This document shows, in pieces, positions 1 through 49,261 of a stretch of 49,261 nucleotides of DNA (position 1 is its first letter; the number at the start of each line of letters is the position of its first letter). The notes under the pieces are model-generated. The model saw only the letters and a program-made list of their open reading frames with translations. It did not search any database and had not been told where the DNA came from. Made by a program: the position numbers and the translations under genes. This DNA comes from a virus, in IMG/VR virus record IMGVR_UViG_3300031884_000036, positions 1-49,261 of that record; one strand, 5' to 3'.

Positions 1-127
1 GTGCGGTTCTAACCAATGCAACATGGCCTACTTATGCATCCAATATTAGTGGTAGTCAAAAGGCTGCCGATGACTATAACGAAGCAGCAGTTGAACGTCT
101 TATCAAAGACCTTGAACCCTACATCGT
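1..127. repeat. Left copy of 127-bp terminal repeat (circular-closure overlap)
   Basis: Bases 1-127 are identical to 49135-49261. The repeat lies inside a helicase reading frame that continues without a break across the junction. A physical terminal repeat would split that gene in a linear virion. A length of 127 is also a common largest k-mer in short-read assemblers. I therefore read it as the assembly overlap of a circular or circularly permuted genome, though a true short direct terminal repeat is not excluded. Confidence 0.9.
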
Positions 128-1187
128 CAGAGTTAAAGGCGTTCGTCCGCAATTCGATGCAATCAATGACATTCGTCTCATCGAATTTCGCAACGACACT
201 GAACGAACTTTCTACCATGATGCCCTCAAGCGTTACGAAGAAAAGAAAGCAAAGCTTGCCAAGAAGAAAGAAGAAGGAGATGCAGAAGCCGGTATAGAAA
301 TGTTGGTAGCCTTTCTAATGTTCCGTATGGCGGCAGAAATCTGCCGTGCTGAGTATATTGGTGACGAGATGTTCAGGACAGTAACTGTTGACAAGAAAGC
401 TGCTGTCTGTGCCTATAACTTTAAGGGTTCACTTATCAAATCGGTAATGTATCTTATCGAAAAGAAAGGTGTTCCGCGTTCACAGATATCTTTGATTTGG
501 GGTGGTGGACAGACACAGCTTAACAAGAAACAGAAAGCCAAAGCAAGCATCAAAGCACAGGCTGACAAGCTTGCTGCGGCTGGGATGAACACAGATGAGC
601 TGTTAGAAACTCTTGACCTTGACGAAGTTGAGGACAGAGAGTTACAGGACATTCCAGAAGAATACAAACTTGGTGCACAATCCAAAGAAGAAAGGCAACG
701 TGAAATCGACCGTTTTCAAAGTGGTAAATCATTGTATTGTTTCTTTACATTCCGTGCTGGCGGCGTGGGTCTTTCTCTGCATCACTCAGACGAGCTATCA
801 CCTGTTAAGGTTGGTCACAAGGAATCAGGTTACGCGATTGAAGAAGATATCCCTAAGGTTCCTATTCGTGAACGTCGTCTATTCGCGGCACCTACATATA
901 GTGCTATTGAGATTGTTCAAGGGTTGGGACGTTGTCCTCGTCTTACGTCCTTGAGTAACACAGAACAGTTTCTTATTTTCTATAACGGCACTATCGAGAA
1001 TGATGTTGCGCGTATCGTCAGCAAGAAACTTCGTTGCCTCAGTAAGGTTGTCAAGACACGCGAGAAATGGTCTGATATTATTACTGACGGTCGCGCTAAA
1101 GTTACAGACCATCTTATTGATTTGCCTGACGATGTTGAAGGTGACAATCCGTTGGAAGGTGAGAGCACAACAGACGAAGGAGAATAA
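1..1187 (+). CDS. SF2 DEAD/SNF2-like DNA helicase, C-terminal part (continues from the window end)
   Basis: The window opens inside this gene. The reading frame starts with the codon at position 3 and continues from 48102-49261, giving about 739 residues after the 127-bp overlap is removed. This part holds the second RecA-like domain: motif V-like AGGVGLSLH near position 750-785 and motif VI-like QGLGRCPR near 918-941, which carries the arginine finger. A charged lysine-rich stretch lies near 500-620. The ATP-binding motifs are at the other end of the window. SF2 helicases of this kind remodel or unwind DNA during replication or recombination. It is followed with little spacing by a tiny membrane protein gene and then DNA ligase, so it belongs to the replication operon. 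The ATG at 300 is internal and not the true start. Confidence 0.9.
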   Translation, partial: AVLTNATWPTYASNISGSQKAADDYNEAAVERLIKDLEPYIVRVKGVRPQFDAINDIRLIEFRNDTERTFYHDALKRYEEKKAKLAKKKEEGDAEAGIEMLVAFLMFRMAAEICRAEYIGDEMFRTVTVDKKAAVCAYNFKGSLIKSVMYLIEKKGVPRSQISLIWGGGQTQLNKKQKAKASIKAQADKLAAAGMNTDELLETLDLDEVEDRELQDIPEEYKLGAQSKEERQREIDRFQSGKSLYCFFTFRAGGVGLSLHHSDELSPVKVGHKESGYAIEEDIPKVPIRERRLFAAPTYSAIEIVQGLGRCPRLTSLSNTEQFLIFYNGTIENDVARIVSKKLRCLSKVVKTREKWSDIITDGRAKVTDHLIDLPDDVEGDNPLEGESTTDEGE

Positions 1188-1191
1188 ACTT

Positions 1192-1266
1192 ATGAACTGG
1201 CTATACTGGCTACCTGTAATTATATTCATTGGTCTGGCTTACTACCATGACTCTTTGAAGCATTAA
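1192..1266 (+). CDS. Tiny single-pass membrane peptide (24 aa)
   Basis: The ORF begins MNWLYWLPVIIFIGLAYY and ends with a short charged tail. Almost the whole product is one hydrophobic helix. A GAAGGAGA ribosome-binding sequence lies 7-14 bases upstream of the ATG, which is unusually good for this genome. It sits between the helicase stop and the ligase start (1-base gap to ligase), so it is co-transcribed with them. Function is unknown; small inner-membrane peptides of phages can act on host membranes or proteins, but nothing here shows which. The main doubt is its short length; the Shine-Dalgarno sequence and exact fit between neighbours support it. Confidence 0.6.
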   Translation: MNWLYWLPVIIFIGLAYYHDSLKH

Positions 1267-1267
1267 C

Positions 1268-2194
1268 ATGAGCACACCATTCTACGAACCAATGTTGGCT
1301 TGTGCTCTGTTAGACGCAGACACAGAACACAATGACGAGACAGTATTTGAAGCAATGTCTCGTTGCATCTTTCCTGTTTGGGCTACTCTCAAACTGGATG
1401 GTGTGCTAGGGTTGCGACTTGACCACACACTCAAGTCACGCACTCGCAAGTTAATTCCTAATGAGATAGTGCGTAATCGTTCTGTTATTATGCCGGGCGG
1501 AACACAATGCGAAATCTATACACCGGAATTAGACTTCAATACTATATCTGGCATTGTTCGAACTAAAATAAATCCTAACAAAGTCCTGTCAGAGAAACTA
1601 GAATTTCATATACTGGATAACTTCGCCAATATGGATTGGCCATACTGTCAGCGTATAGGCTGTATCAATAGCTTCATGCTTGATATGCCAAACTACGTTA
1701 AGTTTCAGATACCAGTGGAGTGTGCTGATGCAACCGCTTTATTTAAGCTGTGGCAGAAATATGATTCAGAAAATGGTGAAGGTATCTGTTGGCGTCCTGT
1801 TCGTTCGCGTTACAAACAAGGCCGGCCAACTTGGAATGAACAACTGTTATTCAAGTATGCACGTTTCGTTTACGAGGAAGGAACGGTTGTAGGATTTGAA
1901 GAGCAATTGGAGAATACCAATCCTGACAACTATAATGCTGTCGGGAAGATGCATCGTTCCAAAGACCAGAGTGGGATGGTTCCGAAGAATACTCTTGGTG
2001 CTCTTTGGTTACGTCAAGAAGGCAAGCTAGACTTTAAAGTTTCTTCTGGATTTTCTGCTGCACAAGCAAAAGAGATTTGGCTTAATCAGTCAAAGTATAT
2101 GGGCAAGTTGGCTCGATACAAAAGTAAACCACACGGTCGTCTAAATAAACCACGTTCGCCAGTCTTCGATGGTTGGCGAGAGAAAGGATACTAA
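1268..2194 (+). CDS. ATP-dependent DNA ligase
   Basis: The 308-residue product has the nucleotidyltransferase motifs of ATP-dependent ligases. Motif I is KLDG (Lys42 is the predicted adenylation site) and is followed by an Arg-containing segment. Motif III-like CEIYTPELDF lies near residues 78-87, a motif IV-like EGICWR and a motif V-like LFKYARF lie in the C-terminal half, and an OB-fold-like segment follows. The length suits a minimal phage ligase without extra N-terminal domains. It seals nicks in phage DNA during replication and repair. The start follows the preceding stop by one base, and the stop overlaps the next ATG (TAATG), which points to translational coupling within the replication operon. 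Confidence 0.92.
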   Translation: MSTPFYEPMLACALLDADTEHNDETVFEAMSRCIFPVWATLKLDGVLGLRLDHTLKSRTRKLIPNEIVRNRSVIMPGGTQCEIYTPELDFNTISGIVRTKINPNKVLSEKLEFHILDNFANMDWPYCQRIGCINSFMLDMPNYVKFQIPVECADATALFKLWQKYDSENGEGICWRPVRSRYKQGRPTWNEQLLFKYARFVYEEGTVVGFEEQLENTNPDNYNAVGKMHRSKDQSGMVPKNTLGALWLRQEGKLDFKVSSGFSAAQAKEIWLNQSKYMGKLARYKSKPHGRLNKPRSPVFDGWREKGY

Positions 2195-2370
2195 TGAAAG
2201 AACACACCATCATTATTGAATTAACAGTTCAAACTAATGACCAAGTTTCCACTCAAGAAGTTGTAAATCATTTCTGGACTGCTCAGCCAGCAGTTGTTGA
2301 TAGTGGCGCAGAACAATGGTTAGTAGAAACACAGATAGTAAAAGAGAAATCTCGCCATGAACATCCTTAA
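2194..2370 (+). CDS. Small unknown protein (58 aa)
   Basis: It begins MKEHTIIIELTVQTND and reads as a small beta-strand-rich protein with hydrophobic/polar alternation (HTIIIELTV, QWLVETQIV). The ATG overlaps the ligase stop (TAATG), which fixes the start. A similar plan (strand, then PALL- or PAVV-like centre, then a polar strand) occurs in the 59-residue product of 46272-46451 (MKATKVILTIKVEVLSVQSAPALL). The two may be distant paralogues, but I cannot test this here. No function assigned. Confidence 0.7.
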   Translation: MKEHTIIIELTVQTNDQVSTQEVVNHFWTAQPAVVDSGAEQWLVETQIVKEKSRHEHP

Positions 2371-2533
2371 CGACAGACAAATCCCGTCAGAAGACTTTGA
2401 GTTAGAAGCAAGGCGTCTTCAACACCAACTGGAAGACATTAACCCACAACCAATACAACCAGAAGACAAGATAGCTAAACAAGAAAACCGTTCTGTTAAA
2501 GCAATGGAATGGGGAGGAATAAATTATCCATGA
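2357..2533 (+). CDS. Small unknown protein (58 aa), overlapping its neighbours
   Basis: The frame starts at the ATG in GCCATGAACATCC and overlaps the preceding gene by 14 bases. The product begins MNILNDRQIPSEDFELEA and is polar, probably helical, with a charged centre and a Gln/Pro-rich middle. The stop TGA overlaps the ATG of the next gene (ATGA at 2530). The overlaps at both ends in one gene-dense operon are the main support. No recognisable motif. Confidence 0.6.
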   Translation: MNILNDRQIPSEDFELEARRLQHQLEDINPQPIQPEDKIAKQENRSVKAMEWGGINYP

Positions 2534-2847
2534 TAAATAATCACGTTGTCATTGACCTAAGCAAGGTTCAAGAAGGTTGGTTCTATTACCGCAATCAGTA
2601 TAACCAAACAAGTCGTCTGAAACCAAAGTTCTCTGTGCATGGTCTAAAACATAATCCAGATGACCTTCACGCTAACTTAAGACAGACGCTTAAAGAATAT
2701 GCTGACTCATTGAAACTTACTGATGTCTGGATACCAGAAGTTAGGTTTCGTTTGGCAGCAAACCATGACAGAATATTCACAGGTAGTAAGGCAGTAACTA
2801 TGTGGGGAGAGTGGAACAAAAGAATCTTTAAACCCAAGAAGAAATAA
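2530..2847 (+). CDS. Unknown protein (105 aa), basic C-terminus
   Basis: The product begins MINNHVVIDLSKVQEGWFYYRNQ and ends in a lysine-rich tail (FKPKKK). It is mixed alpha/beta and basic, which would suit nucleic-acid binding, but no family is recognised. I chose the ATG at 2530 because it makes an ATGA overlap with the upstream stop, the junction style used throughout this operon. An in-frame ATG at 2509 would add seven residues; a GGGAGG lies between the two candidate starts and favours the downstream one. It sits directly before the sigma-54 activator gene. Confidence 0.7.
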   Translation: MINNHVVIDLSKVQEGWFYYRNQYNQTSRLKPKFSVHGLKHNPDDLHANLRQTLKEYADSLKLTDVWIPEVRFRLAANHDRIFTGSKAVTMWGEWNKRIFKPKKK

Positions 2848-2852
2848 TATCT

Positions 2853-3761
2853 ATGTTAATGACCCAACCAGATTATCGAGACAAGTCAGCCAAGCCAGTA
2901 GTCCCTGCAAAAGAACCACCAAAAATTCCTTCACTAGAACAGCTTAAAGCTTTGGTAGAAGGTGGTGGTGATAGTATCGTGTTGCAGATTATTGAACAGC
3001 ACAAGCTTCCTTACAAGATTCAGAATGGTAAGTTGATAGATGCCCTTGAAGGAACAGAGTTACAGCTAAGCAGGTTCGTTACTGTTGACCCTGTTTGTCT
3101 TGGCATGAAACCACTTATCCAGAAGTTAGCCAAGTGTCAGGACGAAATACTAATTACAGGTGAGACAGGCACCGGCAAAGAGATTATCGCGAGAGCAATG
3201 ATTGGCGACCGGAAAGGTAACTTTGTTGCCATCAACTGCGCTGGCCTTCCAGCCGAACTAATCGAGTCAGAACTATTTGGTCATGAACGCGGTGCCTTTA
3301 CTGGTGCAGAATCAGCGAAGCAAGGTTTGATGGCAGTAGCGCGTGATGGTGTTTGTTTCCTTGACGAGATAGGTGAACTACCATTACAGGTTCAAGGTAA
3401 GTTATTGCGTGCTTTGCAGGAAAAGAAAATCCGGCGTGTGGGCGCAAACAAAGAGGAAGATATAAATTGTAAGTTTGTTTGTGCCACACATCGCTCTATC
3501 AAGAAGATGGTTTCAGAGCAGAAGTTTCGTGAAGATTTGTATGCACGTATCTCTGTCTTTGAGCTACATCTTCCTCCACTTCGCGAACGTGCCTGTGATA
3601 TTGAACCAATTATCCTGTCCATGCCAGATGGTCTAAAGTTTCTTGAAGCGTTTAGACAAACAGACTACCGTTTAACAGACATAGACCTGTCTCTTAACGT
3701 GCGTAGTCTTCAACGTATTGTGCGAAGGTTTGCAGTTCTTGGAGAGATTATACTTAAATAG
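2853..3761 (+). CDS. Phage-encoded sigma-54 activator (bEBP AAA+ domain, no DNA-binding domain)
   Basis: The 302-residue product is an NtrC/PspF-type AAA+ ATPase. Walker A GETGTGKE is at 103-110, the sigma-54-contacting GAFTGA loop at 147-152 and Walker B FLDE at 169-172. A sensor-I-like CATHR is at 210-214, followed by REDLYAR near 226-232 and PPLRER at 241-246 (arginine finger region). A degenerate form of the usual GNVREL segment (LNVRSLQ) is at 281-287. Proteins of this family hydrolyse ATP to remodel the closed complex of sigma-54 RNA polymerase. The chain ends right after the AAA+ lid: the Fis-type helix-turn-helix is missing, and the first 80 residues show no receiver or GAF domain. 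Known HTH-less relatives (FlgR of Helicobacter, CtcC of Chlamydia) work without enhancer DNA. A palindrome overlaps its stop and a near-perfect sigma-54 promoter follows 27 bases later. It is probably the late-gene switch of this phage. Confidence 0.93.
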   Translation: MLMTQPDYRDKSAKPVVPAKEPPKIPSLEQLKALVEGGGDSIVLQIIEQHKLPYKIQNGKLIDALEGTELQLSRFVTVDPVCLGMKPLIQKLAKCQDEILITGETGTGKEIIARAMIGDRKGNFVAINCAGLPAELIESELFGHERGAFTGAESAKQGLMAVARDGVCFLDEIGELPLQVQGKLLRALQEKKIRRVGANKEEDINCKFVCATHRSIKKMVSEQKFREDLYARISVFELHLPPLRERACDIEPIILSMPDGLKFLEAFRQTDYRLTDIDLSLNVRSLQRIVRRFAVLGEIILK

Positions 3762-3766
3762 TATAA
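3748..3766. promoter_or_regulatory. Palindrome TTATACT-N5-AGTATAA upstream of a sigma-54 promoter
   Basis: A perfect 7+7 inverted repeat with a 5-base spacer overlaps the stop codon of the activator gene. It is centred about 57 bases before the predicted start of the sigma-54 promoter at 3788. The same arms and spacer length recur at 43032-43050 and 46475-46493. This is probably a protein-binding site (enhancer or operator). The AGTATAA arm also resembles a -10 box. Confidence 0.6.
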
Positions 3767-3787
3767 CAGTTTATACAACTAAAAAGT

Positions 3788-3802
3788 TGGCACGATTCTT
3801 GC
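3788..3802 (+). promoter_or_regulatory. Sigma-54 promoter (-24/-12)
   Basis: TGGCACG-ATTC-TTGC fits the sigma-54 consensus (TGGCACG-N4-TTGC) exactly, with GG and GC ten bases apart. It extends to TTGCTATATA. The predicted start is near 3814, giving a leader of about 40 bases to the ATG at 3855. It lies directly after the phage sigma-54 activator gene. Confidence 0.88.
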
Positions 3803-3854
3803 TATATAATATGGCTCAACTGCGGTAACAACAATAACTCAACTATTAAATAAC

Positions 3855-4202
3855 ATGGCTGACGCTCCTGCTCCTACTCCTGCTCCTAAACCCATTTCTA
3901 ACAAAGAAGCTATTGATAAAATCAATGCGCTTTCTGCTGATTGGATTACTCGGTTTAGCGGCAAAACTAACTACAATCCGCATCTGTCTGTCAAGACATT
4001 GCTTGAGCCTTTGGCTAATGCAATCATGAAGTCTCCGGCTGATGCTGCCGTTGTTCCTCAAATTCTTGAGAAACTTAATGCACTTCCTGCTGACCCGCCC
4101 TGTGTTAATCTCAACTGGCAACCGGAACAGACTGGTGCTGCCCGTGACATTCGTGCTACTGCTGCGGCTGTTGGTGCGAAGAACGCTCAACAGCAAGGTT
4201 AA
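3855..4202 (+). CDS. Unknown protein (115 aa), Ala/Pro-rich N-terminus, sigma-54-driven
   Basis: The product starts MADAPAPTPAPKPISNKE, a flexible Ala/Pro-rich leader, followed by a helical region (residues ~18-85) and an Ala-rich tail ending NAQQQG. No family recognised. No Shine-Dalgarno sequence is present; the ATG follows TTAAATAAC, the AT-rich leader type used by the structural genes. It is the first gene behind the sigma-54 promoter at 3788 and is followed by noncoding DNA with a strong hairpin, so it looks like a single-gene late unit embedded in the replication operon. A virion-associated or lysis-timing role is conceivable but not shown. Confidence 0.75.
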   Translation: MADAPAPTPAPKPISNKEAIDKINALSADWITRFSGKTNYNPHLSVKTLLEPLANAIMKSPADAAVVPQILEKLNALPADPPCVNLNWQPEQTGAARDIRATAAAVGAKNAQQQG

Positions 4203-4658
4203 TTTGTCAGCAATGGGCAGGGACGTGCGAGTTCCTGTGCTTTCCAAGAGTGATGCTGCTGCTGACAGGGCTATGGGGATGGCCTAGATAAAGCACTTCA
4301 TTCCTTCGCACCTGCGGTCAGTTTCAGTTTACTTGTTTGTTTTCTGAACTGACCGCTTCAATTTCTGGCATGGTTGATGATAATGTGTGCGTCAACTACG
4401 AAGTTGCCAAGAGAGCCATCGGTGAAGATTGAGTGCCTCCTTTGTGAGACTAACTCTCCTTCGGGTAACTGATGGTAGAGTCTGCCCTTCGGTCGGGACT
4501 ATAAATAACCGGAGCTTAAGTAGTAAGTTGAAAGTAACAGGACTACGAACGCAATAAGTTCGCTACCGTGATGCTGGTATAATGGTGCGTGTTCCCTCCT
4601 ACGTTGCCATGAACCGAATCCACGCGCTTTATTTGTCAAGAGAAAGAAGTAACTTATT
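4203..4658 (+). other. 456-bp region without a convincing gene; structured
   Basis: The region holds several hairpins (see 4314-4356), plus CTCCTTCGGGTAACTG and CCCTTCGGTCGGG segments near 4457-4495 that could fold into tetraloop stems. Two tiny ORFs exist: 4213-4287 (24 aa, MGRDVRVPVLSKSDAAADRA...) and 4370-4432 (20 aa). Neither has a ribosome-binding site. The density of stems suggests a structured transcript, either a noncoding RNA or the processed 3' end of the sigma-54 transcript. No known RNA family is recognised. Confidence 0.4.
4314..4356 (+). terminator. Strong hairpin, candidate terminator of the 3855 transcript
   Basis: GCGGTCAGTT (4314-4323) pairs perfectly with AACTGACCGC (4347-4356). 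Three more pairs (CAG with CTG) form inside after a one-base bulge. The following sequence is TTCAATTTC, only weakly T-rich. It could end the sigma-54 transcript or be a processing/stability element. Confidence 0.5.
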
Positions 4659-5291
4659 ATGTCATTTGTATCAGAAAAAGAAAGCGCTGTAACTGCGTTC
4701 TTCAAAGACCCTTCTGTTGCTAAAGCAGTAACAGATATGGTTGTGCGGAAGAAACCGCTTAACTGGTCGCGTCGTTCTAACACAGCATACTACAAAGAAC
4801 CGTATGCTTTAGCTCTCAAAGAAACTATTGATGAGATGTTGCGAACGCGTGAAGACCAGATTTATTTTTACAAAGATTTCCCGAATGTTTCGAAGACAAC
4901 TTTGTATCTCAAAGTCAATATGTCTTTGCGCTACTTGCTGGACTTTCTTGACACTCCTGAAAAACTTTATGCTCGCTGGAATGAGATGGTCGTGATACGG
5001 CAGGAACGTGGTATTGGTGTTGCAATTCGATTCATTCCTTCTCTAAAGGATGGCATTGTTGCTGACTTCAAACCTAAAGCAGTTTTGCCAAAAGTAGAAG
5101 TTCCGAAGTGGAAACAAAGAATAGACGAATATCTTGAAGATGCCCGTGATACGAAACCTTTACACCTTGATAAATTGGCCCTAACGCCGACCGAGATTCA
5201 AGACATAAGAGACTCGCTTTCACAGCTTCGTGGACTCATGTTTGTTGTCAGAGCATTTGAGATAAAAATTGTAAAGACAAATGAACATTGA
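4659..5291 (+). CDS. Unknown protein (210 aa)
   Basis: The product begins MSFVSEKESAVTAFFKDPSV. It is charged, with a basic central stretch (RKKPLNWSRRSN, residues ~30-41), aromatic-rich helices and a predominantly helical C-terminal third. No catalytic motif is recognised. The segment KTTLYLKVNMSLRYLLD could be a helix-turn-helix-like DNA contact, but this is weak. It opens the second block of the replication operon, and its end overlaps the next gene by 11 bases. No Shine-Dalgarno; the start follows AAGTAACTTATT. Confidence 0.75.
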   Translation: MSFVSEKESAVTAFFKDPSVAKAVTDMVVRKKPLNWSRRSNTAYYKEPYALALKETIDEMLRTREDQIYFYKDFPNVSKTTLYLKVNMSLRYLLDFLDTPEKLYARWNEMVVIRQERGIGVAIRFIPSLKDGIVADFKPKAVLPKVEVPKWKQRIDEYLEDARDTKPLHLDKLALTPTEIQDIRDSLSQLRGLMFVVRAFEIKIVKTNEH

Positions 5292-5529
5292 ACAGCTTTT
5301 GGATTGCTCCGCTGCCGAGCTTGAGGCAATGACGGACGAGCAACTCTTGGAGCATTTCAAACCATACTTCAATGTTACTCGTCCAGAGTTTGCACCGAAG
5401 CCAAAGTCACCAACATTTAAGCCAACACCAGTAGTCCAGACAAAAGCATTTGGAGCTAAATTGGAACAGCTTAAAGCGATGGGACTAGACTTATCATATC
5501 TGAAAGATGCTGGTAAGAGAAAGAAATAA
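5281..5529 (+). CDS. Small unknown protein (82 aa)
   Basis: It starts MNIEQLLDCSAAELEAMTDEQ, an acidic helical N-terminus. A Pro/Lys-rich linker (PKPKSPTFKPTP) follows and the end is basic (DAGKRKK). The organisation (short helix, linker, short helix) suggests an adaptor or interaction peptide. It overlaps the preceding gene by 11 bases and ends 2 bases before the nuclease gene, so it may work with that nuclease. No family recognised. Confidence 0.7.
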   Translation: MNIEQLLDCSAAELEAMTDEQLLEHFKPYFNVTRPEFAPKPKSPTFKPTPVVQTKAFGAKLEQLKAMGLDLSYLKDAGKRKK

Positions 5530-5531
5530 GA

Positions 5532-6470
5532 ATGTCAAAAGTTATCCTCAACATTAACGCTTCATCCCTGCGTTCTTCTTCATGTTTGTTACATTGGTAT
5601 CGAACCATTGTTCAAGGTTACTCTGAGAAAGTTTTTAACAATAAGATTGTATTTGGAATAGCTGGTCACGAATACCTAAAGCAAGCATATCGCACCGGCA
5701 ATCTTATCGAAGCGCGTGATAAAGCTCTGGCTGTATTCGACCAACCGAAGTTCACGAAGGATACGAAGGACGAATACCAGAATGACCGTGGTTTCTTCAA
5801 CTACGTTTGCTTTGACCTTTGGCAGAACTATGCTTCTGTTGACCCCACCTTCCAGCTATTTCTTACACCAGAAGGTTTGCCGGCAGTAGAACAAACTTTC
5901 TCGATATTGTTTTATGAAGATGATAATGTCATTGTTAATCTTTGTGGCACTATTGATAAGATTGGTAGAATCAAAGGTGGCGGTAATGCAATCGGTGACT
6001 GGAAGTTTACTAGCTTCTGGGACACCAAAGCATTTCTTTCTAACTTTGCAATGGCTTCCCAGTTGCGTTTTTATGTTCTTGCGCTTAAGCTTATGGCAAG
6101 ACACTTCCCTAATTCACAGCTTGGTGAGATTGGTCGCGGCCCTCTTGGTGCTTTTATTGATGGTATTTTCTTGAAACCAAAAGTTAGCGAGATAGTCTAT
6201 AAGCGTTCTGACGTATTTATTTTCAAGGATAATGAAATGAAATCCTTTGAGGATTCTCTCGTTCGCCGTATCAAGCAGTTCTCGCAAGCTATTGGTGACG
6301 GAACAGTGATGGTCAAGGAAGGTATTCTTATGAATACTTGCCAGCTTAAATTCCATCCTTGCTCTTTCTTTATTCCTTGTGCTGCTAACAATCCTGCCAT
6401 CGAACAGTTGTTACTAGAACGAGAATTCAAACAGACAACCTATGACCCACTTCACAGGGATATTTTATGA
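5532..6470 (+). CDS. PD-(D/E)XK nuclease of the RecB/Cas4 type, possible Fe-S cluster
   Basis: The 312-residue product carries the RecB-family nuclease motifs: GTID (Asp142), then DWK (Asp156, Lys158), then Gln177-x3-Tyr181 (QLRFY). These are the metal-binding acidic residues, catalytic Lys and QxxxY motif of PD-(D/E)XK exonucleases. One cysteine lies near the N-terminus (Cys18) and three near the C-terminus (Cys270, Cys277, Cys283). That is the overall layout of Cas4/AddB enzymes holding a 4Fe-4S cluster, although the spacing of the last three is not the usual one. It probably processes DNA ends for recombination or replication, next to the Sak4-like ATPase and SSB-like genes. The gene ends in an ATGA overlap with the next ORF. 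Confidence 0.85.
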   Translation: MSKVILNINASSLRSSSCLLHWYRTIVQGYSEKVFNNKIVFGIAGHEYLKQAYRTGNLIEARDKALAVFDQPKFTKDTKDEYQNDRGFFNYVCFDLWQNYASVDPTFQLFLTPEGLPAVEQTFSILFYEDDNVIVNLCGTIDKIGRIKGGGNAIGDWKFTSFWDTKAFLSNFAMASQLRFYVLALKLMARHFPNSQLGEIGRGPLGAFIDGIFLKPKVSEIVYKRSDVFIFKDNEMKSFEDSLVRRIKQFSQAIGDGTVMVKEGILMNTCQLKFHPCSFFIPCAANNPAIEQLLLEREFKQTTYDPLHRDIL

Positions 6471-6628
6471 AACTAACTGACCTAACTCTTGAAGAACGAA
6501 AGACTTGGAATAACAAGTATAAACGATTCCAACGTGCTTGGCTAAAGAAAAATAATCCTGAAGGCAAACCGTTTAAGACGCAACCAATCTTTGAGGCTTT
6601 CTGTAAAAAACATAACATTGAAGTATGA
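6467..6628 (+). CDS. Small basic protein (53 aa)
   Basis: Starts at an ATG overlapping the nuclease stop (ATGA) and ends overlapping the next start (ATGA at 6625). The product, beginning MKLTDLTLEERKTWNNKYKR, is helical and Lys/Arg/Trp-rich, so a nucleic-acid or protein-binding role is plausible. It is supported mainly by the precise double overlap. No family recognised. Confidence 0.7.
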   Translation: MKLTDLTLEERKTWNNKYKRFQRAWLKKNNPEGKPFKTQPIFEAFCKKHNIEV

Positions 6629-7140
6629 TTATCATAGCCCTCTCTGGTAAGAAACGTTCTGGTAAGAATACAGTAGCAGCTTTGGCTGGCAAGTTGTTAA
6701 AGTTTTCTTCAAAAGAATATGCCTTTGCAACTGCGCTTAAACAAGAGGTTGCTAGAATTTGTGGAGTGACTGTTAAAGACATTGAAGCAGATAAAGAACT
6801 CTATCGTCCATTGCTACAATCATGGGCTGAATATCAGCGTAAAACTAAGGGTGAAGATTACTGGGTTCGTAAGGTTGCTTTACAGCTAAAGAATGAAACT
6901 GTTGATGCCGTGTTTATTACTGACCTTCGTTACAAAAACGAATACAATTTTTTGCGGATGTGTGGCGCTATTCTTGTGCGCGTGTCGCGTCCATCTGACT
7001 CGATTGACAAACATATATCAGAAGTTGACCTTGATGACGTTTACGAGTGGAGTTCAATAATTCTGAACACTGGCACACTTGACCATTTAGCTCATGATGT
7101 TCGTGAGCTTCTCCAAAAACTAAAACTACCAATCAAATGA
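6625..7140 (+). CDS. Deoxynucleoside monophosphate kinase-like P-loop kinase
   Basis: The 171-residue product opens MIIIALSGKKRSGKNTVA, a P-loop (GKKRSGKNT) in the position and context typical of phage deoxynucleotide monophosphate kinases (T4 gp1 type). The middle contains DxRYKNEYNFLR (TDLRYKNEYNFL, near residues 106-117), resembling the conserved DVRFPNE-type segment of that family, and a C-terminal helical lid. Such enzymes phosphorylate dNMPs, feeding dNTP pools for phage DNA synthesis; this fits with ThyX and the polymerase downstream. It is joined by ATGA overlaps on both sides. Confidence 0.82.
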   Translation: MIIIALSGKKRSGKNTVAALAGKLLKFSSKEYAFATALKQEVARICGVTVKDIEADKELYRPLLQSWAEYQRKTKGEDYWVRKVALQLKNETVDAVFITDLRYKNEYNFLRMCGAILVRVSRPSDSIDKHISEVDLDDVYEWSSIILNTGTLDHLAHDVRELLQKLKLPIK

Positions 7141-8018
7141 GCCTATTCACACCAGATGGTGCGGTCAGTATTTCTGACCCATCCTATAACAAACAAATAC
7201 GTGTTGCCTTGCAAGGTGCAGGTGGCACAGCTAAAACATGGGCATCGACTACGTTTCGTAACCCAATCTTTATCTCGTATGACCGTGGTCTTTCGGCACA
7301 CATTGGCAAACCAATAGTAGAGATTCCGTTCTACGACAACAAGTATATCGAGAAGTTGTCACCACGTAAAGCTCCTGTCTATATTGACATTCGGACTAAC
7401 GAACAGAAGCCTCGTCCTTTTGATAAGAAAGGTGCTCTTCTTAAATTCCTGTATGGTGATGCTACCAAGCTAACTAATGAACAGACATTAGTTCTCGACG
7501 GCAATACTGGTATTCAAGCCGCGTTTCATTCTTGCTATTGGACTGACCCTGCCATTGACAATAATGGTAAGGTTAAACCATTCGCGGAGTGGGGACGAAA
7601 GATTGATTATTATACCGAAATCATGATGTGCCTTAAGGCACTACAGTGTGATGTTGTGTTCATTTTCCATGAGTCGCCTGACCGTGATGATGAGGGTCGC
7701 CTCAACGGTAAAGTTCGTCCTCTCTTGTCTGGTGGATACGTTGATGAGATAAGCAAAGAGTTTACTGATTGGTTTCGTTGTCATGCTGTTACCAAACCAA
7801 CTAAAGATGAAGAACAGAAGTTCATTGACAAATACCAGATTAACAAAGCCACTTTACTAGAATGGATGAAGTCAACTCCTGATGACCATCGTTCTATTTA
7901 TCTGTGGCAAACATACGCTGACTCTTTCTGCATGGCAAAGACAGCACTTATTAACCCGCCAAAGTTTATACCTGCTAACTACGAATCGTATTGCAAGTAT
8001 CAGCGTAAGGTATCATAA
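7137..8018 (+). CDS. Sak4-like RecA-fold ATPase (single-strand annealing recombinase)
   Basis: The 293-residue product has a Walker A variant GAGGTAKT (27-34) and a Walker B-like strand (TLVLDG) near residue 120. CDVVFIFHE follows near 180, with the DEEGRLNGKVRPLLSGG-like stretch typical of phage RecA-fold Sak4 proteins. Family members bind single-stranded DNA and promote annealing with a cognate SSB. The next gene, 8107-8610, looks like such a partner. The start makes an ATGA overlap with the dNMP kinase. Assignment is by motif and context; a general phage AAA ATPase is the alternative. Confidence 0.8.
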   Translation: MSLFTPDGAVSISDPSYNKQIRVALQGAGGTAKTWASTTFRNPIFISYDRGLSAHIGKPIVEIPFYDNKYIEKLSPRKAPVYIDIRTNEQKPRPFDKKGALLKFLYGDATKLTNEQTLVLDGNTGIQAAFHSCYWTDPAIDNNGKVKPFAEWGRKIDYYTEIMMCLKALQCDVVFIFHESPDRDDEGRLNGKVRPLLSGGYVDEISKEFTDWFRCHAVTKPTKDEEQKFIDKYQINKATLLEWMKSTPDDHRSIYLWQTYADSFCMAKTALINPPKFIPANYESYCKYQRKVS

Positions 8019-8106
8019 TTTATCCTATCAGGATACAACGCCGCACAGTCGTTACCTGTGCAAACATAAACGCAAATGGCCACTCAGTCCTACCTGAGAA
8101 ATCAAA

Positions 8107-8610
8107 ATGAGTAAATGGAATATGAACCAACCGTGGCTGAAAGACAACTATATCGTTCGTATCGCCGAAGCGAAATTCGGTGCTTCGAAACGCACAGACA
8201 ATCCAATGATTACATTGGACTTGGAAGTTGTCTTGCCGGAAACGGTTACAATCGGTGACGAAAGCGTTACCGTTGCAGGAACGCCCCTTAAGCACTATCT
8301 TGTGACCGGGGTTGTTGGTGACGAAGAAAAGACCAAAGACGCTCGTAAGCGCGCGATTGAGTTCTTCGACAAAGTGAAGTTCGACCATAGCAATATCAAC
8401 TGGGATAATCCCGACTTGAGTGCTTTGTCGAACATGAACATCTGGACGCTTCTCTCGGCTAAGCCGAATGAGAAACGGAAAGACCCCACTCCTGCACAGA
8501 AGGCTGCTGGTGAATTGGGCGATGTGCTTGTTGACCCTATCACTGGTCAGAAGCAGGTTACTTATTACCCGCAGGTTGAGTCTGTCTATGGGCCGGCCCA
8601 AGTTGCCTAA
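8107..8610 (+). CDS. Putative single-stranded DNA-binding / Sak4-associated protein (167 aa)
   Basis: The product begins MSKWNMNQPWLKDNYIVRIAEAKFG and is beta-rich in its first 100 residues (DNPMITLDLEVVLPE, HYLVTGVVGDEE), as in OB-fold-like or DUF669-type proteins often encoded beside Sak4 recombinases. It lacks a clear acidic C-terminal tail. Codon use is more GC-ending than in neighbours, similar to the capsid gene, which suggests high expression, as expected of an SSB. An 88-base gap separates it from the Sak4-like gene; a small hairpin-forming segment (TATCCTATCAGGATA) lies there at about 8020-8034. Function is inferred from context, not from a diagnostic motif. Confidence 0.65.
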   Translation: MSKWNMNQPWLKDNYIVRIAEAKFGASKRTDNPMITLDLEVVLPETVTIGDESVTVAGTPLKHYLVTGVVGDEEKTKDARKRAIEFFDKVKFDHSNINWDNPDLSALSNMNIWTLLSAKPNEKRKDPTPAQKAAGELGDVLVDPITGQKQVTYYPQVESVYGPAQVA

Positions 8611-8668
8611 TACGTTTGGTTAACAATCCGCTGGCATACCGGAAGTAGAGTATGCCCACTCTTTTATT

Positions 8669-9007
8669 ATGAAACAAGAATCGTATCCACAACAGTATCC
8701 ACAACAGTATCCACAACAGTTGGGTGGTGCTCAATGTGCTGCTCAATGTAACTCTGTTGAACGTAAATCAGAACTTTGTCAAGTTTCAGAAAAACTTAAT
8801 GAAGAAGTTTCTAAACTTGGTGAGTTGATTTCACAACTCCATTCTCGTCTTGAAACTGTTCTGAAGCCAGCAGCTCCAGAAGGAGAAAACTGTAAAGACG
8901 GGTCAGTGCCTATGACGGAGGCGGCTCGTCGAATTGAGCAATCAATTAACATTGTATTGCGACAACAACAATCAGTGGTATCACTGTTAACTCGACTGGA
9001 AGTATGA
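8669..9007 (+). CDS. Unknown coiled-coil protein (112 aa) with YPQQ repeats
   Basis: It starts MKQESYPQQYPQQYPQQL, three copies of YPQQ, followed by a Cys-containing segment (CAAQC) and a long amphipathic helix with heptad-like Leu spacing (residues ~38-66, SELCQVSEKLNEEVSKL). A second helix fills the C-terminus. It looks like an oligomeric coiled-coil scaffold or accessory replication factor. It sits just before the polymerase operon section and overlaps the next ORF by 4 bases (ATGA). The start follows CTTTTATT without a Shine-Dalgarno. No family recognised. Confidence 0.7.
   Translation: MKQESYPQQYPQQYPQQLGGAQCAAQCNSVERKSELCQVSEKLNEEVSKLGELISQLHSRLETVLKPAAPEGENCKDGSVPMTEAARRIEQSINIVLRQQQSVVSLLTRLEV
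8684..8719 (+). repeat. Three tandem 12-bp repeats inside a gene
   Basis: TATCCACAACAG occurs three times head to tail, encoding the (YPQQ)3 segment of the 8669 gene. The 12-bp unit keeps the frame, so copy number could vary by slippage without disrupting the protein. Confidence 0.9.
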
Positions 9008-9198
9008 CAATTAAACCTGTTCTAACTCTCGACCAGAACGACCTGAAACCATTCATTGACGAGTTTCGTAAAGTAATGAAGGTTAAGGAAGATGCTGTGT
9101 TCATGCTTGATAGTATCGTTCCAGTTGTGCTGCCAAATGAAACTGGCAAAAGTGACTGGTCAATCGAAATCAAAGGTCAGTTCGTCCAGCCTTCCTGA
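9004..9198 (+). CDS. Small unknown protein (64 aa)
   Basis: Starts by ATGA overlap with the 8669 gene and ends two bases before the polymerase ORF. The product (MTIKPVLTLDQNDLKPFIDE...) is mixed helix/strand and mildly acidic. Its position immediately before the polymerase suggests co-expression. No motif recognised. Confidence 0.7.
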   Translation: MTIKPVLTLDQNDLKPFIDEFRKVMKVKEDAVFMLDSIVPVVLPNETGKSDWSIEIKGQFVQPS

Positions 9199-9200
9199 GT

Positions 9201-10799
9201 ATGTTACGGAACAAACCTCGTCTTAAATACTGTGGTATCACGGTAGTTCTAGGCAACCCTAGTCGCTTCGACAAAGCAGCTTTGTTGACAGCCACAGGTG
9301 GTTGCTTGTTCAATGACTTGTGTTTGCGTCCAGAGTTCAACCAGATGCAATGCGATATTCGTTTAGCAGACGACCCTAGTCCTCTGTTGCCGGATACGCA
9401 TTGCATCCTTTTGCTTGGTGAATCAGCTTGTCATAAATGGATACCGGCTTCACGTGGTAACTCAATAGGTGAAATCCGTGGGTCAGTATATTTCTATAAC
9501 GGTATACCAGCAATTCCCACTTTCTTCCCACAAGACGCCTGCGACTTTAAGAACCTGGAAGTCAAACTAAACCCGCTGAATCCAGAGTATTCTCCTGATG
9601 CCGAGGACGAAGTTGAAGATACTGACGATTATGAATCCATCAAAAGACACGGTAAAACTTCTCGAAGGAATTTCGCTTTCTGGATTAAACAGGACTGTGC
9701 TAAAGTCAAAACTATTATCACCAACGGTGGTAAAGTTCCTGCCTCTGACATTCAGAAACCATCCTATCGGATATACCCAAATTCATCTGAGGTTATTGAT
9801 ATACTTTCCAGCACTAAGAATCAAACACTCTTCTTTGATATAGAAACTGATTATGAAGAACAAAATTTACAATGCTTCGCGTTCAGCTTTGACGGCGTTA
9901 ATATTTATTCTGTTCCTATTCTTGATTATTTGTATCATCCTGCCTACAGTTCTTATCATCTCATTTTGCGAGCATTGGCGGTGGCTATTAGGGACAATTT
10001 GCTTATCGCTCATAACGGCGCTTGTTTTGATTTCTTTGTCCTCGCGCATAAGTATCATATCGCAGTTAATAAAACATATGATACGATGATAGCACAGCAT
10101 CGTATTTACCCTGATGTTGAGAAATCTTTAGGTCATTGCGTCTCTCTTTGGACATGGGAGAACTTCCATAAAGATGAAGACTCTAAGGGTTATATGTCCC
10201 GCGAGCAGATGGAAGCTCGTTTGCGTTACTGTGGTAAAGATGTTTATACTTTAGCCCTAGTCTATAAAGCACAGCAAACCTATGCTAAAAAAGTTGTTGG
10301 TTTGTCTGACTCAATCTCATGTGCTATGGCTGCTATTAGGCCTTACCTTATTACTTCTCTCCAAGGTATCCAAGTCGCCAAGGAAAAAGTGATTGAGGCC
10401 GCGCGAGAAAATGACAGACTTATGATGCAATACGACCGCATTATTAAGTTACTTATTGGTGAGAAATCGATGGCGGCCATTAAGTCATCTATCAAAGGTA
10501 AAGCTGGAATGTTTGCTGGTTCTAACAGTCAATGCATTACTTACTTCCATGAGATGCTTGGTTATCCGGTTGTTGCTCGTTCTTCTAAAACAGAGAAGCC
10601 TTCTCTTGGCAAGAAAGCAATGTATAAACTGGCACTCAAATTTCCAGAGAATCCAGTCATTCAATTTGTTTTGGCTTACAGAACTATTGCGAAAGAATTT
10701 GGCACGTATAAGTTTATACCGTGGCGCAATGATGATGGAACTTTGGGCACTCATTCGTTACTTGAACAACCACCAGAACAACAGGAGTTTGTGGTATGA
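9201..10799 (+). CDS. Family-A DNA polymerase, N-terminal half: UDG-like domain, 3'-5' exonuclease, thumb
   Basis: The 532-residue product begins with a uracil-DNA-glycosylase-like domain (~1-165; LLLGESACHKWIP, IPAIPTFFPQ), as in several phage family-A polymerases. A DEDDy 3'-5' exonuclease follows: Exo I FFDIET (Asp213, Glu215), Exo II AHNGACFD (Asp277), Exo III Tyr343-xxx-Asp347. After it come the helical thumb and the segment DGTLGTHS, where the polymerase domain should run on into a TGRLSS-like motif. Instead the chain diverges (LLEQPPEQQEFVV) and stops. The missing continuation is found at 12041 (YKLTGTKTFRLSS). The enzyme must therefore be assembled from two polypeptides, or this half acts alone as a proofreading nuclease. 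Its stop overlaps the next ATG (ATGA at 10796). Confidence 0.92.
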   Translation: MLRNKPRLKYCGITVVLGNPSRFDKAALLTATGGCLFNDLCLRPEFNQMQCDIRLADDPSPLLPDTHCILLLGESACHKWIPASRGNSIGEIRGSVYFYNGIPAIPTFFPQDACDFKNLEVKLNPLNPEYSPDAEDEVEDTDDYESIKRHGKTSRRNFAFWIKQDCAKVKTIITNGGKVPASDIQKPSYRIYPNSSEVIDILSSTKNQTLFFDIETDYEEQNLQCFAFSFDGVNIYSVPILDYLYHPAYSSYHLILRALAVAIRDNLLIAHNGACFDFFVLAHKYHIAVNKTYDTMIAQHRIYPDVEKSLGHCVSLWTWENFHKDEDSKGYMSREQMEARLRYCGKDVYTLALVYKAQQTYAKKVVGLSDSISCAMAAIRPYLITSLQGIQVAKEKVIEAARENDRLMMQYDRIIKLLIGEKSMAAIKSSIKGKAGMFAGSNSQCITYFHEMLGYPVVARSSKTEKPSLGKKAMYKLALKFPENPVIQFVLAYRTIAKEFGTYKFIPWRNDDGTLGTHSLLEQPPEQQEFVV

Positions 10800-11005
10800 C
10801 CATACATTTAACTGAAAATGTATCTAAAGAAATATCTCGTTTTATATGTGAGATTAACAGAAACCCAACTATCATCTATCTTGGAGATAGATATGTTAGA
10901 AGTCTTGAAGCAGAATTTGGATTTTTTAAATCATGCACTGTGCAGTTTATGGGCTTGATTGTCGTAAAAGTTTTTGACGAAAATTATTGCAGAGCTGGAT
11001 TATGA
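10796..11005 (+). CDS. Small unknown protein (69 aa), first gene of the cassette splitting the polymerase
   Basis: Starts with an ATG overlapping the stop of the polymerase N-terminal half. The product (MTIHLTENVSKEISRFICEIN...) has an N-terminal helix followed by beta strands (TIIYLGDRY, VQFMGLIVVKVF). It ends in an ATGA overlap with the next gene. No family recognised. Its codon use is AT-rich, like the rest of the cassette and unlike the flanking polymerase halves. Confidence 0.7.
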   Translation: MTIHLTENVSKEISRFICEINRNPTIIYLGDRYVRSLEAEFGFFKSCTVQFMGLIVVKVFDENYCRAGL

Positions 11006-11394
11006 TAGAACTGCCTTACAGAATTACAAATGGTTGTTGTGAATACTACAAAGATAAGCTGATTTTTCTTTACGGTTATGACGTGATGGGCAAATCAATG
11101 GATGGTCAAGCAATGATTAAAGGTCATGAGAATACATTCCCGATTACGACAATGTATAAATTTTGTAATAGTGGTGCTCGTTATTTTACTGATGCTGACC
11201 ATGCTTGCTTTGAGCATATTGATTCCTGCTTTGCAGCTATACCTAACGATGGCAGGTTAATTATACCGCTGCGCAAGATGGGAGAAGGCTGTTCTCGTCT
11301 GAAAGAACTGGCACCGAGAGTTCACATTTATCTTTATGAAAGACTTAAAGCAATTGGATACCCAGAAATCATTTGGCAATACGATTGGCAATAA
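11002..11394 (+). CDS. Conserved phage hypothetical protein (130 aa)
   Basis: The product begins MIELPYRITNGCCEYYKDKL. The pattern GxxxxGQAMIKGHENTFPI...YFTDAD...IPNDGRLIIPLRKMGEGCSRL resembles a phage family with a GGQAVIRDEPNAxGIPTK...AYFTDADxE...VVIPxxGLGTGLA layout. I know that family as a short conserved protein of unknown function and do not assert an accession number. The glycine-rich IIPLRKMGEG segment could be a ligand loop. The ATG at 11002 overlaps the upstream stop (ATGA). It is part of the cassette with thyX. Confidence 0.72.
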   Translation: MIELPYRITNGCCEYYKDKLIFLYGYDVMGKSMDGQAMIKGHENTFPITTMYKFCNSGARYFTDADHACFEHIDSCFAAIPNDGRLIIPLRKMGEGCSRLKELAPRVHIYLYERLKAIGYPEIIWQYDWQ

Positions 11395-11408
11395 ACAATA
11401 ATAAAACT

Positions 11409-12044
11409 ATGAAAATAATTGAACCATCACATGAAATACTAACCCCTGTTGAAGGAGAAGCTGGACGCAATATGCTACGGTTAATTGAACGAGCAGCTAG
11501 AACTTGCTATAAATCAGAGGATGCTATTACTTGTGATAGCCATTCTGCTTTTGTTACAAAGATAGCTACAGTATTTAAGCATGTATCAGTCATAGAACAT
11601 TGTTCCGTTACTGTTAAGTTTATTTGTGACCGTGGTGTTACACATGAAATTGTGAGACACAGGCTTGCTGCTTATTCACAAGAATCAACACGTTATTGTA
11701 ATTATGCCAAGGATAAATTTGGCAATGAAATTACAGTTATTAGACCGTTCTTTTTTACTGATGAACAGCGTTATGGATTTTGGCAAAGAGCTATGAAAGA
11801 ATGTGAAGATTTATATTTATCGTTACTCGGTGCAGGCGCTTCGGCACAAGAAGCTCGTTCAGTGTTGCCGAATAGTCTTAAAACTGAAATTGTTATGACA
11901 GCTAATCTTCGTGAGTGGCAACATATCTTTAGACTTCGCTGTTCGTCAAAAGCACATCCGCAAATGCAGCAGTTAATGAAACCTTTGTTTGCCGAGTTTC
12001 AGCAACATCTTCCTGAATTATTTGCTGATATTGTTCCGGTATGA
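11409..12044 (+). CDS. thyX: Flavin-dependent thymidylate synthase ThyX
   Basis: The 211-residue product contains the ThyX signature: Arg83-His84-Arg85, then YSQESTRY with Ser93 and Arg95. ThyX methylates dUMP to dTMP using methylenetetrahydrofolate, FAD and NADPH, giving dTMP for phage DNA synthesis. The first serine of the usual RHRxxS motif is alanine (Ala88), a substitution I also associate with active relatives. The ATG at 11409 was chosen because it starts the conserved region (MKIIEPSHEILTPVEG); an in-frame extension upstream overlaps the preceding gene. The stop overlaps the ATG of the polymerase C-terminal half (ATGA at 12041), so thyX sits physically inside the split polymerase gene. 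Confidence 0.95.
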   Translation: MKIIEPSHEILTPVEGEAGRNMLRLIERAARTCYKSEDAITCDSHSAFVTKIATVFKHVSVIEHCSVTVKFICDRGVTHEIVRHRLAAYSQESTRYCNYAKDKFGNEITVIRPFFFTDEQRYGFWQRAMKECEDLYLSLLGAGASAQEARSVLPNSLKTEIVMTANLREWQHIFRLRCSSKAHPQMQQLMKPLFAEFQQHLPELFADIVPV

Positions 12045-14008
12045 GAAATTCAACTTGTTATAAACTTACCGGAACTAAGACCTTCAGATTAAGCAGTTCT
12101 AAAATACTCGGTAAATACGGAGGCAACCTTCAGAATATAGAAAAAAGCATGAGGGAAATATATGTCCCCGACGAAGGTAAGATTTTCGTGCAGACAGACC
12201 AAGCTGGTGCCGAGGCACTAATTGTTTCTTATCTGACACGTGCCGGTAACTATCGTGCTTTGTTTAACAATGGTATTAAACCACACACGTATATTTGTGT
12301 GCATCTGTTTGAGGACGTGTGGCCGCGAAAGATGCAAGAGCATAATTTCATACAATCGCGTGATGAATTAGACATTAAGAAAATCATAGCAACTCCGATT
12401 CCAGAGCTGAAAAAGAACCCACTTTGGAAGTCTTTAGACGGCTGCATTAAGTCCAGTGACGGCTGGCCTCTTACAGAACGCTATTACTATCTAGGTAAGC
12501 AAACAGAGCATTGTGTCGATAAAGAAACGATGCTACTAACACAATGTGGCTGGGTTACTGCCGAACAATATGATGGGAAAGAATCAATTGCTATCTACGA
12601 TAATGGAATAATTAAATTTGAGCGACCATTAAAATGGAATCAGTTTGACTATGAAGGCGACATGATTCAATTTAATGGCGATGAAGTTAATCAATTAGTA
12701 ACGCCTAATCATAAAGTTTTGTATGAAAGTAATGGTAAACAACATTATAATCAAGCAATAAATATCTTTAGAAATCAAAGATTAAACATCCCAACAAGCG
12801 GAGCGTATGTTGGTGGATTGACGAATTTAGAAAATTGGAGAGTTAAATTATTGGTGGCCATTCAAGCAGATGGACATTGGTGTAAGTCAGAGGAAGCTCA
12901 TTCTTATGAAATGTTGCCAAAGGTTATTTTTAGATTAAAAAGACAAAGAAAAATAAAGCGATTATTAGAAATTTTACATGAAGGAAATTGTCGTTACAAT
13001 TTAGCTAGTCACGCTCATGGTGTTACCTGCATAACTGTATTTGATTTAGAAGATACAGTAAAATATTTTGGACTGGTAAAACAATTTGATAGTTGGATTT
13101 TTACTTTATCAAAATCAAACCTTGAATTATTGGTTTCTGAGCTTCATCATTGGGATGGAACAAAAGAAAGCTCTACTTTGCACAAACGTGAAGCTTATTA
13201 TTCCGCAATTAACAGAAATGCACATTATGTAAAATTGGCTTGTCACCTTGTTGGAAAACAGGGAACATTGAATTATAATTCAACTTCACAAATTTATTGT
13301 GTTGGCATAAATAACAGAAAAAATTCAATAGCTAATTTTAATACAAGAATAAAAGGATATTTTGGAAAAGTTTATTGTCCAACAGTTTCATCTGGCTATT
13401 TTATTATCAATAGAAAAGGTAAAATCTCTGTTACAGGTAATAGCAGTAACTACGATATTCAGCCGCCGACATTCCGAATGAATATTCTGGAAAAGTCTGG
13501 TGGTAAAATTGTAATCTCGAAAACCGATTCAGAACGGTTTATCTCTACCAAGCATAGACTTTATCCAGAGATAAAAGAAGATTTCCATATGTCGGTGCAA
13601 GCGCAGGTTAAACGTAACCGTGTGCTTTACAATTTGCATGGGCATCCTTATCAAATAACACAACCCTATTTTAAGGATTCTGACTGGAAGGAATACTACT
13701 CTTGGATTCCGCAAAGCACGGTTGGCGAGATAACAAATATTGCTTATGCACGTTTGCAAGAATTTATAGAACAAGAGAATTTGGCATGGGACTTGCTTGC
13801 TAATACACATGACTCGTATCTTTGTCAGTGTCCTATAACTGATGCGTTAGTCTGTGGTGCTAAGATGAAAGAGTTTATTGAGCAAGAGTTAGTTTCACCT
13901 TTTGATGGCACACACTTTAGGATGCGTTCTGAAACCTGTGCTGGTTTCAACTGGCGTCCGTTTCACCCTGAAAAGAATCCGATTGGATTAAAAGAGATTA
14001 ACGTATGA
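12041..14008 (+). CDS. Family-A DNA polymerase, C-terminal half (palm/fingers), interrupted by an intein
   Basis: The 655-residue precursor consists of extein 1-157, intein 158-467 and extein 468-655. Extein 1 has TGTKTFRLSS and motif A DQAGAEALI (Asp53, catalytic metal). The O-helix begins at Arg147/Lys153 (RYYYLGKQTEH) and resumes after the intein (SSNYDIQPPTF, Tyr471). QSTVGEITNIA and motif C HDS (His590-Asp591) follow, so both catalytic aspartates are present. The mature extein would be about 345 residues. It lacks exonuclease and thumb, which are in 9201-10799. The start is an ATGA overlap with thyX, and the first six residues (MRNSTC) look like a newly made N-terminus before the ancestral sequence resumes at YKLTGT. 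The polymerase should need both protein splicing and association of two chains. Confidence 0.93.
   Translation: MRNSTCYKLTGTKTFRLSSSKILGKYGGNLQNIEKSMREIYVPDEGKIFVQTDQAGAEALIVSYLTRAGNYRALFNNGIKPHTYICVHLFEDVWPRKMQEHNFIQSRDELDIKKIIATPIPELKKNPLWKSLDGCIKSSDGWPLTERYYYLGKQTEHCVDKETMLLTQCGWVTAEQYDGKESIAIYDNGIIKFERPLKWNQFDYEGDMIQFNGDEVNQLVTPNHKVLYESNGKQHYNQAINIFRNQRLNIPTSGAYVGGLTNLENWRVKLLVAIQADGHWCKSEEAHSYEMLPKVIFRLKRQRKIKRLLEILHEGNCRYNLASHAHGVTCITVFDLEDTVKYFGLVKQFDSWIFTLSKSNLELLVSELHHWDGTKESSTLHKREAYYSAINRNAHYVKLACHLVGKQGTLNYNSTSQIYCVGINNRKNSIANFNTRIKGYFGKVYCPTVSSGYFIINRKGKISVTGNSSNYDIQPPTFRMNILEKSGGKIVISKTDSERFISTKHRLYPEIKEDFHMSVQAQVKRNRVLYNLHGHPYQITQPYFKDSDWKEYYSWIPQSTVGEITNIAYARLQEFIEQENLAWDLLANTHDSYLCQCPITDALVCGAKMKEFIEQELVSPFDGTHFRMRSETCAGFNWRPFHPEKNPIGLKEINV
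12512..13441 (+). other. Intein (310 aa) with LAGLIDADG-type endonuclease remnant, in DNA polymerase
   Basis: In-frame insertion. It starts with Cys158 (block A, CVDKETMLLTQCGWVTAEQ), has block B TPNHKV and a block F/G end (GKISVTGN), and is followed by Ser468 as the +1 nucleophile. The terminal Asn467 is present, but the residue before it is Gly instead of His. A LAGLIDADG-like motif 1 (LLVAIQADG) is clear. A second (LVSELHHWDG) is divergent, so endonuclease activity is uncertain. The insertion point is the catalytic O-helix, a typical highly conserved intein site. The DNA is visibly more AT-rich (many AAT, ATT, TTA codons) than the exteins, which supports horizontal acquisition. Confidence 0.93.
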
Positions 14009-14193
14009 GTAATACCTTCAAGTTTGTTAAGATAGAGCATAAGCTAGATATACCAATTTTTGAGTTTTTAACAAAAGAAGAAATTCATCCCATTGATGTT
14101 GATGGTTGGGACAAAGATAATTTACCAAAAATTGGTGATACAATTATTTACAAAAAAGGATTTTGGTTTGATGCAAAAGGTAGTATAATATGA
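14005..14193 (+). CDS. Small acidic unknown protein (62 aa)
   Basis: It is linked by ATGA overlaps to the polymerase half upstream and the helicase-like ATPase downstream. The product (MSNTFKFVKIEHKLDIPIFE...) is beta-rich, with a segment LPKIGDTIIYKKGFWFDAKG like a small SH3/OB-type barrel edge. AT-rich codon use resembles the thyX cassette and intein. No family recognised. Confidence 0.7.
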   Translation: MSNTFKFVKIEHKLDIPIFEFLTKEEIHPIDVDGWDKDNLPKIGDTIIYKKGFWFDAKGSII

Positions 14194-15545
14194 CAAATCA
14201 TGAACGCTGGATGGCATATACAAGTGGGCTAGCCTCTCCTGAGAATTACATCCAATGGGGAATAATTTATGTAATAGCCGCCGCCTTGCAACGTCGTGTT
14301 TGGTGTCCACCGGAGCATCGTAGAGTATACCCAAATATCTATGTAACTCTTGTTGGCAAGCCGGGTATCGGTAAAGGTCAGGTTATCAGACCAGTTGCAG
14401 AACTTCTGTCAGCACACAAGCTGCAAGATGTTAAACAACCTATCATTGGTTCTACGCCGGAAGAACAGCAGTTGGCACAGATGATGCAGGAGGCAACTAT
14501 TCAAGCTGCCAACAAGGAACAGAATTCTGGTTCCAAAGACCAAATCGCGGAACCAGCAAATGTGATTCCAATGGCTGCTGACGCGGTAACTTATGAAGCA
14601 CTTGTCCAGTCAATGTCACGCTGCATACGTCGTATCAACTACACAGCTTACGATGAAGGTGCCAAACGAGAAGTTCTGAAAGCTTATTCCCATTCTTCAC
14701 TTTGTTTTTGTCTGGAAGAAATAGCATCTTTATTTCGCAAGAATACAGAGTCATTGGTTAACTTTCTAATACAAGCTTACGATTGTGGTGAATCATACGA
14801 ATACGTTACCAAGACTCAGGGTCGCGATAGAATACGTAGAGTATGCCTTAACTTTTTCGGAGGAACAAACCCAGATTTCATGCAGGATACTTTTGACGAC
14901 AAACTATTATCTCAAGGTTATTCCTCTAGGACATTTTACATTTATGCAGCCCGTAATCGTAAGTCAGTGTTTTTTCTTCCTGAACTGACGGCGGAACAGA
15001 AAGAACATCGTAAGGTTCTAACAGACCACGTCAAGAAGCTAACAGAACTTTACGGGCAAGTTCAGGTTGACCAGACTACAATGAACTGGTTACAAGAATG
15101 GTGGTCAGACTACGAGAATGACCCGTCAAAAAGAGCCTCAAAATCTAACAAACTAGACGCCTATTATTCTCGCCGCAATATTCACACTATGAAGATTGCC
15201 ATGGCTTTGCATTTTATGGAGTCTACAGAAATGTATATTCCTAGAGAGACATTTGAGAGAGCTATGGCATTTCTGGACAAGGAAGAAAAGACAATGCATC
15301 ACGCTCTTGTCTTTGAGGGTAAGAATCCTTTGGCTTCTACTTCGCGTCTTGTGGAACTAGAGTTGACAAAAGGCCACAGAGAGTTTGTTGACCTGCTTGG
15401 CTTATTCTACGACCAAGTTAATAAAGCCCAGCTAGAAGAAATTTTATCAGCGTTGCAAGATTTAGGTAAAATTACAACGCGGACAGAAACGAATCCTGTA
15501 ACGGAAGAAAAGACAGTTTACTATCAACTAATAAAGAGTAAGTAA
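14190..15545 (+). CDS. DUF3987-like helicase/primase-associated ATPase
   Basis: The 451-residue product has a P-loop GKPGIGKGQ (near residues 54-62), a Walker B-like strand SLCFCLEEIASLF near 170-182 and LNFFGGTNPDFM (near 225-236, sensor-like). A conserved SSRTFYIYA-type arginine segment and a helical/winged C-terminus follow. This plan matches the DUF3987-type ATPase domains found in phage replication modules next to polymerases, which probably act as a replicative DNA helicase or helicase-primase partner. No zinc finger or TOPRIM primase domain is present. It closes the plus-strand replication operon and converges with the giant minus-strand gene, 4 bases between stops. Confidence 0.75.
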   Translation: MTNHERWMAYTSGLASPENYIQWGIIYVIAAALQRRVWCPPEHRRVYPNIYVTLVGKPGIGKGQVIRPVAELLSAHKLQDVKQPIIGSTPEEQQLAQMMQEATIQAANKEQNSGSKDQIAEPANVIPMAADAVTYEALVQSMSRCIRRINYTAYDEGAKREVLKAYSHSSLCFCLEEIASLFRKNTESLVNFLIQAYDCGESYEYVTKTQGRDRIRRVCLNFFGGTNPDFMQDTFDDKLLSQGYSSRTFYIYAARNRKSVFFLPELTAEQKEHRKVLTDHVKKLTELYGQVQVDQTTMNWLQEWWSDYENDPSKRASKSNKLDAYYSRRNIHTMKIAMALHFMESTEMYIPRETFERAMAFLDKEEKTMHHALVFEGKNPLASTSRLVELELTKGHREFVDLLGLFYDQVNKAQLEEILSALQDLGKITTRTETNPVTEEKTVYYQLIKSK

Positions 15546-15549
15546 GTCC

Positions 15550-18500
15550 TTATCTCATCGAAGGAATCATGGATTCCTTCATCTTGTTAATAGTATTCTG
15601 TCTCATGTAGTCAGCCACTCTTTGTTGTGCTGCTTCTGGCCCGATTGTCTTCACCAGATACTGATAGTATTTTGCATACTGTAAGGGCATATTTTCTGGC
15701 GAAGGCATTGTTTGATAACTGTTCTGCTTCAACGTGTTAAGTTGGTTCTTCAATATCTCTGGATTTCCTGCTGCTCTTTCTTGTGCTAGAGCAACCAAAT
15801 CTGGAACTTCTTTTGCAGCTTCTCCAATATCAGTAGTCCTCTTGAAATTCTTCTGCTCCATATTCAAATACGGATTGTTAGAAGTCTCTGTTTGTTGGTC
15901 ATAGGGCATACCTTCTGCCATCTTGAAACGACGCAAGTCTTGTTCCGAGGTATTGAGCTTATACTTGTAGTTCTCAGTTTGTGTGCTAACACCTTTATCA
16001 CTCATCCAGTTGTCAGCAATACGAGCAGTTTGCACGTTCTCTTTCGCCAAGTCAATCATGGCTTGAGGAAAGATTTTCAAGAAGTTATCCGCAGTTGGGT
16101 TTTGCTGAAACGCACTAACAGCTTCGGTAATAGTTTTACCAATATTCGTGACAGCTTCATCTAACGGGAACGTGGCAGACTGTGGAATATTCTTGTAGGC
16201 AGTATCAAATGCCATCTTACCAAGAGAAGAACCAATTCCCATCATGCCAGTGAATGACGCCATCTGCATGAAGTTGTAGGCCAGCAAAGGAATATTACCT
16301 TCTAGTCCTTTGCTACTCTTTGCAATCTCTGTTAGAGATGGTATGTTGGATTTCTTGTCCATCATCTGCTGGCGCAGTTGCTGAATAACATAACCACCAA
16401 CAGCAGCACCAAGCGTGGACATAAGTAACGGTTGAATGTTACCTTGCGTTGCAGGTTCCCAAACGTGTTTCATCCACTGGTTAGTCTGTGACACTGACCA
16501 ACTTTGCAGCGACAAGAATGGCTTAATGATTGATTCTCTGGTCATGAATTCTGGCAGAGTCCGGTAATCATGTGCACCGTGAATCAATCCACCAAGAGAG
16601 CTAGCCATGCTCGCGATTTCTTCCTTACTATAAACCTTATCTTTTGACCAAGAAGGGTCAAGTTGCATTATCATCTTCTGTGACCACTTGTCTCCTTGCT
16701 TTGCACCTTCAATACGCAATGGCACAATTTGTTCTCCGAGTGCCTGAGCAAAAGTCTTCGATACTCTGTCAGTCCACTCTCTTCCATTTACCTTCCCAAT
16801 AAGACTGGAGATAGCTTGCATCCTGTTAATAAAGGTGCTCTGTGAATCAGTAATATCTGCCAAGCTATTTAAGTCTCTTCTTTTGTAGCCATTCTGATAA
16901 ATCTTCTCGGCTGCTTCACCCCAATTAGCTAGTGCTTTAGGATAAGCTGTTGCCAGTTCGGTAGCTTTGAGATACTGAAACGGATTAAAGATTGTTGACC
17001 AGCCAATATGAATGTTAGTCATTGGCCCTAACAAAGCAGAAGTGAATACTTTATTGAAGGCGCGAATCACGCCAGCATCATGGTCGAAAGGCTCGCCTTT
17101 GATTTGCTCAATAATGTTCTTAAATTCGTGGTAAACACCTTGTGAATTGTCAGGCTGTATTGCTTTGTTGACTTCTGGATTCTTCTCGACAAGATTGAAC
17201 CAAGCTCTGTCAGTTGCAACCTTGTTAAAATACTTTGAGATAGTCTTGCCGTAATCCTTAACACGCAGTTCAGCAGGTAAACCAGCACCTTCCGTTAAAC
17301 GGTTTGCACCGAAACGAGTAGCGTTAGGTTTACTGGAATCACCAGCAGCTTTAAGTGATTCTAGTTTGGCAATAGCGTTCGGGTTATTGACACCACCCCA
17401 ATGTTCCAGAAGCATATTCTGGTAGCGTTTGTAGTCACCGGTATGGTTCAAGATGGCGTCGAGAACGTCAGGACGAAGAACGCTAGGATAGTAGAAAGGA
17501 TTAACCTGTGCATCGCGCATGAAAGGTTTGCCTTTTGCGTCGAAGTCACGAACTTGCTGACCATCTTTAATCTGGTCAAGTTGCTTCTGCTTTAGAGCTT
17601 CTCTCGTAGCTTCATAAAGAGCTTTCTTTGCAGGACTATTCATCATGCTAGCATAACTCTTCTGGTCAAGGTCTTCTTTCATCAACCAGTTATGAACATA
17701 GTTCCGGTCAGCCACTGGCATTTTGTCAGCAAGTGTCAACAGTTTATTGCTATATTTGCCATAGAACTCGTCTCTGATTGTTGGAAATTTTTGGAATACA
17801 TCCGCGACAGGTTTACCTTCCGGCCCAGACAAATGACGAGCTTTGTCAATGGCTGGCATTAGGTGCAGGAAATTGAACTTTTGTTCGGGAGTGATGCCTT
17901 CTTCTTTATCTTGATGCTTATTAAAGAGTGTAAAACTGTCACCACTGTCAAGTTTATGCCCTACTGCTTCTAACGGATACATACGACCAGTGACAGAGGT
18001 TTTAGGCGTGCCGTCAGCGTTCCTGAAGATGAGGTTGGAGCGTTCTACTTGGTCAGTCACTTCTGGCATCTCTCCACCAGTATCAGGTCTTTGTCTCTCA
18101 CGTATTACTTTAGTTTCATACGCATTCTTATGCTCCCCAAGACTCACCTTCTCACCCTTACTCCCTGTGAGTTCTTCGGCTATCTTTGGGAGGATGGTGT
18201 CGTAGTTGAGACGCATGCCGGGTTCTTGATTTATTGGTGAGTGAGTCTTTTCTACCCACTTCATCCCTTGACTTAGCAGATAGTGTCCATATTGTGTATT
18301 TGGCCCTTCTCGGCTTTCGTGTATCTTACCGTTTTTATCTTGGTATCTGTTGATTTCATACCCCTGTGCATCATGCCTCTCCGTCATCATCGCCGTCTCT
18401 GCATCACTCACCATGATATGCGTCGCACCTTCTTTGCGTGCTTGTTCGATAGCGGCTTTGAGGATTAGGCGGTTGTAGTCACGGAGGAGGGAGTGGTTTT

Positions 18501-21500
18501 CTACTGCATCTTTGCCACCTAGCGTTTGAAGCACACCTACTCTATTATTGTCTTTAGCGTCTTGTTCCAGCTTTCTACGCTCCTGCCCCCACCTACTCTG
18601 TGCCTCGGCTATCACAGCTATCTTCTCGCCCTTCGGCCCAGTCTTATACTGTATCATCGCCCAGCCGAGAGTGTTGGGTAGGTTTTCGTGGAGGTCGTCG
18701 GGAGGCCACATTAGTCCCTTATCTTGTGTCTCTTTCCATCCACCTAGTTTATGTGCAGACCTCACATCATTAGCACTTAGTTCACCCTTTAGCGGTATCA
18801 CCACATCCACCCTCTGCACATTCCTCCCACTCTTCGTCGTCGTCCACTCAGGCATTGGTTGAGTAGTGTCGAAAGCGGAGACAGTGGAGTAGTAGGAGGT
18901 TGCTTTTGGGCCACCACTTGTGTCCTCCATGCCTACTTGCTTAGCCAGTTCTAGGTAACGTTCAGCCTTAGCCTTCCATTCAGGTGTTTGGCGTAGCGTC
19001 CACAAGTTTCCACCTGAACGTCTAGCACCATTAGAGATGTAATCATGTAGTAGTTGGTTACTGTTTGGACGAGTTATAGCTTCGTCTATTTTAGTGCGCA
19101 CAGATACTGGCTCATTATCATACCACTCATGCGTCATCCTATCATACTCCCTCTTCGCCTCACTCACCTTCCCTTCCATGCCATAAGTATGCACCTCCAC
19201 CTTCGGTGTGTGTTCCTGCACCCACTGAGACGCATCTTGCTGGCTAACATTTCTTCCTCCGCCAAACTCTTTTTCAATACCAGCTTTTTGTAGAATATCC
19301 CACTCTACTGGCGAAAGATTATTTTTCAAGACACCAAGTAACTGGTTGCCGTTGAAAGCTTTACCACTATTCAACTGACCAGACTTTGGATTCTTGATTA
19401 GTTGTTGTGCTTTTGTGGTAAAAATTTCTTTTGACTGAATACCTTCTTCTTTGTCTTGATGCCGCAAGTCTTCTTTCGGAATATTCTTCTCAATCCAGCT
19501 CTTACTATCAAGCTGTGTTCCTTCCGGCATTGCATCCAACTTGGCGATATGTTCTGAGAACCTGTCGTCACCAAATCGTTCCTGCATACCTTCAAGCATG
19601 CCAGCAAGTTCACCGTTGGTTGTGTCAAACTTCTCGTTAATCTTGCTGGGAATTTCTTCAATTGGATTCTCTTTATGAGTAGTCTTTTGTTCTAGCTCAG
19701 CAGTTTCATTTCCTTCTGCGTGTTGTGCACCGGCAAGAACATCATGCTGTGTTCTGCCTTCACCCGCAGATTGGTCAAGAGAAGAAGTCTTCTTAAGAGT
19801 TTTCTGTTCTTCAAGCCATTCCTTGAAGAATTCTTGCGCCCTTCTTCCAGCCGATTGAGCAACCATGTCAGTTTTTGCAACAGCGTCAGGATGTTCAATA
19901 TCAGCACCACGACGTTCAATACCACTTACGGCGTTAGAAGTTGGCACACGGCCAGCCTTCATATCAAGACCATCTTTAATCAAAGATTGCTGGACTTTTC
20001 CAACAATATCTTTGATAGTTTCTTCTGGCATAAACTTGCCAGACTTACCGGTTTCTTTGTTGGTAACATGGCTAGGTAAGCCAGCCCTTAACAACATACG
20101 AGAGAGCTTAGCTCTTACAACATTGTTAATAATCGGAACGTCAGAATCCTGTAAGTTAGCAGGAATACGGCGCGGTGGTGCATTACGAGGCGGAACATAG
20201 CCAGTCTCGTCAACAGGATAACTAAGAGGCGCACGACCAGCTTCACGTGCAGGAGCGCCATTACGAATGGTTTCCATTTCTTCACGCTGTTTAGTTCTTA
20301 GTTCACCCTGCTGTTGACGACGTTGTTCGTAAGTTAGTTTGCCACGGGTTACTTGGCCAGTTTTTAGTTCTTTGGTTGGCTTAGTAATACCTTCTTCACC
20401 TTCTTGATTCCTCTGCACCGCTTCATGCATCTTCTTGAACCAGCCCTTCTGCTCGTCTTTCTTTTGCGCTTCCTGTGTCACTCTACGATATTCTTCTTCC
20501 TCTTTACCAGTTCTGTTCAGCGGAACTTGATTGCCTTCTTTGTCAACTTCCTGATTCTTACTAACAGCACCAGTTCCAGCACCTTTCATTCCACCTTTCG
20601 GCAGTTCAGAAATACCATTAACTAGCTTGTAAGTATTGGCACGATATAGGTCGTCAACACTCGGCTCAGCACCATACTTAGCTTTCCAGAGAGATTTGGT
20701 GTCATTCCACCAACCTTTAAGTGGTGTTTCGTTGTGAGCGTTAATTAGTCTGCTAATAGCCTTGTAACCAAACTGCGTCGCCAAGTATTCTTCATGGTCA
20801 AATGGTTGTTTACCTGCTTTAACACGTTCAGCATTATAGGCATCAAACTCTGGTTTGGTTGCCAACAATAATTGCTGTTTAGCTCTGTCAGGCATCACGT
20901 CAAAAATGTGATGGAAGTTCTCATGAGCTTGCGTTCCAGCGTCAGCGTTCTTGGTAAAAATATCAGTGGTCTGTGTGCCAACATGAGCAGTTCCTTTGAA
21001 GGGAGCCTCACCTTCAATAGCAGTATCTTTGATACCATGAAGTGCACTAATCTCTTTAGCCCACGTGTTGAATAATTCAGGAGTAACTTTACTAACGTCA
21101 AGACCCATCGAATGAGCTTGTTCTTGAAGCATTTTGCCAGCTTCCGTTAGGATAGGTTGTCTGCCAGTCTCTTGAAACTTGTCCTGCTCATTCTTTGGTA
21201 TTCCAGCTAACTCTTGTTCTTTCTGTCTCCCAGCCAAGTCAGCAGCGTTAGCAACTTCGTCCGTCGCAACAGCCTTGTTGTCTTTCGCAAAAGGAGAGAA
21301 TGGAGTCTTGCCTTTAATCGTCTCTGGACGGGTAATGTTTGACCCGATACCAGACTGTTGAAGTTCTTGACCAAGTTGTCTTGTCTGGAGGTCTTTTTCA
21401 TTCTGTAATTGCTCCTGAATTGTCTGGACAGCTTCTTCACCTTTAGCCCTAATGAAATCAGCCGCGCGTTGAGGATTGGCTGGAAGTGCAGTAACTCTCC

Positions 21501-22599
21501 TGCGAAGTTCTTCTTCAGCATTGCGTTGAGCAACCAGTTCTGGGTCATTGTTAACTCCGCCTTCTGCTTCCATTGCAGCCATCTGGCTTTCAGGAGTTTT
21601 GTCCATCCTATAAGTTGCCATTGCGTTGGCAGCTTTACCTTCCTTTGTGGTATCTTCTGTTCTAACATCTTGTTTAATAGGAATACCACCAATGGTGGTT
21701 TGAACATCTGGTAAAGTTGCAGGAGCAGGATTAACAGCGTCAGCGGCAGGAATACCAATTTGTTCTTGCTGTTGAGCAAGTAACATCTGACGAACTTTCT
21801 CTGGGTCAGAAAGAATACGCTGATGGTCAGAAAAACCAAGGTTACGACCAATAGCGTTAGGCTTGTTAAACAAGGCACCTTCGGCAGCGTTTTTCAGTAA
21901 GTCAGCAGGATTATAGTCACCTTCTGCCAGCGGTTGCGCAGCACCAATAACTGTGCCAGTTCCAACGTTTAGAAGATTGGCTAGTTCTTCAGGTGACTTT
22001 TCAAGACCAGTAACCACTTTACCGAGAGTCCCTCCCGCCCTAACAAGGTTAGAAGGAGAGGCATTAAATCCGCCTAAAGGCATTGCAGCAACTTCGCCTA
22101 ACTCTGCTGCAACAGGATTTGCGGCTTGTGACTCTTGTAACTTCTTCTTGTATTCTTCTGGTTCAAGTGCAGTTTGAGCTGCACGAACACCCTTGGAAGC
22201 AGCATAAGCACTGCCAAGACCTACTAGAATATTAAGAGGAATACCAACAGGCGGATATGCGAGTGCAGGTTTAGCAAGCACGTTAAGTAGTGCCATACCA
22301 CCAGCAGCACCAACACCACCAGCAGCCATTGAAGGAGCAGCATCAAGTGCAGAACGTCCAGCTGTTATGATAGGACTATCTTGTCCCTGCAAAGTTGGTG
22401 CAACTTGAACAGGAGAATCCTCAAAATCTTTATCAGTAACAATAGGTTTGTTTCCTAGAAGACTTTCTTGAGTTGGTTGCTGAATAGCAAGAGCAGACTT
22501 TGGAAGTATTTGTGTCCCATCTGGAGACATTTCATACTTCAAAGGGTCTAGTCCGTGTGCAGCAATAATCTGTGCTTGAACCTCTGGTGAGTCTGGCAT
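15550..22599 (-). CDS. Giant polyvalent virion-type protein (2349 aa) with HExxH metallopeptidase motif
   Basis: One frame of 2349 residues. The N-terminus has a hydrophobic Ala/Gly-rich stretch (~residues 90-150). An HExxH zinc-protease motif HENFH is at 559-563, then long charged linkers. A compact central domain (~1250-1420) follows, with VAVIAEAQSRWGQ-like and THIMVSDAETA-like segments, and a C-terminal domain from about 1850 (LLGPMTNIHIGWSTIFNP). The last resembles large polyvalent-protein C-terminal domains in other podovirus-like phages. Such giant proteins are usually packaged and injected with DNA, and act in ejection, host-defence blocking or peptidoglycan/protein cleavage. Three linkers carry the same octapeptide theme (HQDKEEGI twice, NQEGEEGI once). 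DNA of about 17.95-19.25 kb differs in composition (C-rich on the plus strand), suggesting a recently inserted module. It is the last gene of the structural operon. Confidence 0.85.
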   Translation of the reverse strand: MPDSPEVQAQIIAAHGLDPLKYEMSPDGTQILPKSALAIQQPTQESLLGNKPIVTDKDFEDSPVQVAPTLQGQDSPIITAGRSALDAAPSMAAGGVGAAGGMALLNVLAKPALAYPPVGIPLNILVGLGSAYAASKGVRAAQTALEPEEYKKKLQESQAANPVAAELGEVAAMPLGGFNASPSNLVRAGGTLGKVVTGLEKSPEELANLLNVGTGTVIGAAQPLAEGDYNPADLLKNAAEGALFNKPNAIGRNLGFSDHQRILSDPEKVRQMLLAQQQEQIGIPAADAVNPAPATLPDVQTTIGGIPIKQDVRTEDTTKEGKAANAMATYRMDKTPESQMAAMEAEGGVNNDPELVAQRNAEEELRRRVTALPANPQRAADFIRAKGEEAVQTIQEQLQNEKDLQTRQLGQELQQSGIGSNITRPETIKGKTPFSPFAKDNKAVATDEVANAADLAGRQKEQELAGIPKNEQDKFQETGRQPILTEAGKMLQEQAHSMGLDVSKVTPELFNTWAKEISALHGIKDTAIEGEAPFKGTAHVGTQTTDIFTKNADAGTQAHENFHHIFDVMPDRAKQQLLLATKPEFDAYNAERVKAGKQPFDHEEYLATQFGYKAISRLINAHNETPLKGWWNDTKSLWKAKYGAEPSVDDLYRANTYKLVNGISELPKGGMKGAGTGAVSKNQEVDKEGNQVPLNRTGKEEEEYRRVTQEAQKKDEQKGWFKKMHEAVQRNQEGEEGITKPTKELKTGQVTRGKLTYEQRRQQQGELRTKQREEMETIRNGAPAREAGRAPLSYPVDETGYVPPRNAPPRRIPANLQDSDVPIINNVVRAKLSRMLLRAGLPSHVTNKETGKSGKFMPEETIKDIVGKVQQSLIKDGLDMKAGRVPTSNAVSGIERRGADIEHPDAVAKTDMVAQSAGRRAQEFFKEWLEEQKTLKKTSSLDQSAGEGRTQHDVLAGAQHAEGNETAELEQKTTHKENPIEEIPSKINEKFDTTNGELAGMLEGMQERFGDDRFSEHIAKLDAMPEGTQLDSKSWIEKNIPKEDLRHQDKEEGIQSKEIFTTKAQQLIKNPKSGQLNSGKAFNGNQLLGVLKNNLSPVEWDILQKAGIEKEFGGGRNVSQQDASQWVQEHTPKVEVHTYGMEGKVSEAKREYDRMTHEWYDNEPVSVRTKIDEAITRPNSNQLLHDYISNGARRSGGNLWTLRQTPEWKAKAERYLELAKQVGMEDTSGGPKATSYYSTVSAFDTTQPMPEWTTTKSGRNVQRVDVVIPLKGELSANDVRSAHKLGGWKETQDKGLMWPPDDLHENLPNTLGWAMIQYKTGPKGEKIAVIAEAQSRWGQERRKLEQDAKDNNRVGVLQTLGGKDAVENHSLLRDYNRLILKAAIEQARKEGATHIMVSDAETAMMTERHDAQGYEINRYQDKNGKIHESREGPNTQYGHYLLSQGMKWVEKTHSPINQEPGMRLNYDTILPKIAEELTGSKGEKVSLGEHKNAYETKVIRERQRPDTGGEMPEVTDQVERSNLIFRNADGTPKTSVTGRMYPLEAVGHKLDSGDSFTLFNKHQDKEEGITPEQKFNFLHLMPAIDKARHLSGPEGKPVADVFQKFPTIRDEFYGKYSNKLLTLADKMPVADRNYVHNWLMKEDLDQKSYASMMNSPAKKALYEATREALKQKQLDQIKDGQQVRDFDAKGKPFMRDAQVNPFYYPSVLRPDVLDAILNHTGDYKRYQNMLLEHWGGVNNPNAIAKLESLKAAGDSSKPNATRFGANRLTEGAGLPAELRVKDYGKTISKYFNKVATDRAWFNLVEKNPEVNKAIQPDNSQGVYHEFKNIIEQIKGEPFDHDAGVIRAFNKVFTSALLGPMTNIHIGWSTIFNPFQYLKATELATAYPKALANWGEAAEKIYQNGYKRRDLNSLADITDSQSTFINRMQAISSLIGKVNGREWTDRVSKTFAQALGEQIVPLRIEGAKQGDKWSQKMIMQLDPSWSKDKVYSKEEIASMASSLGGLIHGAHDYRTLPEFMTRESIIKPFLSLQSWSVSQTNQWMKHVWEPATQGNIQPLLMSTLGAAVGGYVIQQLRQQMMDKKSNIPSLTEIAKSSKGLEGNIPLLAYNFMQMASFTGMMGIGSSLGKMAFDTAYKNIPQSATFPLDEAVTNIGKTITEAVSAFQQNPTADNFLKIFPQAMIDLAKENVQTARIADNWMSDKGVSTQTENYKYKLNTSEQDLRRFKMAEGMPYDQQTETSNNPYLNMEQKNFKRTTDIGEAAKEVPDLVALAQERAAGNPEILKNQLNTLKQNSYQTMPSPENMPLQYAKYYQYLVKTIGPEAAQQRVADYMRQNTINKMKESMIPSMR
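15560..15580. terminator. Tight hairpin at the convergence of the two main operons
   Basis: GAAGGAATC pairs perfectly with GATTCCTTC around an ATG loop, inside the 3' end of the giant minus-strand gene and just beyond the plus-strand operon stop. There is no T tract on either side, so intrinsic termination is uncertain. A bidirectional pause/attenuation element is possible. Confidence 0.35.
17893..17916 (-). repeat. HQDKEEGI linker repeat, copy 1
   Basis: Encodes HQDKEEGI in the giant protein. The same octapeptide recurs at 19438-19461, and a variant (NQEGEEGI) at 20386-20409. Copies 1 and 2 bracket the compositionally different ~1.5-kb module. Confidence 0.75.
19438..19461 (-). repeat. HQDKEEGI linker repeat, copy 2
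   Basis: Encodes HQDKEEGI in the giant protein, about 510 residues before copy 1 in the protein order. The two DNA copies differ at a few synonymous positions, so the repeat is not a fresh duplication. Confidence 0.75.
20386..20409 (-). repeat. NQEGEEGI linker repeat, variant copy 3
   Basis: Encodes NQEGEEGI, a variant of the HQDKEEGI linker, upstream in the same giant protein. Together the three copies could mark module boundaries or protease-processing sites. Confidence 0.55.
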
Positions 22600-22604
22600 A
22601 TAGA

Positions 22605-23837
22605 TTAGTAAGCAGGAGAAGAATCAAGTGTATTGACGATAGGCTGAGCTTGACGAACTGGGGTCAAAAGTTTATTAATTAACTGCGCATATGGATTAAC
22701 ACCGCCATTTATAGCAGCAATACCAGTTGGAACTGGATTAACTGTGGAAGGTATAACCTGCTGTTGGTTATCCGGCAAAGCGTCAGCATCCTGAATATTG
22801 TTATCCGGCATTGGATTAACTTGTGCCGCAGCAGCCGCTTTTGCTCTAATAGCATTAGCAGCATCTTGGTCAACAGGAATAGCAGCAGTTATACCAGCTC
22901 CTTGTCCAGCACCAGAAGTGGTGCGCTCAACATCACGCGCAGGAATAATCTGTCCATTCTGCATACCTTGACCAGTGCTAATTTTTTCAGCAGTAGTTGT
23001 CGGAAAACCAGCCTGTCCAGAACCTTTAAGAGTAATACCAGAGAATGGGTCATACTTAAAACCAGTTCCACCTTGAGGAAGTTCCATTTGATTCTGCTCA
23101 AGATATGGAGCAGCAGCACCATAGGTTTGACCAAGAGTAGCAGCTTTAGCAAATTGCGGATTAGAGAGAATATCTCCCTGTAAACCACCAGCTTTCTGTG
23201 CATTAGTTTCACCAATAGACTCAGAACCACTAGTTCCAGTAGCAGTAAGTTGTGAAGGTGTTAGCTGAACACCGTCTGGATTAGCCATTGTTCTGCCAGC
23301 AGCAGAAGCTGTATTTGCAGCTTGTGTTGCAGCCAACTGTTTGATACTATCGTGTGCAGCAGCAGAATGTGTTGCTTGGTCAGCAGCAGCTTTTGCAGCA
23401 ATGATATCTTTCTCAGAACCAGTTGAAGCAGCAAGACGAGCCAAGTAGTCAGCTTGAGCTTTATCCTGCTGTGCTTTCTGGAAAGACATTTGCAAAGCAG
23501 TATCATTGGCTTTACCACCATTCAACAGTGCATCAACCATCGGATGTGCAACAGTAGCGTTACCATTAGCATCAAGTGTTATTTTATTACTGCCTAAGCC
23601 ACGTCCAAGAAGACGCAAAGGAGAACCAATAACGCCGAGTAAACCACTACCTTCAGAAGTAGCTGCTGGCATGGGATTAACTTGTGCATTACCAACTTGT
23701 GAAGGCGTGACTCCTGCTGGACTTTGTGCCACAGAAGGTTGCGTAAAAGTTTGTGGCACAGCCAGTGAAGCAGCAGGTTGTTCTTGTCCTGCCTGAAAAG
23801 CAAGAGGACGTTGAAAGAAACGAGGTTGTGAAGCCAT
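22605..23837 (-). CDS. Low-complexity virion-type protein (410 aa)
   Basis: The product starts MASQPRFFQRPLAFQAGQEQP and is rich in Ala, Gln, Gly and Asn with little predicted compact structure. A VNPMP-type pentapeptide recurs (near residues 52, 331 and, as NPVP, 365). A helical Ala/Lys segment (QKAQQDKAQADYLARLAASTG) lies near 125-145. It sits between the giant protein (5-base gap) and another low-complexity protein. In podovirus-like genomes this position often holds internal core or ejection proteins, which is the best guess. Start after AATAATTTATT, no Shine-Dalgarno. Confidence 0.75.
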   Translation of the reverse strand: MASQPRFFQRPLAFQAGQEQPAASLAVPQTFTQPSVAQSPAGVTPSQVGNAQVNPMPAATSEGSGLLGVIGSPLRLLGRGLGSNKITLDANGNATVAHPMVDALLNGGKANDTALQMSFQKAQQDKAQADYLARLAASTGSEKDIIAAKAAADQATHSAAAHDSIKQLAATQAANTASAAGRTMANPDGVQLTPSQLTATGTSGSESIGETNAQKAGGLQGDILSNPQFAKAATLGQTYGAAAPYLEQNQMELPQGGTGFKYDPFSGITLKGSGQAGFPTTTAEKISTGQGMQNGQIIPARDVERTTSGAGQGAGITAAIPVDQDAANAIRAKAAAAAQVNPMPDNNIQDADALPDNQQQVIPSTVNPVPTGIAAINGGVNPYAQLINKLLTPVRQAQPIVNTLDSSPAY

Positions 23838-23855
23838 AATAAATTATTGTTTAGT

Positions 23856-24779
23856 TCAAAAGAAACTACCAATGGTTTTAGCAATATCACTTACACCGCT
23901 TAAACCACCTTTCGTCAAAAAGTTTACTCCGTTAGTTTGTGAAGTGTTTTCTTTGGAAGCATTTTCGGCAAGACCGCTATTGTAAGTGCTGGAAGAACCA
24001 CCAACAACAGAACCAAGCGCACTACTAAGCGCACTTGTATTAGCACCACCAGAAGTATTGGTAGTTCCAGAGAACAATCCAGTAGCACCAGCAGCAGTAT
24101 TAGTTGCTGTGTTAGCTCCACCAGTTGCAATGTTCCAGGCATTCATTCCGCCAACACCAGACTGAGAAGCCGGCAAGAAAGAAGTAGCCTGTCCAAGCGC
24201 AGAAGAAAGGTCATTTTTAGCCTGCTCCTGTCTATTGTAAACAGCATTACCATAGTTCATGGCATTAGCTGTTGTCTGAATAGCAGAAGGTGTATTGAAG
24301 GTGCCAGTTTGATTACCTTGCTGTGCAATAGATTGTCCTATTGCTGTTATTTCAGTAGGATTAAGTTGTCCAGAAAGACCAGCAACATCTGTGCTGAGAA
24401 GTGACGAAAGAGCATTACTCTCATTTGCTCTTGAAGTATAGAACTCTGGATTAGCAGTTTTGTCAGCGTTAATGGCAGCTTGCAGAGCACCTTGACCACC
24501 TGTTGAATTAGCTACTGCCGCATTAGCATTAGCCTGTCCTTGTTGAATTTGCTGGCCTGTCTGTAAACCAATCTGTGCAAGTTGTGGTGCATACTCGCCA
24601 AGAAGTTGTGTCAACAGTTGGTCATACTGTGGAGTAACCTGTTGTGCAGCAGCAAGATTAGCTTGTGCCGCTGGCATGATATTAGCATTACTAGCATCAT
24701 TAAGAAGTTGTAAAAACTGTGGTGCATTGTCATAAGCTGCACCAAGCATTTCATTTACGTCTGTTCCAGGGCTTGCCAT
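23856..24779 (-). CDS. Low-complexity virion-type protein (307 aa), probable internal/ejection protein
   Basis: The product begins MASPGTDVNEMLGAAYDNAPQF. Its first 90 residues are helical and Gln/Ala-rich, and the last 100 are Gly/Ser/Thr/Asn-rich and disordered-looking. This composition and its position between the tail nozzle candidate and the giant protein resemble internal virion proteins of podoviruses. No enzymatic motif. The start follows AATTATAT without a Shine-Dalgarno; a weak sigma-54-like element lies just upstream (24798-24812). Confidence 0.75.
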   Translation of the reverse strand: MASPGTDVNEMLGAAYDNAPQFLQLLNDASNANIMPAAQANLAAAQQVTPQYDQLLTQLLGEYAPQLAQIGLQTGQQIQQGQANANAAVANSTGGQGALQAAINADKTANPEFYTSRANESNALSSLLSTDVAGLSGQLNPTEITAIGQSIAQQGNQTGTFNTPSAIQTTANAMNYGNAVYNRQEQAKNDLSSALGQATSFLPASQSGVGGMNAWNIATGGANTATNTAAGATGLFSGTTNTSGGANTSALSSALGSVVGGSSSTYNSGLAENASKENTSQTNGVNFLTKGGLSGVSDIAKTIGSFF

Positions 24780-24797
24780 ATAATTATATAGTTAAAA

Positions 24798-24812
24798 GCA
24801 TTTTTAATGCCA
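24798..24812 (-). promoter_or_regulatory. Weak candidate sigma-54 promoter
   Basis: On the minus strand TGGCATT-AAAA-ATGC keeps the invariant GG and GC with the right 10-base spacing, but has ATGC in place of TTGC and lacks the TTGCTA extension of the other five sites. The predicted start (~24786) would leave only about 7 bases before the ATG at 24779. A chance match is possible. Confidence 0.3.
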
Positions 24813-24819
24813 ATGTTGT

Positions 24820-26568
24820 TTAAGTTTGATTTCCTGCTAGGACTGCTGTTCTTTGTCCATCACTTGTTCCTTTGCTAATATCAGTAGTAACTAGACGAAC
24901 TTTCATTAACGAAGCATCTGTATTCCATGTAATAGCATACCCAAGTTTAAAACCACGTGCTGTATTATTAAAGTTAAAAGTAATACGCTGTCCTTCTGAT
25001 TCAACCAATGGTTGAATGTCTGGCAGGAGTTCATAGTCATCTACTGGATTAGCTTTAGAAAGTTCTTTTGAAAGAGTTGCTTTTTCTACACCATTACAGA
25101 ACTCTGTGCAATAAACTTTACCGGCAGAAGAACCATCGCGAAAGACTAGGTCAATCTTCTGTGATTTTATTTCTGTAATTGGGCCAGCAGATGCTGCCAC
25201 GTTTGCATAACTGGCAATACCGGAATAATATTGGTTAATACCAATAGTTGAATATGCCCGTGTAAACAGAAAGGGCTGCATTGGTGCAGAAGTAGGAGTG
25301 TAAAGTGTGTAAACATCATTGTTGTCTGTAATTGCATACAGCACAACTTCTGAAGTTAAATCAATGAGTGCTGTTTGAGTTATGTTACCGATATTAAACA
25401 AGTCGAGTGCTACCCACTTTCCGGCAATTGTGTCATACACAGCACACACTGTTCCACAAACTGTGTTTACGTTAAATATTGAGTAGTTATCAAACGAGAA
25501 AGCAACAGCTGAATCTTGTGTTAAGCCATTGAATAACTTTGATACCCCTTTTGAGAAAGCAGAATTGCGGCCTTCAAACTTTAGTGCTTGAACAGCATTG
25601 AAGTTACGAATACCTTCGCGCGTTACGAAAGCATAATCACCGTTAATCTCTACCAGCGCATACTGGTTTGTAATACCGGTTGCAATCGAGGCTGCTCTGG
25701 TAAACAAAGGTTCACCAAAAACAGTGCTGTTGTAGTTAAGAGTAATAGCATAGGTATTATTTTTAGTAGCGTAAATAAACGAGTCAGTTACATTGACAGG
25801 TTGTAGACAGGTAATGGGGTCATAGTCAAAAGCAAATGAAGTTGAGGGTGCACCATAATCTGCTTCAGTTCCAACAGTTGTAAGTGAACCACTATTAGGC
25901 CAACCAGCCGTGTTTACGTTTAGAGCAAAATTAAGAGGTTGTCCAGAGATAGATTGATAGACAGATTGCTGGTCAGGTGCAACAACAAATAACTTCTGGT
26001 TCATGAACATCATGAACAATCCGATAGGAACATATTCACCATTAGTCGGTGTCCAAGAAGCAAAAGCATTAAGTTGTCGTGACGAGAAACTTCTATTATT
26101 CTCGTTAAACGTTATGAGCCAAGGTTGATTAATACCATCCTGACAAACAATACCAGAAGGAGTTCCATTTGGTCTACTATTAGCACTAAGCAACATGTCA
26201 TCGGTAATGTTGCCGGAAGTATTTAACTTGCGACTATAGTTACGTGATGAAACAGGAACAGCACAAGAATAAATATTTGGTGCAGTAGAACTCATTACAA
26301 AGTTGGGAACTTTAATCCACTGTTGTGAAGTATAAAGTTTATACCAAGCTGCACCAGCAACAAACATGATTACCGCGTTACCAATAGAGATAATTCCTTG
26401 CTTAAGGCCAACAGGAGCAGCAGCATCTTTTACCGGTGAAGCAACTGGCTGAACGTAACCATAGCGTGAACGACCATTGACAAGCCAGACATAACCAGAT
26501 GTTGAAACTTGAACATCAGGAGATATTAAATCTAGCCCGTCAGAGAATGTATCCTGTTCGATAATCAT
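24820..26568 (-). CDS. Probable tail nozzle / DNA-stabilisation protein (582 aa, beta-rich)
   Basis: The N-terminus (MIIEQDTFSDGLDLISPDVQV...GYVWLVNGRSRYG) resembles the opening of podoviral nozzle/stabilisation proteins, with F-x-x-G-L near the start followed by a region setting out repeated beta blades. The remainder is almost all beta strands with many aromatic/Asn-rich turns, consistent with a beta-propeller that closes the portal channel and forms the tail tip. It directly follows the adaptor-like gene (26575-27564), the same order as adaptor-nozzle pairs in podoviruses. Identification rests on fold-like composition and gene order. Confidence 0.65.
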   Translation of the reverse strand: MIIEQDTFSDGLDLISPDVQVSTSGYVWLVNGRSRYGYVQPVASPVKDAAAPVGLKQGIISIGNAVIMFVAGAAWYKLYTSQQWIKVPNFVMSSTAPNIYSCAVPVSSRNYSRKLNTSGNITDDMLLSANSRPNGTPSGIVCQDGINQPWLITFNENNRSFSSRQLNAFASWTPTNGEYVPIGLFMMFMNQKLFVVAPDQQSVYQSISGQPLNFALNVNTAGWPNSGSLTTVGTEADYGAPSTSFAFDYDPITCLQPVNVTDSFIYATKNNTYAITLNYNSTVFGEPLFTRAASIATGITNQYALVEINGDYAFVTREGIRNFNAVQALKFEGRNSAFSKGVSKLFNGLTQDSAVAFSFDNYSIFNVNTVCGTVCAVYDTIAGKWVALDLFNIGNITQTALIDLTSEVVLYAITDNNDVYTLYTPTSAPMQPFLFTRAYSTIGINQYYSGIASYANVAASAGPITEIKSQKIDLVFRDGSSAGKVYCTEFCNGVEKATLSKELSKANPVDDYELLPDIQPLVESEGQRITFNFNNTARGFKLGYAITWNTDASLMKVRLVTTDISKGTSDGQRTAVLAGNQT

Positions 26569-26574
26569 AATAGT

Positions 26575-27564
26575 TTAGTAGTCACAAACGTCAGCCATAT
26601 ACATTCCGTAATCGTTGCCTGAAAGACGGTGACGACCTCTCGTGAAGATGCCATAATATTTATTACGACCCCAGTTTAACTTCTTGTGGATACCTTGTTC
26701 AGCACCATCTTTGACAGCTTTCAGAAGTTGTGTAGCTCTTCCAAGTTCGGCTGCAGCTTGCTGGTCTTTGCCACCCATTGCCAAGAAGTTAAGATGAAGT
26801 ATCATGTGATACAAAGCTTCATCATAATCGTCACCACCAGCAAAACTATCAGTGTCACTGTAAGCTGGTTGAAAAGGAACCTTAAAAAGAACGTCAATGA
26901 AAGAGTCACCACCAACAGTATCACTGGCCGGCCAGAAGATTTGGCTAACATCAATGATTTTGTAACGTGTCTTCTGCTGGTTATTTAGCAGAACAGCCAA
27001 CACGTTACCATTCATGTCCGACACAGTAATATTATTAACGCGATTCGAGAAAGAAGCAATGTTAAATATCTTCGGGCCAAACTGGTTTGTTGTTGTAACA
27101 GTTGTGCCAGACATTGTAATTGTTTCTTCAAGACTTTCTGCCGCGTTTGTCTGACCACGAATTTTAATAACTGCTGGAGTGCTTTCAACAGCAGAAGCAG
27201 TAAGAGTAAGTGGGCCGATTGTCTGTAAGTTAGTCTGAACCGGTGATTCACCAAGGTCACGCCAGTTCTTAATTTTGTAAAGAAGCGTGCTGTTAGTATA
27301 GCGCGGCACGTTCAATGATTGTAATGGAACAATCATTTCGGTAGTATGAACTCGAATACCACGAATCTCGCCAACATAAGCTGGCAGAGAGATAATAGAA
27401 TCAGGAGGCACAACAAGTGTTACCTCACGAAACATTTTATTTGCTTCGAGTTCAGAGTGAAATATCCGTGAAGCAGCATTGTAATAATCTACAAGACTTT
27501 GACGGGATTGAACCAAATCAATTCCAGTGTCGGCTGCCGCTCTAGTTATTACGTTTAGCAACAT
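26575..27564 (-). CDS. Probable head-tail adaptor (329 aa)
   Basis: The N-terminus MLLNVITRAAADTGIDLVQSR followed by YYNAASRIFHSELE is the helical start typical of podovirus adaptor (tail tubular A-like) proteins. Beta-rich segments (~45-220) follow, with an inserted Ig-like stretch (TITMSGTTVTTTNQFGP). The end is again helical, with LYHMILHLNFLAMGGKDQQAA and a basic tail (GRNKYYGIFTRGRHRLSGNDYG). It would dock on the portal and bind the nozzle. Next to the nozzle candidate (6-base gap). Moderate confidence; no search was possible. Confidence 0.68.
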   Translation of the reverse strand: MLLNVITRAAADTGIDLVQSRQSLVDYYNAASRIFHSELEANKMFREVTLVVPPDSIISLPAYVGEIRGIRVHTTEMIVPLQSLNVPRYTNSTLLYKIKNWRDLGESPVQTNLQTIGPLTLTASAVESTPAVIKIRGQTNAAESLEETITMSGTTVTTTNQFGPKIFNIASFSNRVNNITVSDMNGNVLAVLLNNQQKTRYKIIDVSQIFWPASDTVGGDSFIDVLFKVPFQPAYSDTDSFAGGDDYDEALYHMILHLNFLAMGGKDQQAAAELGRATQLLKAVKDGAEQGIHKKLNWGRNKYYGIFTRGRHRLSGNDYGMYMADVCDY

Positions 27565-27568
27565 AAGA

Positions 27569-28777
27569 TTATACTCCGAGTTTGACGCGTTTGAACAGGA
27601 GATTCAAGAATGTTCCGCTAGTATTAACTATTGTGCCAGAACCAGTAGTAACACTAACAGAGATAGTTTGGTTACCAGACGCTTTCGGAATGGTAATAGT
27701 TTGCATTAAATGCAAGGCACCACAGTAACCAGCACCAGCATTATTAACAAATGTTTTTGGACTAACAAGTGTTCCAGAACCACCAACAACTACTGACATA
27801 TATGCAGCGTATGTCGCACCAGCAGATGCAAAGTAAAATTGTCCAGAGAGAACAGCAAAAACTAGCCAAGTTCCGGGTGGAAGATTTATGCCAATATCAA
27901 GTGTTACAGCCTGTGCTGCACCACCATAAGACTGTGTGCCAGACGCAGACGTGTAATAAATGTCAGTTGCAGGGTCATACCAGACAGGAGTATTGACCGC
28001 AGCAACAACATCCACCTGCATTTTCTGTCCAAGAGAACCGGGTGTTAGATTAGCAACTAACTTTGCAGCAGCAGCATTAGTAGTAATAGCAGTAGTATTG
28101 GTGGCTATCTGCTGATTCATTCCACCAGTATTAAGCGTGGGGTCAGTAGAAGAACCAGAAATCTGCGTGTTAATACGACCAATCATTGTTTCATCGGCAA
28201 CCTGAGCAGTTCCAATATTACCAACAGTGGTAGCAAGCGGAGTTCCACCAACAGGAATATTAACAACAGCACCATAAACTGCTGTAGCTAAAGCGTTAAC
28301 ATCTGTTGCATTAGCTTGTGTTCCAGCTTCCGCATTTGAAGCATTAACAACTGCTTGTGTAACCCAGCTGAGAAGTGTATCAGTATGCGTTCCTGTAACA
28401 GAACTAATGGCAGCAGAGATAGTCAGGAAAGCATTGGGGTCAATGACAACCCACTTTTTTAGTGTTGCATCATTGGTCTGATTATCATTCCACTGATAAA
28501 GTGTTCCAACAATACTTGTGTTGCCATAGGAACGTCTATTCCAGAGATAACGTTTCCATTTTGCATAACCAGCAACTGTCGGGTCTGGCACTTGTGGAAC
28601 ATTCAGAGCCGTGTCAGAACTATTGATGATAAGACCAATACCTTGAGCATCGTCAGCACCATCTGTATAGGGTGCAGACAAGTCAACAAGTTGATTATGC
28701 TCGGCAGCAGTTTGTGAGGCAAGACCGGTAAAGTCTACGCCATGAAGTAAGTCTTGAGTTGTAGCAGGTAATCCCAT
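27569..28777 (-). CDS. Tail fibre/spike-like virion protein (402 aa)
   Basis: The product starts MGLPATTQDLLHGVDFTGLASQ. It has an N-terminal mixed region (~1-130) including LYQWNDNQTNDATLKKWVVID, then long Thr/Ala/Val-rich stretches typical of fibrous phage proteins. The C-terminal beta-sandwich-like domain (~260-402; LPPGTWLVFAVLSGQFYF) resembles receptor-binding tips of phage fibres. No enzymatic motif. It is adjacent to adaptor and nozzle genes. Start after ATAATACTT, no Shine-Dalgarno. Confidence 0.7.
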   Translation of the reverse strand: MGLPATTQDLLHGVDFTGLASQTAAEHNQLVDLSAPYTDGADDAQGIGLIINSSDTALNVPQVPDPTVAGYAKWKRYLWNRRSYGNTSIVGTLYQWNDNQTNDATLKKWVVIDPNAFLTISAAISSVTGTHTDTLLSWVTQAVVNASNAEAGTQANATDVNALATAVYGAVVNIPVGGTPLATTVGNIGTAQVADETMIGRINTQISGSSTDPTLNTGGMNQQIATNTTAITTNAAAAKLVANLTPGSLGQKMQVDVVAAVNTPVWYDPATDIYYTSASGTQSYGGAAQAVTLDIGINLPPGTWLVFAVLSGQFYFASAGATYAAYMSVVVGGSGTLVSPKTFVNNAGAGYCGALHLMQTITIPKASGNQTISVSVTTGSGTIVNTSGTFLNLLFKRVKLGV

Positions 28778-28788
28778 AAGTATTATAG

Positions 28789-29442
28789 TTAATTAGAGAG
28801 CCAAGGGCCAGCAGCATTTTGTGGTTCAACAATAGGTGGAACTCCGGTTGGAAAACCAGTTTTTAAAGTTGTGTAATCTACCGATTGAATTGGCATAATT
28901 GTAGGGCCAGAATCAGTTTCGTCTGTAGGAATATAAATCTGTCCTGTCTTAAAAAGAAAATCGGCAGTAACACCAACATTCGCTGCAACTTGATTCAGTT
29001 GCCAAAACTCAATAACAAAGTTACTTTTAATAACTTGGTTACTGTAAAATGGGTATGGTATCTTAGAACGTGATGTTGCGTTAAGTGTCTTCGAAAGCAA
29101 GTAACGATAGACAGTGTTACCAACACGATAACGCAGACAAATAGCAACATTATTTAGAATACCTTTAGCCGGGTCAAGAACAATATCAGTCGTGTTGATA
29201 ATAGTGACAGGATAACCAATGGTATAGTTATACTGTCCGACGATTAGAGGAACAACAGGCGTAACTGCACCAATATAAGCTGGAGTAAAGTTAATCTTCG
29301 GAACAGCAATAGAAATAACTTTCGTCTCGACAGCATTTACTGGCGCGAAAACTGTGTCAATTTTCCTGTCAGTAAGGTTATCCTCACTGACAGGAGTAAC
29401 AGTGAATGGCTTAATTAAATGTTGCCAGTCAAAGTATGACAT
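28789..29442 (-). CDS. Unknown beta-rich virion-type protein (217 aa)
   Basis: The product starts MSYFDWQHLIKPFTVTPVSED. It is rich in Val, Ile, Pro and Asn with alternating hydrophobic residues, so a beta-sandwich structural protein is likely. It is placed between the lipoprotein/holin group and the fibre-like gene. The ATG follows CACTAATACTT, no Shine-Dalgarno. It could be a fibre-attachment or tail-decoration protein; no family recognised. Confidence 0.68.
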   Translation of the reverse strand: MSYFDWQHLIKPFTVTPVSEDNLTDRKIDTVFAPVNAVETKVISIAVPKINFTPAYIGAVTPVVPLIVGQYNYTIGYPVTIINTTDIVLDPAKGILNNVAICLRYRVGNTVYRYLLSKTLNATSRSKIPYPFYSNQVIKSNFVIEFWQLNQVAANVGVTADFLFKTGQIYIPTDETDSGPTIMPIQSVDYTTLKTGFPTGVPPIVEPQNAAGPWLSN

Positions 29443-29447
29443 AAGTA

Positions 29448-29822
29448 TTAGTGCGTAATACTAACCGAACCATTGGTTGAATAGACCGCACCAGAAGTAG
29501 AGACAATATTCTGGTCATGTTGTAGAGCAGAAATGCCGGCTGTGCTGTTGGTTCCAGTGTTGCCATTAACACCAGTGGTTGAGTAGGTATTCTGCGCAAT
29601 AGTCACAGCCGTATTTGCATTGGTTGTTGACGGCTGGACAATCTCATTATCCTTGATATCTCCTGCGGCAAGACTAACCATCAGAAAAGACATACCGCCA
29701 GAGAATGGAATAGGAACAGATGCAGAGGTTTTAAGACCGCTGACATGACTGTTATGAATAACCTGCGTTCCTGCGCAGCCACACAAAAGAATAACAGGAA
29801 GTGTGAGGAAGAATTTTTTCAT
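29448..29822 (-). CDS. Phage lipoprotein (124 aa), possible outer spanin
   Basis: It begins MKKFFLTLPVILLCGCAG, a Lys-rich N-region, hydrophobic core and lipobox LCGC with Cys16 as the lipidated residue. The mature part is Ser/Thr/Asn-rich (TTNANTAVTIAQNTYSTTG) without charged helices. Lipoproteins directly after holin-like genes are often outer-membrane spanins, which fuse inner and outer membranes at the end of lysis. A surface-exclusion protein is the other common option. Lipidation implies a Gram-negative or otherwise lipoprotein-making host. Start after TAAATAATATTT, no Shine-Dalgarno. Confidence 0.75.
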   Translation of the reverse strand: MKKFFLTLPVILLCGCAGTQVIHNSHVSGLKTSASVPIPFSGGMSFLMVSLAAGDIKDNEIVQPSTTNANTAVTIAQNTYSTTGVNGNTGTNSTAGISALQHDQNIVSTSGAVYSTNGSVSITH

Positions 29823-29827
29823 AAATA

Positions 29828-30043
29828 TTATTTAGAGAGGTCAGCAATTTCTTGTTTAATTTGGTCACGTTTTTCCCACAGTGAATGTGCAACAGAACCA
29901 AGCACAAGCAAGGCACCAGAAGCATCGGCAAGTTGGGACTGACTAAGAATACCACTGGTTACAATCGTCGCACCAGCCGCAGTTGCCAAGCGACGCAGCA
30001 ACCAGCTACGCACAGTTGGACTTTTCAGTAGACTCATTAACAT
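29828..30043 (-). CDS. Small membrane protein (71 aa), holin candidate
   Basis: The product has an N-terminal basic amphipathic segment (SPTVRSWLLRRLATAAGATIV), a central hydrophobic stretch (ALLVLGSVAHSLW) and a charged C-terminal tail (EKRDQIKQEIADLSK). This is the general plan of small holins or of phage membrane proteins in lysis cassettes. It sits between a single-pass membrane protein gene and a lipoprotein gene. Two starts are possible (30043 or 30037); the first is preferred for continuity. No endolysin lies beside it. Confidence 0.62.
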   Translation of the reverse strand: MLMSLLKSPTVRSWLLRRLATAAGATIVTSGILSQSQLADASGALLVLGSVAHSLWEKRDQIKQEIADLSK

Positions 30044-30047
30044 ACTA

Positions 30048-30341
30048 TCAGTTCTTTCTCTTTACCTCTGTGGTTATTTCTGCAAACGATATGTCAGAGG
30101 CATCATACCGTTTTGTTTGACCAAGAGGCTTACCGCCTTCTTCGACATTGATATTAAGCTTCCATTTAAGGGCATGCTCAACAGCAGTAATTGATTTTGA
30201 GTTTTCTGTTAGTGTTAAGTGGTCTTGATAACCAACCCATAGCAATGCTAATAACAAAACTGTATTGAGACTCTCCTTTCCATGTTTGCTAAGCTTCTCC
30301 ATTGTTCCTCCTAGAAGTTTAAGTAAAAGGTCTGCGAACAT
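30048..30341 (-). CDS. Single-pass membrane protein (97 aa), possible inner spanin-like
   Basis: The product starts MFADLLLKLLGGTMEKLSKHG. One clear membrane helix (TVLLLALLWVGY, ~residues 27-38) is followed by a mixed-charge periplasmic-looking segment ending TTEVKRKN. Its position just before the holin candidate and lipoprotein suggests a three-gene lysis set (inner spanin, holin, lipoprotein). This is inferred from order and topology only. Start after ATTATAATTGTT. Confidence 0.6.
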   Translation of the reverse strand: MFADLLLKLLGGTMEKLSKHGKESLNTVLLLALLWVGYQDHLTLTENSKSITAVEHALKWKLNINVEEGGKPLGQTKRYDASDISFAEITTEVKRKN

Positions 30342-30351
30342 AACAATTATA

Positions 30352-31824
30352 TTAAAACGGTTTCCAAGTTGCAGTTGGTGTTCCGACAGTATAAGTTTCG
30401 CTGAAATATTCCCCCGATTGAAGTGGTAATGTTATGTCATTAGCAAGGCCACTGAATACCTGTGTGCCGTTGATTTTAACAACCGTTCCAGTAACACCTA
30501 GATTGTCAATAAAGACAAATATGGTTTTGCCAAACGTGTTTGTCCAATTCGCTGCCGACGCCGGAAACGTAATAGATGCTAAGGCTAAAGTGTTGCTGGC
30601 TAGTGAAGAAAACCCATTGGTGGCAGTTATCGAACCGCCCACAATCGCATTAGAACCGTAGTTGCAAAAGTCATTACCGACTTGAGGGTTCGAATTGTTT
30701 GCAATATGAAATCCTCCATCCAACCTTGTTTTCCAGCCACCAGAGGCACCAGCACCATCGGTTAAAATATTATAGCCTTGGCCAACTCCCAGGGGACTCG
30801 TGCCTGTTAAAGTCGTTAACTTTGTGGTTCCGCTATAAAAACTGCTGCTTCCATTTGTAAAACTAAAACCTCCTATTGTTCCGTTTCCAGTTGAACCAAC
30901 ACTAAAATTCGTCCCGTTCTGCACGTTGTAACCATTAGCCGTCAGTGTGCCTTTAAAATTCGCATTGCCCGTGCTGAAAAATTGAAAGGAGTTTGTGCCA
31001 ATGCCGGCCACGCCAACCACTAAATCGCACTCACTTCCAGCTTGATAGTTGGATAGAATCACGAAGTTACCCGCGTTGGTTGAAAGTACAACAATGCCAC
31101 CATAAATAGTTGAATTAGTTTTTTGTGCATATTGTCTATCCTCGTTATTATCCCATACAGCAACGGCATTAGAAGCCGCTAAAACTGTTTGGTTACTTAC
31201 AGTGTTGACATAGGCGCTGGTAGCAAAACCGGCGTCGTTGTTCAGTTGTGAGTTATTTAAACCAGCGATAGTCGTTAAAAAACCTGAATCGTTAACAAAT
31301 ACCGAATTACCTTGGCCGTTCGTAGCTAAACCTAAATCATTCACAAACACGGACAATCCGCTGCCATTCGTGGCGATGGTGCTAAACGCTGGCAGATACG
31401 TTCCAGTTGAATCGTGAATGCCATATTCAGCAAACAAGTAGTTGTTCGGCACGGAGCCAATCGAAATAAACGCGCCGTTTGTCAGGTAGATACGTCCGCC
31501 GGTATTTATTCTTCCATTCGGGAAGATAAGCGGGTTGGCAACATTTCCAGAACTGGCTAAATTAAGCGTGTTTGACAAATTAACCGGCGTGGACTGGTTA
31601 TTAGTCAGCGCATTGTTGATGTTGTTGGATTGTAGGTTTGAAGGAATCCATCCTCCACCAATAATATTTAACAATCCGCTTTGTGCTAAATTATAAGGTG
31701 TCAGTGGTTTGGTCTGGTTCAAACCATCAGCAACTTCTTGTGGTGTAGCTGTATAGGTATCAGTAGCATATTGACCATGTGCCACTTGATAACTAACCGC
31801 CAATAATGCAATTAAACGTTTCAT
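30352..31824 (-). CDS. Secreted fibre-like protein (490 aa) with signal peptide
   Basis: The ATG at 31824 makes an ATGA overlap with the stop of the preceding gene and begins a Sec signal peptide (MKRLIALLAVSYQVAHG). An earlier in-frame ATG at 31857 is therefore unlikely. The mature part is Asn/Thr/Gly-rich with repeated FVND-x-G-L/F-x-T units (three copies near residues 165-200), as in fibre stalks. A beta-rich C-terminus follows (TWKPF end). A phage fibre with a signal peptide is unusual. Either it acts in the host envelope, or the N-terminus is a membrane anchor of another kind. Confidence 0.72.
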   Translation of the reverse strand: MKRLIALLAVSYQVAHGQYATDTYTATPQEVADGLNQTKPLTPYNLAQSGLLNIIGGGWIPSNLQSNNINNALTNNQSTPVNLSNTLNLASSGNVANPLIFPNGRINTGGRIYLTNGAFISIGSVPNNYLFAEYGIHDSTGTYLPAFSTIATNGSGLSVFVNDLGLATNGQGNSVFVNDSGFLTTIAGLNNSQLNNDAGFATSAYVNTVSNQTVLAASNAVAVWDNNEDRQYAQKTNSTIYGGIVVLSTNAGNFVILSNYQAGSECDLVVGVAGIGTNSFQFFSTGNANFKGTLTANGYNVQNGTNFSVGSTGNGTIGGFSFTNGSSSFYSGTTKLTTLTGTSPLGVGQGYNILTDGAGASGGWKTRLDGGFHIANNSNPQVGNDFCNYGSNAIVGGSITATNGFSSLASNTLALASITFPASAANWTNTFGKTIFVFIDNLGVTGTVVKINGTQVFSGLANDITLPLQSGEYFSETYTVGTPTATWKPF

Positions 31825-32504
31825 TGATAAACAATAGTAATGGTGAAGTTGCTCCAACTAGAAACAGTATTGCGAGTTCCATGTGCTGTAACGCGAGCAG
31901 CAGAAACAGAAGTGTTCACAGAATCAAGTGTGATAGTAGTGCCACTAAACACTGTATCAAAATACGGTTGTGAATACGAAGCGTCTTGCACGTTCAGCAA
32001 TGGCACAGATTCACCCGTAACCATGCCGCCATCATTACTAACGCAATTTAAAACACCAGCAATATACGTAGGTTTACTTCCATAACCATGTGTCCAAGAA
32101 GTAGTGCCACCTGTGAGAGTATTAAACGTATGAGTCAGGATAACTGCGTTAATACCATTGGTTCCGTTAGTTCCATTAGAACCAGCAGGGCCAGTTGCAC
32201 CAGTATTTCCAGTATTTCCAGTATCACCTTTAGTGCCATTAACACCGTTCGTTCCGTTAATACCATTAGTCCCGTCCGCACCACGAGGAATAGCAAAAGC
32301 AAAAGTTAAATTACTACTTCCAACAACACTAACTGTCGCAGAAGAACCAGCAGAAAGTGTGCTAATGGTAGCAGTAGCAGAAGCAGGAAAGATATTAGTT
32401 GTATAGATAATATTAGTTCCACCTCCACCAATTGGGGAAAAATTCTGCGAAAAGCAGGAAAGTGTAAGAAGAAAAGATGAGAATAAAAGTGTCGTAAATT
32501 TCAT
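31821..32504 (-). CDS. Secreted collagen-like protein (227 aa)
   Basis: It begins MKFTTLLFSSFLLTLSCFSQ, a signal-peptide-like sequence. Residues 75-119 form about 15 consecutive Gly-X-Y triplets (GTNGING..., GDTGNTGNTGATGPAG), the collagen-like repeat used in phage fibres for trimer formation. A C-terminal beta domain (HTFNTLTGGTTSWTHGYGSKP) follows. It overlaps the next gene by ATGA, suggesting translational coupling of the two proteins. Start near CACAATATG, no Shine-Dalgarno, right after the terminator at 32510-32553. Confidence 0.78.
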   Translation of the reverse strand: MKFTTLLFSSFLLTLSCFSQNFSPIGGGGTNIIYTTNIFPASATATISTLSAGSSATVSVVGSSNLTFAFAIPRGADGTNGINGTNGVNGTKGDTGNTGNTGATGPAGSNGTNGTNGINAVILTHTFNTLTGGTTSWTHGYGSKPTYIAGVLNCVSNDGGMVTGESVPLLNVQDASYSQPYFDTVFSGTTITLDSVNTSVSAARVTAHGTRNTVSSWSNFTITIVYQ

Positions 32505-32509
32505 ATTGT

Positions 32510-32553
32510 GGAAAAAAGAGGTTGTGTCATAGTTCCTTTGCTATGACACAACC
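32510..32553 (-). terminator. Rho-independent terminator after the capsid transcript
   Basis: On the minus strand GGTTGTGTCATAG pairs perfectly (13 bp) with CTATGACACAACC, and is followed by TCTTTTTTCC. It lies after the 32568-33131 gene and so ends the sigma-54 transcript that starts upstream of the major capsid gene. Distal genes must rely on read-through or another promoter. Confidence 0.85.
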
Positions 32554-32567
32554 ATTGTTAGCAAGAC

Positions 32568-33131
32568 TTACTTATTCGGCGTGTAATACAGAATAGCCGT
32601 AGCGTTTGAAGCAGACAGCAACGTGATACCCTGCTGGAAGGAAACAGGGCTAGGATACGTTGCAATCTGACCGTTAATTGCAAACAACGAAGCCTGCACA
32701 GGAAGTGCATTAGTTGAAGGACTATTGGTCACAGGATATGTCCACCAACCAGTATTCGTGTAATAGTTAGTGTAGAGCAACAGAGTTCCAGAAACGGAAT
32801 AGTTGGTCTGATAACTATACGAAACATAGTTCGTAGCCATACCTGCCTGAGTTACATACGTATAACTGTTGACAGAGTTCGTGCCGTAGTATGGTGCATT
32901 TGTGTTATTGCAATCATACAGATTAACGAGTGCACTAGCAGCAGTAGTCGTAAGACTAATTGACTGGACAGTTACATTGTTTGACAGCACACAAGTAGGA
33001 GTGCCAGCAACCAAGTTAACAACCAGTGGAGTCGGCGAAGGTTGACCAGTAAAGCCAGTGCTTCCGTAACCGAAAGCAGAGACTGTGGCTAGACAAGCCG
33101 TGAGACTAATCAGTGATTTAATAGTTTTCAT
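32568..33131 (-). CDS. Secreted Tyr/Asn-rich protein (187 aa) with signal peptide
   Basis: It begins MKTIKSLISLTACLATVSAFG, a Sec signal-peptide-like N-terminus. The mature part is rich in Thr, Tyr, Asn and Ser (SYTYVTQAGMATNYVSYSY) and predicted beta. It is the only gene following the capsid gene before a strong terminator, so it should be expressed with the capsid at high level, which would suit a head-decoration protein. The signal peptide, however, points to export. The ATG at 33131 is preferred over an upstream TTG at 33137. No family recognised. Confidence 0.72.
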   Translation of the reverse strand: MKTIKSLISLTACLATVSAFGYGSTGFTGQPSPTPLVVNLVAGTPTCVLSNNVTVQSISLTTTAASALVNLYDCNNTNAPYYGTNSVNSYTYVTQAGMATNYVSYSYQTNYSVSGTLLLYTNYYTNTGWWTYPVTNSPSTNALPVQASLFAINGQIATYPSPVSFQQGITLLSASNATAILYYTPNK

Positions 33132-33170
33132 AATCAATTTGTGTAGTTAATTGTTTTGTTACAGTGTTGA

Positions 33171-34457
33171 TTATTGACCACGCTTACGCGCGAACAGAAT
33201 CGGAATAATGTTACGCGGTTGTTTACGCTTGACACCAAACGTAACCTGACTGATGAACTTGAGGTATTCACCATACTGGTTGGTTTCCCAGTAAAGCGTG
33301 CCAGTATCATCGTAGCACGGAATAAGGAAGTTCTTGGTAATCTGGACTTCACCGTTCCAGAACATCTTACCAAAACCTTTCGGCATACCATTACCAGAGA
33401 AGGCAGACGGAGGAGGCCCAACTTCGATACTCTCGTAACCTTCTGCACCAACAAGAAACGCAAACTCGTAAGGTGAACCAGCTACAGGGTCAAGACTGGT
33501 GTAGGAAGGATTTGGAATACTCTCCCCAACGTTATAGGCAGCCGGATTCAGTTCGCGAACTTCGGGAGCAGCGAAAGAACCGTCAACCTTCATACGCAAA
33601 GGTTTATCTTCCAGAACACAAGTAATGCGACCAAACAGAGAACCACGGAATCGGTCATTCACCACATCGAGTTGGCAATTCTTGTTGTTCAACAACCACG
33701 GGTCAAAGGTGAACTGATTGAAAGCTTCGGACGAGCAAACAAGCACATACTTGTCAGCCATACCTTCGCTATCTTTCGGAATACCTGAGCCAGAGAACGG
33801 AGGAACACGCAAGTCGGTTTCCATCACAGTCAACATCTTGTTGAGAGTCTGGAAAGAAAGATTGCCGAGATTACCAATCTGCGGAATTAACGACTGCAAG
33901 AATCCCTGAACTTTACCATCAGGAGCGATAGTAGAACCAATACCAACCGGGGCAGATTTGAGCGGATTATCCGCGTCAGCAACCCAAACCCAAGGCGCGG
34001 CATGGAACACACGGCCACGAAGATAAATGTCCTCGAAGCGTTCCTCTTTTTCCATAATGTCTTGACCACACGCATCAACGTGGTCAGTCAAGAAGTCACG
34101 GAAGGAAGGAACGAAGTTAAGAACATTCGACTCGAAACGATGACGATACACCATTTCATCAATCGAACGCTCACGAATATCAATAACGTCCTTCTTCGGA
34201 GCAATACTGATTTCGTTAGGATAAGCGAACTGACGAATATGCGGAGAAGGTTCCTTAGTAACGGAACGCATAACCGGACCCATATTCGGAGTCCACTTTG
34301 TTTTACCAAAGAAACGACGCCACGTAGTCCACGTTTTGCGCCGTTCCACCTGCATTTTGGCGAGATAGAAAGGTAACTTGTTGTAAAGGTTGATATCCTG
34401 TTGAGTCCAACCTGAACAAATGTTAGCATCTATCGCCGGAATAGTTGCGAGAGGCAT
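33171..34457 (-). CDS. Major capsid protein
   Basis: The 428-residue product follows the scaffold and portal in the usual order and is the right length for an HK97-fold capsid protein. Codon use is strongly skewed to GC-ending codons relative to neighbours, typical of the most abundant virion protein. It has an N-arm ([19 protein letters not shown]), a spine-helix-like segment ([20 protein letters not shown]) and a later beta-rich region with [12 protein letters not shown] (residues ~336-347) and FKGM-like motifs. It has its own sigma-54 promoter and a leader of about 125 bases, and is followed by one gene and then a terminator, consistent with independent high-level late expression. Confidence 0.82.
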
Positions 34458-34593
34458 AATTTTGTTTAGTTAAGTTAACGAACAATATTGGTTTTCGGAA
34501 ACTATCAAACCAACAAACTTCGTTTCTCGGCTCAAAGAAACAGCGATAGAAGCCAGTGAGTTGCTCAAGCTCGTAGAAGCAAAATACTAAATA

Positions 34594-34608
34594 GCAATTT
34601 CTGTGCCA
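34594..34608 (-). promoter_or_regulatory. Sigma-54 promoter of the major capsid gene
   Basis: On the minus strand TGGCACA-GAAA-TTGC, extended to TTGCTATTTA, fits the sigma-54 consensus with one change at the -24 side. The predicted start is near 34582. Its -24 half forms the second arm of a 14-bp hairpin at 34597-34628. Confidence 0.82.
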
Positions 34609-34628
34609 AGCGGTCTTGGCACAGAAAT
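34597..34628 (-). terminator. 14-bp perfect hairpin overlapping the capsid promoter
   Basis: ATTTCTGTGCCAAG and CTTGGCACAGAAAT are perfectly complementary around a CGGT (minus strand ACCG) loop, immediately after the stop of the exonuclease gene at 34632. It could pause or end transcription from upstream. No T run follows, so the palindrome could equally be a protein-binding site over the promoter. Confidence 0.55.
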
Positions 34629-34631
34629 ATG

Positions 34632-35207
34632 TTACAGACTTACATGACGGTTATCAACTAACCATCTTAGAACACGTGCTGTTGCTCTTACATCCGATAA
34701 TGCATCGTGTGCACCTTTGAAATCTTCCTTAAAACAAAAGTTATATGCCTCTTGAAGTTTAGGCCACTTAAAGGTTTGTCTCTGCGAAGGAAGTTTACAA
34801 ATTGGTGTCATTAGTTGCATTGTGCACAAAAACTTCTTTTGTGTCCAATCAATCTGAAAACTGCTGCCTTGATTCTCAATATCAATTAACTGCGAATCAA
34901 AGTTAATGTTGTGCGCTACAACTAAGTCGGCTCGCAACAAATGAGAGTTAAATAGGTGCATAACATTGTTAATGCTTTCACCGTATTTATTACAATCATC
35001 TGTTGAGATACCATGTGCTGCTTGTGCGCCAGAAGCTATTGACTTACCTTCTGGCAAACACACAAGTGATTTGAAACAAGAAACTTCTTTAAAGTTTTTA
35101 TCCAGCAACAAGAAGGCTAGTTGAACTATCCTTGCCTGTGCTGGATTTTCTTTCGGAAGATTCTTTGATGGAAAACCAGTTGTTTCGGTATCAAAGATAA
35201 GAAACAT
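34632..35207 (-). CDS. DnaQ-like 3'-5' exonuclease (DEDDh), within the structural operon
   Basis: The 191-residue product has Exo I FDTETTG (Asp6, Glu8), Exo II VVAHNINFD and Exo III HDALSDVRAT (His-x4-Asp), so it is a complete DEDDh exonuclease. Usual roles are proofreading or degradation of DNA or small RNA. Its location between scaffold and major capsid genes is unusual; it is 6 bases downstream of the scaffold gene. It could trim DNA at packaging, act as a virion-delivered nuclease or attack host nucleic acids late in infection. The polymerase has its own DEDDy exonuclease, so this one is probably not for proofreading. Confidence 0.88.
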   Translation of the reverse strand: MFLIFDTETTGFPSKNLPKENPAQARIVQLAFLLLDKNFKEVSCFKSLVCLPEGKSIASGAQAAHGISTDDCNKYGESINNVMHLFNSHLLRADLVVAHNINFDSQLIDIENQGSSFQIDWTQKKFLCTMQLMTPICKLPSQRQTFKWPKLQEAYNFCFKEDFKGAHDALSDVRATARVLRWLVDNRHVSL

Positions 35208-35212
35208 AATGA

Positions 35213-36391
35213 TTAGCTTTCCTTGACTTTGTTGAAATCGTCAAGCGTTACATCGTCTTTACCATTAGTTTCTTCTGCGCCAGAAGCTCCACCAGAAGTC
35301 GGGCCAGCTTTCTTTTGCGCTGCTACTTTCTTTTCTTCTGTCGTTGGTTCAACTTTACCACCAGTTTTCTTTAGTTCGGTGACAATATTTATTAACGCCG
35401 TCAGCGACGTAAGAGCTTTAGCAAGCGGAGCAGCTAACACGTTATTCTGAACTCCAGCCGGAAACTTGGCAAGAGTATCTTTGTAGGCTGGAACAAGTGG
35501 ATGTTTCTCATTCTCAAACACGTCAAAGAACTTCTTTTCCCATCCACGAATATCATTAACTAGTGCAGTGTGTTTACTAGTATATTCAGCTCTAACTGCC
35601 GCCAACTTCTGTTGGTATGTTCCAGCTTGATTATTGGCGTTAAAGAAAATATTCTCAATGTAAGATTGTGTGCGTTGGTCAACCTTCTGATTCTGCCCAT
35701 AAACCAGTTGTTTGGTTTGCGGGTCGCGAGCCAGTGTTTGATACTCTGTTGCACCATTACGAACAGCGTCAAGTTGACTACGCCAGTGTTCAAGAACTAA
35801 CTGTGATTCTTGTGCTGCATTGGCAGCGGCAGAATATTCTGGCGTTAGAGTATAAGCTTCTGGATGCTCGTAGTAAGAAGCAGGAATAGCGTTCTTGTCA
35901 GCAACAGGAGGATTCTTTTTGAATTCTGCCAACTCAGCTTGTGCCTTAACAGCTTCCATGTAGAAAGGTTTCAGGGCATCAAAAGCTTGATTGCCCATAG
36001 TCTTGAACAAAGGAACCATGTTCTCTGGAAGACCAGAGTAATCACGTGCAACAACACCTTTCTTACTAGCAGTAGCTAAAGGTTGTCCAGCCTTGTTTGG
36101 TTCTGATTCTTTCCCTTCCTTCGGAGGTTGTTCACCAGCTTTGTCGTCAGTCTTAACTTCACCTTCAACTTTGACTTCCTCTTCCTTCTTTTCTTCTGGT
36201 TTCTTGTCACCAGCTTTTGACATTAAAGGCTGGTCTTTAAGAGAAGCGAAATCTTCAAAAGAAACTTCTGGTTCTGCTGCCGCCTGAGTTTCTGTGGTAG
36301 TTTCAGTCGTAACTGCACCACCAGTTTCCACAACTGGTGCTACTTCTCCTGCCGGAATTCCATCTGGACTAATTTCATTTTCTGCTGGCAT
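35213..36391 (-). CDS. Capsid scaffolding protein
   Basis: The 392-residue product is highly charged and low-complexity. It has a Thr/Glu-rich acidic N-terminus (AGEVAPVVETGGAVTTETTT), a Lys/Glu-rich linker (residues ~60-105), a helical middle (EHWRSQLDAVRNGATEYQ...) and a basic/acidic C-terminus (EEKKVAAQKKAGPTSGG). This pattern, and the position between portal and capsid genes, identify a scaffold that assembles procapsids and is then expelled. Start after GTGAATAAAT; it overlaps the preceding small gene by 17 bases. Confidence 0.82.
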   Translation of the reverse strand: MPAENEISPDGIPAGEVAPVVETGGAVTTETTTETQAAAEPEVSFEDFASLKDQPLMSKAGDKKPEEKKEEEVKVEGEVKTDDKAGEQPPKEGKESEPNKAGQPLATASKKGVVARDYSGLPENMVPLFKTMGNQAFDALKPFYMEAVKAQAELAEFKKNPPVADKNAIPASYYEHPEAYTLTPEYSAAANAAQESQLVLEHWRSQLDAVRNGATEYQTLARDPQTKQLVYGQNQKVDQRTQSYIENIFFNANNQAGTYQQKLAAVRAEYTSKHTALVNDIRGWEKKFFDVFENEKHPLVPAYKDTLAKFPAGVQNNVLAAPLAKALTSLTALINIVTELKKTGGKVEPTTEEKKVAAQKKAGPTSGGASGAEETNGKDDVTLDDFNKVKES

Positions 36392-36659
36392 ATTTATTCA
36401 CAACCTTTCTCAGGCAATCAGCCTGCACTAACTTTAATACTATTTGTTTACTATTGTCTTGCTGATGGTTGATAAGTGCCAATCCCATAGCATCAGCTAC
36501 TAAGGTATTGGAATCGTTCAAGAGTTCCTTGAAAACCTCTTGTGTCCTTTCAGAAGATAACCATGCCAGTCTCGAATTAACTTTTCCAGCATCTTCTTCT
36601 TGCTCAGGTTCTTGTGGTGTCGGTTGCTTACCGATTGCTTTTTCATAAGAAGTTAACAT
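36375..36659 (-). CDS. Small unknown protein between portal and scaffold (94 aa)
   Basis: The product begins MLTSYEKAIGKQPTPQEPEQE: an acidic Pro/Gln-rich N-terminus followed by helices (SSERTQEVFKELLNDSNTLVADAMGLALINHQ) and a basic end. It overlaps the portal stop by a base and the scaffold start by 17 bases, so translation is coupled to both. A scaffold-associated or portal-assembly cofactor is plausible. No family recognised. Confidence 0.72.
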   Translation of the reverse strand: MLTSYEKAIGKQPTPQEPEQEEDAGKVNSRLAWLSSERTQEVFKELLNDSNTLVADAMGLALINHQQDNSKQIVLKLVQADCLRKVVNKYASRK

Positions 36660-38605
36660 TAGTGGCCACTCGCTTTCTTCTGTTGTTGTTCAACTGTTTG
36701 TTTAATTTTGTCTCCTGCCATCATTAACTGACCAAGTTTAGCTTGGTCTTCTGGCGTCAATGATTGGATGGTTACATCATGCTGTTTCACTAACTCTTGA
36801 CAGAGAACAGTGAAACCAGAGACAACTCCGGCCATTTGCTGTAACTGTTCTTGTAGCTGATGAATCTGGTTAGCATCACCATCCATAATAATCTTGGCAT
36901 ATTGTTCGCCTTTCGTCGGGTATGAGAGACGAACAAGGTCAGCCAAGAATTGTGTAGCAAGTGCTGTTTTCTGAATAACTGCCCAATCTTGTTTCATCTG
37001 TTGCAACAATTCAGAACGCTGAATAACATCCACGTCACCGGCAGCCCTTACTTCATATTTAGCAGAGATAACTTCAAGGTTATTAACCCAGTTAGGACGC
37101 ATCAAAGGTTGGCCATTCTGGACAATCGGTTGTCGTGTTAAAGGATTGATAACAGGTTGTGGTTTGTTGACAAGCAAGAAAGTAATCAAGTTCTGTTGTG
37201 CTTGTGACTGAACAATCAACCAGCACAAAGAATAGATACCACGAATGTAGGACGAAAACAAAGTAAGTTGAACACTATTTAACAAGTTACTCTGTTGTTC
37301 TGCCAGAGACATTTCTTTGGCAGTTTTGCGGCTATCTTGCCGATTCATTACAGCAAAGTTGGTCTGATTCGTTTCCTGTGAGTTACTGGTATCCATATAC
37401 TGTAACGCTTTGAGAATCTCAAAGTCAGGATATGGAGGAGAAAAGAAGTTAAAAGGTTTGTTAAGAATAGTTCCGCCCTCAAGAGGACTATCAGCAATCT
37501 CTTTAACAGAATTACCAGAACCATCATCTTGTGCAGGAGAGGCTAGAATTTTGGTAGCTCTCTGGACACCATTAACAAAAGAAGAAAGAACACCAGTTTG
37601 GGCTTCTTGTTTTGGCGCGTCAAGGAATACCCTGCCATGACGTTCAACCAACTTTGGTTTCTCTGATTCACGATAGGGAAGAATAAAGTAAGGATATTCT
37701 TTTTGCGGAACAGGTTCCCACTTCGTGACAGGCTGTTGCGTAACAGGGTCAACTGATTGTGTTTCTTTGTCAATGCCAAGATAAAGGGGAGTAGGTGCTT
37801 TAAGCCAATCTGCAACACCTTCTTCTGTGCAGAACCAAGCTACCATCACAACGCCTTCTTCCTTATACATTACCTTATGAACACGCGTGGTTTCACCTTC
37901 TTTCTTACCCTGCTTGCGCGCATTGATAATTTTGTTAACCTCAGTTGCACTCCATCCAAAACTCTCCACAAACTTCTGGAGTTCAATTAGTGAATAATCG
38001 TAGGCACGAATAACTCTCGGAGCCTGCTGAATATCTTTGGTCGTTCTCGGCCAATAAAGATGGTCAAAACCAACGTGTTCAATACCAACATTAAATGGTT
38101 TGGTGGTATCATAAACCACTTCGACACTATCCCAACCGTGTGTGGCAGAACCATCAATGGCTTTGAAGTGTGCTTTCTCCCAATCCTGATATGTCATACC
38201 ACGTGTGAACTCTAGCTCAAGTTGGTCTGTATCAATGTCAGGATTGGAAAGAGAAGTAAAGATACAAAGACGACGAGAGTTCTTGAGGTAGTTAATATAA
38301 GGCGGTTGTTCTCGCTGAATATTCGTATCAATGATACGCACAGGAATCATTGTTTCATCTTCATCAAGAGTCCCTTCACGACGCAAAGTTTCTGTGGAAA
38401 ATTCCACATCTCTTGTTTTACGGTTCTCTTTAGCCTTCTCGCGGAAGTGTTCCCAATCATTTATCAACGCTTTTAACTTTGTTGATATTGACTGGTAGTC
38501 CTCTACCTTTTCAATCTTTGTCAACTGTTCCGCTTCTTGGTTTGTTGAACCATTGTGTGGAATAGGTGGCAAAGCCACGCTGTCTGTCATTTCTCCTGCT
38601 CCCAT
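36659..38605 (-). CDS. Portal protein
   Basis: The 648-residue product is of podovirus-like portal length and follows the terminase, as usual. It contains a helical N-terminal region, RRLCIFTSLSNPD and WEKAHFKAIDGSATHGWDSVEVVYD-like wing segments (residues ~110-165). Later come a long helix-rich stem/crown region (~400-560) and a Gln-rich C-terminus (EQLQQMAGVV..., QQQKKASGH). It forms the dodecameric DNA gate at a capsid vertex. The ATG at 38605 follows the AACTATT leader seen at several structural genes; a second ATG at 38590 with AGGAG before it is an alternative start. Confidence 0.85.
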   Translation of the reverse strand: MGAGEMTDSVALPPIPHNGSTNQEAEQLTKIEKVEDYQSISTKLKALINDWEHFREKAKENRKTRDVEFSTETLRREGTLDEDETMIPVRIIDTNIQREQPPYINYLKNSRRLCIFTSLSNPDIDTDQLELEFTRGMTYQDWEKAHFKAIDGSATHGWDSVEVVYDTTKPFNVGIEHVGFDHLYWPRTTKDIQQAPRVIRAYDYSLIELQKFVESFGWSATEVNKIINARKQGKKEGETTRVHKVMYKEEGVVMVAWFCTEEGVADWLKAPTPLYLGIDKETQSVDPVTQQPVTKWEPVPQKEYPYFILPYRESEKPKLVERHGRVFLDAPKQEAQTGVLSSFVNGVQRATKILASPAQDDGSGNSVKEIADSPLEGGTILNKPFNFFSPPYPDFEILKALQYMDTSNSQETNQTNFAVMNRQDSRKTAKEMSLAEQQSNLLNSVQLTLFSSYIRGIYSLCWLIVQSQAQQNLITFLLVNKPQPVINPLTRQPIVQNGQPLMRPNWVNNLEVISAKYEVRAAGDVDVIQRSELLQQMKQDWAVIQKTALATQFLADLVRLSYPTKGEQYAKIIMDGDANQIHQLQEQLQQMAGVVSGFTVLCQELVKQHDVTIQSLTPEDQAKLGQLMMAGDKIKQTVEQQQKKASGH

Positions 38606-38617
38606 AATAGTTTTAGT

Positions 38618-38902
38618 TTAATCCTCTGGATTTTTGACTGCGTTAAAGGCACCGATATCATCATCAGTGTGATGCAACTCACGTTTCTTTTCTTTCTTCT
38701 GCCTTAACTTCTCTTCGTGTTTAAAGACTTGGTCACGAACAAAACCAAGTTCATCTTCATTTGCACCACCAAGATGGTCAATGGTCCTAGCCTGAAACTC
38801 TTCAGAGATAGGAGCTTTTGACATTGTTCCTTGTTCTTCTGCCGGAGCTTCTGCTTCCGCTTCGTTAGCGACTGGTTGTTTAGTTGTTGGAGTTGAGGCC
38901 AT
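38618..38902 (-). CDS. Small charged protein between terminase and portal (94 aa)
   Basis: The product starts MASTPTTKQPVANEAEAEAPAEEQ (acidic, disordered), followed by a charged helix (FKHEEKLRQKKEKKRELHHTDDD). It overlaps the large terminase end by 23 bases. The acidic/basic two-part composition suggests a packaging or portal accessory protein. No family recognised. Confidence 0.7.
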   Translation of the reverse strand: MASTPTTKQPVANEAEAEAPAEEQGTMSKAPISEEFQARTIDHLGGANEDELGFVRDQVFKHEEKLRQKKEKKRELHHTDDDIGAFNAVKNPED

Positions 38903-40721
38903 ATTTATCTTCGTTGTTATGTGCTCCTATTCCTAGGGCAACTTGCAAGGAGCCATTTGCTTTAGTGCCTTTGTTAGCGTTACCTTGAATCATTTCATAC
39001 TCTCCGAAAGTAATACCGTCGTAGTATGTCTGAACATCATGTGATGTTTTCAGAACCTTTCTCTTTGGAGTATTGTCTTCTTTTGTCCGAGTCTCGTCTA
39101 GAAAGTCTTCAATACTCAAACCGCAAAAACAAAGTGCAAACGCATCCGCGCGGTCAGGAGAATGTAAACCTTCAGATTTTGCCTGTTTCTTAGACTGCAA
39201 ATACATTCTACCGCCTTGCTGCTGTTTATACTTGCGAGAGACTAATTGTTCTCTGCACTTCTTCGAGATATTAGAAAGGTTAAATAGTCCTTCCTCGAAC
39301 ACTCGTTTCAGAAAAAAGTATATCTCAGCACCACGATTACCGAACTGCTTTCGTTTATAGGCTGCACTCTGGTTGAGAACTCGCTTAATGTTCCACCCAT
39401 AAGTGGAGACTAACATATCTATTACAGCATGTCCTATGCCACCGTCATCGGCAAAAATAAACTCGTGTTCCTTTGACACACCGATTTTAGTCAATCGTGA
39501 GTCAAGCCAAGCTGCTGTAACAGTGGTATCCTTCTCGACAAGGAATTCTTCGGTTAGTTGTTTAGTTCCCTTGCAAGAAGTGATTACTGTTTCGTCACCA
39601 CCCGCTGCTATATCAATACCAATTCTAATAGGCCAAGAGGCGAAAGTAAAAGAAGGAGGATTAGAGATAAGTTTATCAACAATAGTGGCAGGAATTACTG
39701 TCTCGGTATCGAGGTAGGTAAACAGGGCAAGATGTTTAGAACGATACTCTGGACTTGTCTCGCCAAGTTCCCTCTTATCTTCTTCTCGTTCTTGGTCAGA
39801 GATATGTGGACAATCAAAGGAAGTTACCGACCGGCCATTCGGCCAATTAGTTGCTGCGTAATGAAATGCTCCTATTGGTGCACCTGGTGAACTTATCTCT
39901 AACCAATAGTTATATCCTGTGCAACGTTTAAGCGCTTTATGAATCTCTTCTGAAATGGACTTTGACTCATTCTTGATGATGGCCATTTCAGCGTTAGGTT
40001 CTAGTGGGTGATAACCTTCTGCTTTACCGGCTTCATCAGTTGCGAACATTCGTATAACAGAACCAGTCTTTAGACAACGAATATAACGCTGTCTAATTTT
40101 AAAGATAGGTGTTCCCATCTTCTGATTTACACGCTCGGCTAGTGAACGTATATAGGATTCTGTCTGGGCGGTTAGCTGTGTTCCTGATGCACTAGTGATG
40201 ATTACTTGACTACGAACCTTTGACAGAACAAACCAAACAGCAAATGGTGCAATAACAAAGGCATCTTTGCCAGAACCATTGGCGGCTACTAGATAATATT
40301 TAAGTGGATTCTTGGAAGTTGGTTTAATGGCAGGTGCTAACTCAAGATTAACCTCTTTTTGCCACTGATGCATTGTGACTTCTCCGGTCATAATTGCATC
40401 GTTAAACATTGCTAGAACATGGGCGGGGCTAGGAAAATCAAAAGCTATCCAACCTTCATTAGGACGTTCTTCGTCATCACAAAAGTCACCAGCATATTTA
40501 CGACCTTGCGTATATGTTATTTCCGAGGATGCTTTTTGTTCGATTGATTGACTAACAGGAATAGAATTGCAAGTATCAACAATAGGTGCATGTTCTTCCT
40601 TGGGAATTGGTTCAGGTATAGGCTTGCTGGTTTCAGAGACTTTAGCCAAGACTTCACTTCCGCGACCAGAGTTTACAAGAGACTCTAGGTATTCTGGAGA
40701 AAGTTCGGCTGACTTTGACAT
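38880..40721 (-). CDS. Terminase large subunit
   Basis: The 613-residue product has an ATPase Walker A AANGSGKD at 146-153, a coupling-like SSPGAPIG segment and a C-terminal RNase H-like nuclease. The nuclease shows GIDIAAGGDETV (first acidic site), FIFADDGGIG (second) and SPDRADAFAL (third). It pumps DNA into the procapsid through the portal and cuts it. The N-terminal ~80 residues are a disordered extension (PIPEPIPKEEHAPI) beyond the usual core. It follows the probable small subunit (3-base gap). The TerL type would help predict whether packaging is headful, but cannot be told from motifs alone. Confidence 0.93.
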   Translation of the reverse strand: MSKSAELSPEYLESLVNSGRGSEVLAKVSETSKPIPEPIPKEEHAPIVDTCNSIPVSQSIEQKASSEITYTQGRKYAGDFCDDEERPNEGWIAFDFPSPAHVLAMFNDAIMTGEVTMHQWQKEVNLELAPAIKPTSKNPLKYYLVAANGSGKDAFVIAPFAVWFVLSKVRSQVIITSASGTQLTAQTESYIRSLAERVNQKMGTPIFKIRQRYIRCLKTGSVIRMFATDEAGKAEGYHPLEPNAEMAIIKNESKSISEEIHKALKRCTGYNYWLEISSPGAPIGAFHYAATNWPNGRSVTSFDCPHISDQEREEDKRELGETSPEYRSKHLALFTYLDTETVIPATIVDKLISNPPSFTFASWPIRIGIDIAAGGDETVITSCKGTKQLTEEFLVEKDTTVTAAWLDSRLTKIGVSKEHEFIFADDGGIGHAVIDMLVSTYGWNIKRVLNQSAAYKRKQFGNRGAEIYFFLKRVFEEGLFNLSNISKKCREQLVSRKYKQQQGGRMYLQSKKQAKSEGLHSPDRADAFALCFCGLSIEDFLDETRTKEDNTPKRKVLKTSHDVQTYYDGITFGEYEMIQGNANKGTKANGSLQVALGIGAHNNEDKYGLNSNN

Positions 40722-40724
40722 ACG

Positions 40725-41159
40725 TTATTTAACACCTTCCTGTGTTATTTGCTTAAGACCGCCATAAACTAGTTCGTTAGCCCGCTTCATTTGTTCGTTA
40801 AACATTAGAACATTGAACGTAGTTCCGGCCAGTGCTTTAACAGCATCTAGACGGCCTTTCTTATCGTTACGAATATACTTACAAGCCTCCAGAGCAACCC
40901 CCTCGTTTTCAGCACCAACCGCGATATTAAAGATACGTTCGTTTACACGTTCAAGCTGTTCGTCCGAAAAATTAAGGTTAGCTCCATTTCCACCAGTAAC
41001 TTTCTCCTCAAGACCACAATCTTTACGATATTTCTGGGAACACGAAGCCAAAGCCATCTTAACCGCTTCCGGTTCTAGCTCTCTATCCTGCGCAATTTCG
41101 TCAGGACTCATTCCTAACTGTTCGTAGGAAATCCTTATTTGTTCTTGCTCGGAAGACAT
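40725..41159 (-). CDS. Probable terminase small subunit (144 aa)
   Basis: The N-terminus (RISYEQLGMSPDEIAQDRELEPEAVKMAL) reads as a helix-turn-helix of the kind small terminases use to bind packaging sites. A central helical part with conserved-looking ALEACKYIRNDKKGR follows, then a helical oligomerisation-like tail. Position immediately ahead of the large subunit supports it. The start overlaps the small ORF at 41135-41281 by 25 bases. First well-supported gene of the structural operon. Confidence 0.78.
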   Translation of the reverse strand: MSSEQEQIRISYEQLGMSPDEIAQDRELEPEAVKMALASCSQKYRKDCGLEEKVTGGNGANLNFSDEQLERVNERIFNIAVGAENEGVALEACKYIRNDKKGRLDAVKALAGTTFNVLMFNEQMKRANELVYGGLKQITQEGVK

Positions 41160-41281
41160 ATAACCAACACTTTCAGAGGCATTTTAGTCTCACTCTGTTT
41201 CTCCTTCAGAAACCACTGTCCAAAGTTGCTTAGGAGGAACTTGCTGTCCTCTACCACTCGTTGAGTTGTTATTTCGCTCAT
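41135..41281 (-). CDS. Small leader ORF of the structural operon (48 aa)
   Basis: The frame begins MSEITTQRVVEDSKFLLSNF and ends ICLPSKNK, a polar helical peptide overlapping the small-terminase start by 25 bases. Its ATG is only about 3 bases from the predicted sigma-54 transcription start near 41284, so the mRNA would be nearly leaderless. TAGGT immediately before the ATG is a poor Shine-Dalgarno. It may be a true small protein or a coupling leader peptide. It is supported by position and overlap, not by homology. Confidence 0.55.
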   Translation of the reverse strand: MSEITTQRVVEDSKFLLSNFGQWFLKEKQSETKMPLKVLVICLPSKNK

Positions 41282-41295
41282 ACCTATGTTAGTTA

Positions 41296-41310
41296 GCAAG
41301 AAGTATGCCA
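41296..41310 (-). promoter_or_regulatory. Sigma-54 promoter of the packaging/structural operon
   Basis: On the minus strand TGGCATA-CTTC-TTGC, extended to TTGCTAACTA, fits the consensus with GG and GC ten bases apart. The predicted start is near 41284, directly before the small leader ORF and the terminase genes. It is the only promoter-like element I see ahead of the whole minus-strand operon. Confidence 0.82.
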
Positions 41311-41613
41311 GAGGGAAATAGAGTTATATTAGGAGAAAAGTTGTGGGTGGGGAAAATTGTAAGAGAAGGGTAGTATGTGAATTCGGGTTCGTTTCTGGGT
41401 CATTCCACTTTTCCCCCAAAGTTAAGCTCACCTTTTGAAGTAGTAACACTGATAATACTAGGGCAAAGTGGCATGGTAAAGGAATTAGAAGTGTTACTGC
41501 ACTAACTAATAAGTAACACTTATGATTGTATATGTAGGCAGTTCTTTGAAAGTTTGCGGTTGGATGGGCGGTGGTAGTCATATCACTTGCGAAGTCTAAC
41601 ACGTTCCTTGTCT

Positions 41614-41701
41614 AGTTGTCAAATCACAAATTTGTGGGCGCTCTTAAAGTGTCTGCGAACGGTGTGGAATACCACACTGAAATTGCTAACCATTGACAAC
41701 T
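41614..41701 (+). promoter_or_regulatory. Nested inverted repeats before the 41706 gene
   Basis: Three inverted repeats are stacked. AGTTGTCAA (41614-41622) pairs with TTGACAACT (41693-41701). CACAAATTTGTG (41625-41636) is self-complementary. GTGTGG-AATA-CCACAC spans 41662-41677. The outer arm ends four bases before the ATG at 41706, so an RNA fold could gate translation; operator sites for a regulator are the alternative. Confidence 0.55.
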
Positions 41702-41705
41702 CATT

Positions 41706-42122
41706 ATGAATACGACAATCGAACAATCCGCGACGAACAAACAAGCAACCAAAGCCATTGACTTCGGCGGTGGGCGTTACAGCCCGCTCATGTCCGAGTC
41801 ATTCAAAGATGCGAAAATCATCTTTGGATTCAATGATGCTTCCGCCGAAAAGTTGGCGCGGCAGATTGGCTCTGATTTTGGTGCTGCAATGAATGGCACT
41901 ATTGCTGCCAGCAAAATCGGCAAAGCCTTGTCGAAAGACGGCAAGGTTACGTTGTCCGAGGCTGCGAAAGCGAAAGTGTCTGTCACGAACGCTTTGACGC
42001 TCATGCGCGTTATGGCCTATGCGAATGAAGCCGGTAAGTTTGGCTTCAGCCGCAATCAAACCAAATGGGCGTTTGATGAAGAAACCACCAAAGTCATTGA
42101 CTTGTTTGAAGTTGCCGATTAG
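41706..42122 (+). CDS. Unknown, probably highly expressed protein (138 aa)
   Basis: The product begins MNTTIEQSATNKQATKAIDFG and is mostly helical, with Ala/Lys-rich segments (NGTIAASKIGKALSKDGKVTLSEAAKAKVS). Codon use is GC-ending, like the capsid gene, suggesting high expression. It forms a single-gene unit: structured leader upstream, strong terminator downstream. An abundant early or middle protein (DNA-binding or host-takeover) is a reasonable guess, but no family is recognised. There is no Shine-Dalgarno; the start follows CAACTCATT. Confidence 0.78.
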   Translation: MNTTIEQSATNKQATKAIDFGGGRYSPLMSESFKDAKIIFGFNDASAEKLARQIGSDFGAAMNGTIAASKIGKALSKDGKVTLSEAAKAKVSVTNALTLMRVMAYANEAGKFGFSRNQTKWAFDEETTKVIDLFEVAD

Positions 42123-42128
42123 CAAACA

Positions 42129-42178
42129 AGAGTGTCCTAATCCTGAAACATGGGTTGGGACACTCTCCTTTTCATTTT
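42129..42178 (+). terminator. Rho-independent terminator of the 41706 gene
   Basis: AGAGTGTCC (42129-42137) pairs perfectly with GGACACTCT (42158-42166), with further partial pairing inside (TAATCC/GGGTTG). CCTTTTCATTTT follows. It begins seven bases after the stop codon. Confidence 0.88.
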
Positions 42179-42550
42179 CCACAATCCATTAGGAGAAACT
42201 GCGGTTGCTTAATCGCGAGAACTGGTAGTAATATCAGGTGCAATCAAAGTCCGTCTCAATAGCAAGTCCCACTCTAGAGCAAGCAAACCGCCTAGAGACT
42301 GAGCAAAAATAGGGTATGATTAGACGTATGCCGACAGTAACGTCCAAGGCAATTATTAAATGCCAACGCTTGACCAGTGGTGCGCTTCTGGCTGCACGCT
42401 TCAAGATGGTTAGTTGACCCTCAAATAAAAGAAGAATAAGGATGAGTCGTTGCCGTGGTGAATGTCCACGGACTGAAAGTAGAGACTATTAACTCTGCTT
42501 CCCTCTCTGCACGAAACTTCTCCCAATAAGTGTTATGCAAAGAATCAAAG

Positions 42551-42593
42551 TGGCCGGTAGTAGGAATAGGAAAATCTGACTTACTACCGGCCA
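42551..42593 (+). terminator. 12-bp perfect hairpin, candidate terminator
   Basis: TGGCCGGTAGTA (42551-42562) pairs perfectly with TACTACCGGCCA (42582-42593) and is followed by TCTTCTCTCC. This suggests that a transcript, possibly noncoding, ends here. Confidence 0.6.
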
Positions 42594-42952
42594 TCTTCTC
42601 TCCATGGTTATATCGTGGTTATATCCCAGTTGCCAGAACAAGCGACCAGTGTTATACTTCTACTATACTGTATTTTACTGGATATTTTACTCGCTAATTC
42701 TTATGCTGTTAAGTAGCTCATTAACCCTTAAGAAGGCACCATGCTCTGCTAACAAGGTTATACTTCCCATTATACCACCATACTCCGTTAAGTAGCCTTC
42801 ATTGGCTCTGTTCTTACGGAAGACTCGTTTTCAGCCTCTAACTCACATTTGTGCCACCTTCTCCCCTTCTAGAAGTGGCATTATATAAGTCAGGTATAAG
42901 TGTAAGTTATACTAGATATTATACTTTTTTGTCATGAGCTATGTTTTAGCCT

Positions 42953-43030
42953 CCATTATATATACCCTATATAATATATAATATATATATTTATATTCAT
43001 ATATGTATATAATAATAAATATAATTTATA
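42953..43030. other. Extreme AT-rich tract (possible DNA-unwinding element)
   Basis: From 42961 to 43030 only about five of seventy bases are G or C, with long TATA/ATAT runs. Such a tract melts easily and is bordered by TTATACT boxes. It is either an origin unwinding element or a strong UP-element/promoter region. Confidence 0.55.
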
Positions 43031-43031
43031 G

Positions 43032-43050
43032 TTATACTCCGTTAGTATAA
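43032..43050. promoter_or_regulatory. Palindrome TTATACT-N5-AGTATAA, second copy
   Basis: The arms and spacer length match 3748-3766 and 46475-46493; only the spacer bases differ (CCGTT). It lies 60 bases upstream of the 43110 gene. The right arm extends to AGTATAAT, a good -10 hexamer, so the palindrome may be an operator over a vegetative promoter. Confidence 0.6.
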
Positions 43051-43109
43051 TCTTTAACTTTCCCACACACTTAACCAACAAATCAACCAGAAAACAGGCA
43101 ACAAATCAC

Positions 43110-43316
43110 ATGACCACTCACGAATTTACCCAGTTACGAAGATGGGAACTAGGCAGACAGCGGTTTAATAGTTTCCGTTCGTCAGTTACTAGCAGACGTA
43201 GTGCAAAACATCCAACAGTAGGAAAAGTTTATAAAGATTCCAGAGTAACTTCTGAAGTAGGACTGGAACGCGTATTTAATAAACCGGGATGGGTTAAAGC
43301 GGCACAGGTAGCCTAA
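43110..43316 (+). CDS. Small basic unknown protein (68 aa)
   Basis: The product (MTTHEFTQLRRWELGRQRFNSFRSS...) is Arg/Ser-rich and basic, suggesting nucleic-acid binding. It is the first gene after the AT-rich region and the palindrome at 43032, likely transcribed from a promoter there. The ATG follows CAACAAATCAC, no Shine-Dalgarno. It is followed 13 bases later by another small gene. No family recognised. Confidence 0.65.
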   Translation: MTTHEFTQLRRWELGRQRFNSFRSSVTSRRSAKHPTVGKVYKDSRVTSEVGLERVFNKPGWVKAAQVA

Positions 43317-43329
43317 CTAACAAACTATT

Positions 43330-43533
43330 ATGCCAAAAAGAATCCCTCACAGTACTCCAGACTCGCTGAATCGCGCCACAATGCATGATGCAGCACTGGA
43401 GTTTAACAATTTCGCAACAACACCTGAACAGCGTGTCGAACGCTTACTACAAATCCGCAGTTACTACGAAGGTTATTGTGATGCTTCCGGTTGGGAAAAG
43501 ACAGAAGCAGTTATCACATTTCTTTCGCGTTAA
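43330..43533 (+). CDS. Small unknown protein (67 aa)
   Basis: The product starts MPKRIPHSTPDSLNRATMHD and is mainly helical (FATTPEQRVERLLQIRSYYEGY). It follows the 43110 gene by 13 bases and probably shares its transcript. A GC-rich stem (about 43553-43572) follows the stop. No family recognised. Confidence 0.65.
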   Translation: MPKRIPHSTPDSLNRATMHDAALEFNNFATTPEQRVERLLQIRSYYEGYCDASGWEKTEAVITFLSR

Positions 43534-43552
43534 GTTCAAACCGAGAAGGCTA

Positions 43553-43572
43553 GCGGAGCGCGAAGCGCGGAG
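43553..43572. repeat. Short GC-rich repeat/stem after the 43330 gene
   Basis: GCGGAGCG occurs twice around CGAAGC, and GCGC-GAA-GCGC can form a small stem. It stands out from the AT-rich surroundings. It is possibly a transcript 3'-end structure; no T run follows. Confidence 0.4.
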
Positions 43573-43661
43573 CGAACCAGTGGTCAGTCTAACCAGTGCA
43601 ACCATCTTAACCACTACTATTACCAACATTTTCAAGTTTAACATCACAAAGGAGTAATACT

Positions 43662-43784
43662 ATGCAAACATTTCTAGCTTCCCATCGTCTTGGTCGTTGT
43701 CTATTACACCTATGCTGTATTCTGCTTTCTGGTCATGTTTCATACCATTGGCAACATATAACTTCCGAGTTCTGGAAACATTGA
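43662..43784 (+). CDS. Doubtful small ORF (40 aa) with a good Shine-Dalgarno
   Basis: An ATG at 43662 follows AAAGGAGTAATACT, one of the best ribosome-binding sequences in the window. It opens a 40-codon frame (MQTFLASHRLGRCLLHLCC...). The first residues (MQTFL) resemble the start of the glycosylase gene at 44562 (MQTFLPY), hinting that this is a decayed relative of that gene's 5' end or a translational leader. The rest has many Cys/His and does not look like a natural protein. It ends 8 bases before a sigma-54 promoter. The opposite strand also has an open frame here. Confidence 0.3.
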   Translation: MQTFLASHRLGRCLLHLCCILLSGHVSYHWQHITSEFWKH

Positions 43785-43791
43785 CATTGGT

Positions 43792-43806
43792 TGGCATGAA
43801 ACTTGC
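43792..43806 (+). promoter_or_regulatory. Sigma-54 promoter of the 43828 gene
   Basis: TGGCATG-AAAC-TTGC, extended to TTGCTATGTATAAT, closely fits the consensus. The predicted start is near 43818, ten bases before the ATG at 43828. Confidence 0.83.
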
Positions 43807-43827
43807 TATGTATAATCCCAATATAAC

Positions 43828-44106
43828 ATGATAACCATTGACAATATCGCGAATGTCATCTGGAAAGTTGAGGGCGGAACTAACACAGTCCATCCATACG
43901 GTATCTTACAGCACTTTCAACACACAACTCCTCGCCAAGCTTGTATCAATACTATTAAACACGCTTTACACGACTACAAACTACACACAATTGACCGAAC
44001 TTTCATCTATTTTCTTGCGGATAGATATTGTCCATCCTCGGCAGACAAACAAGGTAACATTAACTGGAAAGTAAACATGGTTAGAATCCTGAACATTCCT
44101 AAATAA
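43828..44106 (+). CDS. Small conserved protein with EGG...HPYGIL...RYCP signature, lysin candidate (92 aa)
   Basis: The product begins MITIDNIANVIWKVEGGTNTVHPYGIL and later has a cysteine-containing CINTIKHAL helix, IYFLADRYCPSSAD and NWKVNMVRIL. I recognise the pattern (E-G-G near the N-terminus, HPYGI, FLADRYCP, N-x-x-W) from a family of short phage and bacterial proteins usually called hypothetical. The early Glu-Gly-Gly and helical layout are reminiscent of lysozyme-like lytic transglycosylases. It has its own sigma-54 promoter, hence probably late expression, and no other endolysin is recognisable in the genome. Enzymatic function is an inference. Confidence 0.72.
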   Translation: MITIDNIANVIWKVEGGTNTVHPYGILQHFQHTTPRQACINTIKHALHDYKLHTIDRTFIYFLADRYCPSSADKQGNINWKVNMVRILNIPK

Positions 44107-44113
44107 CGTCATT

Positions 44114-44293
44114 ATGGCAAAACTAAATTTGCAGCCTGAACAACGCGTTGTAAACGGTAAGACCATTAACTTCTACTCTCTTACCCAGTTAGAAGCAATA
44201 ACTCCGCCAGAACAACGTCTCCCAGAACAGCGTAAAGAGCAAAGCTACGCATCTAGTGGGACTAAATTAACGACACATTTCGTCAGAGATTAA
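44114..44293 (+). CDS. Small unknown protein (59 aa)
   Basis: The product begins MAKLNLQPEQRVVNGKTINF and is Gln/Glu/Arg-rich with an EQR motif repeated (PEQRV, PEQRL, PEQRK). It starts eight bases after the lysin candidate and likely shares its sigma-54 transcript. ATG after AACGTCATT. It could be a partner or regulator of the upstream product. No family recognised. Confidence 0.62.
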   Translation: MAKLNLQPEQRVVNGKTINFYSLTQLEAITPPEQRLPEQRKEQSYASSGTKLTTHFVRD

Positions 44294-44396
44294 CCAATTT
44301 GCAGGATGGCAACCAATCGTAATCCGATTGCACTTAACTAACACTCATCGCAGGCTTGATTGGCTTGTTTTGTTAGTATGAAGCAGATGTTCAGTT

Positions 44397-44436
44397 TGAC
44401 AGGAATATATTCAACTTAATCACTTGAGTCCTGTCA
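44397..44436 (+). other. Inverted repeat TGACAGGA/TCCTGTCA
   Basis: The 8-base arms TGACAGGA (44397-44404) and TCCTGTCA (44429-44436) are perfectly complementary around a 24-base AT-rich spacer, in the gap before the glycosylase gene. It is a possible operator or transcript stem. Confidence 0.4.
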
Positions 44437-44463
44437 TTGTAACAGATGTTGCCACCAATTTTG

Positions 44464-44531
44464 GATACTAGGTAATTGAGTAATCGAGGAGAATATTCTC
44501 CAATGACACCAAAGATTACCTAGTATCTTTT
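44464..44531 (+). terminator. Two-tier hairpin before the glycosylase gene
   Basis: GATACTAGGTAAT (44464-44476) pairs perfectly with ATTACCTAGTATC (44515-44527), followed by TTTTC. Within the loop lies a second perfect palindrome, GGAGAATATTCTCC (44488-44501). It probably ends the 43828-44293 transcript, but the size and nesting also suit a structured leader of the 44562 gene. Confidence 0.65.
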
Positions 44532-44561
44532 CAAATTTCCCATTGTAACAACACTTAAATA

Positions 44562-44981
44562 ATGCAAACTTTCCTTCCCTATCCTGACTTCGCTGCTAGT
44601 GCAGCCTGTCTTGACAACAAACGTCTTGGCAAACAACGAGTTGAGTGTTTGCAGATACTTAAAGCGTTAAGTGATGAAACTTATGGTTGGCAGAATCACC
44701 CTGCGGTTGAAATGTGGTGTATCTACAAACGCCCATTATTAAATTACGGAAAAGCGATATGTGCCGAATGGTTAAAAAGAGGATATAAGGATACTTGTTA
44801 CGGTAAAATGGTAGTATTATTGGATGAATTTGACATCGTCTATTACAGAAAACCAACTTGGTTAGGCAACTCTGCTTTCCACGCTAGTCACCGCTCTAAC
44901 CTCCTACGAAAAGACCCTATTCACTATGGTCAATTCGGCTGGACTGAACCTAACAATCTACCTTATGTGTGGCCTGTATAA
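44562..44981 (+). CDS. Pyrimidine-dimer DNA glycosylase-like protein (MSMEG_6728 type)
   Basis: The 139-residue product begins MQTFLPYPDFAASAACLDNK, then RLGKQRVECLQILKAL, YGWQNHPAVEMW and a YGKAICAEWLKRGYKDT segment. This is the characteristic sequence of short bacterial/phage proteins annotated as pyrimidine-dimer glycosylases related to T4 endonuclease V. The HASHRSNLLRKDPIHYGQFGW end is also typical. The expected role is excision of UV-induced pyrimidine dimers from phage DNA; biochemical evidence for this branch is thin as far as I know. The ATG follows CACTTAAATA. Confidence 0.85.
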   Translation: MQTFLPYPDFAASAACLDNKRLGKQRVECLQILKALSDETYGWQNHPAVEMWCIYKRPLLNYGKAICAEWLKRGYKDTCYGKMVVLLDEFDIVYYRKPTWLGNSAFHASHRSNLLRKDPIHYGQFGWTEPNNLPYVWPV

Positions 44982-45394
44982 AAGAAAGAAGCGAACAACC
45001 AAACTACGATAAGCATGTAAAACGTATGATTGAAATTTATAAATACTCCTACACTAACACCCAACTGAAACAAGCTCTGGCGAAGATGTTGCCGGAGAAA
45101 GTAACAATGCGCGACAGCTATCTGACAGAACAATTTGTCCGAATAACAACACCAAACAAAGAAACTCTTTGTTGGAATGAATCACTTGGTGGTAAAATTT
45201 CTGCACCTGTTCTCGACACCGAACTCTTGCATCTTTGCTGGTTAATGGAGGAGACACTCCCTGAACTTCAGGCTCTACACTATAATGATATGCTTAATAC
45301 ATATCTGACCACACAGAACTACTACAAACAATATCACGCCACATGGCAACAACGCGTCATTGCCCTGTGCAAAGTGAAAGGAATTGAGATATGA
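44969..45394 (+). CDS. Unknown protein (141 aa)
   Basis: The start is uncertain. A GTG at 44969 overlaps the glycosylase end by 13 bases and gives 141 residues; an ATG at 45027 gives 122 (MIEIYKYSYTNTQLKQ...). The body is helical with Trp/Cys/Tyr-rich segments (WNESLGGKISAPVLDTELLHLCWLMEETLPEL) and an EYNMT-free, mostly polar C-terminus ending KVKGIEI. No family recognised. It ends in an ATGA overlap with the next gene, so it belongs to a run of coupled accessory genes. Confidence 0.68.
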   Translation: MACIKERSEQPNYDKHVKRMIEIYKYSYTNTQLKQALAKMLPEKVTMRDSYLTEQFVRITTPNKETLCWNESLGGKISAPVLDTELLHLCWLMEETLPELQALHYNDMLNTYLTTQNYYKQYHATWQQRVIALCKVKGIEI

Positions 45395-45615
45395 AAATTA
45401 ACAGAACAATAGTCCGAGAAATGTTAACCATTAATGTTCAAGTTGCAAAATACTTGAACAAGATGGCAAAGCAACATGGTCATTTAGACGAACCAGATAT
45501 GGTTCTCTTTAACGACGCACAGCGCAAAATGAAATTTCTGGCAAAGACCTACCAAGAAGAATGGACAGTTTTCCAGTCACGCAACAAACAAACCAATGAA
45601 ATAGAACAACTATGA
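45391..45615 (+). CDS. Small unknown protein (74 aa)
   Basis: Starts and ends in ATGA overlaps. The product (MKINRTIVREMLTINVQVAK...) is helical and basic/acidic mixed, with MAKQHGHLDEPDMVLFND in the middle. Co-translation with neighbours is likely. No motif recognised. Confidence 0.65.
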   Translation: MKINRTIVREMLTINVQVAKYLNKMAKQHGHLDEPDMVLFNDAQRKMKFLAKTYQEEWTVFQSRNKQTNEIEQL

Positions 45616-45788
45616 AAACAAGAAAAGCCTTCATCAACATGCTTGGCAAAGAACCATTTATCCTTCCTATTGTAGAAGAAGGTTCACATGGATTTCTTTG
45701 TCGCACTAGCCCTAACGATGGGCCAGCAACAGAGTGGTTTCCGTTTAACTCTAACAACACTACCTGCCATGAAATCCAAGATAACTAA
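45612..45788 (+). CDS. Small unknown protein (58 aa)
   Basis: The product begins MKTRKAFINMLGKEPFILPI and continues with a beta-rich segment (GSHGFLCRTSPNDGP). The ATG overlaps the upstream stop (ATGA at 45612) and the 3' end overlaps the following gene by 20 bases. An alternative long frame across this stretch (from 45688) conflicts and is less likely. No family recognised. Confidence 0.6.
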   Translation: MKTRKAFINMLGKEPFILPIVEEGSHGFLCRTSPNDGPATEWFPFNSNNTTCHEIQDN

Positions 45789-46023
45789 ACAGAAGTGGTT
45801 CGTCGAGAACTATGGACAACCGTTGGCGGAGTCACAAATGCTCTATCAGAAGCAGGGTGAATTCTTTCGTGCTAGTGCAACAGCCAATGAACGCTGTGGT
45901 CATAGCTATGGTCATAGCTTTGCAAGAGCTTCATTCTTTATTGGTAACAAACCGGACAATCCTATTCAACCCATCACCGAAATGCAAGCCAAAGTATTCT
46001 GGCCAAACCTAACGAAAGACTAA
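45769..46023 (+). CDS. Unknown protein (84 aa)
   Basis: The product begins MKSKITKQKWFVENYGQPLA. It contains FFRASATANERCGHSYGHSFARASFF with Cys/His residues that might bind metal (only one Cys and two His close by, so this is weak). The ATG at 45769 was chosen because it starts the protein-like region; the frame is open further upstream. It ends four bases before the next ATG. No family recognised. Confidence 0.6.
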   Translation: MKSKITKQKWFVENYGQPLAESQMLYQKQGEFFRASATANERCGHSYGHSFARASFFIGNKPDNPIQPITEMQAKVFWPNLTKD

Positions 46024-46027
46024 CACT

Positions 46028-46270
46028 ATGGAACAAGCTAAACTAAGAGGCACTCTTGAACAACGAGCTACTCTGGCATCACGACGTAACGAACAACTAT
46101 TGCGTGACATTGAGGACAAACCGGAACTCAAGAAGTATGCCGCTCAACATTCTCTACAACGCTTAGCCGCTAAACTTGTGGCAGCGCAACTGACTCCATC
46201 CATGCTAGCAATTCAAGTTGCTGTTGAACTAGAGGCGCGGCAGCATAACCCCGATGCGAGGAAGGACTAA
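46028..46270 (+). CDS. Unknown helical protein (80 aa)
   Basis: The product begins MEQAKLRGTLEQRATLASRR and is Ala/Gln/Arg-rich, almost entirely helical (ELKKYAAQHSLQRLAAKLVAAQL). It follows the 45769 gene by 4 bases. It is probably a small helical-bundle protein; no family recognised. Confidence 0.65.
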   Translation: MEQAKLRGTLEQRATLASRRNEQLLRDIEDKPELKKYAAQHSLQRLAAKLVAAQLTPSMLAIQVAVELEARQHNPDARKD

Positions 46271-46271
46271 T

Positions 46272-46451
46272 ATGAAAGCAACCAAAGTAATACTAACCAT
46301 TAAAGTGGAAGTATTATCCGTTCAATCTGCGCCAGCACTTCTGGGAAAAGTCATAGGTAGTTTACAAGATGAATTCCAGAACGGGCAACTGGTTGCAGAT
46401 GATGGTGATACTGTCACGTGGTCAACGAAGCAGGAGCCAGTTACTATTTGA
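46272..46451 (+). CDS. Small unknown protein (59 aa)
   Basis: The product begins MKATKVILTIKVEVLSVQSA, a beta-rich small domain resembling the plan of the 58-aa protein at 2194. A GAGGAAGGA sequence lies 5-13 bases upstream, a clear ribosome-binding site, and the start is one base after the preceding stop. It is the last gene before the third palindrome and the fifth sigma-54 promoter. No family recognised. Confidence 0.65.
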   Translation: MKATKVILTIKVEVLSVQSAPALLGKVIGSLQDEFQNGQLVADDGDTVTWSTKQEPVTI

Positions 46452-46474
46452 TGTAACCAACCATTATACTTCCA

Positions 46475-46493
46475 TTATACTTTAGTAGTATAA
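46475..46493. promoter_or_regulatory. Palindrome TTATACT-N5-AGTATAA, third copy
   Basis: Identical arms to the copies at 3748 and 43032. A further TTATACT box lies 11 bases upstream (46464-46470), about one helical turn away. The centre is about 43 bases ahead of the predicted sigma-54 start, and the right arm extends into TATAAT. It is a candidate operator or activator site. Confidence 0.62.
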
Positions 46494-46500
46494 TGTTTGT

Positions 46501-46515
46501 TGGCATGGAAATTGC
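46501..46515 (+). promoter_or_regulatory. Sigma-54 promoter of the 46712 gene
   Basis: TGGCATG-GAAA-TTGC, extended to TTGCTATATAGAAT, closely fits the consensus. The predicted start is near 46527, with a ~185-base leader to the ATG at 46712. A small hairpin (AAGTTC-TTGAG-GAACTT, 46631-46647) lies in the leader. Confidence 0.85.
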
Positions 46516-46711
46516 TATATAGAATCTCCCTCTGCGGAAGCAGAAGCACACTTTGTTTGCAAGTAAGTAGTGGTCGAGTAAGCCACAACTGCACGCGTGC
46601 AAATGAAAACAGCAAGCTAGATAGTTGTTTAAGTTCTTGAGGAACTTGTTTGGTCTGTCTAGGCATTGCTGTCCAACACAAACAAAACAAACGTAGAAAG
46701 CAAAGTAAGTT

Positions 46712-47272
46712 ATGTCCGAAAATACTAAACAAGAGCCGATTGCTCGCCAATATAACATCAGCGTCACTCGTAACGATGTGACTCTGTCAAATGAAATCAT
46801 CCCGTTCAAGCGTCTGAAAGGTGACAAAGCGAACACCTTCTATCCGGCGATTGATTTGACCCTTGAGAACAAGGATAAGGTGTTCAAGTGGTTGGGTGAT
46901 GGCAACCTCATCAACATCGTGCGCAAGGCTCTCAAGTCTACCGCTCAGTCCATTGCTGCTGACAGCATTGACGCTGACGGTCGCTTTGATGAAGCGTTGT
47001 TCGCGAAGTATCTCACTGACTTCTCGTCTGCTGGCTTGAAGCTCAAGGAGATTAACGACCTCATTGACGAGTTGCAGGCTCTGGCCATTCAGATGATTGA
47101 GAAGGGTCATGCTGTCATTGACGGCGTCAAGCAGGAAGCTATCGTTGATGGTAAGTTCAGCCCCGCGCTGATGAAGCTCAACGATGACATTCGCGCTTAC
47201 CGTCAAATGAGGGAAGATAAGCAACGCACGCCTAAAAAGGAGGAAGAGGAAGTTCCTTCTGTTGCGGCGTAA
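46712..47272 (+). CDS. Unknown, probably abundant protein (186 aa), sigma-54-driven
   Basis: The product begins MSENTKQEPIARQYNISVTR. A beta-like N-terminus is followed by helices (VFKWLGDGNLINIVRKALKST, residues ~52-75; LIDELQALAIQMIEKG) and a Lys/Glu-rich tail (KEEEEVPSVAA). Codon use is strongly GC-ending, like the capsid gene, so high expression is likely. It has its own sigma-54 promoter, long leader and a following hairpin, i.e. an independent late unit. The acidic tail could suggest a DNA mimic or an SSB-like interaction tail, but no family is recognised. Confidence 0.78.
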   Translation: MSENTKQEPIARQYNISVTRNDVTLSNEIIPFKRLKGDKANTFYPAIDLTLENKDKVFKWLGDGNLINIVRKALKSTAQSIAADSIDADGRFDEALFAKYLTDFSSAGLKLKEINDLIDELQALAIQMIEKGHAVIDGVKQEAIVDGKFSPALMKLNDDIRAYRQMREDKQRTPKKEEEEVPSVAA

Positions 47273-47290
47273 GTGGTTGCCGGTTAAAGT

Positions 47291-47323
47291 CTCCTGCTGT
47301 GATATTGGTTATTGCAGCAGGAG
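47291..47323 (+). terminator. Hairpin after the 46712 gene
   Basis: CTCCTGCTG (47291-47299) pairs perfectly with CAGCAGGAG (47315-47323), followed by CATTTAGCTT. It is a probable transcription end for the sigma-54 unit, though the T tract is short. Confidence 0.6.
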
Positions 47324-47350
47324 CATTTAGCTTATAACCATTCTTTACAA

Positions 47351-47836
47351 ATGTCAAAGACTATCCCACTTCCTGCACAGGGCCAGATACTTATTGACGT
47401 AGCAAAATACGTTGATGATGTTCTAGGCAAAACTCAACAAGTTGACAGTGACAATTATCTAAATGATATTGACTGTCAATCTATCCCGCTCGACAGAGCA
47501 GAAGCTATTGTAGCTGTCACTAATAACCAGCACACTTGCTATGTTCAGTTTCCTTCCGACGAATGTCCTGACCTGACACAGCCTGTCCTTTGGAATTGGG
47601 CAGCGTGGAAACAATCAGTAGAACGTCACCGTCTTCACAAGGAACAATCACGGAAATTCTTGCTGGAATACAATCTCCAGAAAGCTAACATTGACCAGCT
47701 TAAACGTGCTATCCTGCGACAACTTAATTTCACAGAGTTGCAAGCAACCATTATTGCGACACGTTGGATACGTGACAACCGGCAGGATATGTTTACAATA
47801 TTTAATATCAAACTCAAGACGAAGGAAGAACTTTAA
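47351..47836 (+). CDS. Unknown protein (161 aa)
   Basis: The ATG at 47351 (MSKTIPLPAQGQILIDVAKY) is preferred to an upstream in-frame codon at 47312, as the intervening stretch overlaps the hairpin. The product has an acidic/mixed first half with two Cys and a helical C-terminus (SVERHRLHKEQSRKFLLEYN, LKRAILRQLNFTELQATII). It begins the run that continues into the helicase and the replication operon. No family recognised. Confidence 0.68.
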   Translation: MSKTIPLPAQGQILIDVAKYVDDVLGKTQQVDSDNYLNDIDCQSIPLDRAEAIVAVTNNQHTCYVQFPSDECPDLTQPVLWNWAAWKQSVERHRLHKEQSRKFLLEYNLQKANIDQLKRAILRQLNFTELQATIIATRWIRDNRQDMFTIFNIKLKTKEEL

Positions 47837-47849
47837 CCATCCAAATTTT

Positions 47850-48098
47850 ATGGCGTTAATCCAAGTATATCATCCAATCGAACGTAAAAACATTCCAGTA
47901 TCAAAAGATAACAGAGCTAAATGTTGTGTCTATGGAGTAATAGACCTAACCGGCAAAGGCCGCGATTTAGTTTGTGGCATTCCAACCAAGAAGTTTTGGG
48001 ACAAAGATGCTGAGTGCTGGGACTGGAAACCATTCTGTCCAAAGCATCAGGCTATGGCAGAGGAACAAGACAGAAAAGAACTCGAGGAGGAAAGTTAA
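47850..48098 (+). CDS. Small Cys-containing protein, possible zinc-binding (82 aa)
   Basis: The product begins MALIQVYHPIERKNIPVSKD. It carries CCVYGV, LVCGIPTKKFW, ECWDW and FCPKHQ, i.e. five cysteines and a CPKH element that could hold zinc. The remainder is charged (AEEQDRKELEEES). Three bases separate its stop from the helicase ATG, so it may be a partner of the helicase. The upstream in-frame extension overlaps the previous gene and was not used. Confidence 0.68.
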   Translation: MALIQVYHPIERKNIPVSKDNRAKCCVYGVIDLTGKGRDLVCGIPTKKFWDKDAECWDWKPFCPKHQAMAEEQDRKELEEES

Positions 48099-48101
48099 TT
48101 T

Positions 48102-49261
48102 ATGAGCCTAGACAGTTTGCCATCATTCACTGACGCTGAACTAAAGAAACGGCGTAAGCAACTTAGTAACTTGTGTGAGCGTGTTAAGTTTCAGTATTCA
48201 ATACGCAATATCAAAACATGGGCTGATGTTTATACCTTTACTTCTGTTCCTGCTAACGTAACACCAGAGCATCTAAAGACAGAAGTAAAGTTTTCTGAAC
48301 TAAAAGAATTCTTGACCAAACTAATCAATGAATTCGAACAACAAACCCGTGAAGCGAAACGTGCAGCTATCATTGCGCCGGTCGTTACAAAAACTAGTGA
48401 AGTTCCATCGCAGGAAACAACCAAAGTATCCAGTGTTACAGATAACACGCAGCACGTCTCTATTAACAAAATCTCTAGTGAGGAAACAAGCGAGGCAATT
48501 TCTTCGTCAAATAATTACGGACTCAAACCGTCGCCTAACGAAAAAGCGTTCCTTTATTGGTTCCAAAAGAAAGCGGTAGCTGAATTGCTGGATGGCATAT
48601 TGGTTCGCAAGTATCGCTCCATGTTACTTCTCTCGCCAACTGGCACAGGCAAGACTTACATGGTTGGTGCATTTATCCGTCGTCTTGTTGACCAGAACTT
48701 CCACTACGGTAAGACAATGGGCATTGTCAATTACCTGTATGTTACCCGCGCTTCTATTGTGGAGCAAACCAAGCGTGTCTTTGAGAATACTTTTAACCTA
48801 CGAATCAAGGACGGTGTAGAAGTCTTGAACATCGAACAGTTACGTTCACGTGCTGGTCAGTTGTGGGTTACAGAGAAATCAGAAATTGTTAACGGTGAAG
48901 AACAGTTTTACTGGGAGTGGAAGAAGTTCATGAATCCAGTTGTTATTATCTGGGATGAATGTCAAGCTCTCAAGAACACTGGCAGCACACAAAGCAAGAT
49001 TGCAGCAGCGTTAAATAACGTGGATGGCGTTGTGCAAGTCCATGTTTCTGCCACACCATTCACTCGTGTCTGCGAAGCCAAGTGTTTCGCTGTTTCGACA
49101 CACAAAGATATCTCCGAAGTTTATGGTATCTCTGGTGCGGTTCTAACCAATGCAACATGGCCTACTTATGCATCCAATATTAGTGGTAGTCAAAAGGCTG
49201 CCGATGACTATAACGAAGCAGCAGTTGAACGTCTTATCAAAGACCTTGAACCCTACATCGT
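48102..49261 (+). CDS. SF2 DEAD/SNF2-like DNA helicase, N-terminal part (continues at position 1)
   Basis: The ATG at 48102 follows GGAGG by 11 bases and begins MSLDSLPSFTDAELKKRRKQ. A linker/helical N-region (~1-150) is followed by the first helicase domain. Walker A SPTGTGKTYMV lies near positions 48631-48663, Walker B-like IIWDECQALKN near 48946-48978, and motif III VSATPF near 49042-49059. The frame runs off the window and continues at 1-1187, giving about 739 residues. It therefore has all core motifs I, II, III, V and VI of SF2 helicases. The AA order and DECQ box fit SNF2/DEAD-like remodelling helicases used by many phages near ligase genes. Confidence 0.9.
   Translation, partial: MSLDSLPSFTDAELKKRRKQLSNLCERVKFQYSIRNIKTWADVYTFTSVPANVTPEHLKTEVKFSELKEFLTKLINEFEQQTREAKRAAIIAPVVTKTSEVPSQETTKVSSVTDNTQHVSINKISSEETSEAISSSNNYGLKPSPNEKAFLYWFQKKAVAELLDGILVRKYRSMLLLSPTGTGKTYMVGAFIRRLVDQNFHYGKTMGIVNYLYVTRASIVEQTKRVFENTFNLRIKDGVEVLNIEQLRSRAGQLWVTEKSEIVNGEEQFYWEWKKFMNPVVIIWDECQALKNTGSTQSKIAAALNNVDGVVQVHVSATPFTRVCEAKCFAVSTHKDISEVYGISGAVLTNATWPTYASNISGSQKAADDYNEAAVERLIKDLEPYI
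49135..49261. repeat. Right copy of 127-bp terminal repeat (circular-closure overlap)
   Basis: Identical to bases 1-127. Unit genome length after removing one copy is 49,134 bp. Confidence 0.9.

Follow-up and report, generated by a model that had tools for sequence, protein, structure and literature searches.

We describe here a giant phage protein in which short repeated peptides that differ from phage to phage stand at the joints between modules, and in which whole cassettes are exchanged between these peptides. The protein class is already known, but this feature is undescribed; we found no mention of joint peptides of this kind in the searched literature, most subscription journals lying outside that search. 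At close to an even chance, we view the protein as a polyvalent-type, ejected modular chain in which a phage-specific factor reads the tags, most likely by proteolytic cutting at the joints.

The window, by which we mean the whole stretch of DNA analysed, is a complete IMG/VR virus record of 49 kb. Replication genes occupy its plus-strand half, and terminase and tail-fibre-like genes its minus-strand half. The minus-strand operon with the terminase and tail-fibre genes ends with the giant gene, which faces a primase/helicase gene; the order of giant gene and then convergent primase gene is also found in most relatives. The giant frame picked out in an earlier sequence-only reading is a single ATG-to-stop ORF, and its parts are as follows.

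15550..22599, minus strand: giant polyvalent-type phage protein, 2349 aa (ORF list and translation; relatives L002-L006, L017-L037, L062 and L069)
21250..22599, minus strand: N-terminal region, aa ~1-450, with a Gly/Ala-rich hydrophobic stretch at about aa 91-135 (hydropathy peak at aa 91)
20911..20925, minus strand: HENFH motif, aa 559-563, kept in the sister protein
20500..21162, minus strand: zincin-like metallopeptidase (MPTase) domain, aa ~480-700, putative (HENFH and a conserved downstream Glu; AlphaFold2 helix order, low confidence)
20530..20559, minus strand: possible relic of a fourth tag, SKNQE-VDKEG (alignment gap; the sister has HQNKDEGF there)
20386..20409, minus strand: joint tag 1, NQEGEEGI, aa 731-738 (sequence position)
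19462..20382, minus strand: helix-rich region between tags 1 and 2, aa ~740-1046 (loose alignment to L030/L032; helices judged from sequence)
19438..19461, minus strand: joint tag 2, HQDKEEGI, aa 1047-1054 (within an AlphaFold2 segment of pLDDT<50, aa 1043-1056)
17935..19428, minus strand: module X in the swappable slot, aa ~1058-1555, possibly GNAT-like (replaced by ART-PolyVal in L002)
17893..17916, minus strand: joint tag 3, HQDKEEGI, aa 1562-1569 (within an AlphaFold2 segment of pLDDT<50, aa 1562-1580)
15553..17886, minus strand: C-terminal core, aa ~1572-2349, common to relatives (77% to P0002, 26% to P0005; no Pfam match)

The chain consists of an N-terminal hydrophobic part with the HExxH domain, a tag, a middle region, a tag, the slot, a tag and the C-terminal core. 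Searches with the window protein against Pfam, PHROG, NCBIfam and PDB sequences gave no meaningful match, tblastn against 50,697 phage genomes gave no match, and scans with the C-terminal core and with the metallopeptidase domain returned already-known loci only. The N-terminus aligns with that of a sister protein (L002/L003), which resembles the N-terminus of P0005, and its hydrophobic stretch is a possible membrane anchor. Adjoining the giant gene (22605-23837, minus strand) is a gene for a 410-aa Ala/Gln-rich protein that is 33% identical, over a partial match, to its sister counterpart, compared with 79-90% for three genes nearby; it may be a fast-evolving partner of the giant protein.

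Elsewhere in the same genome, a family A DNA polymerase is apparently split (9201-14008, plus strand) into ORFs at 9201-10799 and 12041-14008, with a ThyX gene (11373-12044) and small ORFs between them. The former ends just before the TGTKTFRLSSS..GGNLQNI region with which the latter begins. ORF 12041-14008 (plus strand) also contains an apparent intein, from about CVDKETMLLTQCGW to ..GKISVTGN before SSNYDIQ, and PHROG profiles for PhoH-like proteins and thymidylate synthase match within this intein-like stretch. The structural half of the genome includes an ORF (34632-35207, minus strand; phrog_192) that resembles a DNA polymerase exonuclease subunit.

The exchange of cassettes is seen directly in the sister protein, which has about 2020 aa and is about 65-77% identical to the window protein. 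Homology extends only over window aa 4-1071 (65%) and 1513-2349 (77%), with none between. In place of the 515 aa from linker 2 to linker 3, the sister has a 180-aa insert, and the homology breaks at the linkers. Pfam identifies the insert as an ADP-ribosyltransferase of the ART-PolyVal family (PF18760; E 4e-8, which passes the curated cut-off). Tags flank it as well, HQDKEEGI on one side and YQDKDEGL on the other, and the sister protein has four tag copies in all. In P0005 (L006/L025), module X and the ART domain are both present, each between tags. The slot between tags 2 and 3 is an exchangeable effector slot, occupied by module X here and by an ADP-ribosyltransferase in the sister.

The three (H/N)Q(D/E)xEEGI peptides on which the sequence-only reading had built are all present and far above chance. 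The looser pattern [HNYKRQ]Q[DEN]x[ED]EG[ILVF] occurs three times in the window protein compared with a mean of 0.0015 in 20,000 shuffles. The top-scoring pair of 10-mers within the protein reaches 45, compared with at most 40 in 60 shuffles. None of the other window ORFs contains the linker motif, and a scan of IMG/VR with the linker DNA pattern returned only the sister phage and an unrelated short protein family.

Some 20 other giant proteins, which measure 1.8-2.7 thousand aa where complete, share module X (500 aa), a conserved, enzyme-like domain for which there is no Pfam or PHROG model. AlphaFold2 applied to aa 1000-1640 with 20 sequences gave a module X core of pLDDT 85-95 and six low-confidence segments. 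Linker 2 falls in one of these (aa 1043-1056) and linker 3 in another (aa 1562-1580); both linkers are probably disordered, on either side of the folded module. Foldseek matched module X to predicted phage proteins (E values as low as 2e-12), several of which are annotated as bearing large polyvalent protein-associated domains. Matches to the PDB were weak only, all with E > 0.001 and a probability of about 0.25 or less, and GNAT acyltransferases were frequent among them. The acetyl-CoA loop (Q/R)xxGx(G/A) is absent from the invariant columns of 20 module X homologues. A GNAT-like fold for module X is a lead from structure prediction, not a result. Some relatives have further domains (GNAT, DUF2188) inside the module X region, and a module X scan of genome contigs returned a single short MAG contig. 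In the L062 giant ORF, an insert at aa ~928-1032 interrupts module X and reads like another ADP-ribosyltransferase (VYHKG...DSYAVLD; no Pfam match), and thus modules may also nest in each other. In L021, module X is split over the ORFs at 6543 and 8871, with the break in mid-domain.

The giant protein fits the polyvalent proteins, multidomain phage proteins thought to be injected, because the sister slot carries ART-PolyVal above the curated cut-off and because the structural matches of module X include predicted phage proteins whose annotation names large polyvalent protein-associated domains. Like the described members of the class (PMC5512222), the window protein is a very large multidomain phage protein with a metallopeptidase motif, and its domains are unrelated, with X and ART swapped in one slot. 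In contrast to those members, no Pfam domain of the catalogued set was detected in the window protein; ART-PolyVal is found in the sister and P0005, and the structural neighbours are annotated as polyvalent. Judged from protein class and gene position only, the protein most likely travels in the virion and leaves it together with the DNA.

The HENFH motif claimed in the sequence-only reading stands at aa 559-563. In the alignment, HENFH with a downstream Glu (E603/E604) is shared with L030, L032 and L062 and matched by L020 and L025, the L025 version of the motif being HExxxH. AlphaFold2 modelled the region at a mean pLDDT of 44.7, with the HENFH helix followed by a helix bearing an EE pair, a zincin-compatible order; Foldseek with this low-confidence model gave no zincin match. 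The window protein has the HExxH and downstream Glu ligand typical of MPTase-PolyVal domains, and aa ~480-700 appear to form an HExxH metallopeptidase-like domain, a putative peptidase.

The sister phage retains the linkers, so the lack of conservation that would have spoken against the sequence-only reading is not seen there; more distant relatives carry other peptides at these joints. In an internal-repeat scan of the relatives, the best repeat pair in several of them flanks module X, and the peptide varies by phage. The tag is R[YF]S[QE]ESALGPS in L025 (e.g. RFSEESALGPS; further copies at aa 476, 866 and 1781), FSGxGxLPED in L017 (third copy weaker), KKFQAD in L020, RYSLPAQR/RFSTPSSR in L032 (three copies at matching joints, the first scoring weaker), GAIxPEGSER in L024 and GSIFP/GAIFP in L069. 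In L062 the peptides are K[FY]S[AE]AADEP and RFSEAADEP, at aa 414 (following the metallopeptidase), aa 732 (preceding X) and aa 1377 (following X), joints that correspond to the three tagged ones of the window protein. The tags are not fully private, GAIFP being common to L024 and L069 and a loose [KR]-aromatic-[SQ] theme occurring in several phages. Five other phage genomes encode giant proteins with an ART domain; a search of these proteins for joint tags returned nothing beyond domain duplications and paired HExxH motifs.

Pairing was assessed by comparing the region before X with the region after X in all combinations among 22 proteins, with no choice of peptides by eye; this version supersedes an earlier anchor-based test of 12 proteins only. 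Same-protein pairs had a mean score of 27.5 and foreign pairs 22.7, and none of 20,000 re-pairings reached the observed mean. With 8-residue words, 1 of 20,000 re-pairings did so, and with the two strongest proteins (the window and L025) removed, 4 of 5000. The signal is carried by about a third of the 22 proteins, and approximately half have no detectable tag. A joint that is merely inherited is expected to be closer to the same joint elsewhere than to the neighbouring joint in its own protein. Joints that are alike within a protein more than between phages therefore suggest one factor per phage that reads all tags.

Codon usage within the tags provides additional evidence. Window tags 2 and 3 are identical at 21 of 24 nt and differ in codon at three of eight shared residues, while L002 tags 3 and 4 are identical at 15 of 24 nt and differ in codon at all six shared residues. 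Synonymous changes affect 5 of 9 shared residues in the L017 tags and 10 of 17 in those of L024. These codon differences at shared residues suggest that the tag peptide is under selection rather than recently copied as DNA. Together with the swap between two linkers and the predicted disorder at the linkers, this peptide-level conservation bears out the modular, polyprotein-like nature first proposed from the sequence. It also bears on two readings that grant the peptide no role. The linkers could act as repeats at the DNA level, favoring recombination and the exchange of modules, with a functionless peptide, and the near-identity of window tags 2 and 3, which flank the swapped slot, would fit; we consider this very improbable given that in L002, L017 and L024 synonymous divergence has occurred with the peptide kept. 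That the tags are neutral duplication remnants or simple hydrophilic spacers without a role in recognition would agree with their charged, predictedly disordered sequence, with the degenerate fourth tag in the window and with the many relatives that have no tag. We give this the lowest probability of all, as the peptide is kept while codons diverge and copies stand at matching joints in several unrelated sequence types.

In the mechanism that we favor, one phage-specific factor would recognise every tag of its own giant protein. Recognition would most likely be proteolytic, either by the in-cis metallopeptidase or by another phage protease, and cutting of the chain at the joints would free the modules to work independently in the host. 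We find proteolysis the most economical proposal: the tags are probably exposed, they separate units with unrelated activities, and a metallopeptidase motif is present in the same chain; cleavage at the tags is our best mechanistic guess. Metallopeptidase processing was proposed for polyvalent proteins by Iyer et al. in 2017, who cited phage P1 DdrB as processed (PMC5512222), with no mention of repeated joint peptides and no cut sites named. A metallopeptidase motif N-terminal to X occurs in five of six strongly tagged proteins and in 1 of 16 others (Fisher p=0.0013; a post hoc comparison confounded by phylogeny). Since five of the six have the motif before module X, with L017 as the exception, the HENFH domain is a plausible candidate for the cutter in a self-processing chain. 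More tentatively, each lineage might have its own protease-site code, in which metallopeptidase and tags have co-evolved, cutting is performed only by the phage's own peptidase and effector cassettes must carry or acquire the local tag.

A serious rival, though an unlikely one in our estimate, is that the tags are uncut docking or handling peptides, bound at the joints by a partner specific to the phage (an inner body of the capsid, an ejection channel or a chaperone) for packing and for threading through the tail. The strong tags of L017, which occur without any HExxH, would suit such a role, as would the repeated and predictedly disordered nature of the tags. The virion RNA polymerase of phage N4 has a metallopeptidase motif and is packaged unprocessed (PMC5512222), with flexible linkers between folded units (PMC12633501). 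This protein, gp50, resembles the window protein as a giant ejected protein with predicted N-terminal membrane helices, an HExxH domain and flexible linkers, ejection of the window protein being deduced; it differs in its RNA polymerase domain and unprocessed packaging, whereas the window protein has no RNA polymerase family match and has several joint tags. No docking partner is known, and the tendency of strong tags to accompany an upstream metallopeptidase motif counts against docking. Alternatively, the tags could be processing sites for a separate phage or host protease, with HENFH acting otherwise, e.g. on host proteins. This would accommodate L017, L018 and L026, which have tags or weak tags and no HExxH, and some metallopeptidase domains may be effectors (Iyer et al., PMC5512222). 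We regard it as rather improbable: no protease is annotated in the window phage, and none of the other ORFs that were examined has the tag, whereas a general virion protease motif would be expected more widely. For SPN3US-type prohead proteases, a shared motif is similarly cut in several head proteins, sometimes several times per protein (PMC10052503), but there a separate protease acts on many substrates, mostly by removing N-terminal propeptides, in contrast to the window tag, which is found only in the giant protein and at internal module joints. T4-type prohead protease sites were also considered and dropped; such sites follow a three-residue rule that the tag does not fit.

Ever since its description in 2017, the polyvalent class has posed the question of how its proteins are converted into functional pieces. 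Repeated phage-specific joint peptides offer exact candidate sites, mark module borders without recourse to homology and make the idea of processing testable. Should the tags prove to be sites of cutting, the peptidases could be developed into a panel of sequence-specific tools; if they do not, the tags would point to an unknown handling step in the ejection of giant proteins.
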